This document shows positions 1 to 64,000 of a stretch of DNA of 64,000 nt, in pieces. A program made the position numbers and the translations under genes. How positions within the stretch are numbered: the stretch's first letter is position 1; every line of letters begins with the position of its first letter. The stretch covers positions 3,337,501-3,401,500 of the forward strand of contig NZ_CP098747.1 in the NCBI RefSeq assembly GCF_023746535.1, written 5' to 3'. Source of the stretch: Sneathiella marina (GTDB lineage: Bacteria; Pseudomonadota; Alphaproteobacteria; Sneathiellales; Sneathiellaceae). The notes beneath the pieces were generated by a model. That model saw nothing but the letters and a program-made list of their open reading frames with translations. It searched no databases and had not been told where the DNA came from.

Positions 1-2502
1 CAGAATCTGCGTCGCCAACGGGTTTTGAAGGTATCGTTGAATAACGCGTTTCAGTGGCCGCGCACCATAAACGGGGTCGTACCCGCGATCAGCCAACCAT
101 TGATATGCGTTATCATCCAGATTTAGTTCAATTTCCCGCTCCTGCAGCAATCGTTGCAAATGAGATAATTGAATATCGACAATGGCGTTCATATTGTCTC
201 TCGTCAGGCGATGGAAGATGATTTGCTCATCCAGCCTATTCAAAAACTCAGGCCGGAAGGCGGCGCGAACGACATCCATTACTTTATGCTGGATCAGTGG
301 ATCATCTGCATCTTCATCTCCGGAAGCCAAATGCTCACTCCCCAGATTCGAGGTCAGAATAATCAAAGTATTTTTGAAATCCACCGTCCGGCCCTGGCCG
401 TCTGTCAGGCGTCCATCGTCAAGGACTTGAAGAAGCACGTTAAACACATCCGGATGCGCCTTCTCAACCTCATCAAAAAGAATAACCTGATAAGGCCGCC
501 GACGCACAGCTTCTGTAATAACACCGCCTTGATCATAACCGACATAGCCCGGAGGCGCGCCAATCAAACGAGCAACACTATGCTTTTCCATAAATTCCGA
601 CATATCAACACGCAGCAATGCATGCTCGTCATCAAATAAGAAGCCAGCCAGAGCTTTTGTCAATTCCGTCTTACCAACACCCGTAGGTCCCAGAAACAGG
701 AAAGAACCGATTGGCTGATTTGGATCTTGCAAACCCGCACGAGATCGCCGAACAGCGTTGGAAACAGCTCGCAAGGCCTCTTCCTGGCCGATGACTCGTT
801 TCCTAAGCTCATCTTCCATATTCAAAAGCTTGTCGCGCTCGCCCGACAACATCTTGTCAACCGGAATTCCTGTCCAGCGAGAAACGATTCCTGCGATATC
901 TTCTTCTTTCACGCTTTCATTGACAACGGAAGAGCTCTCTGCCTCCTCTGCCTCCATCAACTGCTTTTCAAGTTGCGGGATCAATCCATAGGCAAGCTCC
1001 CCCGCCCGTTGCAGATTACCCAGACGTTGACAGTTGGCGAGTTCGTTCCGCGCTTCTTCAAGTTGCTCTTTCACATGCTGAGCCTTGTTAAGCTTCTCCT
1101 TCTCCATCTGCCAGCTTTCCGTCAAGTCCGCCGACCGCTTCTCAAGATCAACTAGCTCTTCATGCAGCTTTTCAAGCCGGGTCTGTGACGCCTTATCCGT
1201 TTCTTTCTCCAGCGCAGAGGACTCGATTTTCATTTGCATGATTTTTCGATCAAGCTCATCCACTTCTTCCGGTTTACTATCAACCTCCATCCGACGGCGG
1301 CTGGCGGCCTCATCCATCAAATCAATCGCTTTGTCGGGAAGAAACCGATCCGTGATATAGCGATGCGATAACGTTGCCGCAGCGACCAATGCACTGTCGG
1401 CAATCTGGACACCATGATGAAGTTCATACTTTTCTTTCAAACCACGCAAAATGGAAATACTGTCTTCAACTGTCGGCTCCGAAACAAAGACAGATTGGAA
1501 CCGTCGGGCGAGTGCGGCATCCTTCTCAATATATTTTCGATACTCATCCAAAGTAGTCGCACCGACACAATGCAATTCTCCGCGCGCCAAAGCAGGTTTC
1601 AGAAGATTGGAGGCATCCATAGAGCCTTCTGCAGCGCCGGCGCCAACGAGTGTATGCAATTCGTCAATAAACAGGACAACTTCACCACCCAAAGCGGTAA
1701 TTTCTGAGAGCACCGCTTTCAGGCGCTCTTCAAATTCACCTCTGAATTTGGCACCGGCAATCAATTGCCCCAAATCAAGCGACATGAGCTTTTTGTCCTT
1801 CAAGCTCTCTGGCACATCACCATTTACGATCCGCAACGCCAGCCCTTCAATAATAGCGGTTTTACCGACCCCCGGTTCTCCAATCAAAACGGGATTGTTT
1901 TTTGTCCGCCGAGAAAGAACCTGTATGGTACGGCGGATTTCCTCATCCCGGCCAATAACCGGATCCAGTTTTCCGTCTCGTGCCGCTTCGGTTAGATCGC
2001 GCGCATATTTATTCAGCGCGTCATAACTTCCTTCAGCGCCTGTGCTGTCCGCTGTTCGGCCCTTCCGTAAATCATTGATCGCTTCATTCAAATTATTTGC
2101 CGTTACACCGGCTTTATTCAGAATCTTCGTCGATTCCGTCCCTTTTTCAAGGGCTAAGGCCAACAGCAAGCGTTCAGCTGTAACAAAGCTATCACCAGCT
2201 TTATCTGCTAAACCTTCTGCAGAAGCAAATAACCGCGCGAGCTCTGGTGTCAGGCTCAGCTGACCAGCACCACCACCGGTAACTTGCGGCATTTTCTTGA
2301 TTGCATCTTCAACACCCTGACGCGCGATATTGGCATCGCCTCCCGCCTTTGAAATCAGGCCGCTCGCGAGACCTTCCTTGTCGTCCAGCAATATTTTTAA
2401 AAGATGTTCAGGGGTAAGCCTCTGGTGATTTTCACGCAAGGCCAATGTTTGAGCCGATTGGATAAATCCTTTCGACCGATCTGTATATTTTTCGATATCC
2501 AT
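1..2502 (-). CDS. clpB: ATP-dependent chaperone ClpB (3' end cut by window edge)
   Basis: ClpB is the cytosolic AAA+ disaggregase that works with DnaK to recover aggregated protein. The 834 residues visible from the ATG at 2502 lack only the last 25-30 of the family's usual length of about 860. An N-terminal Clp repeat domain comes first. The first AAA+ module follows, with Walker A GEPGVGKT near residue 205. Next is a charged coiled-coil middle domain that starts after the DEAASRRR segment. The second AAA+ module has GPTGVGKT near residue 605 and the [13 protein letters not shown] pore segment. A GAGG ribosome-binding site lies 6 bases before the ATG. The gene is the last of the DUF4167 cluster but has its own heat-shock-type promoter. 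Identification rests on the translated minus strand and is secure. Confidence 0.97.
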
Positions 2503-2604
2503 GCTCGTCCTCGACACATAGACCGCTGCTTCTTTGCGCGACTATGCATGATCCCTTAAAGGCAATCATAAATCAAGTCCGCCAGCGGCTTCATTTTACC
2601 TTCG

Positions 2605-2634
2605 ATATATGGGGTTTTTCCCAATAATTTCAAG
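2605..2634 (-). promoter_or_regulatory. Sigma-32 (RpoH)-type heat-shock promoter of clpB
   Basis: Read on the minus strand, CTTGAAA at 2634-2628 is followed after 13 bases by CCCCATAT at 2614-2607. This matches the sigma-32 consensus CTTGAAA-(11 to 15)-CCCCATNT almost exactly. It lies about 105 bases before the clpB start. Heat-shock control of clpB is known in proteobacteria; its use here is inferred from the match. Confidence 0.75.
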
Positions 2635-2677
2635 AATCCCAGTCGAAAAATTCAGCTTCAATGCAGGCCCTTGATAC

Positions 2678-2712
2678 AAAAAAAGGGAAGCCCAACCAAG
2701 CTTCCCTTTTTT
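2678..2712 (-). terminator. Rho-independent terminator after the DUF4167 gene
   Basis: A perfect stem, GGGAAGC pairing with GCTTCCC, is flanked by A7 on one side and T6-T7 on the other. It lies 20 bases past the DUF4167 stop on the minus strand and ends with a T run in that direction. It should separate DUF4167 transcription from clpB. The sequence would also terminate in the opposite direction. Confidence 0.8.
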
Positions 2713-2731
2713 ATAAATAAATGACACGCAT

Positions 2732-3394
2732 TTAATCTACTGGATCGATCTGCTCACTATCATCCTTCTGCGTTGCCCGGTTCGAAGTCCGTCGACGCAA
2801 TGTGCGTGTACGGCTTGTTTTACGTTTCGGAGCTTCGGCTTCATCGTTGACCGTGGCCGTAATATCAGAGGTAACGGTAACATCTGATTGAACTTCAGCA
2901 GAAAGATCGACTACAGGCTGTTCCGCAGTGCTTAAATCTAAAGATGCTGGTGCTTCACCGGTATTTTCTGATTCTGCGGCCACAGGACTGTTTCGGCTTT
3001 CCGAATTATTCGAGTTGCCCTGCGCCTGCGAACTGTCCTTATTACCGCTGTCCTGACTGTTAGCTTGCGCTTGCTGCTCTGACATTTTTTCTTGTTTCGC
3101 CGCGTTATTGGCAGCAACTATGCGAAAGTAATGTTCTGCGTGCTGGAAATAATTTTCCGCGGCGACACGATCGCCAGAAGTTTGTGCATCTGTCGCAACC
3201 GCAATGTATTTGTCATAAACCTGAAGTGCCGTTCCACGGATCTTTCCATCCGGACCATTGCTATCATAGTTACGATTGCCGTTGGACGAGCGTCTATTGT
3301 TATTGTTATTTGAACGGCCCGAGTTCCCACCAGACCGGTTATTTCCAGAATTCGTCCGTCCGCCACGTGGGCGTCTGTTGCTGCTCACTCTCAT
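2732..3394 (-). CDS. DUF4167 domain-containing protein
   Basis: This 220-residue protein opens with an Arg/Asn/Gly-rich stretch (residues 1-45). The conserved DUF4167 core follows: DSNGPDGKIRGTALQVYDKY and then the SGDRVAAENYFQHAEHYFR segment (about residues 45-95). The rest is low-complexity, Gln/Asn/Ser-rich and acidic, and ends in a basic patch of RKTSRTRTLRRR type. The domain is found almost only in Alphaproteobacteria, usually between prmC and clpB as here. Its function is unknown. The basic disordered N-terminus suggests nucleic-acid or ribosome contact, which is speculation. A terminator follows the gene. Confidence 0.9.
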   Translation of the reverse strand: MRVSSNRRPRGGRTNSGNNRSGGNSGRSNNNNNRRSSNGNRNYDSNGPDGKIRGTALQVYDKYIAVATDAQTSGDRVAAENYFQHAEHYFRIVAANNAAKQEKMSEQQAQANSQDSGNKDSSQAQGNSNNSESRNSPVAAESENTGEAPASLDLSTAEQPVVDLSAEVQSDVTVTSDITATVNDEAEAPKRKTSRTRTLRRRTSNRATQKDDSEQIDPVD

Positions 3395-3611
3395 TGTTAT
3401 AATGATTCCGTCAATTTAGGTTTCGATATTTATCTTCAATTTGAGTTGTATCCAATTCAGGCAGACAAATACTTCTTTCGAACAATCCAAATGATTCTGC
3501 ATTCAGAAAGTAAAAACCTGATTTTGAATTAAATTATGATCATTGACCGTACAAGTAGGGTCTTGGTTCACATAAATGATCTGGAAAGAGCCTACCCCCG
3601 TCCCGCAGATA

Positions 3612-3639
3612 AACCAACCTTTTTTTTAGCTTGTTGGTT
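3612..3639. repeat. Inverted repeat just past prmC
   Basis: AACCAAC at 3612-3618 pairs with GTTGGTT at 3633-3639, with a T8 run inside the loop. It begins 4 bases beyond the prmC stop. There is no T tract after the stem on the minus strand, so it is a poor intrinsic terminator and may act as an RNA 3'-end stabiliser. The rest of the 3395-3643 gap is AT-rich and probably carries the DUF4167 promoter. Confidence 0.4.
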
Positions 3640-3643
3640 CATT

Positions 3644-4492
3644 TTAGGAAAATGCTGAAACACATCGCTCGATTTCAGCCAGGTCTTTATGACGGGAAAC
3701 ATCTGAAAAACCGGAGTTTTCCAGAAGATCCGACACCTGCTGGGCCTGTCCGGCACCGACTTCAAAAACAATCAAACTGTTAGAATTCATTCTTGGCTTT
3801 ACACTGGATACGATATCTCGGTAGCAATCGAGCCCGTCTTCTCCTCCAATAAGTGCCGAAAGCGGTTCAAAATCCTTCACTTCAGGTTGCAAGCCTTCTA
3901 TGTCACTGGCCGGAATATAGGGCGGGTTACTGATCACCAGGTCAAACGTTTCCCCTATCCCGTCACACCAGTTTCCATGTTGAAACTTTGTCCGGTCCTC
4001 CAGGCCCAATCGTCTGGCATTTTGTATCGCGATTTCAATTGCGGCCTGGCTTTGATCAACACCCGTTCCTCTTGCATTTTCAATTTCACTTAGTAAAGAG
4101 AGAAGCAGGCAGCCACTCCCGACACCCAAATCCAGTATGGATGTGATTTCTTGACCAGATTTTTGTGCCATGAGAACGGTTTCGATCAATGTCTCGCTGT
4201 CCGGCCGGGGATCCAAAACATCCGGACCAACAAGAAAATCCAGACTCCAAAATTCACGGTGCCCCAAAATATGGGAGATTGGCTCCCGCAAGGCCCTGCG
4301 TTCAATAGCACGTTGAAAACTGGAATATTGAGCATTGGTCAAAGACCGGTCAGGCTCCAGATAAAGAATGCCTACATCCGATTCTAGAATATTTGCCATA
4401 AGCAACGCGGCGTCCCGTCGCGCACCTGTAACACCGGCGCCAGAAAGTAGCTTTGCCGCTTCAGATACCGCCTTTTGCAGTGTCTGAACCAT
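3644..4492 (-). CDS. prmC: Release factor glutamine methyltransferase PrmC (HemK)
   Basis: PrmC uses S-adenosylmethionine to N5-methylate the glutamine of the GGQ motif in release factors, which stimulates peptide release. The 282-residue product has an N-terminal helical domain, the SAM-binding glycine motif DLGVGSG (121-127) and the catalytic NPPY motif (189-192) that holds the target glutamine. It starts 6 bases after prfA, which encodes its own substrate, so the pair is co-transcribed and probably translationally coupled. Its length is normal for the family and no key residue is missing. Confidence 0.96.
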   Translation of the reverse strand: MVQTLQKAVSEAAKLLSGAGVTGARRDAALLMANILESDVGILYLEPDRSLTNAQYSSFQRAIERRALREPISHILGHREFWSLDFLVGPDVLDPRPDSETLIETVLMAQKSGQEITSILDLGVGSGCLLLSLLSEIENARGTGVDQSQAAIEIAIQNARRLGLEDRTKFQHGNWCDGIGETFDLVISNPPYIPASDIEGLQPEVKDFEPLSALIGGEDGLDCYRDIVSSVKPRMNSNSLIVFEVGAGQAQQVSDLLENSGFSDVSRHKDLAEIERCVSAFS

Positions 4493-4497
4493 CTCCT

Positions 4498-5586
4498 TTA
4501 CGTTCCACCTTCAATTTCAGCAAGAAGCTCCGCCTGATCCTCGGCAATTAGGGCATCAACAATTTCCCCCAATGCTTCCCCAGCAAGCACTTTATCCAGC
4601 TTGTAAAGGGTCAGGTTGATACGATGATCTGTGACCCGGCCTTGAGGGAAGTTATACGTCCGTATCCGCTCCGAACGATCCCCTGTTCCAACTTGCCCTT
4701 TTCGCGTTGCTGATCTTTCTTCGGCTTTCGCGGCACGTTCCGCCTCATAAATTCGGGAACGCAGAACGGACATGGCTTTCGCCTTGTTTTTATGCTGTGA
4801 TTTTTCGTCCTGCTGTTGAACAACGATTCCCGTCGGGATATGCGTCAAGCGTACTGCGGAATCTGTTGTGTTCACGGATTGACCACCAGGGCCAGATGCA
4901 CGAAAAATATCAACTCGTACGTCACTGTCGGCAATTTGAACATCGACTTCTTCAGCTTCCGGCAAAACAGCGACCGTCGCGGCTGAAGTATGAATCCGCC
5001 CCCCCGTTTCGGTTTCGGGCACACGTTGTACCCGATGAACACCGGACTCGAATTTCAGGTTCGCAAACACATTTCGCCCTGTCACTTTAACGACGATTTC
5101 CTTTATCCCGCCCAGATCTGAATCAGAGGATGACATGGTTTCGCTTTTCCAACCCAGCCCTTCGGCGTAGCGCTGATACATGCGATACAAGTCACCTGCA
5201 AATAATGCCGCTTCATCGCCACCTGTGCCGGCCCTAATTTCCAATATGGCATTTTTCTCATCGGCGTCATCTTTTGGCAGCAGTTGTAATTTGATGGAAT
5301 GCTCCAGATCCGGCAGTGTAGTTTTAAGATCTTCAATCTCCAGCTCAGCCATTTCTTTCATTTCCGCGTCGGTGTCTTCTCCGGCAATCATTTCCAAAAG
5401 ATCAGCCAATTCCTCTCGCGCTGACTGGAACTCTCGAATGGCTTCCACAACGGGTTTGATATCAGCGTATTCCCGGCTCATTTTTACAAATTCTTCAGCC
5501 GCGATGTCTCCCATTTCACCGGACATACCGGCTTCCAGCTCGTCAAATCGAGCCAGAATCATTTTCAGTTTTTCTTCTGGTAGCAT
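4498..5586 (-). CDS. prfA: Peptide chain release factor 1
   Basis: RF1 recognises UAA and UAG stop codons in the ribosomal A site and triggers hydrolysis of peptidyl-tRNA. The 362-residue protein carries the PxT-type stop-codon recognition motif as PET (190-192), which distinguishes it from RF2 with SPF. The catalytic GGQ is at 234-236; Gln236 is the residue methylated by the neighbouring PrmC. An N-terminal coiled-coil domain spans roughly residues 1-105. The gene lies 9 bases after hisS and 6 before prmC, within the minus-strand operon. There is no frameshift site of the RF2 kind. Confidence 0.97.
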
Positions 5587-5595
5587 TTGAGACCC

Positions 5596-6840
5596 TTACG
5601 CCAGTTTCATTAAGGCCGATGCAAGATCGTCAAGGGCCACTTCTTGTTGCTCACCCGCATCCAAATTACGGAGCATACAACAGTTTCTTGCCAATTCATC
5701 TTCTCCGATAAGGATAGCAGCCCGGGCGTTTAGCTTGTTTGCCCGTTTCATACGCTTACCCACATTTCCTTTGAATGCCATTTCAATGGAGAGGCCTCTT
5801 GATCGCAAATCATGTGTAATTTTCGCTGCGACCGGTTCCGCTGCCTCACCCACTGGAATAACCGCGATAGGGCGTATTGGTGCCGGGATTTCGGTTGCCA
5901 GCATCGCCAGCCGCTCCATCCCGCCAGCCCAACCAATTCCGGGGGTGGGCTTTCCGCCCAAGGTCTCGATTAAACCATCATAACGCCCGCCTGCAATCAA
6001 TGCGCCTTGTGCGCCTAATGCATCTGTCACGAATTCAAATGCTGTATGCGTATAATAGTCCAGTCCACGCACCAATCGACGGTTTAGATTATAGTCAATT
6101 CCCAGCAAAGACAGGCCATCGAGAACTTCCGCAAAAAAATCAGTCGAAAACCCGTTCAGATAATCTGTAAAAACCGGCGCGTTCTCAACCAAGACCCGAT
6201 CTCCTTTATCCTTGCTATCAAGAATCCGTAGCGGATTTCGGGTTAATCTCTCTTTGCTATCATCAGAAAGATCAGACATGTGGTCGCTAAAGTACTCAAC
6301 CAGGGTTTGCCGGTAAGCCTGTCGGCTCTCTGTATCGCCCAACGTATTTATTTCCAGGACGCATTTGTCACGCACACCGAGTTTTTGCAAAATTGTGTCA
6401 CCGATCGCAATCACTTCGATATCGGCTTTTGCTTCCGCAGCCCCGATACATTCAACATCTATTTGATGGAATTGCCTCTGTCGACCTTTTTGCGGGCGCT
6501 CATACCTGAACATAGGTCCTGCGGCAAAAGCCTTAAAGGGCACAATTTGCTGTAGACCATTGCTGATAAAGGACCGGCAGATACCCGCAGTATATTCCGG
6601 GCGCAATGTCATGCTTTCGCCACCCCGGCTCTCGAAACTGTACATTTCCTTTGAAACGACATCCGATGTTTCGCCCATGGTGCGGGCAAATATTTCAGTA
6701 AACTCAAATATCGGCGTTGCCATTTCCGCATACCCGAAAGCTTGCGCAACATCCCGTGCCGTTTGCCGGACATAGTTATGACGTGCGAAGTCTTCAGGCA
6801 ATAAATCATGTGTGCCGCGGACTGGCTGGGGTGATGACAC
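5596..6840 (-). CDS. hisS: Histidyl-tRNA synthetase
   Basis: This is the class II synthetase that charges tRNA-His. The 414-residue sequence shows motif 2 as FRYERPQKGRQRQFHQ, the histidine-binding RGLDYYTHTAFEF segment and the AGGRYDGL motif, with a C-terminal anticodon-binding domain from about residue 325. The motif-2 loop is of the ordinary bacterial kind. Several alphaproteobacterial orders (Rhizobiales, Rhodobacterales, Caulobacterales) are known to have a divergent HisRS, so the form here helps to place the organism. The gene lies between ispG and prfA on the minus strand. Confidence 0.97.
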   Translation of the reverse strand: MSSPQPVRGTHDLLPEDFARHNYVRQTARDVAQAFGYAEMATPIFEFTEIFARTMGETSDVVSKEMYSFESRGGESMTLRPEYTAGICRSFISNGLQQIVPFKAFAAGPMFRYERPQKGRQRQFHQIDVECIGAAEAKADIEVIAIGDTILQKLGVRDKCVLEINTLGDTESRQAYRQTLVEYFSDHMSDLSDDSKERLTRNPLRILDSKDKGDRVLVENAPVFTDYLNGFSTDFFAEVLDGLSLLGIDYNLNRRLVRGLDYYTHTAFEFVTDALGAQGALIAGGRYDGLIETLGGKPTPGIGWAGGMERLAMLATEIPAPIRPIAVIPVGEAAEPVAAKITHDLRSRGLSIEMAFKGNVGKRMKRANKLNARAAILIGEDELARNCCMLRNLDAGEQQEVALDDLASALMKLA

Positions 6841-6884
6841 TTGTTTTCTCCGTTTAGCTGATCTGTCAGTTCAAGAATTTATTG

Positions 6885-8030
6885 TTATGCACTTTGTCTT
6901 GTGGACAGCAAAGAGGGTGCAGGATCGGAATTTTCGGCGGCTTCCAACTCGGCGGCTTTAGCCTCCACAAGATCAACAATATGATCAACCATACCGTCTG
7001 TATCAATCTTGTGATCCGTCATTCCGCTTAAATACACCATGTGATTACCTTTGCCACCGCCGGTTAGCCCAATATCCGTTTCCCGAGCCTCACCTGGTCC
7101 ATTGACCACACAACCAATAATCGACAGTGTCAGAGGCGTCTGAATATGAGCGAGGCGTTCTTCCAACCTCTCAACTGTTCTGATAACAGGAAAAGCCTGA
7201 CGCGCACAGGAAGGACAGGAAATAATGGTTACACCCCGCCGACGCAGGCCAAGGCTTTTGAGTATTTCATAGCCCGCTTTAACTTCCTCGACAGGATCTG
7301 CAGACAACGACACGCGGATTGTATCCCCAATGCCAGACCATAACAACATACCCAGGCCGATAGACGATTTCACCGTTCCGGAGAATAAACTTCCCGCTTC
7401 TGTAATGCCCAAATGCAACGGGTAGTCACAGGCATCCGCAAGGCCCTGATACGCCGCAACGGACAGAAATACATCAGATGCTTTCACACTAATTTTAAAA
7501 TTCGTAAAATCATTGTCTTCTAGAATGCGTGCGTGATTAAGAGCTGATTCGACCATTGCTTCCGGGCAAGGCTCGCCGTATTTCTCAAGAAGTTCACGTT
7601 CAAGACTGCCGGCATTCACACCAATACGCATTGAGCAGTTATGATCAACTGCCGCTTTCACAACATCCCTGACCCGATCCGCCGAACCGATATTACCCGG
7701 ATTGATGCGAAGACAGGCGGCACCGGCTTCGGCGGCTTCAATGCCTCTTTTATAATGGAAATGAATATCTGCAATTATCGGAACGTTGGTTTCGCGCACA
7801 ATTTCCTTTAAGGCTTTTGTGCTTTCTTCGTCCGGGCAGGACACCCGGACAATATCGGCACCGGCCTCTTCCAGCGCGAGTACTTGCCCAATGGTAGCTT
7901 TGGCATCCGAAGTCAGGGTGTTCGTCATTGATTGAACGCTAATCGGAGCGTCACCGCCAACAGGAACATCTCCGACAAAAATTTGGCGGGACTTCCGGCG
8001 AATTACATCGCGATAAGGTCGAATGCTCAT
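6885..8030 (-). CDS. ispG: 4-hydroxy-3-methylbut-2-enyl diphosphate synthase IspG (GcpE)
   Basis: IspG converts methylerythritol cyclodiphosphate to HMBPP in the non-mevalonate isoprenoid pathway, using a [4Fe-4S] cluster and reduced flavodoxin or ferredoxin. The 381-residue protein has the TIM-barrel domain (1-260) and the C-terminal reductase-like domain with cluster ligands Cys272, Cys275 and Cys307, and the conserved Glu314 in the NGPGE motif. The organism therefore makes isoprenoids by the MEP route. This matters for the HMG-CoA-synthase-like protein at 55594, which need not belong to a mevalonate pathway. Confidence 0.96.
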
Positions 8031-8146
8031 TTAATTACAACTTTGCTGCCTGTGATGGATAGAAGCGGTCTTCTTTGGCCATAAAATGGCTGTTTACGAG
8101 GAAAAATTCAAGTAATAGTGTACGTCAATCGAATTAACGAAAAAAA

Positions 8147-9565
8147 TTACTGATTGACGGAAGTTCCATCCAGAAGACTGTCGGCAACTAAAGGTATATC
8201 CCGGAGAATTGTCCCATTCCCGCCAAGTGAGGCGATCTCATTCCCATCTACCCGGATTTCTAGTCCACCCGCATTCCCCGTTGTCATCTTAAGATTCGGA
8301 ACATCCGGCGCCATATAGACATCTCCCGGCTTCAAGACACGCGACAAATAAGGAGCGCCATTGGCGGGTTTAACCTCAATCCAGGTTTCGGAACGGGCGC
8401 GTAAAACAACACGTGCTGTAGTGTTATCCACACCAAATGTCCGAGGCAAGGGGCTTTCGTCAATTTCTTCTTCGGTTTCAACAGACTGATCCAAGACTGC
8501 CTGCGGATAACTAGATGAAGTAGCAACACTGGTAGGTTCAACAGCTTTCTCTTCATTGCGGACAGGTTCCGACGGGACCTGATCAACAGCAGTTTTTTCG
8601 GGCTGGTTTCCACCTTCTGGCGTGACGGCAGAAACTGGAGCCGTATCATTCGACACCTGTGCTTCTTGTTTTTCTACTTGAGATACCGGAACAACAGGCG
8701 CCACCACGGCAACTGTTTCCGCATCCCGCAAGATATCTGCTTCGTTTTTCGAACCGGATTCGGCTGTATCTGTCTCGGTTATGTCTTTATTGTCCTGCTC
8801 TGGTTCAGCTGTTACGACATCTGTCGGCTCAACAGGTTCGTCTTGCGAATTTTCGGGCGGAGCAACATCGGGCGAGACGGGTGGCGATATCGTGTCCAAT
8901 TCAGCCTCGTCAAGTGAAGTTTCCACAGGACTAACCGAAACAATTTGAGCTCCAGAAGAAGCAGATTCATTGGTGTTGCTGGATTGAGACGAAGTGTCAT
9001 CTTCTGCAAAAGCGGCCTCAACTTTATCCGCAAGGTGATCGGGAATATCCGCAACTCGCTCAAAGTCCAGACTGCTGCTCTCCTGATACACGAACCAGCC
9101 GGCAATCAGTACAAGCGACAACATTAATGTCCCCAATAACATTCCCGTCCCGGGAATCCGCCCTTCAGAAGTCGGCTCCGGAAAGGCCAGTGACGGCGTT
9201 CGCATGCCGTCAGAATGTTCCTGCTTGTATAAATCAACAATAGCAACCGCATCTAGATCAAGTAGATTTGCGTAAGAGCGAAGGAATCCTGTCACAAAAG
9301 TCTGACCGGGCAATTGATTATACTGACCGTTCTCCAAGGCTTGTATCTGAGAGGCTTTTAGCCGAAGCATTGCTGCAACGTCGTGCAATGACCAACCGCG
9401 TTCCTCCCGAGCCGATCGAAGGCGTGTGCCGACGGTTTCTTCCTCGCCTTCAAAGGAGTCTAGCTGATCCTCGACAGTATCGCCCAATCGGTCTTTTTGA
9501 ACAGACCGATTCGAAAACAAAGACGGTTCGTTGTTTCTGTCCGTCGAATTCGATTTTTTTGCCAT
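8147..9565 (-). CDS. RodZ-like helix-turn-helix membrane protein (DUF4115)
   Basis: The 472-residue protein starts with a RodZ-type cytoplasmic helix-turn-helix domain (about residues 45-110). A single membrane segment follows (about 139-160). The periplasmic region begins with a long acidic Ser/Thr/Pro-rich linker and ends in a DUF4115 domain that starts at ARVVLRARSETWIEV. RodZ couples MreB filaments to the elongation machinery in rod-shaped bacteria. The ATG at 9565 was chosen over an upstream TTG at 9595 because ATG is the commoner start and MAKKS is a normal opening; neither has a strong ribosome-binding site. The gene sits next to ispG, as in many proteobacteria. Confidence 0.85.
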   Translation of the reverse strand: MAKKSNSTDRNNEPSLFSNRSVQKDRLGDTVEDQLDSFEGEEETVGTRLRSAREERGWSLHDVAAMLRLKASQIQALENGQYNQLPGQTFVTGFLRSYANLLDLDAVAIVDLYKQEHSDGMRTPSLAFPEPTSEGRIPGTGMLLGTLMLSLVLIAGWFVYQESSSLDFERVADIPDHLADKVEAAFAEDDTSSQSSNTNESASSGAQIVSVSPVETSLDEAELDTISPPVSPDVAPPENSQDEPVEPTDVVTAEPEQDNKDITETDTAESGSKNEADILRDAETVAVVAPVVPVSQVEKQEAQVSNDTAPVSAVTPEGGNQPEKTAVDQVPSEPVRNEEKAVEPTSVATSSSYPQAVLDQSVETEEEIDESPLPRTFGVDNTTARVVLRARSETWIEVKPANGAPYLSRVLKPGDVYMAPDVPNLKMTTGNAGGLEIRVDGNEIASLGGNGTILRDIPLVADSLLDGTSVNQ

Positions 9566-9680
9566 TTTGAAATGCCAAATCTTTTCTTTGCCCAATATTG
9601 ATCTTACTTTATCTATCAGGCTGGTTTCTAAATTAATTTTGAAATGCCATTATCTGACAAATTTATTAACAATCAATGTC

Positions 9681-11945
9681 TTATAAAATAATCGAATGAT
9701 CACGGGCAAAAGACCTTAGCTGATCTCGAACAGAATGATCTCTAACATCGCATAATTTGAGAACGAAATCCCTTAATTGATCGATATCGACACTCAATGC
9801 CATTTCTTTTACAGGCCCGAGGGTTTCCGCGGACATAGAAAAATTCCGGTAGCCTAATCCCATCAAGGCCATTGCTTCGAGCGGTCTCCCGGCGATATCA
9901 CCACAAACAGACAACGGAACATTCGCTGCCGTACAATCATCGACTATTTTTCTAAGAAGTTTGAGTAAGCTCGGGCTCAGCGTATCGTATCTGTCGCTGA
10001 TTTTTGGGTTACCCCGATCCACAGCGAAAAAGAACTGCATCAGATCATTTGAGCCTACAGAAACAAAATCCACCTCATTCAATAAATGTGGCAGCTGCCA
10101 TACTATTGAAGGGACTTCGATCATCGATCCAATATTTATTTTCGCTGGTTCACTTCCGCTGCGCTTGGATTCCTTTTCTATTTCTTTCTTCAAAATTGCC
10201 TTCGCTTCAATAAACTCTGAAACTTCTGCGATCATCGGAAACATTAAGGATAACTCTCGCCCAGCGGCGGCACGAACCATGGCCCGAAGCTGACTTCTCA
10301 ATAATGCAGGACGGTCCAGACCAATACGGATAGCACGCCAACCTAGTGCAGGGTTCTCCTCCGCTTTCGTTCGCAGGTAAGGCAGAACTTTATCGCCTCC
10401 GACATCAAGCGTTCTAAATACCACTGGCTTCCCGTTTAGATTATCCAACACCTTTGAATATAACGCCGTCTGCTCGTCGACTTTTGGCATTTGTGACCGG
10501 ACCATGAACTGGAGTTCCGTTCGAAATAACCCAATTCCATCTGCGCCAGTTTCGTGAAAATGATCCACGTCTATCAAAAGACCCGCATTTATATTCAAAC
10601 TGAGCTTTACGCCATCCTTTGACGTACTGGACATATCACGAAGAGCCGCATATTTTGCCTGCCTTTCTTCGCGCAAACGTACATTCGTTGAAAATGCTTC
10701 TTGAACATCATCACCGGGTCGCAGGAAAACCTGACCATGTTCGCCATCGACAAGGATGAAATCCCCTTGTTCTATTGCTTCACCAATCTTCTCGCATTGA
10801 CCGACAACAGGTACACCCAATGCCCGAGCCACAATGGCGACATGGCTTGACCGCGTTCCTTCAGCAAGAATGACCGCTTTCAAATGTCGACGATCATAGT
10901 CCAATAGCTCCGCAGCGCCCATATTATGGGCAACAACAATTGTCGCCTGATCCAAATTCCTCCGGTCGATTACTGTATGCCCATCCAAATGAAGATAGAG
11001 ACGGTTCGCCAGATCATCCAAATCTGATAATCGGTCACGTAGATAAGGGTCGCTAATCTCTTTCATGCGTGCGCGTGTGTCGTCCTGCACACGTTTGATG
11101 GCAGCTTCAGCGGTTAAGCCTGTTCTGACCGCATCATTAAGTTTTTTCAACCAGCCCTTGTCATGCGCGAACATTTTATAGGCTTCGAATATCTCGCGGG
11201 ATTCATCGGAGAACAAGGTATTTGTAGCCGTGAGCAACGCATCTACAGATGATTGCAAAGCGCTGATTGCACTCTCAAGCCGGGACAGCTCCGAGGGAAC
11301 GTCATCAGCGATGGTTTGTAAAACCTCAATTCTCGGCTCATGCATCAGGGCAAAGCCACTTGCCAACCCTTCAGCAAGAATGCTCCCCCCGATACGATGG
11401 GGAAGCGTGGCATTTCCGGCTGTATCCGAAAATTCTGTTGCGGCCACCATCTCTTCGGAACTGACGAGCTCCGCGACAACCATGGCAACTGTTTGAAGAG
11501 CTTCGACTTCTTCTTCGGTATAGCTGCGTTGCGTACGGTTCTGAACAGCCAGCACACCGATCACACGACCACCACGAAGAACGGGCGTTCCAAGCAAGGA
11601 ATGATATTCTTCCTCACCTGTTTCAGGCCGATAGGCAAATTGCGGATGGGTTTGTGCGTCAGAAAGATTCAAAGGCCGCGCTTGCGCAGCAATATCGCCG
11701 ATCAATCCTTCGCCGACGCGCAGCCTTGTTTGATGCACAGCATCTTTTTTCAACCCTTCCGTTGCGAAAAGCTCAAGAACGTCACCTGCACGCATCAAAT
11801 AGCAGGAGCAGACTTCAGCGATCATATTGCCTGCAATTAAGCGCACAATTTCGTCAAGGCGTTGTTGCGCATCACCCCGGCCGGCCATGACCTGATGGAG
11901 TTTACGTAAAAGTAATCTCGGCGTGCTGACAGCCAAGCCGGTCAT
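9681..11945 (-). CDS. ptsP: Phosphoenolpyruvate-protein phosphotransferase PtsP (EI-Ntr)
   Basis: PtsP is enzyme I of the nitrogen phosphotransferase chain, passing phosphate from PEP to NPr and then EIIA-Ntr to regulate nitrogen and potassium metabolism. The 754-residue protein has an N-terminal GAF domain (about 15-165). The phosphohistidine domain follows with the active His368 in GTRSSHVA, then the PEP-binding barrel with GLFRTELQFM and the FFAVDRGNP segment. The start codon directly abuts the stop of the upstream flavoprotein gene (TAG then ATG), so translation is coupled. The GAF domain separates it from sugar-PTS enzyme I. Confidence 0.96.
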   Translation of the reverse strand: MTGLAVSTPRLLLRKLHQVMAGRGDAQQRLDEIVRLIAGNMIAEVCSCYLMRAGDVLELFATEGLKKDAVHQTRLRVGEGLIGDIAAQARPLNLSDAQTHPQFAYRPETGEEEYHSLLGTPVLRGGRVIGVLAVQNRTQRSYTEEEVEALQTVAMVVAELVSSEEMVAATEFSDTAGNATLPHRIGGSILAEGLASGFALMHEPRIEVLQTIADDVPSELSRLESAISALQSSVDALLTATNTLFSDESREIFEAYKMFAHDKGWLKKLNDAVRTGLTAEAAIKRVQDDTRARMKEISDPYLRDRLSDLDDLANRLYLHLDGHTVIDRRNLDQATIVVAHNMGAAELLDYDRRHLKAVILAEGTRSSHVAIVARALGVPVVGQCEKIGEAIEQGDFILVDGEHGQVFLRPGDDVQEAFSTNVRLREERQAKYAALRDMSSTSKDGVKLSLNINAGLLIDVDHFHETGADGIGLFRTELQFMVRSQMPKVDEQTALYSKVLDNLNGKPVVFRTLDVGGDKVLPYLRTKAEENPALGWRAIRIGLDRPALLRSQLRAMVRAAAGRELSLMFPMIAEVSEFIEAKAILKKEIEKESKRSGSEPAKINIGSMIEVPSIVWQLPHLLNEVDFVSVGSNDLMQFFFAVDRGNPKISDRYDTLSPSLLKLLRKIVDDCTAANVPLSVCGDIAGRPLEAMALMGLGYRNFSMSAETLGPVKEMALSVDIDQLRDFVLKLCDVRDHSVRDQLRSFARDHSIIL

Positions 11946-12989
11946 CTACGGGGCGCTCCTCTGGGCTCCATTTTCCGCGAAAGCTTCAGCGGCCTGATCG
12001 ACAAGTTCTTGCAAAATATCTGCAGTTGGTTGTTCTGATTTGACCATCCCGACACTTTGGCCCGCCATTACAGAGCCGAATTCGACATCTCCGTCAATCA
12101 CAGCTCGCCGCAAAGCTCCAGCCCAAAAATGCTCTATTTCAAGCTGAGCAGTATCAAAATCCATTTCACCCGCTTTATATTTAGCAATCACTTCATGCTG
12201 GGTTTCGATGAATTTCTTACCGCCCTCATTATTTAATGCGCGCACAGGAATAACCGGGAATTGTGGATCTACCTGAACAGTTGTCACCGCGTCCCTGGCA
12301 TTGGCGCGAATAAATGATTTTTTAAAGTCCGGATGCGCAATGGACTCATTCGCACAGACAAAGCGCGTGCCAACCTGACAGCCAGAGGCGCCCATTCTCA
12401 AATAAGCGCTAATTGCCTTCCCGCTACCAATACCGCCCGCGACAAATACAGGGACGTCAGAAATAAACGGGAGAATTTCCTGCGCCAATACACTCGTCGA
12501 GACGGGGCCAATATGACCTCCTGCTTCCATCCCTTCGATAACCAGGGCATCTGCCCCTGTGCGGACGAGTTTTTTAGCCAGGGCAAGAATAGGCGCGAAG
12601 CAAACAGTTTTAGCGCCACCGCCCTTGATTTTATTTATGGTATCTTTTGTGGGAACTCCGCCCGCCAACACAACATGTCTAACATTATTTTCCAAGCAAA
12701 CATCTACCAGCAAGTCGAGTTGCGGATGCATGGTTATGAGATTCACGCCAAATGGCTTCACAGTCAATTCCTGCGTAGCCTTAATTTCAGTATCCAGCAA
12801 TTCAGGTGTCATTGCACCACAGGCAATTACACCAAATCCACCAGCATTCGAAATGGCTGCGACCAAATTACGCTCCGAGACCCAAGACATCGCGCCACCC
12901 ATAATGGCGTAGTCTGTACCGAGAAAATCGCATCCGCGCTTCCAGGCAGCATCCAGATCGTGAAATCCATTAGTCAATTCTGTATTCAT
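11946..12989 (-). CDS. NAD(P)H-dependent flavin oxidoreductase / nitronate monooxygenase family
   Basis: The 347-residue product belongs to the FMN-binding TIM-barrel family of 2-nitropropane dioxygenases and enoyl reductases (FabK-like). Visible features are the N-terminal MGGAMSWVSERNLVAAISNAG stretch, the EGMEAGGHIG motif and the VAGGIGSGKAI phosphate-binding motif. The true substrate cannot be read from sequence. The start is set at the ATG at 12989, one base after the lysC stop, because a longer frame to 13067 would overlap lysC by 77 bases. The gene is sandwiched between lysC and ptsP with almost no spacing, so the three form one operon. Confidence 0.85.
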   Translation of the reverse strand: MNTELTNGFHDLDAAWKRGCDFLGTDYAIMGGAMSWVSERNLVAAISNAGGFGVIACGAMTPELLDTEIKATQELTVKPFGVNLITMHPQLDLLVDVCLENNVRHVVLAGGVPTKDTINKIKGGGAKTVCFAPILALAKKLVRTGADALVIEGMEAGGHIGPVSTSVLAQEILPFISDVPVFVAGGIGSGKAISAYLRMGASGCQVGTRFVCANESIAHPDFKKSFIRANARDAVTTVQVDPQFPVIPVRALNNEGGKKFIETQHEVIAKYKAGEMDFDTAQLEIEHFWAGALRRAVIDGDVEFGSVMAGQSVGMVKSEQPTADILQELVDQAAEAFAENGAQRSAP

Positions 12990-12990
12990 T

Positions 12991-14211
12991 TTATGGTGCA
13001 TCCAACTCAAAGGCACTATGCAGGGTTCTGACAGCAAGTTCGGTATATTCTTCTGCAAGCAATACACTTACCTTGATTTCAGACGTCGATATCACTTGAA
13101 TATTAATGCCTTTCTCGGCCAATGCTGCGAACATCGTCTGTGCAACACCCGCATGGCTTCGCATACCCATCCCAACTATAGACACTTTAACAACATTTGG
13201 ATCGGGGACAATGGCCTTACAGTTCACATCTTCTTTCAGTTTGTCGAGCACATCCATCGCACGATCGATGTCCATACGGCCAACCGTGAAGGTCATATCC
13301 GTTGCCTTGCCATCTTCCGATACATTCTGAACTATCATGTCCACATTTACATGAGCGTCTGCAAGAGCGCCGAAAACAAGGGCTGCAACACCTGGCTTAT
13401 CCGCCACCTGCTGTAAAGTTACCTTGGCTTCGTCACGCGTATAGGTGACACCGCTAACCACTTGATGTTCCAAAATATCGTCCTCATCTACTACCATTGT
13501 TCCTGGCAGATCTTCAAAACTCGACAGTACCTGTAGTTTTACACGATGCTTCATTGCCATTTCGACAGATCGCGTCTGCAGGACCTTCGCACCGAGAGAG
13601 GCAAGCTCGAGCATCTCCTCATAGGTAATTTTATCAAGTTTCGCTGCTTTTGTCGCGATCCTTGGGTCGGCCGTATATATTCCATCCACATCTGTATAGA
13701 TATCACAGCGATCAGCCTTCAAGGCTGCGGCAAGCGCGACAGCCGATGTGTCAGACCCGCCACGCCCCAGCGTCGTTATCCGGTTGTCTTCGCCAATCCC
13801 TTGAAAGCCAGCGCAGACCGCCACTTGGTTGTCCGCAAACCGTTTGATGATTTCTTCGCATTGAATATCTTCAATGCGAGCAGCCCCATGAATTGAATTG
13901 GTAAGAACCGGAACCTGCCATCCTAGCCAGGAACGTGCAGAAACCCCTAATCCCTGCAATGCCAAAGATAAAAGTCCGATGGTCACCTGTTCGCCGCTGG
14001 AAACGACAACATCATACTCACGAGCATCATGTATCGATGACACATCGGATACAAGATCAATCAGGCGATTTGTATCACCCGACATTGCAGATACGACAAC
14101 AGCAACATCATTCCCAGCGTCAACTTCGCGTTTCACTTTTTGGGCAACATTCTTAATCCGCTCGACTGTGCCGACAGATGTTCCGCCAAACTTCATTACC
14201 AGCCGCGCCAT
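12991..14211 (-). CDS. lysC: Aspartate kinase
   Basis: LysC phosphorylates aspartate in the first step of lysine, threonine, methionine and diaminopimelate synthesis. The 406-residue protein has the kinase motif KFGGTSVGT (8-16), the [13 protein letters not shown] segment and two C-terminal ACT domains (about 265-400) that normally give feedback control by lysine or threonine. Length and domain order are typical of a monofunctional enzyme. It is the first gene of the lysC-flavoprotein-ptsP operon and is divergent from ubiG, an arrangement common in Alphaproteobacteria. Confidence 0.96.
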
Positions 14212-14395
14212 GGCCGTCTACCCTTCCCCTTACCATCACGGCAAAGGCATAAAAATTCGTCTAAAAAACTTAACCGTACACTTCGGTTCCAAAGGAGCGT
14301 ATACATATACTTATCAGGGCTTGCGGGGCAAGCTTTGCAGCAATTTTATTGCATATTACTTGGCTTTTTCGATCATTCTTCAAAATGAGGTATCT

Positions 14396-15157
14396 ATGAG
14401 CGGCCCGTCACAAGCAAAATCAGTAGATCCGGCAGAGATTGCAAATTTTTCGGCGATGGCCGATGAATGGTGGGATGAAACGGGTAAATTTAAGCCGCTT
14501 CACAAATTCAATCCGATTCGGATTGGATATGTCCGGGATCAGATTATCGATCATTTCGGACTGAAAACTGGCAACACAATAACGAAACTCAAACCTTTCA
14601 AAGGCCTGCGAATTCTGGACATCGGTTGCGGTGGTGGATTGCTTTCTGAGCCTATGGCACGGCTAGGTGCCGATATGGTAAGTGCCGATGCAGCCGAAAA
14701 AAACATCCAGATCGCCAGCCTCCATGCGGAAAAAATGGGCCTGGAAATCGATTATCGCCACACAACAGCAGAAAGCCTGGCAGACGCGGGAGAAAAATTC
14801 GACGTTGTCCTCAATATGGAGGTAATTGAACATGTTGCTGACGTTGACGGATTTGTCGAAGCCTGCTGCAATCTCCTGTCACCCGGCGGCATAATGTTTG
14901 TAGCGACGTTAAACAGGACGCCTAAAAGCTATGCTTTGGCAATCATTGGTGCAGAATATATACTACGCTGGCTACCCAAGGGTACTCATAACTGGAAGAA
15001 GTTTCTCAAGCCGTCTGAGGTATCACGCTGTTTGCGCAACGAAGGGCTGTTAGTTAAGGATCTTGCCGGAGCCACGTATAATCCGTTTGAAGATCGGTGG
15101 CATTTAAGCAAAGACCTCAGTGTTAATTATCTTTTGACATCGACGAAACCGAAGTAA
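14396..15157 (+). CDS. ubiG: Ubiquinone biosynthesis O-methyltransferase UbiG
   Basis: UbiG carries out both O-methylation steps of ubiquinone synthesis. The 253-residue product has the SAM motif LDIGCGGG (74-81) and the family signatures [25 protein letters not shown] near the N-terminus and MEVIEHV in the middle. The ATG at 14396 is preceded by GAGG at 5 bases and gives the normal family length. A frame extension to 13898 runs back through lysC and is rejected. The 184-base gap to lysC must hold both divergent promoters; I see no strong consensus there. Confidence 0.95.
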
Positions 15158-15173
15158 ATCTCTCAATACATAA

Positions 15174-15203
15174 TTGACCAATGTGCCGTTCATGATTTAT
15201 CTG
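15174..15203 (+). promoter_or_regulatory. Possible sigma-70 promoter of argJ
   Basis: TTGACC at 15174-15179 and TATCTG at 15198-15203 are separated by 18 bases and end 29 bases before the argJ ATG. The match is only fair; ubiG read-through is also possible because ubiG has no visible terminator. Confidence 0.35.
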
Positions 15204-15232
15204 GACAATATGTTTGTCGAAAGAAACTTGAT

Positions 15233-16465
15233 ATGGCCTTGAAAAAATCTCCGTTAGCTCCGCTTTCTTTTCCGGTTTTTCCTGAAGTAAATGGTGTGCG
15301 TTTTGCGACCGGTCATACAGGTATGAAATACAAAGACCGAGATGATCTTTTGCTGGTAGAATTGTCTCCCGGAACTACGGTAGCAGGGGTCTTTACTAAA
15401 AATGCAATGCCAGGCGCTCCGGTAGACTGGGGTCGCAAGATCTTGCCAAACGGCGTTGCACGTGGACTTGTGGTGAATGCGGGGATTGCAAATGTTTTTA
15501 CGGGATCTGCTGGAAAAACAACAGTCGAGGAAACGGCTAAAACTGCTGGCAAGTTACTAAATGCCAACAGCAATGAAATATATATAGCATCTACCGGGGT
15601 GATCGGCGATCCGGTTCCAACTGAAAAAATTACTGAACTGCTGCCCGAACTTCGAGAAAATCTCTCTGCCGGCAACGGACAGAAAGCCGCGGCGTCCATT
15701 CTGACGACGGACACCTTCGCAAAAGGGGCGGTATCAAGCGGCAAAATTCAAGGAAAAGACGTGACCATAACCGGGTTCGCCAAGGGCTCCGGCATGATCG
15801 CCCCGGATATGGCGACGATGCTTGCTTTTATTTTCACGGATGCTGCTATTCCGGCTCCAATCCTTCAACAATTATTATTGGAAATCAATGAAAACAGCTT
15901 CAACTGTGTAACAGTTGATAGCGACACCTCTACAAGCGATACAGTCTTGTTGTTTGCAACGGGTGCGGCGGAAAACGCGCCTCCTGTAACAGCCGATGAC
16001 GAAATGTTAAGTGACTTTATACGGGCCCTTTATGATGTTATGTCAGATTTGGCACAGCAAGTGGCCCGAGACGGGGAAGGCGCAAGTAAATTTATCACCA
16101 TAAAGGTTACAGGAGCGACCTCGGACGCCTCCGCCAAGAAAATCGCCCTGGCTATTGCCAACTCACCTCTCGTCAAAACCGCCATTGCAGGAGAAGATGC
16201 AAACTGGGGACGTGTCATAATGGCTGTTGGAAAGTCTGGTGAAAGGGCTGACAGAGATAAAATGCGCCTGATGATTGGTGGCATTCTGATAGCGCAAAAT
16301 GGCCACCGGTACCCAGACTATAATGAGGAACAACTCACACCTCATATGAAAGGTCGAGAAATTGTCATAAATGTGGATGTCGCGGTTGGAGACGGGTCGG
16401 CCTTTGCCTGGACCTGTGATCTTACGCACGGATATATTGACATTAACGCTGATTACCGAAGCTAA
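15233..16465 (+). CDS. argJ: Bifunctional ornithine acetyltransferase / N-acetylglutamate synthase ArgJ
   Basis: ArgJ transfers acetyl from N-acetylornithine to glutamate in the cyclic arginine pathway, and in bifunctional forms also uses acetyl-CoA. The 410-residue precursor should cleave itself between Ala194 and Thr195 in the KGSGMIAPDMATML segment, making Thr195 the N-terminal nucleophile of the beta chain. Oxyanion-hole residues lie in the STGVIG segment (120-125). Mono- versus bifunctional activity cannot be settled from sequence. mutT follows after 8 bases, an alphaproteobacterial pairing. Confidence 0.95.
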   Translation: MALKKSPLAPLSFPVFPEVNGVRFATGHTGMKYKDRDDLLLVELSPGTTVAGVFTKNAMPGAPVDWGRKILPNGVARGLVVNAGIANVFTGSAGKTTVEETAKTAGKLLNANSNEIYIASTGVIGDPVPTEKITELLPELRENLSAGNGQKAAASILTTDTFAKGAVSSGKIQGKDVTITGFAKGSGMIAPDMATMLAFIFTDAAIPAPILQQLLLEINENSFNCVTVDSDTSTSDTVLLFATGAAENAPPVTADDEMLSDFIRALYDVMSDLAQQVARDGEGASKFITIKVTGATSDASAKKIALAIANSPLVKTAIAGEDANWGRVIMAVGKSGERADRDKMRLMIGGILIAQNGHRYPDYNEEQLTPHMKGREIVINVDVAVGDGSAFAWTCDLTHGYIDINADYRS

Positions 16466-16473
16466 CCTAAGTA

Positions 16474-16881
16474 ATGACCGACCTTCCCACTTTACTGGTT
16501 GTCGCTGTTGCACTTGTTGACGACGACAATCGCGTTCTCATAGCTCAACGCCCCAAGGGTAAAAGCATGGCCGGTTTATGGGAATTTCCCGGCGGAAAAG
16601 TCGAGCCTGGAGAAACTCCTGAATTCGCGTTGATCCGCGAGTTAAAGGAAGAGCTGGCTATCGATGTGACAGAAGCCTGCCTGGCTCCCTTCACCTTTGC
16701 CAGCCACAGTTATGATAAATTTCACCTGCTCATGCCCCTTTTTGTCTGCCGGCGCTGGCATGGAACACCCAGACCGACAGAAGGCCAAACGTTAAAATGG
16801 GTGCGTGCGGTCCGGCTTAGTGATTACGAAATGCCGCCAGCAGATGTACCTCTGGTCGCCATGTTGAGAGATTTGCTCTAG
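16474..16881 (+). CDS. mutT: 8-oxo-dGTP diphosphatase, MutT-type Nudix hydrolase
   Basis: The 135-residue protein carries a complete Nudix box: Gly41, Glu47, Arg55-Glu56-Leu57 and Glu59-Glu60. The preceding GLWEFPGGK segment is typical of MutT enzymes that remove oxidised dGTP from the nucleotide pool and prevent A-to-C transversions. There is no C-terminal thiamine-synthase-like domain of the kind found in some MutT fusions. It overlaps nothing, follows argJ by 8 bases and probably shares its transcript. Confidence 0.92.
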
Positions 16882-16977
16882 TTTTCCCATCTGCCAGACT
16901 TGCGACTTTCCATACGCTAATTTAACCTATTGGATGTAGACATAAGGCTTATTTTCTATGTGGTGGGGTATTATCCG

Positions 16978-17544
16978 ATGGTCACACTATTGGTTATATT
17001 AGGGATATTTGTTGCAGTAATCATGTATGTTATTGCAACATATAACAAATTTGTAAGCCTGCGTGAGCGCGTAAAAGAAGCCTGGAGTGGCATAGATGTA
17101 CAGATGAAACGTCGATATGACCTCATCCCAAATCTAGTAGAAACTGTCAAAGGTTACGCGAAACATGAAGCCGAAACCTTCGAAACGGTTACCCGAGCCA
17201 GAAGTGAGGCTATGGCCAACCAGGGCACGCCGGAACAGCAGGCCGCGAGTGAAAATTTTCTAAACGGAGCCCTAAAGTCGTTATTTGCCTTATCGGAAGA
17301 TTATCCCGAGTTAAAAGCAAACGAAAATTTCATCGGATTGCAGGAGGATTTGTCGGAAATCGAAGATAATATTCAATCGGCAAGACGTTACTATAACGGC
17401 GTTGTTCGAGATAATAATACGAAAGTGGATCAATTCCCCAGCAACTTAATCGCCCGCTGGTTCGCTTTCATCAAAGCAGAGTTTTTCGAACTTTCCGAAG
17501 ACGAAGATGCTGCACGTCATCCTGTAAAAGTCAGTTTCGACTGA
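16978..17544 (+). CDS. LemA family protein
   Basis: LemA proteins are small membrane-anchored helical-bundle proteins of uncertain function, often paired with TPM or DUF2207 proteins. The 188-residue product has an N-terminal membrane helix (about residues 1-22). The family signature follows: YNKFVSLRERVKEAWSGIDV and MKRRYDLIPNLVETVKGYA. The ATG at 16978 gives the usual family start and has GGTGGGG about 9 bases upstream; a TTG at 16930 would add 16 residues. The DUF2207 gene follows after 37 bases. Confidence 0.92.
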   Translation: MVTLLVILGIFVAVIMYVIATYNKFVSLRERVKEAWSGIDVQMKRRYDLIPNLVETVKGYAKHEAETFETVTRARSEAMANQGTPEQQAASENFLNGALKSLFALSEDYPELKANENFIGLQEDLSEIEDNIQSARRYYNGVVRDNNTKVDQFPSNLIARWFAFIKAEFFELSEDEDAARHPVKVSFD

Positions 17545-17581
17545 CCTTAATTTGCCTGAATATCAGTTCGAATATATCACC

Positions 17582-19540
17582 ATGAATATGGACATCACTC
17601 AAAAGGTAAGGCGAAACCGCGTCAAAAAGCAGATCTTCAGCTTATTCGTAATTTTTTCCGGCTTGTGGCTGTTGGGCAGCAATCCCGCCTACGCCCGTGA
17701 GGTTATTCAAAATTTCGAAAGCGATATCTGGGTACATTCTGATTCTACCCTGACTGTCCGTGAAGCCATTACAGTTTATGCAGAAGGACGTCAGATAAAG
17801 CGCGGCATATATCGGGATTTCCCAACTAACTATAAAGACCGTTATGGCAATTCAGTCCGGGTGGGTTTTACGGTCGAAAAGGTCATGCGTGACGGCACTG
17901 AGGAACCTTTTCATACCGTCCAGCAAGGTAACGGCATTCGTGTCTATATCGGTGACAAGAATGTTCAAATCCCCAAAGGCAAACATAAGTATGTCCTGAA
18001 ATATAAAACCAGTCGGCAGATTGGATTCTTCGAGAATTTTGATGAGCTCTATTATAACATAACCGGCAATGGGTGGGCTTTCGAAATAGAAAGGGCCAGT
18101 GGTCGAATACATCTTCCCTCTGGTGCCGAAGTTCTAAAGGCGAGCGCTTACACCGGATACCAAGGAGAAGCCGGCAGCAACTATTCCCGGCGGAATTATA
18201 CAGATGGGGTCGCCTTTCACACCACTCAGCCCCTGGCGCCACAACAGGGTTTGACAATTGCCGTTTCATGGCCTGTCGGCTTCGTTGAAAAACCAACAGA
18301 AGTAGAGCAGGCGACTTTTTTCTTGAAAGACAATGCTGTCCTGTTCACCGGAATAGTCGGTGTTCTCGTTCTTTTTCTCTATTACATATTTGTCTGGTTT
18401 CGTGTTGGTAAAGATCCGGCGCCGGGCACAATAATTCCCCTGTTCGAACCGCCTTCCGGCTATTCACCTGCAGCCACACGCTACATAATGCGCTCTGGTT
18501 TTGATAATAAGGTCTTTGCCGCAGCCATCGTTAGTATGGCTGTGAAAGGCTACCTGGAAATAGAGGAGGATGACAAGGGAGTATATACGTTAATCAAGGC
18601 AGATTACCGGCAAAAACTGTCCCCTGGCGAGAAATCAGTGGCACGCTCCTTGTTTCCAAACAGACGCCTGAGCATAAAATTGAAACAAGGCAATCACCGG
18701 ACGCTGCAAAGCGCTAAAAGCGGCTTGAAATCCTGGTTACGGACAGAGTTTGAAACCATCTATTTTAAGAATAATACGGCGTATTTCGTCCCCGGAGTTG
18801 CTATTTCTGCTGTTGTTTTTGGCGCGATGATTGCGACTTCACGCGATCCCGCCCCCATGGCGTTTATCGCCCTGTGGCTGAGTATCTGGACGATCGCAAT
18901 CTACTTTCTTCTCCGAAGGAGCTGGCGCGCATGGCAGGCGGTTCTGGCGGGCGGAGGCACAAAAACCCTGATCGCAGCGATCGTGTCTTCTGTTTTTGCC
19001 ATACCATTTGTCGTTGGGGAATTTGTAGGTTTATCAATTTTTGTCGGTATTTCTTCTCCATTCGCAGCTGCTTTATTTGCTGTGCTTCAACTGATAAATA
19101 TTTCATTCTATCACTTGCTGAAAGCACCGACACAGCTTGGCCGCAAGATGATGGACAAATTTGCCGGTTTCTCAGAATTTTTATCTGTAGCGGAAAAAGA
19201 CCGAATGAATTTTGCGAATCCGCCAGAAAGAACACCTGAATTGTTTGAAAAGTTTTTACCCTATGCGTTGGCATTAGGTGTAGAGCAGGCCTGGAGCGAA
19301 CAATTTTCGGATAAACTTCAGATATCCGCGGAAGGGCCCTGGAGCAGAGAATATAAACCGAATTGGTATCGAGGGCGCCACTTCAATACCGGAAATCTTA
19401 CTGGATTTTCCTCTTCTTTATCCAACGGATTTACCTCCGCGATTTCTTCTGCTTCCACCTCGCCTGGTAGTTCCAGTGGGTCGTCTGGAGGAGGGTCATC
19501 CGGCGGTGGCGGTGGCGGAGGAGGCGGTGGCGGCTGGTAA
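17582..19540 (+). CDS. DUF2207 membrane protein with glycine-rich tail
   Basis: The 652-residue protein has a signal peptide ending near AYA (about residue 40 from this start), then an extracytoplasmic DUF2207 beta-rich domain. A membrane helix follows near residues 255-275. The cytoplasmic part leads to several further membrane segments (about 400-510). It ends in an unusual Ser/Gly tail of SSGGG repeats, a run of glycines and a final Trp. Such tails are typical of DUF2207 and TPM proteins that travel with LemA. The ATG at 17582 is preferred over a TTG at 17552. The function is unknown; a shared envelope role with LemA is inferred. Confidence 0.88.
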   Translation: MNMDITQKVRRNRVKKQIFSLFVIFSGLWLLGSNPAYAREVIQNFESDIWVHSDSTLTVREAITVYAEGRQIKRGIYRDFPTNYKDRYGNSVRVGFTVEKVMRDGTEEPFHTVQQGNGIRVYIGDKNVQIPKGKHKYVLKYKTSRQIGFFENFDELYYNITGNGWAFEIERASGRIHLPSGAEVLKASAYTGYQGEAGSNYSRRNYTDGVAFHTTQPLAPQQGLTIAVSWPVGFVEKPTEVEQATFFLKDNAVLFTGIVGVLVLFLYYIFVWFRVGKDPAPGTIIPLFEPPSGYSPAATRYIMRSGFDNKVFAAAIVSMAVKGYLEIEEDDKGVYTLIKADYRQKLSPGEKSVARSLFPNRRLSIKLKQGNHRTLQSAKSGLKSWLRTEFETIYFKNNTAYFVPGVAISAVVFGAMIATSRDPAPMAFIALWLSIWTIAIYFLLRRSWRAWQAVLAGGGTKTLIAAIVSSVFAIPFVVGEFVGLSIFVGISSPFAAALFAVLQLINISFYHLLKAPTQLGRKMMDKFAGFSEFLSVAEKDRMNFANPPERTPELFEKFLPYALALGVEQAWSEQFSDKLQISAEGPWSREYKPNWYRGRHFNTGNLTGFSSSLSNGFTSAISSASTSPGSSSGSSGGGSSGGGGGGGGGGGW

Positions 19541-19589
19541 AATTCGACCGAAGTCTCTATCAGCACCGCGTTCAGAACTGTAAATTGAA

Positions 19590-19628
19590 GGCTGGCAAGC
19601 GGATTTTCTCCTCATCCACTTGCCAGCC
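19590..19628. repeat. Strong inverted repeat between convergent genes
   Basis: GGCTGGCAAG at 19590-19599 pairs perfectly with CTTGCCAGCC at 19619-19628, and three more pairs (GGA/TCC) form inside after one mismatch. It lies 50 bases past the DUF2207 stop and before the convergent MarR gene. No T tract follows on either strand, so it may be a Rho-assisted or stabilising 3' structure. The rest of 19541-19775 shows nothing recognisable. Confidence 0.55.
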
Positions 19629-19775
19629 AAGAAACCTATTTCCCCCAAAAACTTGCTTTGAGAACAAATGGTGAGAAAGGTACCAGCTAACTCATATTTG
19701 TTAGGCCTACTATTCAAGACTAACAATTTTTGTTTCTGTGGCAAGAAAAATAGCTGCCAACTGTGGTTACAATTT

Positions 19776-20183
19776 TCAATCCGCAGCGCGCAATTCGTCG
19801 AAGGTCTTTTTTATCAAAGCTCGCGTTTCTTCGTACATATCCAGCGACTGATCCAGGAATTTTTGACTTGGTTTTATAATTGTCCGGCGTTTGTCTGACG
19901 GATCTTTTTCAAGAAGGACCGCACCGTCCTCCACCATCTGTTTTAACGTCTTTTGCAAGCTAGATCGCGCCAATCCAGTAAGGGAAGCCATCGTCTCGAT
20001 ATCGATCTCACGACGTGTCATGCGGCGCGTACCGAGCGCTGCGCCAACGAGATACCTATTCTTTGAAGCGCCTTTGTCCCGGCGCCCCTGAATTAAGCGA
20101 ATACTTCTCCAGAATTTGTTTAGAATTTGAAATTCAACGACCGACATTTCACGATCAGACAGTATTTCTTCAATCGTACGCAT
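19776..20183 (-). CDS. MarR-type winged-helix transcriptional regulator
   Basis: The 135-residue protein has a helix-turn-helix region of MASLTGLARSSLQKTLKQMVEDGAV type (about residues 65-89), followed by the wing motif EKDPSDKRRTI and a C-terminal helix that normally forms the dimer. These are MarR hallmarks. The ligand and targets are not evident. The gene stands alone on the minus strand, so it may control itself. The 146 bases upstream (20184-20329) are AT-rich without a clear operator. Confidence 0.75.
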   Translation of the reverse strand: MRTIEEILSDREMSVVEFQILNKFWRSIRLIQGRRDKGASKNRYLVGAALGTRRMTRREIDIETMASLTGLARSSLQKTLKQMVEDGAVLLEKDPSDKRRTIIKPSQKFLDQSLDMYEETRALIKKTFDELRAAD

Positions 20184-20329
20184 AACCCAACCAAGTATGA
20201 ATGAGACGGCTTAAACAAGAATACGTTATTATCGTATAAAACCAGACGACGTGGCAATCACATTTTCGCAATAAATGATCTTTTAGCGTGTATTAATAAC
20301 ATTAAATTCTATATTTTGTGACAGACCGC

Positions 20330-21223
20330 TTATTCTCCAAGCGTTTCAGTCAATCGCACTACACCGCTTCCTCGTTTAGAGGGTTGTTGCTGGCTTTCAT
20401 GAGGTGACCATCCGGTCATATAGACAATTTGGAAGGTCGCAGGAATATGTCCATCTTCATCTTCGAAATATTGATGATATAATTCAGCTGCTCGCAATAA
20501 AACTTTACGTCCTGTCAAAGATTTCTTGCGACTTAGCAATGAATTTGTTTCTCCCATACCGCGCAGCTCCTTCATTAACGAAAAAGCATCTTTATATTTC
20601 AATGTTATTGTATCAATGTCCGTCACCGGTAAAGCAAACCCAGAACGTTGCAAGAGAGAACCGGCGTCACGCACTTCCGTGAAAGGCGAGATTCGCGGAC
20701 TGACACCTCCGGATAATTCCGATTCGGCCTCGGCAAGGCAAATTTTTAACTCCTGCAGGCTATCAACACCGAATAAGGCACCTAGAAACAATCCATTTGG
20801 TTTGATAACTCTCGCAATCTGGGCCAAGGCACCAGGCAAGTCATTTGTCCAATGCAATGACAGAACACTACCGACGAGATCGAAGGAATGAGGGGCGAAG
20901 GGTAAAAATTCTTCATCGGCGACAACAGAGATTGATTCCGCCTGTTCAATCATATCATAACTTAAATCGGCACTAACTACCTGTGCTGTCGGTTTAACAG
21001 CGTGCAGTTGAGCGCCAAAAGAGCCACCACGACAGCCCAAATCTAACGCAAGATCAAATTGCTCGGTGATGTCAAGTAAGCGCTCCGCCAGTCGTTTAGC
21101 GACTTCATCAAACAAAAACCGATGTTTCGGCCAGTCGATAAGAGCGGCACGATCTCTATGGAGGCGAACCGAATGACGATCAAAAAGAAGATTTTCAGTA
21201 CTTATTAAATTTGGCTTTTTCAT
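20330..21223 (-). CDS. NDUFAF5-like SAM-dependent protein (complex I assembly type)
   Basis: The 297-residue protein is a class I methyltransferase-fold protein with the SAM motif LDLGCRGG. Its C-terminal half contains LRGMGETN, YHQYFEDEDGHIPATFQIVYMTGW and HESQQQPSKRGSG. These closely match human NDUFAF5, which hydroxylates an arginine of the NDUFS7 subunit of complex I. BioC, the other likely relative, lacks this C-terminal signature. Assembly of the bacterial NADH dehydrogenase is therefore the best guess. The assignment comes from memory of the human sequence and was not aligned. It is divergent from comF, a common alphaproteobacterial setting. Confidence 0.8.
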   Translation of the reverse strand: MKKPNLISTENLLFDRHSVRLHRDRAALIDWPKHRFLFDEVAKRLAERLLDITEQFDLALDLGCRGGSFGAQLHAVKPTAQVVSADLSYDMIEQAESISVVADEEFLPFAPHSFDLVGSVLSLHWTNDLPGALAQIARVIKPNGLFLGALFGVDSLQELKICLAEAESELSGGVSPRISPFTEVRDAGSLLQRSGFALPVTDIDTITLKYKDAFSLMKELRGMGETNSLLSRKKSLTGRKVLLRAAELYHQYFEDEDGHIPATFQIVYMTGWSPHESQQQPSKRGSGVVRLTETLGE

Positions 21224-21322
21224 TGGATCGTTATGACATTTCTCCCGGATCAGAACAATCTCGCAATTGATAACCCGTAAAATTGGTTTTTATATCATTT
21301 TGTTTCTATTATAAAGATAATT

Positions 21323-22084
21323 ATGGGTCTACTGGTGCGTAAAAAATTAGATACTGTTTTCAAACATATCCTTGATGCTGTATTTCCGGCGAGCTGCCTG
21401 AAATGCTCAGAACCAATCAATACCCCTGGTAATTTATGTGCAAAATGCTGGCCGACAATAACCTTCTTATCGAAACCCTGTTGCGCAATCTGCGGCTACC
21501 CTTTTGAATTTGACGGCGGTCAGGACTTACAATGCGGAAATTGCCTCCGAACGCCACCGCCCTTTCACCAAGCCAGATCCGTATTGAAATATGATGCGCA
21601 TAGTCGCGATATGATACTTGGTTTCAAACACGCCGACCAGACAGACCGAGGTCCTCCATTTGCAACATGGATGTATAGGGCTGCACCGGAACTTGTGGAT
21701 CATTGCAACTTTATTTGCCCCGTCCCTCTACACCCATTTCGTTTGATAAAACGCCGCTTCAATCAATCAGCCCTGCTCGCCAACGAACTTTCCAAACTAT
21801 CGAGCAGGCCGACAATACCTGATTTATTGAACCGGATAAGGCATACAAAGTCACAAGGTGCACTGAGTGCCATGGCGCGGCATAAAAACGTTAGCGGAGC
21901 TTTTCGAGTGACATCGCGGCATACATCGATAGTTAGGAATGCCCGCATTTTGCTGGTTGATGATGTATATACGACAGGAGCAACAGTTGAAGCCTGTAGT
22001 AACAGTTTGTTGACGGCAGGCGCTCAGCAAGTTGATGTCTTGACCTTTTGCCGGGTTGTTCGGACGACTAACCTCGCTATATAA
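21323..22084 (+). CDS. comF: ComF family phosphoribosyltransferase-like protein
   Basis: ComF proteins assist uptake and processing of transforming DNA and have a phosphoribosyltransferase fold. The 253-residue product has two N-terminal zinc-binding clusters (Cys25/Cys28/Cys39/Cys42 and Cys54/Cys57/Cys71/Cys74). It also has the PRPP-binding motif ILLVDDVYTTGAT near the C-terminus. The ATG at 21323 opens the frame about 100 bases from the divergent NDUFAF5-like gene. Other competence genes are not in this window, so a role in transformation is only inferred from the family. Confidence 0.9.
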   Translation: MGLLVRKKLDTVFKHILDAVFPASCLKCSEPINTPGNLCAKCWPTITFLSKPCCAICGYPFEFDGGQDLQCGNCLRTPPPFHQARSVLKYDAHSRDMILGFKHADQTDRGPPFATWMYRAAPELVDHCNFICPVPLHPFRLIKRRFNQSALLANELSKLSSRPTIPDLLNRIRHTKSQGALSAMARHKNVSGAFRVTSRHTSIVRNARILLVDDVYTTGATVEACSNSLLTAGAQQVDVLTFCRVVRTTNLAI

Positions 22085-22127
22085 TGCAGGGCGGCGCAAT
22101 ACCAATTTATGAATAGAGTTACCGGTT

Positions 22128-22388
22128 ATGAAAAATATAGAAATATATACAACGATGTTTTGCCCTTTCTGTTCGCGAGCCAAAAAGCTACTGAAGCAAA
22201 AAGGCGTCACTTATAAGGAAATTGATGTGACGGTTTCCGGCGACCTGCGGCAGGAAATGACGAAGCGGGCTGGCGGTTCCTACACTGTTCCTCAAGTCTT
22301 TGTCGACGGTGAGCATATCGGTGATTGCAATTACCTCTATATGTTGGAAGGTGCCGGAAAACTCGATCCAATTTTGGGTAAATCCTAA
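22128..22388 (+). CDS. grxC: Glutaredoxin 3
   Basis: This 86-residue protein is a small dithiol glutaredoxin that reduces disulfides and mixed disulfides with glutathione. The active site is Cys12-Pro-Phe-Cys15. The cis-proline and glutathione-binding TVPQVFVDG motif and the GGxDD-like segment (here HIGDCNYLY) follow in the usual positions. It lies 43 bases after comF and 20 before the nitrilase gene. The order comF-grxC-nitrilase-DUF1178 is recurrent in Alphaproteobacteria. Confidence 0.95.
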   Translation: MKNIEIYTTMFCPFCSRAKKLLKQKGVTYKEIDVTVSGDLRQEMTKRAGGSYTVPQVFVDGEHIGDCNYLYMLEGAGKLDPILGKS

Positions 22389-22408
22389 GGGAACGGCCGG
22401 AGAGAAAT

Positions 22409-23263
22409 ATGCCCGCATTTAAAGCAGCATGCATTCAAATCACTTCAAAAACGGATGTTCACGAGAATTTGAAGACAGCGACGGAACTTATCCGTGAAGC
22501 CGCTGCGGAAGGCGCCAACTTTATTGGCACACCTGAAGTGACCAACATGCTGGAACCGCACAAGGCGGCCGCCCGGGAAAAAGCGCAATTACAGAATGAT
22601 GATGTAACGCTTGCTAGCTTTCGGCAACTGGCTGATGAGCTGGATACCTGGATCCTGGCGGGGTCATTGGTCATAAAAAAACCGAATGAAGATCGTCTGG
22701 CAAACCGTTCCTTTCTCATTCGACCGGATGGTTCGATCGCTGCTCAGTATGACAAGATTCACATGTTTGATGTGGAACTGGATACGGGGGAATCGCATAA
22801 GGAAAGCCGGGCTTATGCACCGGGAGACAAAGCGGTTATTGCACAAACACCATGGGGCCAAATTGGGCTTTCTGTCTGCTACGATGTGCGGTTTGCTCAT
22901 TTATATCAGGCGTTAGCTCAAGCTGGCGCCGGTATTTTTACCATTCCGGCGGCATTTACGCATACCACAGGCCTTGCACATTGGGAGATTCTTCTCCGGG
23001 CAAGGGCAATCGAGAATGGCGCTTATGTCATTGCGCCAGCTCAGTGTGGGCAAAATTCTGAAAAAAGAAGAACCTATGGGCATTCCATGATTATTAATCC
23101 ATGGGGCGAAAAAATAGCAGAAATGGGCGAAGAAACCGGCTTTATCACGGCAGATATCGATACAGATCAGATAAAACGAAGACGTCAGCAAATTCCCAAT
23201 CTAAAGAACAATCGCGACTTCACGTTTGAACCTGCCATTTATGATGCAACAGCAGCTGAATAG
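22409..23263 (+). CDS. Carbon-nitrogen hydrolase (Nit1/Nit2 amidase family)
   Basis: The 284-residue nitrilase-superfamily enzyme shows the catalytic triad Glu43, Lys116 (YDKIHMFD) and Cys157 (SVCYDVRF). YDKIHMFDV and CYDVRF are typical of the Nit1/Nit2 branch, whose eukaryotic members hydrolyse omega-amides or deaminated glutathione. Next to grxC, repair of deaminated glutathione is an attractive but unproven role. The length and motifs are complete and no frame disruption is seen. Confidence 0.9.
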   Translation: MPAFKAACIQITSKTDVHENLKTATELIREAAAEGANFIGTPEVTNMLEPHKAAAREKAQLQNDDVTLASFRQLADELDTWILAGSLVIKKPNEDRLANRSFLIRPDGSIAAQYDKIHMFDVELDTGESHKESRAYAPGDKAVIAQTPWGQIGLSVCYDVRFAHLYQALAQAGAGIFTIPAAFTHTTGLAHWEILLRARAIENGAYVIAPAQCGQNSEKRRTYGHSMIINPWGEKIAEMGEETGFITADIDTDQIKRRRQQIPNLKNNRDFTFEPAIYDATAAE

Positions 23264-23269
23264 GCCTGC

Positions 23270-23779
23270 CTAGGGTTTTTTAATGGCTGCAATCGATTGC
23301 CGCATCGCGGGCTTTGGACCTTTTATTGCACCATGGAAATATTCCAGAATGTCAAAATTCTGTCGGCATAAATTATTTAGCTCCTCCGGCGCCAGCAGGA
23401 AATCCGGATTGCGCGGTCGCCCATATTTTTCGTTCCCTTGCGCAAAGGTATCATAAAGCAGCACGCCGCCTGGCGCTAAACAATCAATAATATCCTGAAA
23501 AAGCGGCCGCCATAAATAATTGACGACAATAACACCGGAAAAAATCTGTGTGGAAAACGGCCATGGCTGCCGCTCCAGATCCGCTTCGATTATCGAGATG
23601 TCCACCGGAATCTGAGTTGCATTTATCGCTGCTACATCTCTATCAGTAGCAAAGACGTCATGGCCGAGTTCATGCATAAAGAAGCTATGGCGGCCATTAC
23701 CACAGGCAACATCTAGTATGGGGTGCTCTTTTGGGAAAAGAGAGCTATATTTCCGAACCCACGGAGAAACATGTTTCAT
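23270..23779 (-). CDS. Class I SAM-dependent methyltransferase (TehB-like)
   Basis: The 169-residue protein begins close to the SAM motif LDVACGNGRHSFF (about residues 22-34). An acidic strand end, FATDRD, follows and then a VIVVNYLWRPLF motif-IV-like segment. It is shorter than most methyltransferases and resembles the TehB/UbiE-like group. The substrate is unknown. It lies only 6 bases from the end of the convergent nitrilase gene, with no terminator between them, so the two mRNAs probably overlap. Confidence 0.75.
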   Translation of the reverse strand: MKHVSPWVRKYSSLFPKEHPILDVACGNGRHSFFMHELGHDVFATDRDVAAINATQIPVDISIIEADLERQPWPFSTQIFSGVIVVNYLWRPLFQDIIDCLAPGGVLLYDTFAQGNEKYGRPRNPDFLLAPEELNNLCRQNFDILEYFHGAIKGPKPAMRQSIAAIKKP

Positions 23780-23873
23780 GCATCACTCAATTATAAACTA
23801 CACCGCACTTGTGTTTGCCGCGGAAACAATTATTTTTAATTCATGAGCATCAAAAGACAAAGCAAAATTCTAA

Positions 23874-24314
23874 ATGATTAAATACGACCTACAATGTGAC
23901 AACGCCCATATTTTTGAAGCATGGTTCAAGAATAGCGCAACATATGATGCTCAAGTAAGTGCAAACGCTCTGGTCTGCGCTGTTTGCGGTACTACAGGTA
24001 TAACCAAAGCACCTATGGCTCCCTCCGTTCCCAAGAAAAACTCCCTGTCCAAAAGTGACCGTGCGGCCATAGCGGAAAAAGAGACAAAACAGGCCGCAGC
24101 TATGATGATGGCCATGCGGGAAGTCCGGAATACTGTCGAAAAGAACTTTGACAATGTCGGCGATCAATTTGCTGAAGAAGCCCGCAAGATTCATTATGGC
24201 GAAACGGAAACACGCGGCATTTATGGGCAAGCCACAGCAGAAGAAAGCAGTGAGCTAAAAGAAGAAGGGGTGGAAATAAGCGAAATACCTTGGGTTCCCA
24301 ACACTGACAATTAA
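23874..24314 (+). CDS. DUF1178 family protein
   Basis: The 146-residue protein opens with MIKYDLQCDNAHIFEAWF and has a CAVCG metal-binding half-site near residue 38. With Cys8 and the spacing to the second pair it resembles a small zinc ribbon. The conserved FAEEARKIHYGE segment lies near the C-terminus. DUF1178 is widespread in Alphaproteobacteria next to nitrilase and glutaredoxin genes, as here, and its function is unknown. A bidirectional terminator follows directly. Confidence 0.88.
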   Translation: MIKYDLQCDNAHIFEAWFKNSATYDAQVSANALVCAVCGTTGITKAPMAPSVPKKNSLSKSDRAAIAEKETKQAAAMMMAMREVRNTVEKNFDNVGDQFAEEARKIHYGETETRGIYGQATAEESSELKEEGVEISEIPWVPNTDN

Positions 24315-24315
24315 A

Positions 24316-24341
24316 AAAGGGCTCGAAAATCCGAGCCCTTT
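24316..24341. terminator. Bidirectional intrinsic terminator
   Basis: AAAGGGCTCG at 24316-24325 pairs with CGAGCCCTTT at 24332-24341 around a 6-base loop, flanked by A and T tracts. It starts 1 base after the DUF1178 stop and lies 22 bases from the end of the convergent peptidylprolyl isomerase gene, so it can serve both. Confidence 0.8.
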
Positions 24342-24363
24342 GATATTGGTTTTGAGGCGTTAG

Positions 24364-25341
24364 TTAGTCTTTTTTGTCGGCGCCTTCAGATCCTGATTTC
24401 TCTTCAGTTTCCGACTTTTCCTCCATTTTCTCATCTTCCTTTGGTGTCAGAAGAATGATTGATGCAGCAGCTTTCAACTCATCGATCATTGTTGTCACCA
24501 TAGAGTTCGTTTTCTGCCCCCGGATTTCTTCCTGTTTTTCCTCAAACGCGGGCGGCTGTGTCTGGCGTTTGTCTTCAACTTTTATAACATGATAGCCGAA
24601 CTTTGTTTTTACAGGCATTTTCGTATGCTCGCCGGCTGGCAGATCAAACGCCGCCGTTGCGAATTCCGGCACCATCCGGTCTTTCGTAAAATAACCCAAA
24701 TCTCCACCATTCGGACCAGAAGGGCCAGTCGAATACTCTTTTGCGAGTTCGACAAAATCGCCGCCCTCATCCAATAGCTTAATGATATCATTGGCCTCTT
24801 GTTCGGTTTTTAACAAGATGTGGCGTGCCTGCACTTCATCATCGGGCTTAAATTCAGCAGCAAATTTGTCATATTCAGCACGGATCACCTCATCTGTGAC
24901 CATCTCGTCAATTTTTTCTTTCAAATAGTATTCTTGCAGCAGCTGATCACGAACTGTATTCAAACGTTCCTGAAATTCCGCCTTTTCACCAAAATTCTCT
25001 TTTTGCGCTGCTTGCCCGATTACTGCCATGCTGACCAGCTGATCCAGCAATTGCTGTTCCACAAATTCTTTTGGTGCCTGACGATATTGAGCCGGAAGTG
25101 TTTCATATAGTGCTGTCACATCCGCATCCGTAATTTCCGCCCCATTGACGGTCGCCAATACTTTTCCGTCACTCGCCCCCTCATTTTTCATTGCTGCAGA
25201 CGTGTTTGAAGACATTCCTGATTCGACAGCAGCAACAATATCATTCATTGATCCGCCTTTAGCGTTAGTGCCGACATAATAGCCAATGAGTAAGGATAAA
25301 ATTGCAACAACTGCAAAAGCGAGGAAGTGAACTGATTTCAT
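24364..25341 (-). CDS. Membrane-anchored parvulin-type peptidylprolyl isomerase (PpiC/SurA-like)
   Basis: The 325-residue protein has an N-terminal hydrophobic segment (residues 5-25) acting as anchor or signal, then a SurA_N-like helical domain. A parvulin domain follows (about 165-260) with the QARHILLKTE, YSTGPSGPNGGDLGYF and FGYHVIKVED signatures. The C-terminus is a highly charged Lys/Glu tail. It should help fold exported proteins in the periplasm. It is divergent from secA, so the export motor and a post-export chaperone share an intergenic region, a conserved alphaproteobacterial layout. Confidence 0.9.
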   Translation of the reverse strand: MKSVHFLAFAVVAILSLLIGYYVGTNAKGGSMNDIVAAVESGMSSNTSAAMKNEGASDGKVLATVNGAEITDADVTALYETLPAQYRQAPKEFVEQQLLDQLVSMAVIGQAAQKENFGEKAEFQERLNTVRDQLLQEYYLKEKIDEMVTDEVIRAEYDKFAAEFKPDDEVQARHILLKTEQEANDIIKLLDEGGDFVELAKEYSTGPSGPNGGDLGYFTKDRMVPEFATAAFDLPAGEHTKMPVKTKFGYHVIKVEDKRQTQPPAFEEKQEEIRGQKTNSMVTTMIDELKAAASIILLTPKEDEKMEEKSETEEKSGSEGADKKD

Positions 25342-25525
25342 TGTATCTGGATCCCAATTTGTTGATCGCGTCTCTAGAAGTTAAGTGCCATTTTCCAGAG
25401 ACAACGGAATTCCAGCGAATATAGTCGTAATTAACGCGAGAACAACCTTTGTTAAAATATTGTAGTTGATTTTCACTTTTTCGCCCCAAAAACTCCACCT
25501 TTATGCCATCTCTTGTTTCGATAGA

Positions 25526-25554
25526 TTGACATAACAGCGGTTGCCCCTTATCTG
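25526..25554 (+). promoter_or_regulatory. Sigma-70-type promoter of secA
   Basis: A consensus TTGACA at 25526-25531 is followed after exactly 17 bases by TATCTG at 25549-25554. This would give a secA leader of roughly 110 bases. The match is good for the -35 and fair for the -10. Confidence 0.55.
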
Positions 25555-25613
25555 TCTCCTTAGATATATCGGCATTTTTTAACCTAATTGCAGATGCTTT
25601 AATGAAAAATCGC

Positions 25614-25626
25614 GCACCTCAGGTGC
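25614..25626. repeat. 13-base palindrome in the secA leader
   Basis: GCACCT at 25614-25619 and AGGTGC at 25621-25626 form a perfect palindrome around one base. It lies downstream of the predicted secA promoter, so it could be a repressor site or a leader hairpin. A second small repeat, TGACT (25651-25655) with AGTCA (25663-25667), places the GGAG ribosome-binding site in its loop. Confidence 0.4.
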
Positions 25627-25670
25627 ATGATTGTTTGATGTCACAACCCTTGACTGGAGTATAGTCAGAT

Positions 25671-28352
25671 ATGTTCGGTTCCTTTGCCAAGAAGTTATTC
25701 GGGTCTCCGAATGACCGGGCACTTAAGCTTGTTCGAACCAAAGTAGACGAAATAAATTCACTGGAAGAGATAGTTAAACCTCTTAGTGACACCGAGCTTA
25801 TGGCTAAAACAGCTGAGTTTCGCCAGCAAATAACTGCGGGGCGATCGTTAGAAGATTTACTGCCAGAAGCTTTTGCCTGTGTAAGAGAAGCGGCCGTACG
25901 TGCCCTGGGTGAACGGCATTACGATGTACAGCTTCTAGGCGGCATCGTACTTCATCAAGGTAAAATAACGGAAATGAAAACCGGTGAAGGTAAAACATTG
26001 GTTTCGACGTTACCGGTCTATTTGAACGCGCTCGAAAGTAAAGGCGCACATGTCGTTACAGTGAATGATTATCTGGCTCGGCGCGACTCAGAATGGATGG
26101 GTCGGGTTTTCGCCAAACTGGGGATGACTGTTGGATGTGTCATTCACGGTCTTGACGATAACGAACGCCGTGCGGCTTATGCTGCCGATATTACCTATGG
26201 TACCAATAACGAATTTGGTTTTGATTATCTTCGTGACAATATGAAGTTCGAAAAATCCGCCATGGTTCAACGGGGGTTCAATTTCGCAATTGTTGATGAA
26301 GTTGACAGTATCCTTATCGATGAGGCCCGGACACCTTTGATTATTTCTGGACCTGCGGAAGATTCGTCTGAACTTTATCGGGCGATGGATAGTCTTGTCC
26401 CGCAGATTGGCGAAGAGGATTTCGAAAAAGACGAGAAATCAAAAACCGTCAATTTTTCTGAAATAGGCACGGAACGGATGGAAAAAATCCTGGACGATGC
26501 TGAATTGCTCAAAGGCAGCAATCTGTATGACAGCGAAAATATTTCAGTCGTACATCACGCGAACCAGGCTTTGCGGGCACACAAGCTTTTCGAAAAAGAT
26601 AAAGACTATATCGTTAAAGACGATAAAGTTGTTATCATTGACGAATTTACCGGACGAATGATGGACGGTCGCCGGTTTTCGGAGGGGTTGCATCAGGCAT
26701 TGGAAGCTAAGGAACGTGTGACAATTCAACCGGAAAACCAAACTCTCGCGTCCATAACGTTTCAGAATTATTTCCGTCTCTATAACAAACTTGCAGGCAT
26801 GACAGGGACCGCGGCCACGGAAGCAGAGGAATTTCATGAAATCTATGGCCTGGAAGTTCTCGAAATACCGACCAATGTCGGGGTTGCCCGTATAGATGCC
26901 GATGATGAAGTTTACCGAACAGCAGAAGAAAAATACTCTGCCATCATTGATACCGTTGAAGAATGTGTAGAGCGTGGACAGCCGGTTCTTGTTGGAACGG
27001 TCTCAATTGAAAAATCCGAGATGCTGTCATCCATGCTGGAAAAAAAGAAGATCTCCCACAAAGTTCTGAATGCCCGTTATCATGAACAAGAAGCGGAAAT
27101 AATCGGACAAGCCGGCCAGATAGGCGCGGTCACAATTGCAACGAACATGGCGGGCCGGGGAACAGATATTAAACTGGGCGGAAATGAAGATATGTTAATC
27201 GCCGCCCGTATCACTGGCGAAACCGTCGAAGCTAAAATTGCCGAGATCACACAGAAGATTAAAGACGAGATCAGCGAGCAACGATCCAGGGTTCTGCAAG
27301 CAGGTGGTTTGTTTGTTATCGGAACAGAGCGTCACGAATCCCGGCGGATTGATAACCAGCTCCGGGGACGGTCCGGCCGCCAGGGTGATCCCGGGACATC
27401 TCACTTCTTCTTGTCCCTCCAAGATGATTTAATGCGTATCTTCGGGTCTGAGCGGATGGACGGTATGCTTCGGAAGCTCGGCTTGGAAGATGGTGAAGCC
27501 ATCGTCCACCCATGGATCAATAAAGCGCTTGAAAAAGCCCAGCAAAAAGTTGAAGCCCGTAACTACGACATTCGTAAGAATCTTCTGAAATTTGATGACG
27601 TCATGAATGATCAGCGGAAGGTCATCTATGAGCAACGTATTGAATTGATGGATACTCAAGACGTATCCGAAACCGTAACGACCATGCGTGATGAAGTCGT
27701 CGATGACCTTGTTGATACACATATTCCGCCGAAGGCCTATCCGGAACAATGGGATACAGACGGGTTGAAGGAAGCTGTTGCGAAAACTCTTGCTCTTGAC
27801 CTGCCCGTCGACGAATGGGCAAAAGAAGAAGGGATCGCAGATGAGGAAATTCGAGACCGTTTGAAAGACGCCGCGAACCGTAGAATGGCGGAGAAAGCTG
27901 CTAATTACGGACCTGAAATCATGCGTATGGTTGAGAAAAGTATCTTACTGCAAATTCTCGACCAGGCTTGGAAAGAGCATTTATTGCAGCTGGATCAGCT
28001 ACGTCAGGGCGTATCCCTGCGTGCATATGCACAGAAAGATCCCTTAAATGAATATAAAACAGAAGCGTTCAACATGTTCCAGACCATGTTGGATACATTA
28101 CGGGAGACAGTGACAACTTATTTGTCCTTCGTCCAACTCCAAAATCCGGCCGAACAACTCCAGCGGAGTGAGCCGGATGAAAGCGAAATGCAGGTGACCC
28201 ATATTGATCCTGTTACGGGCGAAAATGAATTTGAAGCCGCTGAACTGGAACTGGATAGTGAAAATCCGGAAACTTGGGGTAAGGTCAGACGAAATGAACC
28301 CTGCCCTTGCGGATCCGGCAAAAAGTTCAAACAATGTCATGGACAGGTTTGA
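25671..28352 (+). CDS. secA: Preprotein translocase ATPase SecA
   Basis: SecA is the ATPase motor that drives unfolded preproteins through SecYEG. The 893-residue protein has Walker A as MKTGEGKT (102-109), the [19 protein letters not shown] Walker B region, the [11 protein letters not shown] motif of the second nucleotide-binding fold and a helical wing and scaffold domain. The C-terminal zinc-binding tail has Cys878, Cys880, Cys889 and His890, used for SecB and lipid contact. GGAG lies 8 bases before the ATG. Length and motifs are complete. Confidence 0.98.
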
Positions 28353-28387
28353 TCTTAGGTATTTTTGTTAACTGTTAAGGGTATTTG

Positions 28388-28849
28388 ATGATTTCTTTCC
28401 TGAAAGGCCTGATGTCCGATGGCGGCGATCAGCAAAAACCATCCAATTCAGATGAGGAGCATATCGCCACGGCTGCGCTCCTGATTGAGGCTGCCCTTTC
28501 TGATGATGATTTTAAAGAAGTGGAAAGACGCGCTATCTTGGATGTTCTTGAGCGGCATTACAAGATATCTGAAAGCGAAGCGACTGAGCTTCTACATGAT
28601 GCTGAAAAAGCTCAGGCCGAGGCTGGGCAGCTTTTTTACTTCACGCGGACAGTCAAAGAAAGCTTTCCCATTGAGACCCGTGTTCAAATGATAGAGATGT
28701 TGTGGGAAATAGCGTATGCAGACGGTGTCCTCAGCAAATTTGAAGCCAATCTTGTCCGACGCGTAGCCGGGTTGATCTATGTCAGTGATCGAGAGCGGGG
28801 GGATGCCCGCAAACGTGTCCTGGCGCGTCTGGGTATCGATCCGGACTGA
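28388..28849 (+). CDS. TerB-like (DjlA N-terminal-type) protein
   Basis: The 153-residue protein is a TerB-family helical domain: the segment from ATAALLIEAALSDDDFKEVERRAI is followed by a repeat-like EMLWEIAYADGVLSKFEANLVRRVAGLI. The Asp/Glu pairs of these two halves are typical metal-contacting positions in TerB. The role is unknown; tellurite resistance itself is unlikely for an isolated gene. The ATG at 28388 is used rather than the overlapping TTG 3 bases upstream. It follows secA by 35 bases and probably shares its transcript. Confidence 0.8.
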   Translation: MISFLKGLMSDGGDQQKPSNSDEEHIATAALLIEAALSDDDFKEVERRAILDVLERHYKISESEATELLHDAEKAQAEAGQLFYFTRTVKESFPIETRVQMIEMLWEIAYADGVLSKFEANLVRRVAGLIYVSDRERGDARKRVLARLGIDPD

Positions 28850-28892
28850 TAATTTTCACTGCTTTTTATTTTTGTCTTGTTTTTCGCTGCCT

Positions 28893-28910
28893 TTAACGAT
28901 AATCCGTTAA
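28893..28910. repeat. Inverted repeat before fdxA
   Basis: TTAACG at 28893-28898 and CGTTAA at 28905-28910 flank a 6-base spacer, about 45 bases before the fdxA ATG. It could be an operator in an fdxA promoter; no matching site is seen elsewhere in the window. Confidence 0.3.
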
Positions 28911-28954
28911 GGAGTTCTTGTAATACTGACTATTCGAATAAGCTGGAGAAAAAA

Positions 28955-29293
28955 ATGACCTACGTCGTGACCGAAAATTGCATTAAGTGCAAATACATGG
29001 ACTGCGTGGAAGTCTGCCCGGTTGATTGTTTCTACGAAGGCGAAAATATGCTGGTCATTCATCCGGATGAATGTATCGATTGCGGCGTATGTGAACCCGA
29101 ATGCCCTGCCGAGGCTATCCTTCCTGATACAGAGGACGGTGTCGAAGAAATGCTAGAGGTAAATAAGGAGTTCGCCGATAAATGGCCGAATATTACTCAA
29201 AAAGGAGAGCAAGCTCCTGACGCCGAAGACTGGGATGGAAAAGCGGACAAGTTTAAAGAACATTTCAGTCCAAACCCGGGTGAGCAAGGCTAA
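28955..29293 (+). CDS. fdxA: 7Fe ferredoxin FdxA
   Basis: The 112-residue protein is a [3Fe-4S][4Fe-4S] ferredoxin. The N-terminal ligands include Cys9, Cys17 and Cys21, and the second group Cys40, Cys43, Cys46 and Cys50. Cys12 does not fit the standard spacing of either cluster. The C-terminal extension after residue 56 is typical of FdxA and distinguishes it from 2[4Fe-4S] ferredoxins. The ATG at 28955 is preceded by GGAG at 6 bases; an upstream extension to 28877 is rejected. It precedes carD, an order conserved in Alphaproteobacteria. Confidence 0.94.
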
Positions 29294-29399
29294 AAAGCTT
29301 GTAAATACCTGATTTATCACGATTTAGGGAACAAGATTAGCATTTTACGAAAAAATGTGATATAGTTCTTTTATTGAATGTAGTCATTTTGAATTGATT

Positions 29400-29441
29400 A
29401 GGGCGCGAAAGGCAGAGTTATGCCTTTTAGGAGCCCTTTTT
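29400..29441 (+). terminator. Two-stem terminator-like hairpin after fdxA
   Basis: An outer stem AGGGC (29400-29404) with GCCCT (29433-29437) encloses a perfect inner stem AAAGGCA (29408-29414) with TGCCTTT (29421-29427). A run of five T ends it at 29441. It lies about 105 bases after the fdxA stop. Confidence 0.6.
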
Positions 29442-29481
29442 ATGTTGTGACTTTTGTTTTACTGGTGGACAGAGCTATACA

Positions 29482-29511
29482 TGCAGCGCGGATAACGCTG
29501 CAGTTTTTTTT
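29482..29511 (+). terminator. Second intrinsic terminator before carD
   Basis: TGCAGCG (29482-29488) pairs with CGCTGCA (29496-29502) around a 7-base loop and is followed by eight T. It is a textbook intrinsic terminator only 49 bases upstream of the carD start. It either ends a short separate transcript or attenuates read-through into carD. Confidence 0.7.
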
Positions 29512-29559
29512 GGGCAACCATACCCAAGGCTCTCACCAAGGTTTATGAGAAGGATTTTT

Positions 29560-30057
29560 ATGACTAAGGAATTGGAATTCGCACCTCTGGATCACGTCGT
29601 GTATCCTACACATGGTGTCGGACAAGTCACTAGTATTGAGGAGCAAGAAATTTCCGGCATGGCATTGACCCTCTATGTTGTCGATTTTTCTCATGAGAAA
29701 ATGACGCTTCGCGTTCCGATCAAGCAAGCTAAAAATGTCGGGATGCGTGCCTTATCATCTCCAAAGAAAATGAAGAATGCTCTGGAAACGCTTAAAGGAC
29801 GCGCCCGTATAAAACGGACTATGTGGAGCCGTCGGGCACAAGAATATGAAGCAAAGATAAATTCTGGCGACCCGATCCAGATTGCGGAAGTTGTTCGCGA
29901 TCTGCATAGAAACGAAGATCAACCGGATCAATCCTATAGTGAACGGCAAATCTATGAAGCTGCACTCGTACGTCTCTCGCGAGAACTGGCTGTTGTCGAA
30001 CAAATTGAAGCAGATGCAGCCGCAGAAAAAGTCCAAAAGGTTCTAAAAGCCGCCTAA
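29560..30057 (+). CDS. carD: CarD family transcription factor (CdnL-like)
   Basis: CarD/CdnL proteins bind the beta subunit of RNA polymerase and stabilise open promoter complexes, notably at rRNA promoters. The 165-residue product has the N-terminal RNA polymerase-interaction domain (DHVVYPTHGVGQVTSIEEQE to about residue 65) and a C-terminal helical DNA-contact domain with the LSSPKKMKNALETLK and MWSRRAQEYEAKI segments. AGAAGGA precedes the ATG at 29560, so an in-frame ATG 15 bases earlier is rejected. A strong terminator follows. Confidence 0.94.
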   Translation: MTKELEFAPLDHVVYPTHGVGQVTSIEEQEISGMALTLYVVDFSHEKMTLRVPIKQAKNVGMRALSSPKKMKNALETLKGRARIKRTMWSRRAQEYEAKINSGDPIQIAEVVRDLHRNEDQPDQSYSERQIYEAALVRLSRELAVVEQIEADAAAEKVQKVLKAA

Positions 30058-30084
30058 GCTTCAAAAACATAGTAACAATAAAAG

Positions 30085-30109
30085 CCCGGATGAGATTCCG
30101 GGTTTTTTT
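30085..30109 (+). terminator. Intrinsic terminator after carD
   Basis: CCCGGA (30085-30090) pairs with TCCGGG (30097-30102) around a 6-base loop and is followed by seven T. It lies 27 bases past the carD stop. Confidence 0.85.
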
Positions 30110-30179
30110 GTCTTAAATTTTACCAATTCACACCTCAAGGGCTTGCACAAATCAAAACGAACCTACATTGTGCGAAACT

Positions 30180-30992
30180 ATGAAACTAAATGCTTACAGA
30201 GAGAAATTCGGCTGCCTGGCGCAGGTCGGTAGGGTGTGGGCGGTTTCAAGTATTCATGGTGATCTCGATCGGCTAATAAAACTGCATGATACCCTGGTGA
30301 CACGCTGGAAGCATGGTGACAGGCTGGTGTATCTTGGGAATTATTTGGGCCGTGGACCGGACATAAAAGGAGTGCTGGACGAATTACTTTCCTTTCGCAT
30401 TAACCGGCTCTGTCTTGCAGGAATGGCGGCGCAGGATATTATCTTTTTGCGCGGTGCTCAGGAAGAAATGTGGCGAAAGCTTCTCCAAATTCAACTCGCA
30501 TCCGATCCAAACACCGTTTTTGACTGGATGGCCGAACATGGCATTGGGCGCACGCTAGAGGCTTATGGCGAATCCGAGGAAGAAGTACGAAAATATTTTC
30601 GCGAAGGAATACTCGCAACAACAAAATGGACAAACAGACTGCGAGAGAAAATCCAAGAAAACCCGGGTCACAACGATATTCTGGTTGCTCTTCGCCGTGC
30701 CGCCTATACGGAGGGTGGTGAGCTTCTTTTTGTCCATGCCGGGATTGATCCTAGCAAAGCCGTTATCGATCAAAATGACACCTTTTGGTGGGGCAGCACT
30801 CATTTCGATGCAATCGATAAACCATATTCCGGATTTCATAAAGTTATCCGCGGGTACGATCAGGCTCATCGCGGAATCACAGAGACAGCGCATACCATGA
30901 CGATCGACGGCGGCTGTGGCTACGGCGGTCCGTTATATTCGGCCTGTTTCAACCTGAAAGGTGGCATAGAAGATCAGGTCTGCATCGATTAA
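30180..30992 (+). CDS. Calcineurin-fold metallophosphoesterase homologue with lost metal ligands
   Basis: The 270-residue protein follows the PPP-type phosphatase layout, but its motifs are degenerate. GDxHG reads SSIHG (residues 23-27, Asp to Ser). GDxxDRG reads GNYLGRG (53-59, both Asp lost). GNHE reads GAQE (92-95, Asn and His lost). The later GH motif reads RGYDQAH. VHAG is kept. In active enzymes these residues bind two metals and the phosphate, so this is probably a pseudo-phosphatase with a binding or regulatory role. The ATG at 30180 is used rather than a TTG at 30168; neither has a clear ribosome-binding site. It lies after the carD terminator and so has its own promoter. Confidence 0.8.
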   Translation: MKLNAYREKFGCLAQVGRVWAVSSIHGDLDRLIKLHDTLVTRWKHGDRLVYLGNYLGRGPDIKGVLDELLSFRINRLCLAGMAAQDIIFLRGAQEEMWRKLLQIQLASDPNTVFDWMAEHGIGRTLEAYGESEEEVRKYFREGILATTKWTNRLREKIQENPGHNDILVALRRAAYTEGGELLFVHAGIDPSKAVIDQNDTFWWGSTHFDAIDKPYSGFHKVIRGYDQAHRGITETAHTMTIDGGCGYGGPLYSACFNLKGGIEDQVCID

Positions 30993-31013
30993 AGAGAGGC
31001 ACAATCATTTGAC

Positions 31014-32501
31014 CTATGGCGCAAATTTTAGTGATTTATATTCCTGTCCCCGGGCTGGCTTTTCAGTCTCGAATTTCGGATTAAGCAAGAGAAACAATGC
31101 TTTCTTATCTTCAACAATCTCTGCCATACCGTCGACCAAGTCCTCCAAATTCTGATTTCCAGCTACTGTTTTTATATCTATAAGCGTCGGTTTAATCCTC
31201 TGAGCTTCTGCATACTGCAAGGGACGGAAGCTATTAAAGCTTTCCTGGATTCGCAGTTGCATATCTTTATCCGCACTAAAGGATCGGTATAAAAACCGGG
31301 CAACCCGCCCACCACCAAAATCTATGGCTACAGCCGTTATGAATATTTTTTTACCATTCTTCTCCACATAAAACTTGGTCACGGCAGAAGGTGCGCCATT
31401 TATCTCCATTTTCAAGATATTCTGAAGCTTGTATTTGGTCAGCCATTCTGATGTCATATAATCCGCCATGCTCAAAGAATGATTTTTCATTTGGCCAAGA
31501 TCAAACACCATCTGGCTGCCTTTGCCATCAACAGCGAAAACAGCGTTGCTCGAATTAATCAATTGAAAACCTTGTGGCGCATCAAACTTAAACCGTAAAA
31601 CAGGGTGAACAAATTCGCGACCCTTAATTAACCCCTCTTTCGGATCGTCACCATACAGCATACCGTCAATTTCACTGAAAAACTTGGATTCCCCATAATC
31701 CCTATCAATGTTATCAGCGTTTGCCGCTGCCGAACCAGCGGCTCTGGAAACACGATCTTCAGTGTGCGGATGAGAGGCAAAAAAATCGAACTGGCTTTCC
31801 TTGCCTTCACTGCCAGCCAATTTTTTTGCATATTCCGATTGTGCCTGCATTCTTTTCAAAAAGTCAGCCATGGCTTCACGGGGATATCCGGCTAATCCCA
31901 AATATTTGACACCTAGCTGATCAGCCTCATGTTCCTGGTCTCGAGAATAGCCTGCGATATATAACCCGCCTACTTGCTGCCCCAACTGTTGAACGGCACC
32001 ACTTCCCGTTAGTATGCCGGCTAAGGCACCCAGCAGGCCTATTCCGGTTGCGCGCGACTGTCTTTCAGCACCATGGCGAGCGGTAACATGCCCAATCTCA
32101 TGCGCAAGCACACCCGCAACTTCAGCCTCGTTATTTGCCAGAGCCAGTAACCCCCGCGTTATATAAACAAAGCCACCCGGTAGCGCGAAAGCATTTACCA
32201 CCGGAGTATTGAGGACAGTAAACCGCCATGGCAGAGTTTTCATTTCTGAAACGAAAGCCAGCCGAAGGCCTATATCCAGAACATAATCGTTCAGCCCCTC
32301 CTGTATATACTCGCCGCCAAACTGGGCAACAATTTTTGGATGTTGCTCCGCACCAACTTCTCGCTCATTGGTGGGTTCAAAAACGGAAAATAAATTATCC
32401 ATAAAATCAGCTGATGCCGGTGACGGCATTGATATTGCCGCCAAAAAAGCCGCGGTTAACAATATTGGTTTTCGGCGAGACTTAAATCCGGTCATTTTCA
32501 A
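31014..32501 (-). CDS. M48 family metalloprotease, exported (BepA-like)
   Basis: The 495-residue protein has a basic start and a signal peptide ending near PASA-D (residue 31). An M48 peptidase domain follows with the zinc motif His134-Glu135-x-x-His138 and the downstream HEADQLG third-ligand segment. A C-terminal region of about 200 residues has no recognisable repeat motif. BepA-type peptidases assist or remove misfolded outer-membrane proteins. A TTG at 32501 is taken as start because GGGAG lies 9 bases upstream of it; the in-frame ATG at 32495 is 15 bases from that site and remains possible. It follows the SNase-like gene by 21 bases. Confidence 0.88.
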   Translation of the reverse strand: MKMTGFKSRRKPILLTAAFLAAISMPSPASADFMDNLFSVFEPTNEREVGAEQHPKIVAQFGGEYIQEGLNDYVLDIGLRLAFVSEMKTLPWRFTVLNTPVVNAFALPGGFVYITRGLLALANNEAEVAGVLAHEIGHVTARHGAERQSRATGIGLLGALAGILTGSGAVQQLGQQVGGLYIAGYSRDQEHEADQLGVKYLGLAGYPREAMADFLKRMQAQSEYAKKLAGSEGKESQFDFFASHPHTEDRVSRAAGSAAANADNIDRDYGESKFFSEIDGMLYGDDPKEGLIKGREFVHPVLRFKFDAPQGFQLINSSNAVFAVDGKGSQMVFDLGQMKNHSLSMADYMTSEWLTKYKLQNILKMEINGAPSAVTKFYVEKNGKKIFITAVAIDFGGGRVARFLYRSFSADKDMQLRIQESFNSFRPLQYAEAQRIKPTLIDIKTVAGNQNLEDLVDGMAEIVEDKKALFLLLNPKFETEKPARGQEYKSLKFAP

Positions 32502-32522
32502 AAAAAAGATCTCCCACTTAAT

Positions 32523-33299
32523 TCAATTACTCGGGGGCGAGCGTATTTCCAGCTGCTCTGGAAAAGACAATTCCATAAAGGGACCATTATACCATCGTAC
32601 CGATCCTCTGATACGTACCAATTTATGCACCAAAGCCGACAACTTCCAGCCCTGTGATTCAAAATTACGCTTGTTTATTGACGAAATAGCGGCCGTGAAG
32701 TCTGATTTCCAGTTTTCACCGAAATTAATATAAGTCATTTTCGCAGAACTATAGACGCTGTGGACACGTCCTTCCGCGATAACAAAGTCTGCGTACTTGG
32801 GTACAACCGTTAACATATTCGCATTTATAGTCTTGAATGTCTGCCACACACCGAAACTCGCCTTTTCCGCGCTCCGCTCTGCCGCAATCAAAGAAAGGCG
32901 CAATTGCCTCGGGTATTTCGCTGCACCACTCCACCAGGCAAAACCCTTCTCGATTAAATCCTGTTGGATCCAGTTCCCTGAAATGTCCAAGACCTGACCG
33001 TGGTAATCACCATAGCGGTTTACGCTAGACCCTGTCTGTTCGAACAGAGAAAGGTCAAGCGTCACCTGCTTTGTAAGAACACGACTGATTAGCTGGTCCG
33101 CCGCCTGTTTGGCGCCTGCAGGATTTTCGGACGGGTCAGGAAACTGAAGTCCATACAGGGAGATTGCCTTCCCGTCCTCCGTTATAAGGCGGCCGTCAAT
33201 AATGCTGGATATTCTGAAAGTCATAACCTCATTTGCCGCAACAGAGGTTGCCAACCACACAGTCAAACTTGAAACCGCAACCAGGCCATATTTGTTCAT
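32523..33299 (-). CDS. Exported SNase-like (thermonuclease fold) protein with altered active site
   Basis: The 258-residue protein has a signal peptide ending near VAA-NE (residue 23) and an OB-fold SNase domain (about 25-140). By the staphylococcal nuclease pattern the catalytic Arg35, Asp40, Glu43 and Arg87 correspond to Ser47, Gln52, Asp55 and Asp98, so nuclease activity is doubtful. The remaining 110 residues have no clear match. AGGAGG lies 5 bases before the ATG at 33299, which fixes the start. It is the first gene of a two-gene unit with the M48 protease, so a non-catalytic envelope role is likely. Confidence 0.78.
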   Translation of the reverse strand: MNKYGLVAVSSLTVWLATSVAANEVMTFRISSIIDGRLITEDGKAISLYGLQFPDPSENPAGAKQAADQLISRVLTKQVTLDLSLFEQTGSSVNRYGDYHGQVLDISGNWIQQDLIEKGFAWWSGAAKYPRQLRLSLIAAERSAEKASFGVWQTFKTINANMLTVVPKYADFVIAEGRVHSVYSSAKMTYINFGENWKSDFTAAISSINKRNFESQGWKLSALVHKLVRIRGSVRWYNGPFMELSFPEQLEIRSPPSN

Positions 33300-33359
33300 T
33301 TCCCCTCCTAACACCAAATTGTCGTATATTAGAATCGACAGATCAACCCATAATTCAAA

Positions 33360-33431
33360 TAATACATTTTTTATTGTAATTTAATTTTTTATACATTTTT
33401 TCTTGATATTATCAAATATACGCCTTACCTA
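33360..33431 (+). promoter_or_regulatory. cysH promoter region (copy A of a duplicated module)
   Basis: This AT-rich segment starts TAATACA-T6-ATTGTAAT and continues to a TTCTTGATA -35-like element. A perfect palindrome, TTGATATTATCAA (33403-33415), overlaps the -35. A TACCTA -10-like element is at 33426-33431, 17 bases beyond TTGATA. The whole segment is closely similar to the region at 34212-34280 before the DUF2849-cysI unit, with one base difference in spacing up to TCTTGA. Confidence 0.6.
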
Positions 33432-33464
33432 TGAATTATCTTTTTACTAATTCTCAGGTGAATC

Positions 33465-34214
33465 ATGAGTTCTTCGACAGATAATTTTTGCGCTGAAGCA
33501 GAATCTGCCAAATTGCGCGGTAAATATGGTCACCTGTCCGGTGGTGCATTATTAGAAGCATTGGTCAGCAACGAACTCAAAGGGCAACTTATGCTGTCCT
33601 CTTCCTTTGGTGCGGAATCAGCAATATTACTCGATCTCGTATCTCAGGTAGACACTGCTATTCCTGTCATTTTTCTCGATACGAGGCGTCTGTTCGGGGA
33701 AACACTCCGCTATCAGAAATCACTGACAGATCATTTTGGCCTTGAAGATGTTCGGGTTATTCGACCAGACGATGGCGTCTTACAACGCCTTGATCCAGAT
33801 GACATGCTATTCACCACAGATCCGGACAAATGCTGCAGCTTGCGGAAAGTTCAGCCATTGGATAAGCTACTAAAAAATATGGGTAATTTGGGTTTCAAGG
33901 GATGGATCACCGGCCGGAAGAACTTTCAATCTGCAACACGAAACTCACTCCAGTCAATCGAAGCAGATGCTGATTTTATAAAAATAAACCCGCTTTATGA
34001 CTGGTCATCCGCCGACATAAAACAGGCTTTTATAGCTAAGAATTTACCGCCGCACCCGCTTGTCGCTGATGGTTTCAAATCAATTGGCTGCATGCCATGT
34101 ACATCACGTGTCGCACCAGGAGGCAGCGATCGCTCTGGGCGATGGGCAGGGCAGGATAAAACAGAATGCGGTATTCATGTGAGTAGAGATTCCGCAGTTT
34201 CAAGCATTAATTAA
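33465..34214 (+). CDS. cysH: Assimilatory APS/PAPS reductase CysH with [4Fe-4S] cluster
   Basis: CysH reduces adenylyl sulfate (or PAPS) to sulfite for cysteine synthesis. The 249-residue protein has the nucleotide-binding SSFGAESA segment (45-52) and the four cluster ligands Cys123, Cys124, Cys209 and Cys212. The catalytic Cys235 lies in ECGIH. The CC...CxxC pattern marks the iron-sulfur type that usually prefers APS. It is separated from cysI by a second promoter rather than being in one operon, and a perfect inverted repeat begins at its stop codon. Confidence 0.93.
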   Translation: MSSSTDNFCAEAESAKLRGKYGHLSGGALLEALVSNELKGQLMLSSSFGAESAILLDLVSQVDTAIPVIFLDTRRLFGETLRYQKSLTDHFGLEDVRVIRPDDGVLQRLDPDDMLFTTDPDKCCSLRKVQPLDKLLKNMGNLGFKGWITGRKNFQSATRNSLQSIEADADFIKINPLYDWSSADIKQAFIAKNLPPHPLVADGFKSIGCMPCTSRVAPGGSDRSGRWAGQDKTECGIHVSRDSAVSSIN

Positions 34215-34280
34215 TACAGTTTTTTACTGTATTATAAATTTTATTCACATTTTTCTTGAGTTATTTAAAATAATACCTAG
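34212..34280 (+). promoter_or_regulatory. DUF2849-cysI promoter region (copy B of a duplicated module)
   Basis: The segment begins with a perfect 9-base inverted repeat, TAATACAGT (34212-34220) and ACTGTATTA (34226-34234), around five T. It continues to a TCTTGAGT -35-like element at 34254-34261 and AT-rich DNA with TACCTAGATTAT. It matches the cysH upstream region over about 70 bases. The inverted repeat overlaps the cysH stop codon and could also act as a weak terminator. Two copies before two sulfur units suggest one shared regulator. Confidence 0.6.
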
Positions 34281-34346
34281 ATTATGAGGATAGAAAAAAG
34301 TTGTCGAAGGATTGCCAAGGCAATCACAACGCAAAGGAGAGAAGAA

Positions 34347-34676
34347 ATGGCATTACAGGTTTACACAGCATCGCTTTTGAAAGAGGGTTTGGTTGCGTAT
34401 CTTTGTCTTGAAGATGGTCTTCCTTCTTGGACCCCCGAAATTGGACAGGCAACAGCCATGGATGACGGATCTGTGGAATCTCTCAAAATTGCTGCGGAAA
34501 AATCAGAGAGAGACAATATCATTGTCGCACCTTATGCCATAGATGTTGTCAATTCTGACGGGGGATGGGTTGCTGCAACCAAGCGCGAACAGATCCGCGC
34601 CTCAGGCCCAACGATTGTTTTGCCGCGCGACAACGCAGCAAATGCCTCAGAGCGGGCTGGCCGCAAAGCCGCCTAA
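34347..34676 (+). CDS. DUF2849 domain-containing protein
   Basis: The 109-residue protein belongs to DUF2849, a family found almost only beside sulfite/nitrite reductase genes. It starts MALQVYTASLLKEGLVAYL and contains the conserved PYAIDV and GGWVAATKREQIRASGPTI segments. GGAG lies 9 bases before the ATG at 34347. No catalytic motif is visible. The conserved location directly before cysI suggests a role in sulfite reductase assembly or electron supply, which is inference. Confidence 0.88.
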   Translation: MALQVYTASLLKEGLVAYLCLEDGLPSWTPEIGQATAMDDGSVESLKIAAEKSERDNIIVAPYAIDVVNSDGGWVAATKREQIRASGPTIVLPRDNAANASERAGRKAA

Positions 34677-34692
34677 TTATTTAAGGGTTACC

Positions 34693-36345
34693 ATGTACCA
34701 ATATTCGGAGCAGGATCATCAACTGCTGCTGGAACGTGTCGAGCAATTTCGCGGACAGGTTCAGCGGCGGCTAAAGGGCCAATTGTCTGAGGATGAGTTT
34801 AAGCAACAACGTCTTCGCAATGGGCTTTATCTGCAACTTCACGCCTATATGCTTCGTGTGGCTATTCCATACGGATTGCTGTCCGCCGAGCAAATGCGGA
34901 CGCTTGCACATATCGCCCGCAAATATGACAAAGGCTATGGTCATTTCAGCACGCGGCAAAATATCCAGTATAACTGGCCGCAACTCGAGGATGTTCCGGA
35001 TATTCTGGATGATTTAGCGGCTGTTGAAATGCATGCGATCCAGACCAGCGGAAACTGCATTCGAAATACAACATCAGACCCACTGGCTGGCGTTGCCCGG
35101 GATGAACTTGAAGATCCCCGCCCCTATTGTGAACTCATCCGTCAATGGTCGACCTTTCATCCGGAGTTCAATTTTCTGCCGCGAAAGTTCAAAATTGCGG
35201 TCAGCGGAGCCATTCATGACCGAGCTGCCGTCGCAGTCCATGATATTGGCTTGCGGCTGGTCAACAACGCAGAAAATGAAACTGGCTTCGAGATATATGT
35301 AGGAGGCGGCCTTGGCCGTACACCGATGATCGGGAAGCTAATTCGGGATTTTCTACCGAAAGAAGACATGCTGACCTATCTTGAGGCTATCTTACGTGTC
35401 TACAATCAGCTCGGCCGCCGCGATAACCTCTATAAGGCAAGAATTAAAATCCTGGTTCATGAAACCGGGGAAGATGAATTCCGTGCGTTGGTGGAAGAAG
35501 AGTGGCAGAAGATAAAAGCCACAGGTCTGCATCTACGAGAACAGGATATTGACCGGATCAAAGCTTTTTTTGTTGACCCGGAATATGATGATTTGCCGGA
35601 TACAGACCGTGAATTTGAAAACCAGATTCTCTCAAATCCCGATTTCGCACGATGGGCCGACAAAAACATCGAGTTGCACAAACAGTCCGGGTACCGCGTT
35701 GTCTATTTATCCTTAAAGTCAGCGCATCAGCCGCCAGGCGATGTGACCGCCGATCAAATGGATGCTATCGCTGATTTGGCGGACAAATATAGCCTGAGTC
35801 AAATTCGGACCACACACCGTCAGAACCTTGTACTCTCGGACGTGAAGCTGCAAGATCTTCATGCCCTCTGGCTTGAATTGAAAAAGCTAGATCTGGCCAC
35901 ACCGAATTATAATCATATGACGGACATTATCTCATGCCCAGGCTTGGATTTTTGCGCCTTGGCAACAGCACGGTCCATTCCAATTTCTCAGGAAATTACC
36001 AATCGCTTTGATGATTATGATTTCGTCAATGATTTGGGCGACCTGAGCATTAATATATCAGGCTGTATCAATGCCTGTGGTCACCATCATGTAGCAAATA
36101 TCGGTATTCTCGGTGTTAACAAGAAGGGCACGGAAGTTTACCAGCTAACCCTCGGCGGTAGTGCACGCGAAGATGCCTCCATTGGCAAGATCATTGGCCC
36201 GGCTTTCGAAGCAGACCAGATTGTCGATGCTGTCAGTGATGTATTGACGGTTTATCTTGATAAGCGTGAAGACCCGGAAGAAACTTTTCTAACCACGTAT
36301 CGACGGATCGGTCAGCCGCCGTTTAAGGAAAAACTTTATGGGTAA
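34693..36345 (+). CDS. cysI: Sulfite (nitrite/sulfite) reductase hemoprotein, CysI type
   Basis: This siroheme enzyme reduces sulfite to sulfide. The 550-residue protein has two ferredoxin-like half domains and the siroheme/[4Fe-4S] motif with Cys415 and Cys421 (CPGLDFC) and Cys458 and Cys462 (GCINAC). The NIRNTTSDP-like segment is here CIRNTTSDP. The following GHHH is usual for sulfite reductases. The ATG at 34693 lies 16 bases after the DUF2849 gene; a longer frame to 34543 overlaps that gene and is rejected. No cysJ flavoprotein is in the window, so the electron donor may be ferredoxin. Confidence 0.92.
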   Translation: MYQYSEQDHQLLLERVEQFRGQVQRRLKGQLSEDEFKQQRLRNGLYLQLHAYMLRVAIPYGLLSAEQMRTLAHIARKYDKGYGHFSTRQNIQYNWPQLEDVPDILDDLAAVEMHAIQTSGNCIRNTTSDPLAGVARDELEDPRPYCELIRQWSTFHPEFNFLPRKFKIAVSGAIHDRAAVAVHDIGLRLVNNAENETGFEIYVGGGLGRTPMIGKLIRDFLPKEDMLTYLEAILRVYNQLGRRDNLYKARIKILVHETGEDEFRALVEEEWQKIKATGLHLREQDIDRIKAFFVDPEYDDLPDTDREFENQILSNPDFARWADKNIELHKQSGYRVVYLSLKSAHQPPGDVTADQMDAIADLADKYSLSQIRTTHRQNLVLSDVKLQDLHALWLELKKLDLATPNYNHMTDIISCPGLDFCALATARSIPISQEITNRFDDYDFVNDLGDLSINISGCINACGHHHVANIGILGVNKKGTEVYQLTLGGSAREDASIGKIIGPAFEADQIVDAVSDVLTVYLDKREDPEETFLTTYRRIGQPPFKEKLYG

Positions 36346-36832
36346 CTATATCAAGGACAGAAAACCCGCTGATGATGAATGGATGCCTTTTACAGGGCTG
36401 GAAGAAGCAGATTCGCTACCCGCAGGTGACATTTACGTACCGTTGGAGGAATGGGTCGCAGCACGCGGGATGTTGCTTGGCCGCAATAGCCGGCTTGGTG
36501 TTTCCCTTAAGAATACCGATGACTTGACTCTGATCAAAGATGATCTGGAAAGGCTGGATCTTATTGTCCTGGAATTTCCTAAAATGGCAGATGGCCGCGC
36601 ATTCACTCAAGCTCGCCTCCTTCGGGATCGATATGGCTTTAAAGGTGAAATCAGAGCAACAGGTGATGTGCTCCATGACCAATTATTTTATATGCAAAGA
36701 TGTGGTTTCAACGCCTTTGAGTTGCGCAGTGGTGAAGACCTGACAGGATCCTTGAAAGCCTTCACCGAAATGACCGTGACCTATCAACCCGCAACAGATG
36801 AAGAGTTTCCCATTTGGCGACGTGATACCTAA
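36338..36832 (+). CDS. DUF934 domain-containing protein (sulfite reductase-associated)
   Basis: The 164-residue protein overlaps the end of cysI by 8 bases, so it is translationally coupled to it. It contains the DUF934 core with LIVLEFPKMADGRAFTQARLLRDRYGFKGEIRATGDVL and the FYMQRCGFNAFEL segment. DUF934 is regularly the third gene of cysI operons in proteobacteria and is needed in some systems for sulfite reductase function; the mechanism is unknown. AAGGA precedes the ATG by 8 bases. Confidence 0.9.
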   Translation: MGNYIKDRKPADDEWMPFTGLEEADSLPAGDIYVPLEEWVAARGMLLGRNSRLGVSLKNTDDLTLIKDDLERLDLIVLEFPKMADGRAFTQARLLRDRYGFKGEIRATGDVLHDQLFYMQRCGFNAFELRSGEDLTGSLKAFTEMTVTYQPATDEEFPIWRRDT

Positions 36833-36872
36833 CCTATGACACCAACGACTGCTTCGGCAGAAACCTGAAAAG

Positions 36873-36910
36873 CACCTGGTTCAATTGCTTCCCCGCAGCC
36901 AGGTGTTTTT
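36873..36910. terminator. Terminator between DUF934 and the convergent YHS gene
   Basis: CACCTGG (36873-36879) pairs with CCAGGTG (36899-36905) around a 19-base loop and is followed by T5, with an A tract on the other side. It lies about 40 bases after the DUF934 stop and 20 from the end of the convergent gene, so it can act both ways. Confidence 0.65.
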
Positions 36911-36929
36911 CTTTGTCACAAAAGCGGAG

Positions 36930-37406
36930 CTATTTGAAATCCTTACTTATATTGGGCCAGTTTGTATCCGCCAGCTTTATGTTGCCCGGAATATCCTGCT
37001 CCCATGTACTTTGTACACCCTTTGAATAATTCAAGTATAACTTGCCATCGATAATATTCCAGGCCTCTGGAACCGTAGAGGCTGTGTAACCCTGACTAAC
37101 AGCCCATGCACAATATCCCCCAAATTGAGGCGCATATTTTTCCGGATCTGACTCAAAAAGTGCCTTATTTTCTGCACTGGAGAATTGCCAGGTTACCCCT
37201 TTCCAATTGACCGAGAGATCGTCAGTCCCTTCAACCGGCTTTCCCTCCGTAAAGTAGGCGACAACGTCATACCCCTCAACGGCGGTTCCGAACAAGCTAC
37301 TGTAGTAGAGGCTTTTGGCGGAAGCGCTGCTCAAAGTTGAAAAAGACATGATGCCGACTAACACGGCAACGAAAAAACTATGAAGGCCAATGCGGGCGGA
37401 TGTCAT
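36930..37406 (-). CDS. Exported YHS domain-containing protein
   Basis: The 158-residue protein has a signal peptide ending near SASA-K (residue 30), then a YHS domain with GYDVVAYFTEGKPVEG and FSSAENKALFESDPEKYAPQFGGYCAWAVSQG. Some relatives are selenoproteins at the cysteine position of the GGYxA motif; here an ordinary Cys99 codon is present. YHS domains often bind metals such as copper, so a periplasmic metal or redox function is plausible. The gene stands alone between the sulfur block and the rhomboid gene. Confidence 0.85.
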   Translation of the reverse strand: MTSARIGLHSFFVAVLVGIMSFSTLSSASAKSLYYSSLFGTAVEGYDVVAYFTEGKPVEGTDDLSVNWKGVTWQFSSAENKALFESDPEKYAPQFGGYCAWAVSQGYTASTVPEAWNIIDGKLYLNYSKGVQSTWEQDIPGNIKLADTNWPNISKDFK

Positions 37407-37503
37407 GTTTTTCTCCTTATATTTAACATTACATGAACATGTTATACCCTAATTAGCCATTGTCTGATCGGCATACCAGGCAATTTCAATAACGTTTCCG
37501 CGA

Positions 37504-38169
37504 TCAGATCCGCATTGCTTTTCCTGTTCTTGTGTATAGAAAAGCCAGTAACATTCCAGTTGCAAACCCGCCGCAATGAGCTGCCCACGCTATTCCAGCT
37601 CCCGGACCTACCAATAAAGTACCAAGAGCTGTCGCGCCAATTAACAGATTAATCCCCATCAAGACTGCAACAAAAACCAGCACACCTCGCCATTTGTAAC
37701 GAGGAAGAAGGACAATCGCAGTTGCCCCCATCGCTCCAAAAACGCCTCCGGACGCGCCATAGAGAAATATATCAAGGCCGGGTTCCGCAATTAGATATTC
37801 CGCAATTGCCCCTAACCACCCGGACAGAAAATACAATACAAGAAAGCGGGCCGGTCCAAATCTCCGTTCCACCATTGTCCCGAATGCCAAAAGCATCCCG
37901 GCATTGATTATCATATGGGCCCAATCATGATGCAAAAACATATGGCTGTTCAGCGTCACAAACAAATGAAACAAATTTGGAACAGTCGGATTTTCCAATA
38001 TGGCGCTGACGACAGCCGGGCGAAAAGAGAAATTCAGCAAAACCCAGTTTTCCGTCGCCTGGGTTGTTACCAACATCAGTAGATGAACGATAAAAATAGC
38101 CGCCACCAAATACATGGTGACCGGCGGAACATTGAACATCGGTTCATCGGAGTTTGAATTTTGCGTCAA
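37504..38169 (-). CDS. Rhomboid family intramembrane serine protease
   Basis: The 221-residue protein has about six membrane helices. The catalytic dyad is Ser140 in GASGGVFG and His198 in AHCGGFATG, and the conserved HMFLHHDWAHMIINAGML helix (76-93) has the oxyanion-side His and Asn. All residues needed for proteolysis are present. Substrates cannot be predicted. It is expressed away from its neighbours with 97 bases before the YHS gene and 71 after the CoA transferase gene. Confidence 0.93.
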   Translation of the reverse strand: MTQNSNSDEPMFNVPPVTMYLVAAIFIVHLLMLVTTQATENWVLLNFSFRPAVVSAILENPTVPNLFHLFVTLNSHMFLHHDWAHMIINAGMLLAFGTMVERRFGPARFLVLYFLSGWLGAIAEYLIAEPGLDIFLYGASGGVFGAMGATAIVLLPRYKWRGVLVFVAVLMGINLLIGATALGTLLVGPGAGIAWAAHCGGFATGMLLAFLYTRTGKAMRI

Positions 38170-38240
38170 AAATGGAACCCTACTTTTTACCGGCGTTAAT
38201 ATTTCCGGCAGGAAAAAAACACAGGGTATATGTAATAGGG

Positions 38241-39446
38241 CTACTCTCCGTTTACAGCAAGAAATTCAGCAATTTTTTCATCAGCATACCCAAGGGACTT
38301 AAGAACCTCCGCGGTATGCTGACCGACCTGTGTCGGCGGTGCAACCTTAGTCATTGGGCTGTCTACATCGGCTATAAAAGGCGCACCGACTAGTCGTAGC
38401 GCATCCTCGAATCCTTGAATCTTACCGGTATCGATCATTATACCGCGATGTTCCAGTTGGGGATCCTTGACAGCTTCATGCAGTGTTCTAACTTCCTGAA
38501 CGGCTATGCCAGCTTCGTTCATGATTTGCAGCCACTCTTCGGTGGTTTTCACCTTCAAAGCATCACCAACCAACGCCAACCCGGATTCCAGGTTTGCCTG
38601 ACGAGCCTCAAATGTCGCGTAAAGCGGATCTTCGAGTAAATGCGCCAGACCAATCGCCTTGAGCACACTTTCATTCTGAGCAGAGGTAATAGTTGCAACC
38701 AGGATTTTCCCGTTCAGGGTATCGAAGCATCCGGCAGTAGGCTGCCGGGTTGGAGAATCGTTGCCGAGCAACGGCGGAATATTGCCGCGCACCATAAAGT
38801 CTGCCATTTGCGCCGCGGCCAACATAAGGGCGCTATCATACATGGCGACATCCAGATACTGCCCCTCTCCAGTGACATGGCGCCGGTTGATTGCCGACGA
38901 GACGGCAAACGCCGCATTAATTCCGGTGAACATGTCAATCACCATGATCCCGATGCGTGTTGGTCCGGTCTCTTCATGGCCGTTTAGTGTAAAAAGACCA
39001 GATGCCGCCTGAATGGCAGAATCATATGCCTTATCTCGACTTCTTGGTCCCTCCTGTCCGTATCCGCTAATTGAGCAATACACCAGATCAGGTTTGCGCT
39101 GTTTCAATGTTTCGTAATCAATCCCGAGTTTTTTGGCGACTCCGGGGCTGAAATTTTCGACAACAACATCAGCGTCCTCAACGAGTTTATAGGCTATCTC
39201 CCGCCCTGCTTCCGACTTCAAATCCAGCGCAAGGCTCTTCTTGCCCAGGTTGACCGTCAGAAAAGCCGGTGAAAGAAGCTTCGCCGCCATTTCGGGATCC
39301 GTCAAGGTTGTGCGCAATTGATCCCCTTTTTTCGGGGCTTCAATCTTAACAACATCCGCACCGAGCAGGGAAAACATCTGCGTACAGATCGGGCCTGCAA
39401 GAACCTGCGTAAAATCAACTACTTTTAGCTTTTCATAGGCACGCAT
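38241..39446 (-). CDS. CaiB/BaiF family CoA transferase (class III)
   Basis: The 401-residue enzyme should move CoA between carboxylic acids through an aspartyl-CoA anhydride. The N-terminal LKVVDFTQVLAGPICTQMFSLLGADVVKIE motif is typical, and Asp142 in KAYDSAIQA is the expected nucleophile. Its start overlaps the stop of the ADP-forming synthetase gene by one base (39446), so the two are coupled. As the last gene of the regulator-hydratase-AtuA-synthetase operon it probably activates or recycles the pathway's acid substrate, together with the synthetase. Confidence 0.9.
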   Translation of the reverse strand: MRAYEKLKVVDFTQVLAGPICTQMFSLLGADVVKIEAPKKGDQLRTTLTDPEMAAKLLSPAFLTVNLGKKSLALDLKSEAGREIAYKLVEDADVVVENFSPGVAKKLGIDYETLKQRKPDLVYCSISGYGQEGPRSRDKAYDSAIQAASGLFTLNGHEETGPTRIGIMVIDMFTGINAAFAVSSAINRRHVTGEGQYLDVAMYDSALMLAAAQMADFMVRGNIPPLLGNDSPTRQPTAGCFDTLNGKILVATITSAQNESVLKAIGLAHLLEDPLYATFEARQANLESGLALVGDALKVKTTEEWLQIMNEAGIAVQEVRTLHEAVKDPQLEHRGIMIDTGKIQGFEDALRLVGAPFIADVDSPMTKVAPPTQVGQHTAEVLKSLGYADEKIAEFLAVNGE

Positions 39447-41542
39447 CAGTTTTCCACTTTCGGTACGATCAAGGCATCGACGGCAACGGCGCCATTTGGA
39501 AGGACAATAAACGGGTTTACGTCAATGGTTTCAATGGTATCCGCGTTGGTTGCAGCAAAAACAGAGAGTTTCGATAATGCCTCTGCCAGTGCCTCTATAT
39601 CTGAAGGCGGAGCACCCCGCACACCATCCAGCATCGCCCGCCCCTGAATTTCATCAATCATTCGATGCGCTTCATCGACCCCAAACGGGGCAAGCCGGAA
39701 AGTCACATCCTTCAAAACTTCAACGAAAACACCGCCAAGACCAAACATGACCGCAGGGCCAAAAACAGGATCACAAACGACGCCCATAACGGTTTCGACA
39801 CCACCGGACACCATTTCAGCCACAATTACACCGTCAATTTTTGCGTCCGGCTTCGCTGTTTTAGCTCGCTCGATTAGAGTATCAAAGCCGGCAGCAACTT
39901 CCTCGGCAGTATCCAGGCTCAAGAGAACACCGCCAATCTCTGTTTTATGTAAAATATCCGGCGACGCGATTTTCATGACAACTTTTCCGCCAATTTTCTG
40001 CCAGACGGCCACTGCTTCCTCGCGGGATTGCACAAGTTCTTCCGTTGTTACCGGAACACCAATGCTGTTCAGCACTCGTTTTGCCTCATGTTCTGCAATT
40101 GGTGTGGTTGGCGCCGGCAGGGCTCCAGTTGGTAACGCAGGCGGCGCGTCCGGGCGGCCTCGCTCGAAAACCTCGCCGAAATGCATCAATGATGCCATAG
40201 CACGCACAGCAAGCGACGGATCCTCATAGCAGGGGATGCCGAGATCTTCATAGGTAGACACGACCTCATCCGGACCGATAATACTCATCATCATGATTTC
40301 ATCGGCGTATTTTTCGCGGATATTCGTGAAAATCTGCTTACAAATATCCTTCGTAAATGGAGAAGCCGGGACGCTGGCCATATAGACGATATGCGCATCG
40401 AAATCCGCTTCATCAATTGTCATGCTGATATTGGCTTCCATCAGGCTTGGATCGTTTAGAGCCTGGGCGGTAAAATCAACTGGGTTCGTCACCCCTGCGA
40501 AGGGGATAAGTTCCTTCAATTTCTTTTGTGTCGAAACCGGAAGCGGCGCAACGTCCAGTTCGTATTTAACAGAGGCATCCGCCATCTGCACGCCGACACC
40601 GCCGGAAATTGTTTGCAGATCGATCTTCCGTCCCGTCGGATATCGACCATATTGACAGGCATAGGCGACATCCACAAATTCTTCTGTCGTTTCCGCACGA
40701 TAGACGCCATATTGTTTAAACAAAGCATCATAGACCGCATCGGCCCCGGCAAGCGATGCCGTATGGGAAGCAGCTGCCTGTGCCCCCACATCCGTGCTGC
40801 CGACTTTCATGAAAATGACAGGCTTTTCCGCATCCCGCGCCATCTCCAGCGCTTTGCAGATCCGATCGGCATCTTTCATCCCCTCTGCATAGGCGAGGAT
40901 CACCTTGACGTCCGGCGCTTGTGCGTAAAACTCAATGACCTCGGCAACATCAACATCGGATTCGTTTCCAGTCGTAACCCAATAATTTGAGCCAACACCG
41001 CGCAACTGGGACACCATAAATACATGAGCGCCGTACGCACCACTCTGGCTGACGATCCCCATTGGTCCCGGTGGCAGGCGCAACATTCCCGGTGCATTGG
41101 TAAAGGTTCCGTACCAGCTTGCATCCACATTAAAGACACCCAGACAATTTGGGCCAATCAGCCGCATGCCGCTTTCCTTGGCAATACCGGTGATCTCACG
41201 CTGAGCTTTCGCGCCGTCGTCACTGAGTTCGGCGAATCCAGATGTAAACATCACGGCGCTTTTAACACCTTGATCGGCGCAATCACGAACCGATTGAACA
41301 GCAATTTTTGCAGGAACAGCGATAATCGCGCAATCAACTCCTTTGGGGACATCCTGAATTTTACCGAATGCAGGCAAATCCTGAATAGTTTCCCATTTCG
41401 GGTTTACTGGATAAATATCGCCTTTAAACCCTAAGGTTTTCATTGAATTGATCGGTCGGCCGCCAATGCGGGACGGCGTGTCTGACGCACCAATGATGGC
41501 TACAGATTTCGGCCTGAGCATGGCTTCAAGCGAATGGGTCAT
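39446..41542 (-). CDS. Acetate-CoA ligase family protein (ADP-forming acyl-CoA synthetase, alpha-beta fusion)
   Basis: The 698-residue protein fuses the alpha part (CoA-binding and CoA-ligase domains, about 1-460, with SVAIIGASDTPSRIGGRPI at the start and IVSQSGAYGAH in the middle) to the beta ATP-grasp part (about 480-698). Such enzymes convert acyl-CoA, ADP and phosphate to acid, CoA and ATP, or the reverse, through a phosphohistidine. The substrate here is probably the acid of the surrounding pathway. Its gene begins 34 bases after the end of the AtuA gene and overlaps the CoA transferase start. Confidence 0.9.
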   Translation of the reverse strand: MTHSLEAMLRPKSVAIIGASDTPSRIGGRPINSMKTLGFKGDIYPVNPKWETIQDLPAFGKIQDVPKGVDCAIIAVPAKIAVQSVRDCADQGVKSAVMFTSGFAELSDDGAKAQREITGIAKESGMRLIGPNCLGVFNVDASWYGTFTNAPGMLRLPPGPMGIVSQSGAYGAHVFMVSQLRGVGSNYWVTTGNESDVDVAEVIEFYAQAPDVKVILAYAEGMKDADRICKALEMARDAEKPVIFMKVGSTDVGAQAAASHTASLAGADAVYDALFKQYGVYRAETTEEFVDVAYACQYGRYPTGRKIDLQTISGGVGVQMADASVKYELDVAPLPVSTQKKLKELIPFAGVTNPVDFTAQALNDPSLMEANISMTIDEADFDAHIVYMASVPASPFTKDICKQIFTNIREKYADEIMMMSIIGPDEVVSTYEDLGIPCYEDPSLAVRAMASLMHFGEVFERGRPDAPPALPTGALPAPTTPIAEHEAKRVLNSIGVPVTTEELVQSREEAVAVWQKIGGKVVMKIASPDILHKTEIGGVLLSLDTAEEVAAGFDTLIERAKTAKPDAKIDGVIVAEMVSGGVETVMGVVCDPVFGPAVMFGLGGVFVEVLKDVTFRLAPFGVDEAHRMIDEIQGRAMLDGVRGAPPSDIEALAEALSKLSVFAATNADTIETIDVNPFIVLPNGAVAVDALIVPKVEN

Positions 41543-41576
41543 GGATTGCTTCCTTCTTATCCCTTTATATATGTAT

Positions 41577-43394
41577 TTATGTCAGGCTTTTGGCCAGAGA
41601 ACTAGGCACTTTTATGGGAAGTGCCAATAATTGCTGCGCATAGGTTTTCGCCAGATTATCCAGATGCAATGTCGACGTCCCGCCGCCGCCCAAACAGTCA
41701 GTCAGCAAGAAATTCACTGCTCCCATTCCCGGAAGATCAAATCGGGTAACGTCCCCTTCGATTACATGAGCGAACCATTCCTTTACCCGATCTTCTGAAG
41801 CGCTTTCCTTGATCCAGGGTAAATACGCTTCTGACCTGGCGATAACACCAACATTCGCATTGTTGCCCTTGTCGCCGCTGCGCGCAACTGCCAGAGAAAT
41901 AAGCGGAACGTCAACCAGTTCTTCATTAACCTCCGGCGGCTTGCCATCTCTGTTGGAGACCTGCTGCCTAATCTCACCGAATGTTTCGGGTACAGGCATT
42001 TCAAACCCGATATTCTTGTCGTTGACAAATACGTCAGTCTGGACGTCATTTTTATCGATCAGAAAAGCGAATTGCGCGACGACCGGGGTAATTTTTGGTC
42101 GGCCCGCCGCCCCTGCGGAACAGCGGCCCGTTGTCATGGAGAGACCAACGCCGGTTGTTTCCTTGGAGAAGAGCTCAAGAGCTGAACGTTCATCATGACG
42201 TACATCTATCTGCGTAATAATCTCGCGTGCCATCGGTGCCATCTGGTCAGCATTACCGCCCCAAAGTGTCTGGGCACCGATAATATGTGTCGCCGTATCC
42301 CGGTAGTCACCCAGGTTTCTTTCCATAAACAAGCGGCGGGTGCGTTTTATCAACGCGGCCGAAAAAGCTTCCCCTTTTTGAACCGCATCAAATCCGGTTA
42401 TTACCGTAGAAGCAGTCGATCGGTATCCATCCATATAAGTGCCGGATACTTTATACGTCGCCGTAGGTGCACCGCCTTTTACGCCGGTTATTTCCAGCCA
42501 GTCTTTTTTGGTTTCCGTCAATGTAACATCTGAAAAATCGCAAATAGCATCCGGCATCACATAAGCGGAAGGGTCACCGATTTCATAGAGAATTTGCTCT
42601 CCAACGGAAAATTTGGAGACGATACCACCGGTCTCATCAGGTTTCGTAATAGCAAAACTTCCATCAGCCCGACAAACGGCAATGGGATATCCCATGTCAT
42701 CCCAACCGCCCACAGTATCTTTCCAGTCCGTGAAATTACCGCCGGTTGCTTGCGCGCCGCATTCAAGAATGTGCCCGGCCAGGCTCCCCGAAGCCAGCTT
42801 GTCATAATCATCGGCGGACCAGCCAAATTCATGGATAAGCGGCCCCAGGGTAACAGCGCTGTCGACACAACGACCGGTAATCACGACTTCCGCGCCGGCA
42901 TCCAGCGCAGCCGCGATGGGAAAGGCTCCCAGATAAGCGTTAGCACTGATCATTTTTTCAGGCATCGCTTTGCCGGAGAACATTTCTGTTACATCCTGCC
43001 CCCGCAATTCTTCGATGCGGTCCGTAAGATTGTCGCCTTCAACGGTTCCTATGTTCAATGAAACACCGGCATCGCTGGCAACCTTGGCCAGCGCTGCAGC
43101 GCAGGCCGCAACATTTACACCGCCAGCATTTACGACGACTTTTATGCCGCGCGTTTTAATTTCACTGATAAGCGGCTTCATGACCAAGCCAATAAAATCC
43201 TTGGCATATCCTGCCTCCGGATCTTTTTGTTTTGCCCGCACGAGAATGGACATGGTGACTTCGGCAAGATAATCAAATACCAGGTAATCAACATTGCCCT
43301 TCATCACCAACTGACGGGGTGCTTCCTGAGAATCTCCCCAATATCCGGAGGCTCCACCGATGCGAACGGTCTTTGAGGGTTCTAAATTGCTCAT
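41577..43394 (-). CDS. atuA: Acyclic terpene utilisation AtuA family protein (DUF1446)
   Basis: The 605-residue protein starts with the DUF1446 domain (VRIGGASGYWGDS, DYLVFDYLAEVTMSIL, VVNAGGVNVAACA) and carries a C-terminal AtuA-like ferredoxin-fold domain (about 500-605, with LAVARSGDKGNNANVGVIAR). In Pseudomonas aeruginosa atuA belongs to the citronellol and geraniol degradation cluster, but its biochemical role is not established. It overlaps the upstream hydratase gene by 4 bases (ATGA). Its presence is the main marker that this region is an atu-like catabolic cluster. Confidence 0.9.
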   Translation of the reverse strand: MSNLEPSKTVRIGGASGYWGDSQEAPRQLVMKGNVDYLVFDYLAEVTMSILVRAKQKDPEAGYAKDFIGLVMKPLISEIKTRGIKVVVNAGGVNVAACAAALAKVASDAGVSLNIGTVEGDNLTDRIEELRGQDVTEMFSGKAMPEKMISANAYLGAFPIAAALDAGAEVVITGRCVDSAVTLGPLIHEFGWSADDYDKLASGSLAGHILECGAQATGGNFTDWKDTVGGWDDMGYPIAVCRADGSFAITKPDETGGIVSKFSVGEQILYEIGDPSAYVMPDAICDFSDVTLTETKKDWLEITGVKGGAPTATYKVSGTYMDGYRSTASTVITGFDAVQKGEAFSAALIKRTRRLFMERNLGDYRDTATHIIGAQTLWGGNADQMAPMAREIITQIDVRHDERSALELFSKETTGVGLSMTTGRCSAGAAGRPKITPVVAQFAFLIDKNDVQTDVFVNDKNIGFEMPVPETFGEIRQQVSNRDGKPPEVNEELVDVPLISLAVARSGDKGNNANVGVIARSEAYLPWIKESASEDRVKEWFAHVIEGDVTRFDLPGMGAVNFLLTDCLGGGGTSTLHLDNLAKTYAQQLLALPIKVPSSLAKSLT

Positions 43395-44218
43395 CGCTTC
43401 CCCCCTTCACCGGTTTCCTGCCAGGCAGGTTTTCTCTTTTCCGCAAAAGCAGATTGCCCTTCTTTTCCTTCGGCTCCCCGATTAAGAAGGGAGAATTTTT
43501 CAGCCGAAAACCGGATCATGTCTTCTTCCGGTACAGAGCCAACTTTCAACATAATGGCCTTGGTCGCAGCATTCGCCTTTGGTCCGCATTTCAGAACCTT
43601 GGCAACGACGTCTTCCAGGGTAGTGTCGATCGTATCGTCCCGGCACAGATATTGTGCAATGCCATATTCATACGCTTTGTCGCCGCCGAACCTCTCTGCG
43701 GTTAACGCCAATTGGCGTGCACGGGTAAGGCCAATTCGTTTCACCACATACGGGGCGATTTGGGCGGGTGCAACGCCAAGTGTGGTTTCCGGCATGCCCA
43801 TTTTTGCGGTTTCCGATACGATTGTGATATCTGCAAGGCATGCATATCCCATACCGCCACCAAAGGCGGATCCTTCTACAACGGCGATAGTGGTCTGCGG
43901 CAGATTTTCAAACCGCAAAAAAGCCATGCCGGCCCCACGGTTTCTTTCCATAATTGGATCACTGTCTTCGGTAACGACATCTTCCGCCATATTTCGGCGC
44001 TCTTTTATATCGCCGCCTGCACAAAAATGCCCGCCTGCTCCGCGCAAGATTACCACACGCACTTCGTCTGAATTTGACAACCATTCAACAACGGCAGCAA
44101 ACTCTTCACCCATCTGGCTATTGATTGCATTTCGCTGGTCAGGTCGATTAAAGGTGAGATTTAACCTTGGTCCCTGCACATCCAAAAGCAGAAACTCACA
44201 TTTTGGTAGATCCGGCAT
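43391..44218 (-). CDS. Enoyl-CoA hydratase family protein, AtuE/LiuC-like
   Basis: The 275-residue crotonase has the oxyanion-hole segments FCAGGDIKE (65-73) and SAFGGGMGYACLAD (117-130). The first catalytic Glu of classical crotonases is replaced by Gly124, but Glu144 in MPETTLGV is kept. A similar loss of one Glu occurs in isohexenylglutaconyl- or methylglutaconyl-type and other crotonases, so hydration of a branched substrate is possible but not certain. The gene lies between the TetR regulator and atuA in one operon, matching the role of AtuE in hydrating the carboxylated terpenoid CoA. Confidence 0.82.
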   Translation of the reverse strand: MPDLPKCEFLLLDVQGPRLNLTFNRPDQRNAINSQMGEEFAAVVEWLSNSDEVRVVILRGAGGHFCAGGDIKERRNMAEDVVTEDSDPIMERNRGAGMAFLRFENLPQTTIAVVEGSAFGGGMGYACLADITIVSETAKMGMPETTLGVAPAQIAPYVVKRIGLTRARQLALTAERFGGDKAYEYGIAQYLCRDDTIDTTLEDVVAKVLKCGPKANAATKAIMLKVGSVPEEDMIRFSAEKFSLLNRGAEGKEGQSAFAEKRKPAWQETGEGGKR

Positions 44219-44252
44219 TTTATGCTCTTTCTTTTTAATTTGGCCGACAAAA

Positions 44253-44885
44253 TTATAATGCGGTCAGATATTGCTTAAACATATCCTTAAACCGCTCTAT
44301 TTGGGGAGAAAGTTTTTCACTATCCCCGGCAATAATTCTTGTCAAAGCCAATCCACGGAAGGTGATCATCAGCGTTGACCGCCAGGATACGATTTCCTCC
44401 AGGTCCCGGCCAGTATCGGCGAATATTTCCTGCCAAGTCAGCGCGCGTTTTCGCTCCAGCTCATCTAGCGCGGATGTTATTGCAGCGCTAAATTCCGGAT
44501 CATTTCGACCTCTCATGGTAATCTCCATAAAGGCAGTATAGGCTTCTCCCTGAAATCCCCGCCAATACTCGTCAAAAACCCGATCCAGCCTTTCCTGTAA
44601 CGGCAGCTGTTTAAGCTGTTCGGTATTCAGATGCTCGACGAGCCGTGCCGCGATCTCATTGATACTGGCCACCAGAAGAGATTTCGGGCTATCAAAATGG
44701 TACTGTATGGCGCCGCGGGTCATGCCGGCTTCGCGGGCGACATCTTGTGTCGTGAGTTGAGAGGCCCCTTTATTGTGCAGCAGCTTTATTGCGGCATCCA
44801 CGAGCTTCGTCCGGGTTTCTATGCGCCGCTCCTCCTGCCGTTTTCTCCCTGTGCTATTTGACTCAGCCACTGTTGCCATCAGCAT
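44253..44885 (-). CDS. TetR/AcrR family regulator (AtuR-like position)
   Basis: The 210-residue protein has an N-terminal TetR DNA-binding domain (about 20-65) with a recognition segment TQDVAREAGMTRGAIQYHFDSPKSL and a C-terminal ligand domain. AGGA precedes the ATG at 44885. It is the first gene of the minus-strand operon and lies 75 bases from the operator-like palindrome at 44960-44981, so it probably represses itself and the divergent dehydrogenase operon. A second copy of the operator at 55328-55359 would extend its control to the carboxylase and thiolase operons. An acyl-CoA intermediate is the likely inducer. Confidence 0.88.
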   Translation of the reverse strand: MLMATVAESNSTGRKRQEERRIETRTKLVDAAIKLLHNKGASQLTTQDVAREAGMTRGAIQYHFDSPKSLLVASINEIAARLVEHLNTEQLKQLPLQERLDRVFDEYWRGFQGEAYTAFMEITMRGRNDPEFSAAITSALDELERKRALTWQEIFADTGRDLEEIVSWRSTLMITFRGLALTRIIAGDSEKLSPQIERFKDMFKQYLTAL

Positions 44886-44954
44886 CTATTCCTATGTAAA
44901 AATTGGTCTGCCATTGTCTGGCGAGAACCGGAAATATAGATCGCTCAAATTATC

Positions 44955-44986
44955 ATTTGTAACATTCATTCATGAATGTTAGTATT
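44955..44986. promoter_or_regulatory. Operator site 1 of the TetR regulon
   Basis: A perfect palindrome, TAACATTCAT at 44960-44969 and ATGAATGTTA at 44972-44981, surrounds two bases between the divergent TetR and acyl-CoA dehydrogenase genes. The 32-base window matches the reverse complement of 55328-55359 at 29 positions. Size, symmetry and position fit a TetR-family operator. Confidence 0.75.
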
Positions 44987-45068
44987 TTCCCAACAAAAAG
45001 ACAATCCAAATATACGATATGCTGAACTCATTTAGCACATCCGCTGGGCCAGAAGGTGGAAAATTAGC

Positions 45069-46214
45069 ATGCAATTCACCCAAGAACACCGTGAGCTGTC
45101 AGACAGTCTCAAAAAATTTATCGACGCTGAAATCAACCCTTATGTAGATGAATGGGAAGAGGCGGAAATGTTTCCGGCCCATGACCTCTTCAAAAAAATG
45201 GGAAATATGGGATTTCTCGGAATCAGCAAACCGGCAGAATTCGGCGGCAGCGGATTGGATTATTCGTACGAAGCAGTCTCCTCTGAAGCACTCGGGTATA
45301 TAAATTGCGGCGGTGTCGCCATGGGGATCGGCGTTCAAAGCAATATGGCGACCCCCGCTCTCGCCCAACATGGCTCCGATGCGTTGCGCCGAGAGTTTCT
45401 AGTTCCGGCCCTGCAAGGAGACATGGTCGCCTGCATCGGTGTGACGGAAGCAGAAGCCGGATCCGATGTCGCCAGTTTACGAACCAATGCTCGTAAGGAT
45501 GGCGATGACTACGTGATAAACGGCTCAAAAATGTACATTACAAATGGGCTGCAAGCGGACTGGGTCTGCTGCCTTGCCAATACGGGAGATGGCCCTGCCC
45601 ATAAGAACAAGACCCTGATCATCATACCCATGGATAGTCCTGGAATAACAAAACACAAAATAAGAAAAATCGGCATGATGTCGTCTGATACGGCGCAACT
45701 TTTCTTTGACGATGTCCGCGTTCCCCAAAGCAACAGAATAGGTGAAGAGGGACGAGGATTTATTTACCAAATGCAGCAGTTCCAGGAAGAAAGGCTGTTT
45801 GCTGCTGCCCGTGGCCCGCGTGTCATGGAAGAGGCCATCAACGAGACCATTGAATATACGCGGCAGCGAAAAGCCTTTGGTAAGTCCATTCTTGATAATC
45901 AGGTTGTAAATTATCGGCTGGCGGAGCTGCAGACAGAAGTCGAGGCGCTACGTGCCCTCACCTATCATGCGGTCGAAAGATATGTCGCCGGTGAAGATGT
46001 CACCAAACTGGCGTCCATGGCGAAACTCAAGGTCGGCCGTTTGCAGCGGGAGGTAATGGATAGCTGTCTTCAGTATTGGGGAGGACAGGGTTATGTCTGG
46101 GAATCGTCCATTTCCCGAAGATTTCGAGACTTCCGTTTAACTTCAATTGGTGGGGGCGCTGATGAAGTCATGTTGAAAGTCATCACGAAATTGATGGGAA
46201 TATCTCCCTCATGA
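45069..46214 (+). CDS. Acyl-CoA dehydrogenase, AtuD (citronellyl-CoA dehydrogenase)-like
   Basis: The 381-residue flavoenzyme has the FAD-binding CIGVTEAEAGSDVASLRT (122-139) and MYITNG segments. A candidate catalytic base is Glu241 in QEERLF, the position used in isovaleryl-CoA dehydrogenases rather than the C-terminal position of short-chain enzymes. This fits branched or long substrates. The N-terminal INPYVDEWEEAEMFPAHDLFKKMG stretch resembles citronellyl-CoA dehydrogenase AtuD as I recall it. GGTGG lies about 10 bases upstream. It is the first gene of the plus-strand operon behind operator site 1. Confidence 0.85.
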   Translation: MQFTQEHRELSDSLKKFIDAEINPYVDEWEEAEMFPAHDLFKKMGNMGFLGISKPAEFGGSGLDYSYEAVSSEALGYINCGGVAMGIGVQSNMATPALAQHGSDALRREFLVPALQGDMVACIGVTEAEAGSDVASLRTNARKDGDDYVINGSKMYITNGLQADWVCCLANTGDGPAHKNKTLIIIPMDSPGITKHKIRKIGMMSSDTAQLFFDDVRVPQSNRIGEEGRGFIYQMQQFQEERLFAAARGPRVMEEAINETIEYTRQRKAFGKSILDNQVVNYRLAELQTEVEALRALTYHAVERYVAGEDVTKLASMAKLKVGRLQREVMDSCLQYWGGQGYVWESSISRRFRDFRLTSIGGGADEVMLKVITKLMGISPS

Positions 46215-46251
46215 TGCGGCATCCGTATCCAAAAGAATAAAGGCCCGAAAC

Positions 46252-47466
46252 ATGGACTTAACCGATCGCACGGAACATCTCGCCTTTCGCCAGGAAGTCC
46301 GTCAGTTTCTGGATAAACATAAGGCGACGGCACCTGAAGAAACCGCGCATTCTTTCCGGTTATCTCCGCGACCCTATACCGATACTGTCAAAGCCTGGCA
46401 AAAACTGCTTGTCAAAAATGGATATGCCGGTCGGACCGTACCAAAAGCCTATGGCGGCTATGGAGCAGAGCCTGACATTCTTAAAAACCGAATTATTGCC
46501 GACGAATTTTTCGCTGCTGACATACCGCAAGGGCTTTATAGTCAGGGCATTTCCATGCTCGTGCCCACACTTCTTGAGCACGGAACGGAAGAACAAAAGA
46601 AAACCTGGATTGGCCCGACAATTCGGGGGGATGTCATGTGGTGCCAGGGCTACTCGGAGCCAAATTCGGGATCTGATCTAGCCAGCCTGCAAACGAGCGC
46701 GATCGAGGACGGTGACGATTTTCTGATTAACGGGTCAAAGATCTGGACATCATCTGCACATATTACACCCATGATTTTCTGCCTCGTTCGGACAGAGCCT
46801 GATGCCTCCAAATATCAGGGGATCAGCTATCTGATTTTCCCAATGGATACACCGGGGATTGACGTGCGGCCCTTACAAACAATGACGGGGCACCCGTCCT
46901 TCAACGAAGTCTTCTTCACGGATGTTCGGGTCCCAAAAAACGCAGTAGTTGGTGGTCGGGGAAATGGGTGGAAAGTCGCCAATAGTACGCTTAAGCATGA
47001 GCGGGGCATGCTCTCAAACGCCAATGGCTCGCTGGAACGCCTGAACAAGATTTCTACGCTGCTCAAGAAGGAAATGCTGGACGGACGCCCGCTTTGGGAA
47101 AATAAAAATCTGACAGACCGGTTCGTCTCCCTGCAGGCTCGGGTTCAAGCTATGCGGTTTCATGAAATGCGGCTTTTGACACGCACCAAGGATGGCAAGG
47201 CTCCCGGACTTGGAGATATGATCTGCAAGCTTTTAGGCTGCGAATTAAACCACCAACTCGACGCACTCGCCATTGATGCCCTTGGTGAAATCGGCGTTCT
47301 TTATGATGGTATCCCTTCAGCGAAGGAAGATGGCATCTGGCAGCAATGGTATATGTATGATCTCGGCCTCATAATCGGTGGCGGCACAGCACAAATCCAA
47401 AAAAACATCATCGCGGAGCGGGGACTGGACATGCCGCGGGAACCGCGCCATCAGAAAGGTTCGTAA
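46252..47466 (+). CDS. Acyl-CoA dehydrogenase, probable catalytic subunit of a two-subunit enzyme
   Basis: The 404-residue protein has the FAD-binding CQGYSEPNSGSDLASLQT segment (131-148) and Glu250 in KHERGML, which aligns with the base of isovaleryl-type dehydrogenases. The C-terminal position of short-chain enzymes reads GGGTAQ, with no Glu. The next gene, one base away, encodes another dehydrogenase-fold protein that lacks both possible bases. This arrangement is like the alpha/beta acyl-CoA dehydrogenases of steroid side-chain degradation (ChsE type). Confidence 0.85.
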   Translation: MDLTDRTEHLAFRQEVRQFLDKHKATAPEETAHSFRLSPRPYTDTVKAWQKLLVKNGYAGRTVPKAYGGYGAEPDILKNRIIADEFFAADIPQGLYSQGISMLVPTLLEHGTEEQKKTWIGPTIRGDVMWCQGYSEPNSGSDLASLQTSAIEDGDDFLINGSKIWTSSAHITPMIFCLVRTEPDASKYQGISYLIFPMDTPGIDVRPLQTMTGHPSFNEVFFTDVRVPKNAVVGGRGNGWKVANSTLKHERGMLSNANGSLERLNKISTLLKKEMLDGRPLWENKNLTDRFVSLQARVQAMRFHEMRLLTRTKDGKAPGLGDMICKLLGCELNHQLDALAIDALGEIGVLYDGIPSAKEDGIWQQWYMYDLGLIIGGGTAQIQKNIIAERGLDMPREPRHQKGS

Positions 47467-47467
47467 C

Positions 47468-48553
47468 ATGTATTTCGGTCTTTCTGACGAACAGCTCATG
47501 ATACAGAACAGCTTTCGGGGCTCCCTGGAACGCAATGTAACACTGGATAGTATCCGCCGGATTAGTACGGGCGATGAGCCTTTTGACGGCGCTCTTTGGC
47601 AAGAACTGTCCGGGCTTGGCATGACCGCGCTTTTGATTCCGGAACAATATGGCGGTGCAGCTCTTGGTCTGATAGAGGCGGTTGTTGTCGCGGAAGAGCT
47701 TGGAAAAAGCGCCGCGCCTGTACCGTTTGTCGGAACAGCAGTTGTTGCGCCATTGGCGATCATGCTGATGGCTGATGAGACCCAGAAATCTGAATGGTTG
47801 CCCAGACTTGCCGACGGATCCGTCCGGATCGGTGTCGCCATTTCCGAGTTGGCCAGTGGTGCGCGGCGAGGTTCAGGCCTGACAGAGGAAAACGGGACTC
47901 TTACTGGCACGGCGTCTTTTGTGATAGATGCCGCCGGCGCTGATGCCTTTGTCGTTGCTGATCGCCAGCAAGGATTTCATCTGGTCGGCGCGGATTCACC
48001 CGGATTGGAAATCATCCATTCTCCCACCATCGATGGGACCCGCCCGATCGCTGAGCTGAAGTTTCAAAATGTGCAGGCATCCGGGCTTCCACAGACGACG
48101 TCTGACAAAATCGACAGAGTGCTCAATGCCGGTCGGATCATCCTGGCCGCGGAAAGCTTCGGCGCCGGACAGGAAATGTTGCGGCAAGCCGTGGCCTACG
48201 CAAAGGATCGCAAGCAATTTGACCGGGCAATCGGATCCTTCCAGGCTGTCAAACATATGTGCGCGGAAATGGCCGCGGAACTTCAACCCTGTCAGGCATT
48301 GATATGGTATGCCGCCTACGCCTTCGACGTTATGTCAGATGATGCAGAGCTATCCGGGTTGCTTGCAAAATCACAAATGGACGATGTCGGCCGCTTTGTT
48401 GCGCGTACCGCAACCGAGGTCCATGGCGGGATGGGATATACAGACCTGATGGGCCTGCATTTCTGGTTTAAACGCATCGGTTTTAACCGGGCAACATGGG
48501 GAGCGCCGGAAAAACTACGCGCCGATGCCGCCCGACTGCAAGGGCTGGGCTAG
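47468..48553 (+). CDS. Acyl-CoA dehydrogenase-like protein, probable non-catalytic partner subunit
   Basis: The 361-residue protein keeps the acyl-CoA dehydrogenase fold, including AYAKDRKQFDRAIGSFQAVKH, but the isovaleryl-type base position is Gly222 (AGRIILAA) and the C-terminal position is Trp in the RATWGAPE segment. The FAD-binding motif is also divergent (ISELASGARRG). It begins at the ATG at 47468, one base after the previous stop; a frame back to 47378 overlaps that gene. It most likely pairs with the 46252 protein in a heterotetramer. Confidence 0.85.
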   Translation: MYFGLSDEQLMIQNSFRGSLERNVTLDSIRRISTGDEPFDGALWQELSGLGMTALLIPEQYGGAALGLIEAVVVAEELGKSAAPVPFVGTAVVAPLAIMLMADETQKSEWLPRLADGSVRIGVAISELASGARRGSGLTEENGTLTGTASFVIDAAGADAFVVADRQQGFHLVGADSPGLEIIHSPTIDGTRPIAELKFQNVQASGLPQTTSDKIDRVLNAGRIILAAESFGAGQEMLRQAVAYAKDRKQFDRAIGSFQAVKHMCAEMAAELQPCQALIWYAAYAFDVMSDDAELSGLLAKSQMDDVGRFVARTATEVHGGMGYTDLMGLHFWFKRIGFNRATWGAPEKLRADAARLQGLG

Positions 48554-48560
48554 TTAAACT

Positions 48561-51421
<2,861 letters not shown>

Positions 51422-51450
51422 CCGTCTTCTCCTACCTTTACTCTATCGGC

Positions 51451-53442
51451 TTATTCTGCCGCTTCTATTTCGATCAAAAAATCGTCTATGGCAACCTGTT
51501 GGGAAGCGAGTGCCGCTACCTCGCTCACCACACCATCGATATCGGCCAGAATATCATGCTGCATTTTCATGGCTTCTAAAACAGCCAAACGATCCCCTGC
51601 ATTAACATCATCGCCGGCCTGCACGAAAACCTCCAGCAAGGTGCCATGCATCGGTGCGACAATCCTGCCGTTCCCCGCCGCGATTTCAGCATTTTGCGCA
51701 AAAGCGATCGAATTACGGAAATGATGGGTAACGCCATGCTCCGAAATTTCAAGAACATTATCTGTAGATCCATCATAATGAACGCGGCGGCGCCTGTCAT
51801 TTACAGTCAGTGTGGCCGTATCATTTGTGATGGAAACAAGGTCAATGAGGATGACGGTATCCCCTAAACGTACTTCGTAAGAGCCATCCCGCATCGGAGA
51901 GACAGTCAGATCAATTGTTTCTTCACCCCAACTATAGATATACCGGGTCAGCAAGCTTCCGCCACTGGACCAATCTTGCAACTGAGGGCTTCCAAAAATC
52001 GCCTTGGTCCGTACTTTCTCCCGCTCGCAATGATACTGTATAACGGCGGCCGTAGCCGCTTGTTCTGGCGCCGGAAGATCGATTTTTAGATCCTCATCGG
52101 AAAATTCCTGTGCGATAAAGGCCGTTGTTGCCGACCCTTCTGCAAAACTGTCTTTTGACAACACATCTATCAAGAACCCGCGATTGGTTGTCAGGCCAAA
52201 TAAGACCGTTTCCTTGAGCGCATCGATTAACCTATGCCGGGCTATTTCTCTTGTTTCACCATATGTTACCACTTTGGCAATCATCGGGTCGTAGAATGGC
52301 GAAATATCCTGCCCCGCCTCTATACCACTATCAAAGCGGACTCCCGCTCCCGCCGCCGGTATCCATTTCGAAATCGTCCCAGTGCAAGGTAGAAAGTCCT
52401 GCGCTGTGTCCTCAGCGTAAAGGCGCACCTCAATAGCATGCCCGGTCAGTTCAATATCCGATTGTTCCAGCCCAAGCAAACCGCCTTCCGCTACTTTAAT
52501 TTGCAGAGCCACCAGATCAAGACCGGTGATAAGTTCGGTTACCGGATGCTCCACTTGCAGGCGCGTATTCATTTCCAGAAAATAGAAATTTCCACCGCTA
52601 TCGAGTAAAAACTCAACGGTTCCAGCGCCCCGATACTGAATGCTCCGTGCTGCCTCCACGGCGGCGGCCCCCATTTTCTCGCGCAATTCTGCTGTCATTA
52701 TCGGACAGGGAGCTTCCTCAACCACTTTCTGATGGCGCCGCTGGACGGAGCAGTCGCGTTCGCCAAGATGAATAACGTTACCATGGCTGTCTGCGAACAC
52801 CTGGACTTCCACATGCCGCGGCTCAAGAATTGCTTTTTCCAGAATTAACTCATCGGAGCCGAAAGCGTTTAGAGCCTCAGACCTTGCAGAGGCCAACGCG
52901 TCCGTCAGGTCCGCAGCGTCCCTCACCAGACGCATCCCGCGGCCACCACCACCTGCCGCAGCTTTTACCATGATCGGGAAGCCGATAGTCTTCGACGCTG
53001 CAATCAAGGTATCGTCCGATTGATCCGCATCTTCATACCCCGGAACGCAGGGTACATTAGCCGCAATCATTCGGCGTTTTGCAGCTGCCTTATTGCCCAT
53101 CAAGTCTATGGAGTCAGCTGTGGGTCCTATGAACACGAGGTCCGCAGCGTCGCAGGCACGGGCAAATTCCGCGTTCTCCGACAGGAACCCGTAGCCGGGA
53201 TGGATTGCTTCAGCCCCGCTTTCCTTCGCCGCTTTCAGAATCCGATCCATATCAAGATAAGATTGCCCGACCGGAGACGGCCCGATATGTACCGCATCAT
53301 CGGCCATTTTCACATGTGGCGCGTCCGCATCCGCATCGGAATAAACAGCAATGGTTTTATAGCCGAGACTTTGCGCCGTCCGCATGACACGGACGGCAAT
53401 TTCCCCGCGATTGGCAACTAATATGTTCTGGAAGTTTCTCAT
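51451..53442 (-). CDS. Acyl-CoA carboxylase alpha subunit (geranyl-/methylcrotonyl-CoA type, AtuF/LiuD-like)
   Basis: The 663-residue protein combines biotin carboxylase (1-445: GGGGRGM glycine loop, EMNTRLQVEHPVTE), a linker BT domain and a biotin carboxyl carrier domain with the biotinyl Lys626 in EAMKM. It uses bicarbonate and ATP to charge biotin for the beta subunit encoded just upstream. Its size fits geranyl-CoA, methylcrotonyl-CoA and propionyl-CoA carboxylases alike; association with AtuA makes geranyl-CoA-type activity plausible. It lies 52 bases after the beta subunit gene. Confidence 0.88.
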   Translation of the reverse strand: MRNFQNILVANRGEIAVRVMRTAQSLGYKTIAVYSDADADAPHVKMADDAVHIGPSPVGQSYLDMDRILKAAKESGAEAIHPGYGFLSENAEFARACDAADLVFIGPTADSIDLMGNKAAAKRRMIAANVPCVPGYEDADQSDDTLIAASKTIGFPIMVKAAAGGGGRGMRLVRDAADLTDALASARSEALNAFGSDELILEKAILEPRHVEVQVFADSHGNVIHLGERDCSVQRRHQKVVEEAPCPIMTAELREKMGAAAVEAARSIQYRGAGTVEFLLDSGGNFYFLEMNTRLQVEHPVTELITGLDLVALQIKVAEGGLLGLEQSDIELTGHAIEVRLYAEDTAQDFLPCTGTISKWIPAAGAGVRFDSGIEAGQDISPFYDPMIAKVVTYGETREIARHRLIDALKETVLFGLTTNRGFLIDVLSKDSFAEGSATTAFIAQEFSDEDLKIDLPAPEQAATAAVIQYHCEREKVRTKAIFGSPQLQDWSSGGSLLTRYIYSWGEETIDLTVSPMRDGSYEVRLGDTVILIDLVSITNDTATLTVNDRRRRVHYDGSTDNVLEISEHGVTHHFRNSIAFAQNAEIAAGNGRIVAPMHGTLLEVFVQAGDDVNAGDRLAVLEAMKMQHDILADIDGVVSEVAALASQQVAIDDFLIEIEAAE

Positions 53443-53494
53443 TTTTCTCTAACCTGCAAATTTGGTTCTTTTATTTTTATTTCGCTCAATATCC

Positions 53495-55117
53495 CTACAG
53501 TCTGGCGACACCAAAACTGTTTGGATGCAGGGTTCGATTGCGCGCCTCCCAGCATGTTTGCAAAGCAAATCCCAATACCTTTCGGGAATCCCTTGGATCA
53601 ATGACACCCTGATCAAGCAACCGGCCGGACGTATAAAAGGCATCTGCCTGGCTATCAAAATGATGTATGAGCCTCGCTTTTTGAGCAGCGAAGGCCTCTT
53701 CATCAACGTCCTGACCTTTACGCTCCGCAACTCCGCGCGCCACCTGCTCCATGGTTGTCGCCGCCTGCTCTCCGCCCATTACGCCGGTTTGAGCGTTTGG
53801 CCAGGCAAAAAGAAAATCTGGCTCATACGCAAAGCCCCCCATTCCGTAGTTTCCAGCGCCGAAGCTCGCACCGATGTAAAGCGTAAGCTTTGGCACCCGG
53901 ACATTGGCGACCGCCTGGATCATTTTGGAGCCATGCTTGATCATGCCACGCTGTTCATATTCTTTACCGACCATATATCCGGTAATATTATTGAGGAAAA
54001 TAATCGGAATATCCGCTTGGTCGCAAAGCTGGAAGAATTGCCCTCCTTTCGCGGCACTGTCCGGATCAATGGGTCCATTATTACCGACAATACCGACGGC
54101 ATGACCATAGATACTTGCCTGCAGACAGACGAGAGTTGATCCGTAACGAGGTTTGAATTCGTCAAATTCCGAGCCATCCACCAGTCGGGCGACAACTTCA
54201 CGGACATCATAGGGTTTCCGGTAATCCACCGGAACGACACCGGCAATTTCATCCGGATCGTAAATAGGCTCTTCGAAGGTCTCTATGGTCGGCCGGGCAC
54301 AGTTCTTATTCCAGTCAAGCCGTCCAACGATATCCCGGGCGATTAATAATCCGTGCGCGTCATCTTCTGCCAAATACTCAACCAAGCCGGTAGTCGTCGC
54401 ATGCATTTCTGACCCGGCTAATTCTTCTTCATCGGAAATTTCTCCCGTGGCCGCCCGCACAAGCGCCGCGCCGCCTAAAGATGCCCGGCCGCGTCCCTTA
54501 ATACCAATGACGTAATCGCTCATGCCGGGCAGATAGGCCCCGCCCGCGGTCGACGGCCCGTGCAAAACAACGAATGTCGGTATGCCCGCAGCGCTCAGTT
54601 TGGCCAGACGTTGAAATCCACCGCCACCCCATGCCCAGGATTCCACCTGATATTTCAGCAGATTCGCCCCGGCACTTTCAACCAGGTGAACGAAGGGCAG
54701 CTTTTTATCAATGGCTATGTCCTGACAGTTACGCAGCTTCTCACCGGATTTCTGCGTCATGGCTCCCGCATTAATTCCGCTATCACTGGCGCATATCATA
54801 CATCGAACGCCATTGATAAATCCAATGCCCGTTATGGAACTGGCGCCGGGAATACTTTTTTCCCGATCATCCGTATCCACCATATAATTTGCCAGCCCAA
54901 ACAACTCCAGAAAGGGCATTCCAGGATCCAGTAAACGCACAACACGCTCCCGCGGCGTCAGTTGCCCGCGCTGTTCGAATATGGGACGACGGCGTTCCGA
55001 TAGATCCCTGGCTCTGTCCTTTAGGGCGTGAAGGTCGTCTATCAGAGACAACATCTCTTGCCGGTTCGTAACATAAGAATCGGAAGTCGATACAATCTTG
55101 GACGTAAAGGCAGTCAT
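53495..55117 (-). CDS. Acyl-CoA carboxylase beta subunit (geranyl-/methylcrotonyl-CoA type, AtuC/LiuB-like)
   Basis: The 540-residue carboxyltransferase has the N-terminal crotonase-like domain with FVHLVESAGANLL and HGPSTAGGAYLPGMSDYVIG. The C-terminal domain contains GNNGPIDPDSAAKGGQFFQLCDQ and IGASFGAGNYGMGGFAYEPDFLFAWPNA. The GAYLPGMSD and SFGAGNYGM motifs place it with methylcrotonyl-CoA and geranyl-CoA carboxylases rather than propionyl-CoA carboxylases. Choosing between the two needs the substrate-pocket residues. It is the first gene of the minus-strand operon behind operator site 2. Confidence 0.88.
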   Translation of the reverse strand: MTAFTSKIVSTSDSYVTNRQEMLSLIDDLHALKDRARDLSERRRPIFEQRGQLTPRERVVRLLDPGMPFLELFGLANYMVDTDDREKSIPGASSITGIGFINGVRCMICASDSGINAGAMTQKSGEKLRNCQDIAIDKKLPFVHLVESAGANLLKYQVESWAWGGGGFQRLAKLSAAGIPTFVVLHGPSTAGGAYLPGMSDYVIGIKGRGRASLGGAALVRAATGEISDEEELAGSEMHATTTGLVEYLAEDDAHGLLIARDIVGRLDWNKNCARPTIETFEEPIYDPDEIAGVVPVDYRKPYDVREVVARLVDGSEFDEFKPRYGSTLVCLQASIYGHAVGIVGNNGPIDPDSAAKGGQFFQLCDQADIPIIFLNNITGYMVGKEYEQRGMIKHGSKMIQAVANVRVPKLTLYIGASFGAGNYGMGGFAYEPDFLFAWPNAQTGVMGGEQAATTMEQVARGVAERKGQDVDEEAFAAQKARLIHHFDSQADAFYTSGRLLDQGVIDPRDSRKVLGFALQTCWEARNRTLHPNSFGVARL

Positions 55118-55593
55118 TCGGGGCTCCCCGTTTTTTATTGTTTTTTATTAATTCTTGATAACATGAATATGCCAACAGAGTTAGAGAAAAGGTGCCGAAC
55201 AGCTGTGTATTGCTGCAAAGTCATACCTTGGATTATCAGACCTCATCTCAGATCAAACCTATTGTTATCTTGTTGTCACCCTGGATAGAAGCGACCGCTC
55301 AAAAGAGGATTGCTTTTTCTTTGGATCAACACTATCATTCATGAATGAATGTTTCAAATTGTAATTACGGATGGCAAACTCAAGATACATAAAAAAATGG
55401 TCTCCAAATAAGCTGGAGCGTTGTGCTCGGATTTCAGGATACCAGGTTACCAAAAAATCTGGTGTTTGCAGGAGACACAATCTAGACTGCACCCGTATGG
55501 CATATGAAATGGTTGCAACAGGTAGTGATCATTTATGCGCTTCACACGACATAAAATGGCACTAAGAATAATAAATAAAAGGAGCCGAAAGAG
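55118..55593. other. Intergenic region between carboxylase and HMGCS-like operons
   Basis: This 476-base gap separates two divergent operons. Its main visible feature is operator site 2 (55328-55359). AT-rich stretches near 55130-55165 and 55360-55410 could hold the divergent promoters, but I see no strong -35/-10 pair. A 64-codon frame at 55371-55565 has no family features and no good ribosome-binding site and is not called. Confidence 0.55.
55328..55359. promoter_or_regulatory. Operator site 2 of the TetR regulon
   Basis: The core CATTCATGAATGAATG at 55336-55351 is the reverse complement of the core of site 1 (44963-44978), and similarity extends to 29 of 32 positions. It lies between the divergent carboxylase (start 55117) and HMGCS-like (start 55594) genes. 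Its outer symmetry is weaker than that of site 1. Confidence 0.7.
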
Positions 55594-57063
55594 ATGGAAG
55601 TAGGAATATTGGCCTATGGTGGATACATTCCCCAAAGCCGATTACAGCGTAGCGAAATTGCGAAAGCACATAGCTGGTTTAATCCCGGATTAAATGGCCT
55701 CGCGAAAGGTGAGCGGGCGATGGCGAACTGGGACGAAGACAGTGTGACTATGGCTGTTGAAGCGGCGCGCGACTGTTTAGGAGATATGGATCGCGATGCG
55801 ATTTCCGCCGTCTATATGGCCTCAACCTCTTTTCCCTTCAACGATCGACAAAATGCCGGGATCGTCGCCGACGCCCTGAATTTAAAATCCGGACTTCAAA
55901 CCATGGATTTTTCGTCCTCGCAACGGGCCGGCAGTGCTGGCCTCTCGCTGGCCCTGCACGTCGCCAAGGGAAGTAGTGAACCGGTTCTTTACACGACAGC
56001 CGAGAAACGCGAAACCCGCGCAGCCAGCCCGTTGGAATTCACCTCTGGTGATGGTGCTGCAGCCTTCCTCGTTGGTCAGGGCAAGGTGATTGCAAAATTG
56101 CTTGCCAGCCATACCGAGGCCGTGGACTTCGTCGACCATTTTCGCGGTGAAGGTGAAGCCTATGACTATAGTTGGGAAGAACGTTGGGTCCGTGATGAGG
56201 GCTATTTGAAAATAGTTCCCGCAGCGATCGCCTCCGTGCTGGAACAAAGTGACGTCGACCCCTCCTCAATTACAACTTTTTGTTTTCCTGTGGCCGCGAA
56301 GCGTATTGCTGCAACTCTGGCGAAACAAATGGGTTTTCCCGAAACCTCTGTTGCTGACAATCTGCAAGCCAATTGCGGAGAAACCGGCACAGCCCATTCG
56401 ATGGTCATGCTGGCGCAGGCGCTTCAGAACAGTAAACCCGGTGACAAAATTCTGGTCGCGAGTTTCGGACAAGGCAGTGATGCACTATTGTTCGAAGTTA
56501 CTGATGAAATCGCCAATTTAGCCCCGCGTATGGGCATCACCGGGTATCTCGCCCGTCGTTACGCCGAATCAAACTACAATAAATTTCTGGCCTTTCACGA
56601 TCTGATCAATCTCGAGCGGGGCATTCGCGCTGAGACCGATAAGAAAACCGGTCTGACCACATTGTACCGTAACAAGAATATGGCGCAACGGATGCTGGGC
56701 GGAAAATGTACCCAATGCGGTACAGCTCAGTTTCCGAAAAGCAATATGTGCGTAAACGAGAATTGCGGCGCCGTCCATACGCAAGAAGACTATCCGTTCG
56801 CGGATCGAATTGCCCGCGTCAATTCCTTCACCGCCGACCGGCTTACCTATTCACCGGACCCACCGGCATATTATGGTATGGTCCAGTTTGAAGAGGGCGG
56901 ACGGCTAATGAGCGATTTTACGGATATTTCGCCTGAGTCGGATGTTGAAGTCGGTATGGCGATGCGCATGGTGTTCCGTGTGAAAGATTACGACAACAAG
57001 CGTGGATTTAGACGCTATTTCTGGAAAGCGACTCCCGTAGCCGCTGCACAAAAAGGAGAATAA
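55594..57063 (+). CDS. HMG-CoA synthase-like (thiolase superfamily) protein fused to a DUF35 zinc-ribbon/OB-fold domain
   Basis: Residues 1-330 have the fold of archaeal-type HMG-CoA synthases: GILAYGGYIP at the start, a VYMAS strand, TTAEKRE and SGDGAAAFLVG. Residues 350-489 form a DUF35 domain with zinc-ribbon cysteines (CTQC and CVNENC) and an OB-fold. The synthase triad is absent: Glu becomes Thr78, the nucleophilic Cys becomes Gln110 (QRAGS) and His becomes Cys230 (TFCFP). It therefore cannot work as an ordinary HMG-CoA synthase. In archaea separate HMGCS, DUF35 and thiolase proteins form a channelling complex; here two are fused and the thiolase gene follows by 2 bases. AAGGAG precedes the ATG. 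Confidence 0.85.
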   Translation: MEVGILAYGGYIPQSRLQRSEIAKAHSWFNPGLNGLAKGERAMANWDEDSVTMAVEAARDCLGDMDRDAISAVYMASTSFPFNDRQNAGIVADALNLKSGLQTMDFSSSQRAGSAGLSLALHVAKGSSEPVLYTTAEKRETRAASPLEFTSGDGAAAFLVGQGKVIAKLLASHTEAVDFVDHFRGEGEAYDYSWEERWVRDEGYLKIVPAAIASVLEQSDVDPSSITTFCFPVAAKRIAATLAKQMGFPETSVADNLQANCGETGTAHSMVMLAQALQNSKPGDKILVASFGQGSDALLFEVTDEIANLAPRMGITGYLARRYAESNYNKFLAFHDLINLERGIRAETDKKTGLTTLYRNKNMAQRMLGGKCTQCGTAQFPKSNMCVNENCGAVHTQEDYPFADRIARVNSFTADRLTYSPDPPAYYGMVQFEEGGRLMSDFTDISPESDVEVGMAMRMVFRVKDYDNKRGFRRYFWKATPVAAAQKGE

Positions 57064-57065
57064 CA

Positions 57066-58271
57066 ATGGCCTCAGGAATTAAAGATAAAGTAGCTATTCT
57101 TGGTATGGGGTGCTCGCGCTTTGGTGAACGGTGGAATGACAATGCTGAGGATCTTATGATCGAGGCGTTCATTGAAGCCCTCGAGGATGCCGGCATTGAG
57201 AAAAGCTCAATTGATGCAGCCTGGTTCGGAACCGGTATTGAAGAAGAGCATGTGGGCAAATCGGCTGTACCGCTATCAATGGCGCTGCGCCTGCCGAATA
57301 TCCCTGTCACCCGCGTGGAAAACTATTGCGCCAGTGGATCAGAAGCTTTTCGGGGAGCCGTTTATGCCGTTGCGTCCGGTGCCTGCGATATCGCCCTGGC
57401 GCTTGGCGTGGAGAAACTAAAAGACACCGGTTATGGCGGCCTGCCACAACGCAACCGGGGCTCCGTAAACGACATGTTCTGGGCCAACGCATCAGCTCCT
57501 GGCTCCTTCGCTCAACTTGCGACTGCGTATTCCGCTAAGCATGGTGTCAGCAAGGAAGACATGAAAAAAGCCATGGCTCATATTTCCGTCAAAAGCCATG
57601 ATAACGGATCGCGAAATCCGAAGGCTCACCTGCGCAACCAGATAAACGAAGAAAAAGTCATGAATGCGCCGATGATTGCCGAGCCTCTGGGCCTTTTCGA
57701 TTGTTGCGGTGTTAGTGACGGCTCCGCCTGTGCCATCGTAACAACGCCTGAAATTGCCAAGGCTCTTGGCAAGAAGGATTTGATCACCGTCAAGGCAATG
57801 CAGCTTTCTGCGTCCAACGGTCGCGAGGCCCAGCATAATTCATGGGATGGCAGCCATTTCGTGACAACACGTGCCGCCGCGAACCGGGCCTATAAGGAAG
57901 CTGGAATTACAAAGCCTCGGGATCAAGTTAGCCTGTTCGAGGTCCATGACTGTTTTTCAATCACAGAGCTGGTGACAATGGAGGACCTGTTCATTTCCGA
58001 CGAAGGACAAGCCGTAAATGACATTATGAATGGCTTCTTCGACGCCGATGGTGAAATTCCATGTCAGATTGACGGCGGGCTCAAATGCTTCGGCCATCCC
58101 ATCGGAGCGTCCGGTTTGCGAATGATCTACGAGATGTATCTGCAGATGAACGGACGCGCCGGTGATCGACAACGGAGCGAAGAACCGGTGTTCGGAATGA
58201 CCCATAATCTTGGGGGCTTCCCTCACCAGAATGTTTGCTCACTGACAATCGTTGGAAAAGAGGGCGCCTGA
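57066..58271 (+). CDS. Thiolase family protein (SCP-x / archaeal acetyl-CoA acetyltransferase type)
   Basis: The 401-residue protein keeps the thiolase catalytic residues: Cys88 in ENYCASGSEA, the HDCFSITE motif, His344 in GHPIGASG and Cys391 in NVCSLTIVG. It is therefore probably an active thiolase, unlike the retro-aldolase Ltp2 relatives that lost the nucleophile. SCP-x and archaeal thiolases of this branch act with DUF35 proteins, which fits the fused partner encoded directly upstream. It would release acetyl-CoA or propionyl-CoA from a beta-ketoacyl-CoA. A strong terminator follows. Confidence 0.9.
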   Translation: MASGIKDKVAILGMGCSRFGERWNDNAEDLMIEAFIEALEDAGIEKSSIDAAWFGTGIEEEHVGKSAVPLSMALRLPNIPVTRVENYCASGSEAFRGAVYAVASGACDIALALGVEKLKDTGYGGLPQRNRGSVNDMFWANASAPGSFAQLATAYSAKHGVSKEDMKKAMAHISVKSHDNGSRNPKAHLRNQINEEKVMNAPMIAEPLGLFDCCGVSDGSACAIVTTPEIAKALGKKDLITVKAMQLSASNGREAQHNSWDGSHFVTTRAAANRAYKEAGITKPRDQVSLFEVHDCFSITELVTMEDLFISDEGQAVNDIMNGFFDADGEIPCQIDGGLKCFGHPIGASGLRMIYEMYLQMNGRAGDRQRSEEPVFGMTHNLGGFPHQNVCSLTIVGKEGA

Positions 58272-58301
58272 CCCTTCGCCGGCTAAAACCAAGTCATCAT
58301 T

Positions 58302-58330
58302 CCAACCGGCATTTGCCGGTTGGTTTGTTT
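58302..58330 (+). terminator. Intrinsic terminator after the thiolase gene
   Basis: CCAACCGGC and GCCGGTTGG form a perfect 9-base stem around ATTT (58302-58323), followed by TTTGTTTT. It ends the HMGCS-like/thiolase unit, so the next crotonase gene needs its own promoter or read-through. Confidence 0.85.
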
Positions 58331-58372
58331 TAAGGCAGAGTTTAATTAAATAAAAAAAAGAGGGAGGACGAT

Positions 58373-59176
58373 ATGTCTGAAAGCAATGTTGCAGAGATGA
58401 CTGTCATAGAGGGAATAGCCACAATTACCATGACGCGTCCAGAAAGACGGAACGCCTTTACCCAAGAATTGCAGAACTGTCTTTCCGGATTAATTACCGA
58501 AATATCCAGCCGGGACGACATTGATGCGGTTGTCCTTACCGGCAGCGGCGGAAGTTTCAGCGGCGGCGGCGATATCAAGGGCATGCTTAAAAATCAGCCA
58601 AAGGAAGGGGAGCCCGGAGCCGATTACCGGAAACGAATTTACGCCATTAACGACTGGATACAACGTTTTCGGAATTTGGAAGTTCCCGTCATCGCTGCCG
58701 TTGACGGCGCAGCATATGGTGGCGGCTTTTCGCTAGCTCTCTGTGCGGACTTTATTCTCTGCTCTCCTACTGCGCGTTTTTGTTCTGTATTCTGCCGCAT
58801 TGGCGCGGTTCCCGATTGCGGCATTATGTATGTTCTGCCCCGTATGATTGGCATGCAACGGGCCAAGGAAATCATGTACACAGGTCGCCCTGTTCTGGCG
58901 GAAGAAGCAAAGGAAATCGGGATCGCGTTCGAAATTCACCCCAAAGAAGAACTTTTAGACGCCGCACAAATCCTCGCAAAACGGCTTCAGCTTGCCAGCG
59001 GGAAAGCCTTCGCCCTGACGAAAAGAATTACAAATCAATCTCTCGATCTGGATTCCCAATCCGTATTGGAAATGGAAGCATCTGCGCAGGAGATATGCTT
59101 CAATACGGATTACAATAAAGATGCGGTTGCGCGCTTTACCAAAAAGGAACCGCTGCTATACAATTGGGAAAGCTAA
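58373..59176 (+). CDS. Enoyl-CoA hydratase/isomerase family protein (isomerase-like active site)
   Basis: The 267-residue crotonase has the oxyanion-hole segments SFSGGGDIKG and DGAAYGGGFSLALCAD. Neither of the two classical hydratase Glu residues is present (Ser120 and a non-acidic residue in FCRIG). Asp148 in VPDCG occupies the position of the catalytic Asp of PaaG-type isomerases. It may therefore move a double bond rather than hydrate one. A very strong ribosome-binding site, GGGAGGA, precedes the ATG. It follows the terminator of the thiolase unit. Confidence 0.82.
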   Translation: MSESNVAEMTVIEGIATITMTRPERRNAFTQELQNCLSGLITEISSRDDIDAVVLTGSGGSFSGGGDIKGMLKNQPKEGEPGADYRKRIYAINDWIQRFRNLEVPVIAAVDGAAYGGGFSLALCADFILCSPTARFCSVFCRIGAVPDCGIMYVLPRMIGMQRAKEIMYTGRPVLAEEAKEIGIAFEIHPKEELLDAAQILAKRLQLASGKAFALTKRITNQSLDLDSQSVLEMEASAQEICFNTDYNKDAVARFTKKEPLLYNWES

Positions 59177-59228
59177 GGCGCTCCCGCTAAGCAAGGAAAC
59201 CTGTTCTGGAAAATCCAATTTCCACGCT

Positions 59229-59420
59229 TTAGCTGTTTTTATCCAAAATGGCTTCGCGCAGGTCTTCATATTCGTCTTTAGAAATAGTGCCTGTATCAAA
59301 GGCCTTTTTTAAATCAATCAATTCCTGCCCGACTGTTTTATCAGTAACAGTCGCTGGTTCGTTACTACCGCAAGCCGAAAGAAAAGCAACTGTCGAAAGT
59401 ATAATCCAAAATTTTGACAT
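59229..59420 (-). CDS. Small lipoprotein with SHOCT-like domain
   Basis: The 63-residue protein has a lipoprotein signal peptide with the lipobox LSAC (Cys17 is the lipid-modified residue), followed by a short linker. A SHOCT-like helix pair, ELIDLKKAFDTGTISKDEYEDLREAIL (about 34-60), ends it. SHOCT domains are short oligomerisation modules. The gene is isolated between the convergent crotonase gene and the acyl-CoA synthetase, with a palindrome 22 bases before its start. The function is unknown. Confidence 0.75.
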   Translation of the reverse strand: MSKFWIILSTVAFLSACGSNEPATVTDKTVGQELIDLKKAFDTGTISKDEYEDLREAILDKNS

Positions 59421-59441
59421 TTATACACCCCCACTATTTCA

Positions 59442-59457
59442 ATTGATGGTCATCAAT
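59442..59457. repeat. 16-base palindrome upstream of the SHOCT lipoprotein
   Basis: ATTGATG at 59442-59448 and CATCAAT at 59451-59457 are perfect inverted copies around GT. The position, just before the lipoprotein start at 59420, suits an operator; no matching site is seen elsewhere. Confidence 0.4.
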
Positions 59458-59515
59458 ATTACACCAATATCAGCTAATTTGCACAATTATTTAAAGTCCC
59501 CCACTTAAACTAGCT

Positions 59516-61048
59516 TTACCGGAGGTCACCGATATCTTCTTTCAATACCCGCTTAAGTACTTTACCTGTGGCGTTTCGCGGCAGCTCATCCATAAAAAGG
59601 ACGTGCTTGGGGATTTTGAATCGGGCCAGCTTGTCCTGACAAAATAATAGGAGATCTTCAGCTGATATATCTGAGTCAGGAGATTTGACAACAACCGCAC
59701 AACCAACTTCATCCCAACGATCATCGGCGACACCGATAATAGCAATATCTGCAATGCCCTCCATTTTGAACAGGATACTCTCAACTTCCGCCGGATAGAC
59801 ATTTTCCCCACCTGATATGTACATATCTTTCCAACGATCAACGATATAATAGTGGCCTTCTTCGTCCATGCGGCAGGCATCTCCGGTATGCAGCCAACCG
59901 TCCGTGATAGTTTCTGCATTGGCTTCCGGCCGGTTCCAGTATCCTGGGGTAATATTTGGCCCTTTCACCCATAACTCTCCGGTTTCACCTTGCGCCACAT
60001 CTTCACCGTCTTCACCGACGACACGAACTTGAGTATTCATGGCCAGCTTTCCGGTCGACCCCGGTTTTCCTGTCGCCATGGCTGCATCCTGAACAAGAAC
60101 AGTGGGACTTGTTTCCGTCATGCCATAGCCCTGCTGAAGCGCAATACCCCGAGCCTCGTAGGTTTCAAGTAATGGAACAGGAGTTGGCGCGCCCCCGATG
60201 CCGGCACATACCAAGCGGGAAAAATCAGTTGTAACAAAATCCGGATGCTGGCTCATAAACAAATAGTTCGCCGGAACGCCAAAGAAATGACTGAGGCCCA
60301 CATCGGCATCATCAATGAGACGCAAGCATTCCGCCGGGTCAAATGCGCGCATAACCAAAGTTGTTCCGCCCACATACAAGGCAACTGAACTGTAACAATT
60401 CAACCCGCCCGTATGAAACAGTGGCAGAATGGTAAGGGCAACAGCGTCCGGCGTGAATCCCATGGGAAACCCCATGTTCACAGCGTTATAAAATGTCATG
60501 CCATAGGTGTTTATGGCTCCCTTTGGCAGTCCCGTCGTTCCGGAGGTATACATGATCGTCCAGATATCGTCATGAGTAACTTCAACTGGAGCCGGCTTTG
60601 ACTCTGCGCCCCGTATTGCGGCTTCATATGGGGTATCTCCACCACCGCCACTGGTTTCCAGAGATTGTTTAAAACTGGTTTTTTCTTTGAGTTCGGCTAT
60701 TTCATTGTTGAATTGGCTGTCGTGGATCATAATCTTTGGCGCGGCGTCATTTATGATAAATTCCAGCTCTGACACCGTTAGGCGCCAGTTTAACGGTAGA
60801 AATATGGCACCGATTTTCGCGCAGGCATGTTGCATTTCGAACATATCGGTGGAGTTCATTGCCAGAACACCGACACGGTCCCCTTTTTCAATTCCGCAAT
60901 TTATTTGCAAATGAGACGCTAGCCGGTTGCTCCGATCATTCGCTTGTGAATAGGTAAAGGATCGATTGGAATGCAGGTCAATCCAAACCGTTTTATCTGG
61001 AACCCGGTTTGCGTGCCCCTCAAGCCAATCGTAATGCAATACAGCCAT
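59516..61048 (-). CDS. AMP-forming acyl-CoA synthetase
   Basis: The 510-residue adenylate-forming enzyme has the P-loop-like YTSGTTGLPKGA, the QGYGMTETSP motif, GWLHTGDACRMDEEGHYYIVDRWKDMYISGGENVYP hinge region and a C-terminal catalytic Lys in NATGKVLKR. It activates a carboxylic acid as the acyl-AMP and then the CoA thioester. The ATG at 61048 has GGGAGAG about 7 bases upstream; a longer frame to 61102 overlaps the dehydrogenase and is rejected. It lies 28 bases after the acyl-CoA dehydrogenase gene, so the two form an operon. Confidence 0.92.
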   Translation of the reverse strand: MAVLHYDWLEGHANRVPDKTVWIDLHSNRSFTYSQANDRSNRLASHLQINCGIEKGDRVGVLAMNSTDMFEMQHACAKIGAIFLPLNWRLTVSELEFIINDAAPKIMIHDSQFNNEIAELKEKTSFKQSLETSGGGGDTPYEAAIRGAESKPAPVEVTHDDIWTIMYTSGTTGLPKGAINTYGMTFYNAVNMGFPMGFTPDAVALTILPLFHTGGLNCYSSVALYVGGTTLVMRAFDPAECLRLIDDADVGLSHFFGVPANYLFMSQHPDFVTTDFSRLVCAGIGGAPTPVPLLETYEARGIALQQGYGMTETSPTVLVQDAAMATGKPGSTGKLAMNTQVRVVGEDGEDVAQGETGELWVKGPNITPGYWNRPEANAETITDGWLHTGDACRMDEEGHYYIVDRWKDMYISGGENVYPAEVESILFKMEGIADIAIIGVADDRWDEVGCAVVVKSPDSDISAEDLLLFCQDKLARFKIPKHVLFMDELPRNATGKVLKRVLKEDIGDLR

Positions 61049-61076
61049 AATGTTCTCTCCCAGTTTTATTTTTTTC

Positions 61077-62273
61077 CTAAATGCCCATTTGACGGGCGAC
61101 AAGGTCTCGCATTATTTCTTCTGACCCTCCGCCGATGGCCATTACGCGAACTTCCCGATATATTCGCTCCACGCGGCAACCGCGCATGTATCCCGCACCT
61201 CCAAGAATTTGCATCGCCTCACGGGCGCAAAACTCCATGGTTAATGTGGACTGCACCTTCAACAATGATAAATCCGCGACAGGCTTCTCACCAGCCTGAA
61301 CCCGCAAAGCACATTGCTCCAGATAGGCTTGCGTCGCATTAATTTTACGCGCCATTTCTGCAATTTTGTGCCGTATCACCTGGTGATCAGCCAGCCTTTT
61401 ACCGAAGGTGTATCGTTCCCGGGCCCATGCGATAGCATCTTCCATACATACACGTGCCAGGCTGTTCGAGCTTGCAGCCATCCACAACCGCTCACTATTG
61501 AAATTCGTCATAATGCCAATAAAGCCATTATTCTCCTGACCGATGAGATTCTCCTTCGGAACCCTTACGTCGTCGAAATATAGCGCTGCAGTATCTGATG
61601 CCCACCAACCTTGTTTTTTCAGGGATGTTCTTGTAAACCCGGGCATGTCGCGTTCGATCAGCAACAAGGAAATTCCGCTACGGCCCTCTCCACCCGTTCT
61701 GACAGCGACCGTATAATAGTCCGCGCGCATGCCACCGGTGATAAACATCTTCGAACCATTGACGATATAGTGATTGCCCTCCAGAACTGCCTTTGTCTTG
61801 ATGTTTGCGACATCAGAACCACCGGAGGGTTCCGTGATAGCCAATGCATGAATTTTCTCTCCCGCTAGTACCGAAGGCGCCACCCGAGCCTTCATCTCAT
61901 TTGTACCGATGGCAAGGACAGGCGGAAGCCCTATATTATGCACGAGGAGACTAGCGTTAATGCCGCCAGCACTGAGCCGCGACATTTCCTCTGCGGTGAT
62001 CAATTGAAAAAATTCATCTTCAACAGGCGTTCCTCCATATTCTTCAGGGTAGCCAATGCCAAGCAGTCCAATCTCCGCCGCCTTCTTGTAAAGTTCCCGG
62101 GGAAATTCTCCTGCCTCATCCCACTCATCTACATGGGGCATAATTTCTTCGTCAACAAATGACCGCAATGTTGCCCGCCAGGACTTATGATCTTCTGTGT
62201 AGTATGGTCCCAAATACCGATGATCAAAATCAAACGGGTTATCACCATCATCATACTGGATCGGCATCGGCAT
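61077..62273 (-). CDS. Acyl-CoA dehydrogenase
   Basis: The 398-residue flavoenzyme has the LAITEPSGGSDVANIKT FAD segment (144-160), MFITGG and WWASDTAALYFDDV. Glu261 in NSERLWMA occupies the base position of isovaleryl-type enzymes. It resembles the AtuD-like protein at 45069 and the two may be paralogues. It is the first gene of the minus-strand unit with the AMP-forming synthetase, divergent from a TetR gene that probably controls it. Confidence 0.9.
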   Translation of the reverse strand: MPMPIQYDDGDNPFDFDHRYLGPYYTEDHKSWRATLRSFVDEEIMPHVDEWDEAGEFPRELYKKAAEIGLLGIGYPEEYGGTPVEDEFFQLITAEEMSRLSAGGINASLLVHNIGLPPVLAIGTNEMKARVAPSVLAGEKIHALAITEPSGGSDVANIKTKAVLEGNHYIVNGSKMFITGGMRADYYTVAVRTGGEGRSGISLLLIERDMPGFTRTSLKKQGWWASDTAALYFDDVRVPKENLIGQENNGFIGIMTNFNSERLWMAASSNSLARVCMEDAIAWARERYTFGKRLADHQVIRHKIAEMARKINATQAYLEQCALRVQAGEKPVADLSLLKVQSTLTMEFCAREAMQILGGAGYMRGCRVERIYREVRVMAIGGGSEEIMRDLVARQMGI

Positions 62274-62316
62274 TTTCCTTTTGTTTTTTGACCGGCGTCT
62301 TCCGGATTATGCGGAT

Positions 62317-62328
62317 CGAATGCATTCG
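62317..62328. repeat. Palindrome in the acyl-CoA dehydrogenase/TetR intergenic region
   Basis: CGAATGCATTCG is a perfect 12-base palindrome 43 bases before the dehydrogenase start, in the gap to the divergent TetR gene at 62499. It differs from the 44955/55328 operators, so it may serve the second TetR regulator. Confidence 0.4.
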
Positions 62329-62498
62329 CAAGGATACATACTAACGCAAGCAAGGAAAAATTGCTCTTAAATAAAAAGCCTTCCGGATGGTTTTTTTATG
62401 ATAAAACATATTACGGCTACTTTGAAGATCAGAAACCAGATCCCGGAAACAGCCAACTATAGCGCCATTGGGGGGCGTATTGTCATGAAAGAACTAGG

Positions 62499-63119
62499 AT
62501 GATTGAGAGCGAACCCATCGGTAAGCAACAAGCGAAAAGCCAACGGGCCCGGCGGTCACTCTGTGAGGCGACGGTTGCTTGCCTGGTCCGAGATGGATAT
62601 GCTGAAACATCCCTCAATCGGGTCGCTGCACTCGCCAACTTATCCAAGGGCGCTTTACAACATCATTTCTCCACAAAAGAAGACTTGATGGTTGCAACTG
62701 CTAATTTTCTTCTCCAACGCCCCTTCGAAACACCGGAGCATGCAGGTGAGGTCCCGCATAGCGTCGCGGATTATATAAAACTCACCTGGCACAAATTAGT
62801 AAACACGGAGGGGTATCGGGCATTGCTGGAAATTCTGGTCGCAGCGCGAACCGATCGCATGCTTCAAACTAGGCTTTCGGACACCTTACTCACCTGGAAT
62901 GATGCGCTGAACGAACAGGCCAGAGGAAAATTCACGTCCAAATTAGGGTATGAGCAAGATGTCGAAATATTGATGACCATGACACGCAGCCTAATGCGGG
63001 GACTTGTCATTCAAGATCAATATTCTGAAGATCCTGCCCTCGCAATCCAATATATTGATCGGTGGATAGAATTAATTTCACCCCTGCTAGAACTTAAATC
63101 GACGGCAGAACGCCTTTGA
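62499..63119 (+). CDS. TetR/AcrR family transcriptional regulator
   Basis: The 206-residue protein has a TetR DNA-binding domain (about 16-62) with the recognition segment SLNRVAALANLSKGALQHHFSTKEDLM and a C-terminal ligand-binding domain of helices. It is divergent from the acyl-CoA dehydrogenase-synthetase unit and lies 68 bases upstream of a dienoyl-CoA isomerase gene, so both are likely targets. The regulator is clearly different from that at 44253. The start codon is the ATG at 62499; no strong ribosome-binding site is visible. Confidence 0.85.
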   Translation: MIESEPIGKQQAKSQRARRSLCEATVACLVRDGYAETSLNRVAALANLSKGALQHHFSTKEDLMVATANFLLQRPFETPEHAGEVPHSVADYIKLTWHKLVNTEGYRALLEILVAARTDRMLQTRLSDTLLTWNDALNEQARGKFTSKLGYEQDVEILMTMTRSLMRGLVIQDQYSEDPALAIQYIDRWIELISPLLELKSTAERL

Positions 63120-63187
63120 AGTTTTAGGTGAAATAGCCTAATGATACTAGAAACAAACGGCTCATTTGTGAGAAAGGAATAACCCCG

Positions 63188-64000
63188 TGACGTATAGCTG
63201 CTTCGATGTTCAAATCGACAATAACATTGCCCATATCATTCTCAACCGCCCTGAAAAAAGAAACAGCATGATCCGGTCCTTCTGGGATGAGTTGCCGGAA
63301 ATCGTCAAAGATATAGATGACAACGCGAAAGCAAGGGTAATCGTTATTTCCTCAACCGGCCCCCACTTTACTTCCGGGCTGGATGTCAGCTCTTTTGTAA
63401 AAGCAGAGAGTGACGACCCTGAAGAACAACGGGCCGCCCGTATTCGTGCGGGGTCGGATTTCTATGCGACCGTTAAAAACATGCAAGATAGCTTTACGTC
63501 CCTTGAAGCATGTCGGGTACCGGTAATTGCGGCCATACAAGGCGGCTGTATCGGTGGTGGTGTCGACTTGATCACGGCTTGTGATATGCGATATGCGACT
63601 GAGGATGCCTTTATTACCATTTTTGAGACCAATATCGGCATGACCGCGGATGTGGGAACCTTTCCGCGCATCACCAAACTGATCGCCGACGGCGTTGCCC
63701 GGGAATTAGCCTATACGGGTCGGCGGATGCTGGCAGTCGAGGCAAAAGATGTCGGCTTGATCAATAATGTTTATGCGGACCAAGAAGAGATGATGAAAAA
63801 TGTCATGGCGGTGGCGTCGGAAATTGCCAGCAAGGCACCGCTTGCCATTACGGGCTGCAAACGCATGATGAATTATTCTCGAGATCATACAGTAGCAGAC
63901 AGCCTTGATTACATCGCTATTTGGAACGCTAGCATGCTTCAGCGGGAAGAAATATTTGAAGCCATGAAAGCAAATGCAGAGAAAAGACCGGGCGATTTTG
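63188..64000 (+). CDS. Delta3,5-delta2,4-dienoyl-CoA isomerase-like crotonase (3' end cut by window edge)
   Basis: Starting at the GTG at 63188 (AAAGGA about 8 bases upstream), 271 residues are visible before the window ends, close to the full length of the family. The oxyanion hole lies in HFTSGLDVSSF and GGCIGGGVDLITACD. The three acidic residues of rat ECH1-type isomerases are present: Asp127 (GGGVD), Glu147 (FETNIGM) and Asp155 (TADVG). It should convert 3,5-dienoyl-CoA to 2,4-dienoyl-CoA, the substrate of the FadH-type reductase encoded at 48561. Confidence 0.85.

Follow-up and report, generated by a model that had tools for sequence, protein, structure and literature searches.

The HMG-CoA-synthase-like/DUF35 fusion protein encoded in the 64,000-nucleotide stretch of the Sneathiella marina genome analyzed here (the window) has, by alignment, lost the catalytic triad of its synthase part together with the rest of its family. 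It is probably a noncatalytic partner that completes the thiolase encoded directly downstream, and this thiolase would thiolyze bulky or branched 3-oxoacyl-CoA in a degradation pathway. All three components (thiolase, DUF35, and synthase-like) are encoded side by side at this locus. An earlier note made from the same DNA had given the reading frames, the fused architecture, and the 2-base gap to the thiolase, all of which were confirmed. The features are as follows.

55594..57063, + strand: HMG-CoA-synthase-like/DUF35 fusion, 489 amino acids, with Thr78/Gln110/Pro232 in the catalytic columns

55594..56613, + strand: HMG-CoA-synthase-like domain, residues ~1 to 340; model residues 1 to 339 superposed on 6esq_I with Z 44.1, rmsd 2.1, and 334 aligned

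56653..57063, + strand: DUF35 part of the fusion, zinc ribbon and OB fold (PF12172, PF01796)

57066..58271, + strand: SCP2-type thiolase, 401 amino acids, with Cys88, His294-Asp-Cys296-Phe, and His344; 2-base gap after the fusion

58302..58333, + strand: terminator-like hairpin of 9 pairs with a T-rich tail, 3′ of the thiolase

The hairpin past the thiolase suggests that the two genes may form an operon of their own; the count of terminator-like sites across the region is not significant (6 observed versus 6.1 expected from shuffles). The top profiles for the fusion are those of archaeal-type HMG-CoA synthase, all under their cutoffs (TIGR00748, 153.1 versus 353.35 bits; NF003274, 214.3 versus 244 bits). 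The protein has the fold of this enzyme family and lacks both its catalytic residues and a score at the level of the curated families.

Alignment to the archaeal chain 6esq_I placed Thr78 at Glu82, Gln110 at Cys114, and Pro232 at His238. Glu82 and Cys114 are named as catalytic residues of the archaeal synthase (PMC6392133), and we read His238 from the alignment as the probable catalytic histidine. The column assignments derive from sequence alignments and are backed by the structural match. The replacements of Glu by Thr78 and of Cys by Gln110 claimed in the earlier note therefore lie at catalytic columns, but its third replacement, of His by Cys230, was assigned to the wrong column. Position 230 is a cysteine in only 48 of 98 distinct fusions (Ile in 22, Val in 21, Ala in 6, and Ser in 1), while Pro232 is kept in 85. 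These 98 sequences comprise the window, 17 from more varied plasmid records, and 80 from genome contigs, the last being the best of at least 543 candidates, so that the sample leans toward close relatives. Glu at column 78 and Cys at column 110 occur in none of the 98, and His at column 232 occurs in three (the Sphingopyxis, Halostagnicola, and Halostella fusions), which argues that the loss of the triad is not due to chance. As a positive control, 6ESQ and the Methylobacterium, Melissococcus, and Streptomyces records annotated as HMG-CoA synthase all carry Glu, Cys, and His in the same columns.

A shifted active site was rejected: within 4 columns of the old sites, Glu is absent and Cys appears in at most 1 of the 98 fusions, and the His that 55 of 98 have at position 228, four columns ahead of the His site, is located on the predicted strand leading up to that site. 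Sequencing error or gene decay was likewise rejected, because the family is conserved and under purifying selection (dN of 0.10 to 0.14 for the fusion and 0.04 to 0.05 for the thiolase against five Sneathiella-type loci, with dS at or near saturation). The earlier note had also raised a decarboxylase resembling KS-Q domains, in line with the Gln that occupies the cysteine column in 80 of 98 fusions, the window's among them. This Gln is not fixed, the column being occupied by Arg, Leu, Ala, Thr, Pro, Gly, or Met in 17 others and by a gap in one. KS-Q enzymes rely on histidines, and His stands at column 232 in just 3 of 98, with Pro in the window. We therefore regard a KS-Q-like decarboxylase as extremely improbable.

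Another reading is that the synthase-like pocket has gained a new activity, for example, acyl-CoA hydrolysis or decarboxylation, and hands its product to the thiolase. Several polar residues of the synthase part are indeed kept (Thr78 in 94 of 98, Arg111 in 91%, His268 in 90 of 98, and Glu195 and Arg197 each in at least 91%); these could mean new chemistry, which counts against a partner role. The purifying selection on the pair fits a new activity and a partner role alike. However, the old site has no conserved replacement Glu or Cys nearby, Gln110 is variable, and His268 is missing from eight fusions (four actinobacterial, three haloarchaeal, and one from Novosphingobium). In addition, the inactive precedent PhlA is described as standing outside the acyl transfer (PMC6392133). 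A new activity is accordingly an improbable alternative to the role of noncatalytic partner.

The fusion was modeled from a 31-row alignment with a mean pLDDT of 86.7 and a pTM of 0.90. In the model, the synthase-like and DUF35 parts are joined by a low-confidence linker, with pLDDT below 50 at residues 344 to 351. The best structural match is 6ESQ (Z 44.1), followed by PhlA of two acyltransferases (5M3K and 9SKH; Z 40.6 to 42.0) and MucABC of Streptococcus macacae (Z 39.5 to 39.7), and other HMG-CoA synthases rank lower (Z of at most 36.2). The top matches are all synthase-type subunits of thiolase/DUF35/synthase complexes. The family profile of the fusion also matches the DUF35 chains 6esq_E (2.7e-19) and PhlB. 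The zinc ribbon of the DUF35 part is built on Cys372, Cys375, Cys386, and Cys391 of the fusion. The spacing of its second knuckle is C-x4-C in the window's fusion, as in most of the proteobacterial members shown, and C-x2-C in actinobacterial, haloarchaeal, and a few other members; in the alignment, one or more of the four cysteines are missing from 5 of 98 fusions.

Of 289 genomes drawn from the host's class, 50 contain a full-length match (host included; counted by hand) and 65 a match of any kind at an E value of 0.001. A genome collection yielded at least 543 confirmed candidates. The best 80 of these are labeled as alpha-, beta-, and gammaproteobacteria, Acidobacteria, Rokubacteria, and others, including many metagenome bins, and the closest named relatives among them belong to Sneathiella (84% identity). 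Fusions from Actinomycetota and haloarchaea were added from plasmid records. Gene pairing was counted across the window and 88 fetched loci, 89 in all. A thiolase follows the fusion on the same strand in 85 of them, directly in 82 and at 1.0 to 3.3 kb in three (L089, L109, and L114), where other sequence intervenes. In the remaining four, the contig stops 2 to 219 bases past the fusion, and thus every locus with room (85 of 85) has the thiolase. Thr/Gln/Pro stands in the three catalytic columns of 76 of the 98 fusions. The intervening sequence at the three loci is a point against a partner role. Three annotated haloarchaeal records have the thiolase upstream of the fusion. Two genomes of the host's class carry split sets, with thiolase, synthase-like, and DUF35 proteins encoded in this order by separate genes (L133, 5587 to 8186; L134, 5702 to 8306), and their synthase-like proteins also lack the triad.

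Phylogenetic analysis of 54 rows, including 4 active synthases and 2 PhlA-like rows, placed the 42 bacterial fusions in one clade (99/96). Together with 4 haloarchaeal fusions and the 2 split forms, they make up a 48-row clade (99/99) that stands apart from the PhlA-like rows and the active synthases and in which no member has the Glu or Cys. L126 and L129 sit on long branches. The support bearing on a single triad loss shared with PhlA is 88/71.

The thiolase scores 696.8 bits against NF004810 (PRK06157 family; cutoff, 403) and carries the Cys, HDCF, and His residues of an SCP2-type thiolase, from which its activity is predicted. It also matches the 7yvy and 6esq_A chains and has its motifs in common with the 6ESQ thiolase; the HDCF motif is present in SCP-2 thiolases (PMC12329534). 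All 19 aligned thiolases, the window's among them and two from the split sets, carry Cys88, His294-Asp-Cys296-Phe, and His344 without change. The catalytic Cys88 and His344 proposed in the earlier note thus stand, but its Cys391 does not, as the second cysteine is Cys296 of the HDCF motif. Position 391 is poorly conserved: of 30 rows, among which the window's thiolase appears twice, three end early, and the 27 that reach the column have Cys (15), Ser (10), or Ala (2). In an alignment with the archaeal thiolase, the latter ends ahead of this position, with no matching Cys. A thiolase model from the single sequence was poor (mean pLDDT, 35.0). In the related CsATase, changing Cys88 of PhlC to Ser abolished activity (PMC12955522). 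The host genome holds a second pair of DUF35 and thiolase-fold genes at ~3.128 Mb (L136, 8094 to 9661); read by eye, this partner has YDSF where HDCF is expected and no cysteine at the nucleophile position.

Genes of acyl-CoA metabolism are frequent beside the pair. At 58 of the 70 loci of at least 12 kb, one or more of the probed gene families lie within 6 kb, by raw counts with no chance control: acyl-CoA dehydrogenase in 34, SDR in 33, crotonase in 31, ligase in 25, MaoC in 18, CaiB in 15, and carboxylase and OYE in 7 each. The gene sets differ from locus to locus. The pair in the window neighbors a carboxylase pair, a ligase, acyl-CoA dehydrogenases, crotonases, and an AtuA-family gene (PF07287). 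Positions 38241 to 55117 encode the AtuA-family protein, a crotonase, a CoA-transferase, a succinyl-CoA-ligase-like acyl-CoA ligase, three acyl-CoA dehydrogenases, an OYE-type flavoprotein, and a biotin carboxylase/carboxyltransferase pair, possibly a cluster for acyclic terpenoid use. Carboxylase linkage was rejected as a general feature, since five of its seven loci are the window and its Sneathiella relatives. The same region of this proteobacterium encodes a protein of the TIGR03084/mycothiol-maleylpyruvate-isomerase N-terminal type (50627 to 51421), which also adjoins the carboxylase in L035, L036, L038, and L042, with a weaker match in L052. The listed GTG start of the open reading frame at 48561 to 50699 overlaps the gene at 50627, and an internal ATG is the likelier start.

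In the earlier note, mevalonate synthesis was judged unnecessary in this host on account of ispG, which is present in the window (PF04551). This view is supported by the lack of an HMG-CoA reductase match in the host genome, the control having matched in 5 of 14 genomes, and a mevalonate role for the fusion was rejected on the same ground. The note had further suggested a retro-aldol enzyme that stands in for HMG-CoA lyase in terpenoid breakdown, and the nearby AtuA-family gene and biotin carboxylase/carboxyltransferase pair would suit such a function. The host, however, encodes a canonical HMG-CoA lyase at 2832770 to 2833663 (NF004283, 433 bits; cutoff, 246), with a carboxyltransferase match ~3 kb away at 2836535, and hence needs no substitute. 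The fusion also lacks the catalytic Glu and Cys, and a carboxylase lies within 6 kb of the pair in just 7 of the 70 longer loci. Replacement of the lyase is therefore very unlikely.

Among the three hypotheses of the earlier note, the scaffold or partner function fits best, because the triad is lost family-wide, the thiolase lies 3′ in 85 of 85 loci, and the nearest structures are subunits of complexes. The PhlA precedent likewise favors the partner part of that idea; the scaffold in its pure form, in which the fusion merely stabilizes the thiolase and contacts neither CoA nor substrate, we rate lower and consider unlikely. For PhlACB, PhlA and PhlB were suggested to be necessary for a properly folded complex, in keeping with a pure scaffold, while the continuous cavity of PhlACB and the binding of CoA by residues from all three proteins of the archaeal complex argue against it (PMC6392133).

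In the noncatalytic-partner model, the DUF35 part would dock the thiolase, by analogy with PhlACB and ChsH2, and the synthase-like part would pack against the thiolase in a physical complex, the two together forming a cavity for CoA and the acyl chain. As expected from the family, Cys88 would be the nucleophile carrying the acyl-enzyme and Cys296 the acid/base, with His294 and His344 beside them, and acetyl-CoA or propionyl-CoA would be released. Our guess is that the substrate is a 3-oxoacyl-CoA derived from an acyclic terpene. We propose, more tentatively, that this large family of fused pseudo-synthase/DUF35 proteins of bacteria and haloarchaea lends its old active-site pocket to the thiolase as an acyl-binding annex, allowing one type of thiolase to cut bulky 3-oxoacyl-CoAs, a possibility that falls somewhat short of an even chance and, if true, would account for the HMG-CoA synthase without an assigned role in estrogen degradation. 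Relatives are recorded as hydroxymethylglutaryl-CoA synthase, 3-oxoacyl-ACP synthase III C-terminal domain protein, OB-fold protein, or hypothetical protein, although the residues needed to make HMG-CoA are missing from them. Their recognition as thiolase partners would correct these annotations. A literature search with sparse coverage of subscription papers returned no paper naming this fusion.

The archaeal acetoacetyl-CoA thiolase/DUF35/HMG-CoA synthase complex (6ESQ) has the same three components, the best structural match, and the thiolase motifs. Its synthase differs in keeping Glu82, Cys114, and the His at 238 and in serving the mevalonate pathway (PMC6392133), whereas the window protein has Thr/Gln/Pro, is fused, and belongs to a host without HMG-CoA reductase. 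PhlACB (5M3K and 9SKH) likewise brings together an inactive synthase-like subunit (PhlA, which lacks the catalytic Cys and Glu), a DUF35 protein, and a thiolase-fold partner that is active. A single cavity runs through A, B, and C, the ligand is contacted by PhlC residues only, and the whole operon must be expressed for a functional enzyme (PMC6392133). PhlACB is, in contrast, encoded by separate genes and performs a biosynthetic, CoA-independent acyl transfer, while the window has a fused DUF35, an HDCF thiolase, and catabolic-looking neighbors; in the tree, the two PhlA-like rows used, PhlA and one Priestia relative, group with each other (100/99) outside the 48-row clade.

In the steroid systems ChsH1-ChsH2-Ltp2 and Shy-Sal, DUF35 also links a second domain to a thiolase-fold degradation enzyme (PMC11321319, PMC12329534). 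In ChsH2, a MaoC domain that lacks catalytic residues and holds the steroid rings is joined to a DUF35 domain, which binds the aldolase (PMC11321319). The second domain there is of the MaoC type rather than synthase-like, and the aldolase partner carries YDHF or YDCY, as opposed to HDCF and Cys88 in the window's thiolase. The DUF35 domain seemed unimportant for aldolase or hydratase activity in these systems (PMC11321319), which counts against a partner role for the fusion. In acetone degraders, a DUF35 protein is described near acetyl-CoA acetyltransferases, with no synthase mentioned in the portions of that report available (PMC8084838).

The edc estrogen degradation cluster of Novosphingobium tardaugens contains an HMG-CoA-synthase homolog beside a thiolase (EGO55_13555/EGO55_13550), a likeness drawn through the gene order of Novosphingobium sp. 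ES2-1 (L126). There, a fusion and a thiolase lie among P450, VOC proteins, indolepyruvate oxidoreductase, and beta-oxidation-type genes, in the order of operon OpA of the edc cluster apart from one extra small open reading frame (PMC7793797). The authors of that study could not place the homolog and stated that the pathway has no sensible use for a condensation; they assigned it to a separate group and proposed a different activity, for example, that of a thiolase (PMC7793797). The terms "DUF35" and "active site" are absent from the main text of PMC7793797. The ES2-1 fusion, on its long branch, is 32.6% identical to that of the window and has Thr/Leu/Ser at the triad columns, and its thiolase has the full residue set, which points to this fusion being a partner rather than an enzyme. 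The partner role thereby offers a testable function for a gene to which the estrogen pathway study assigned none (PMC7793797).
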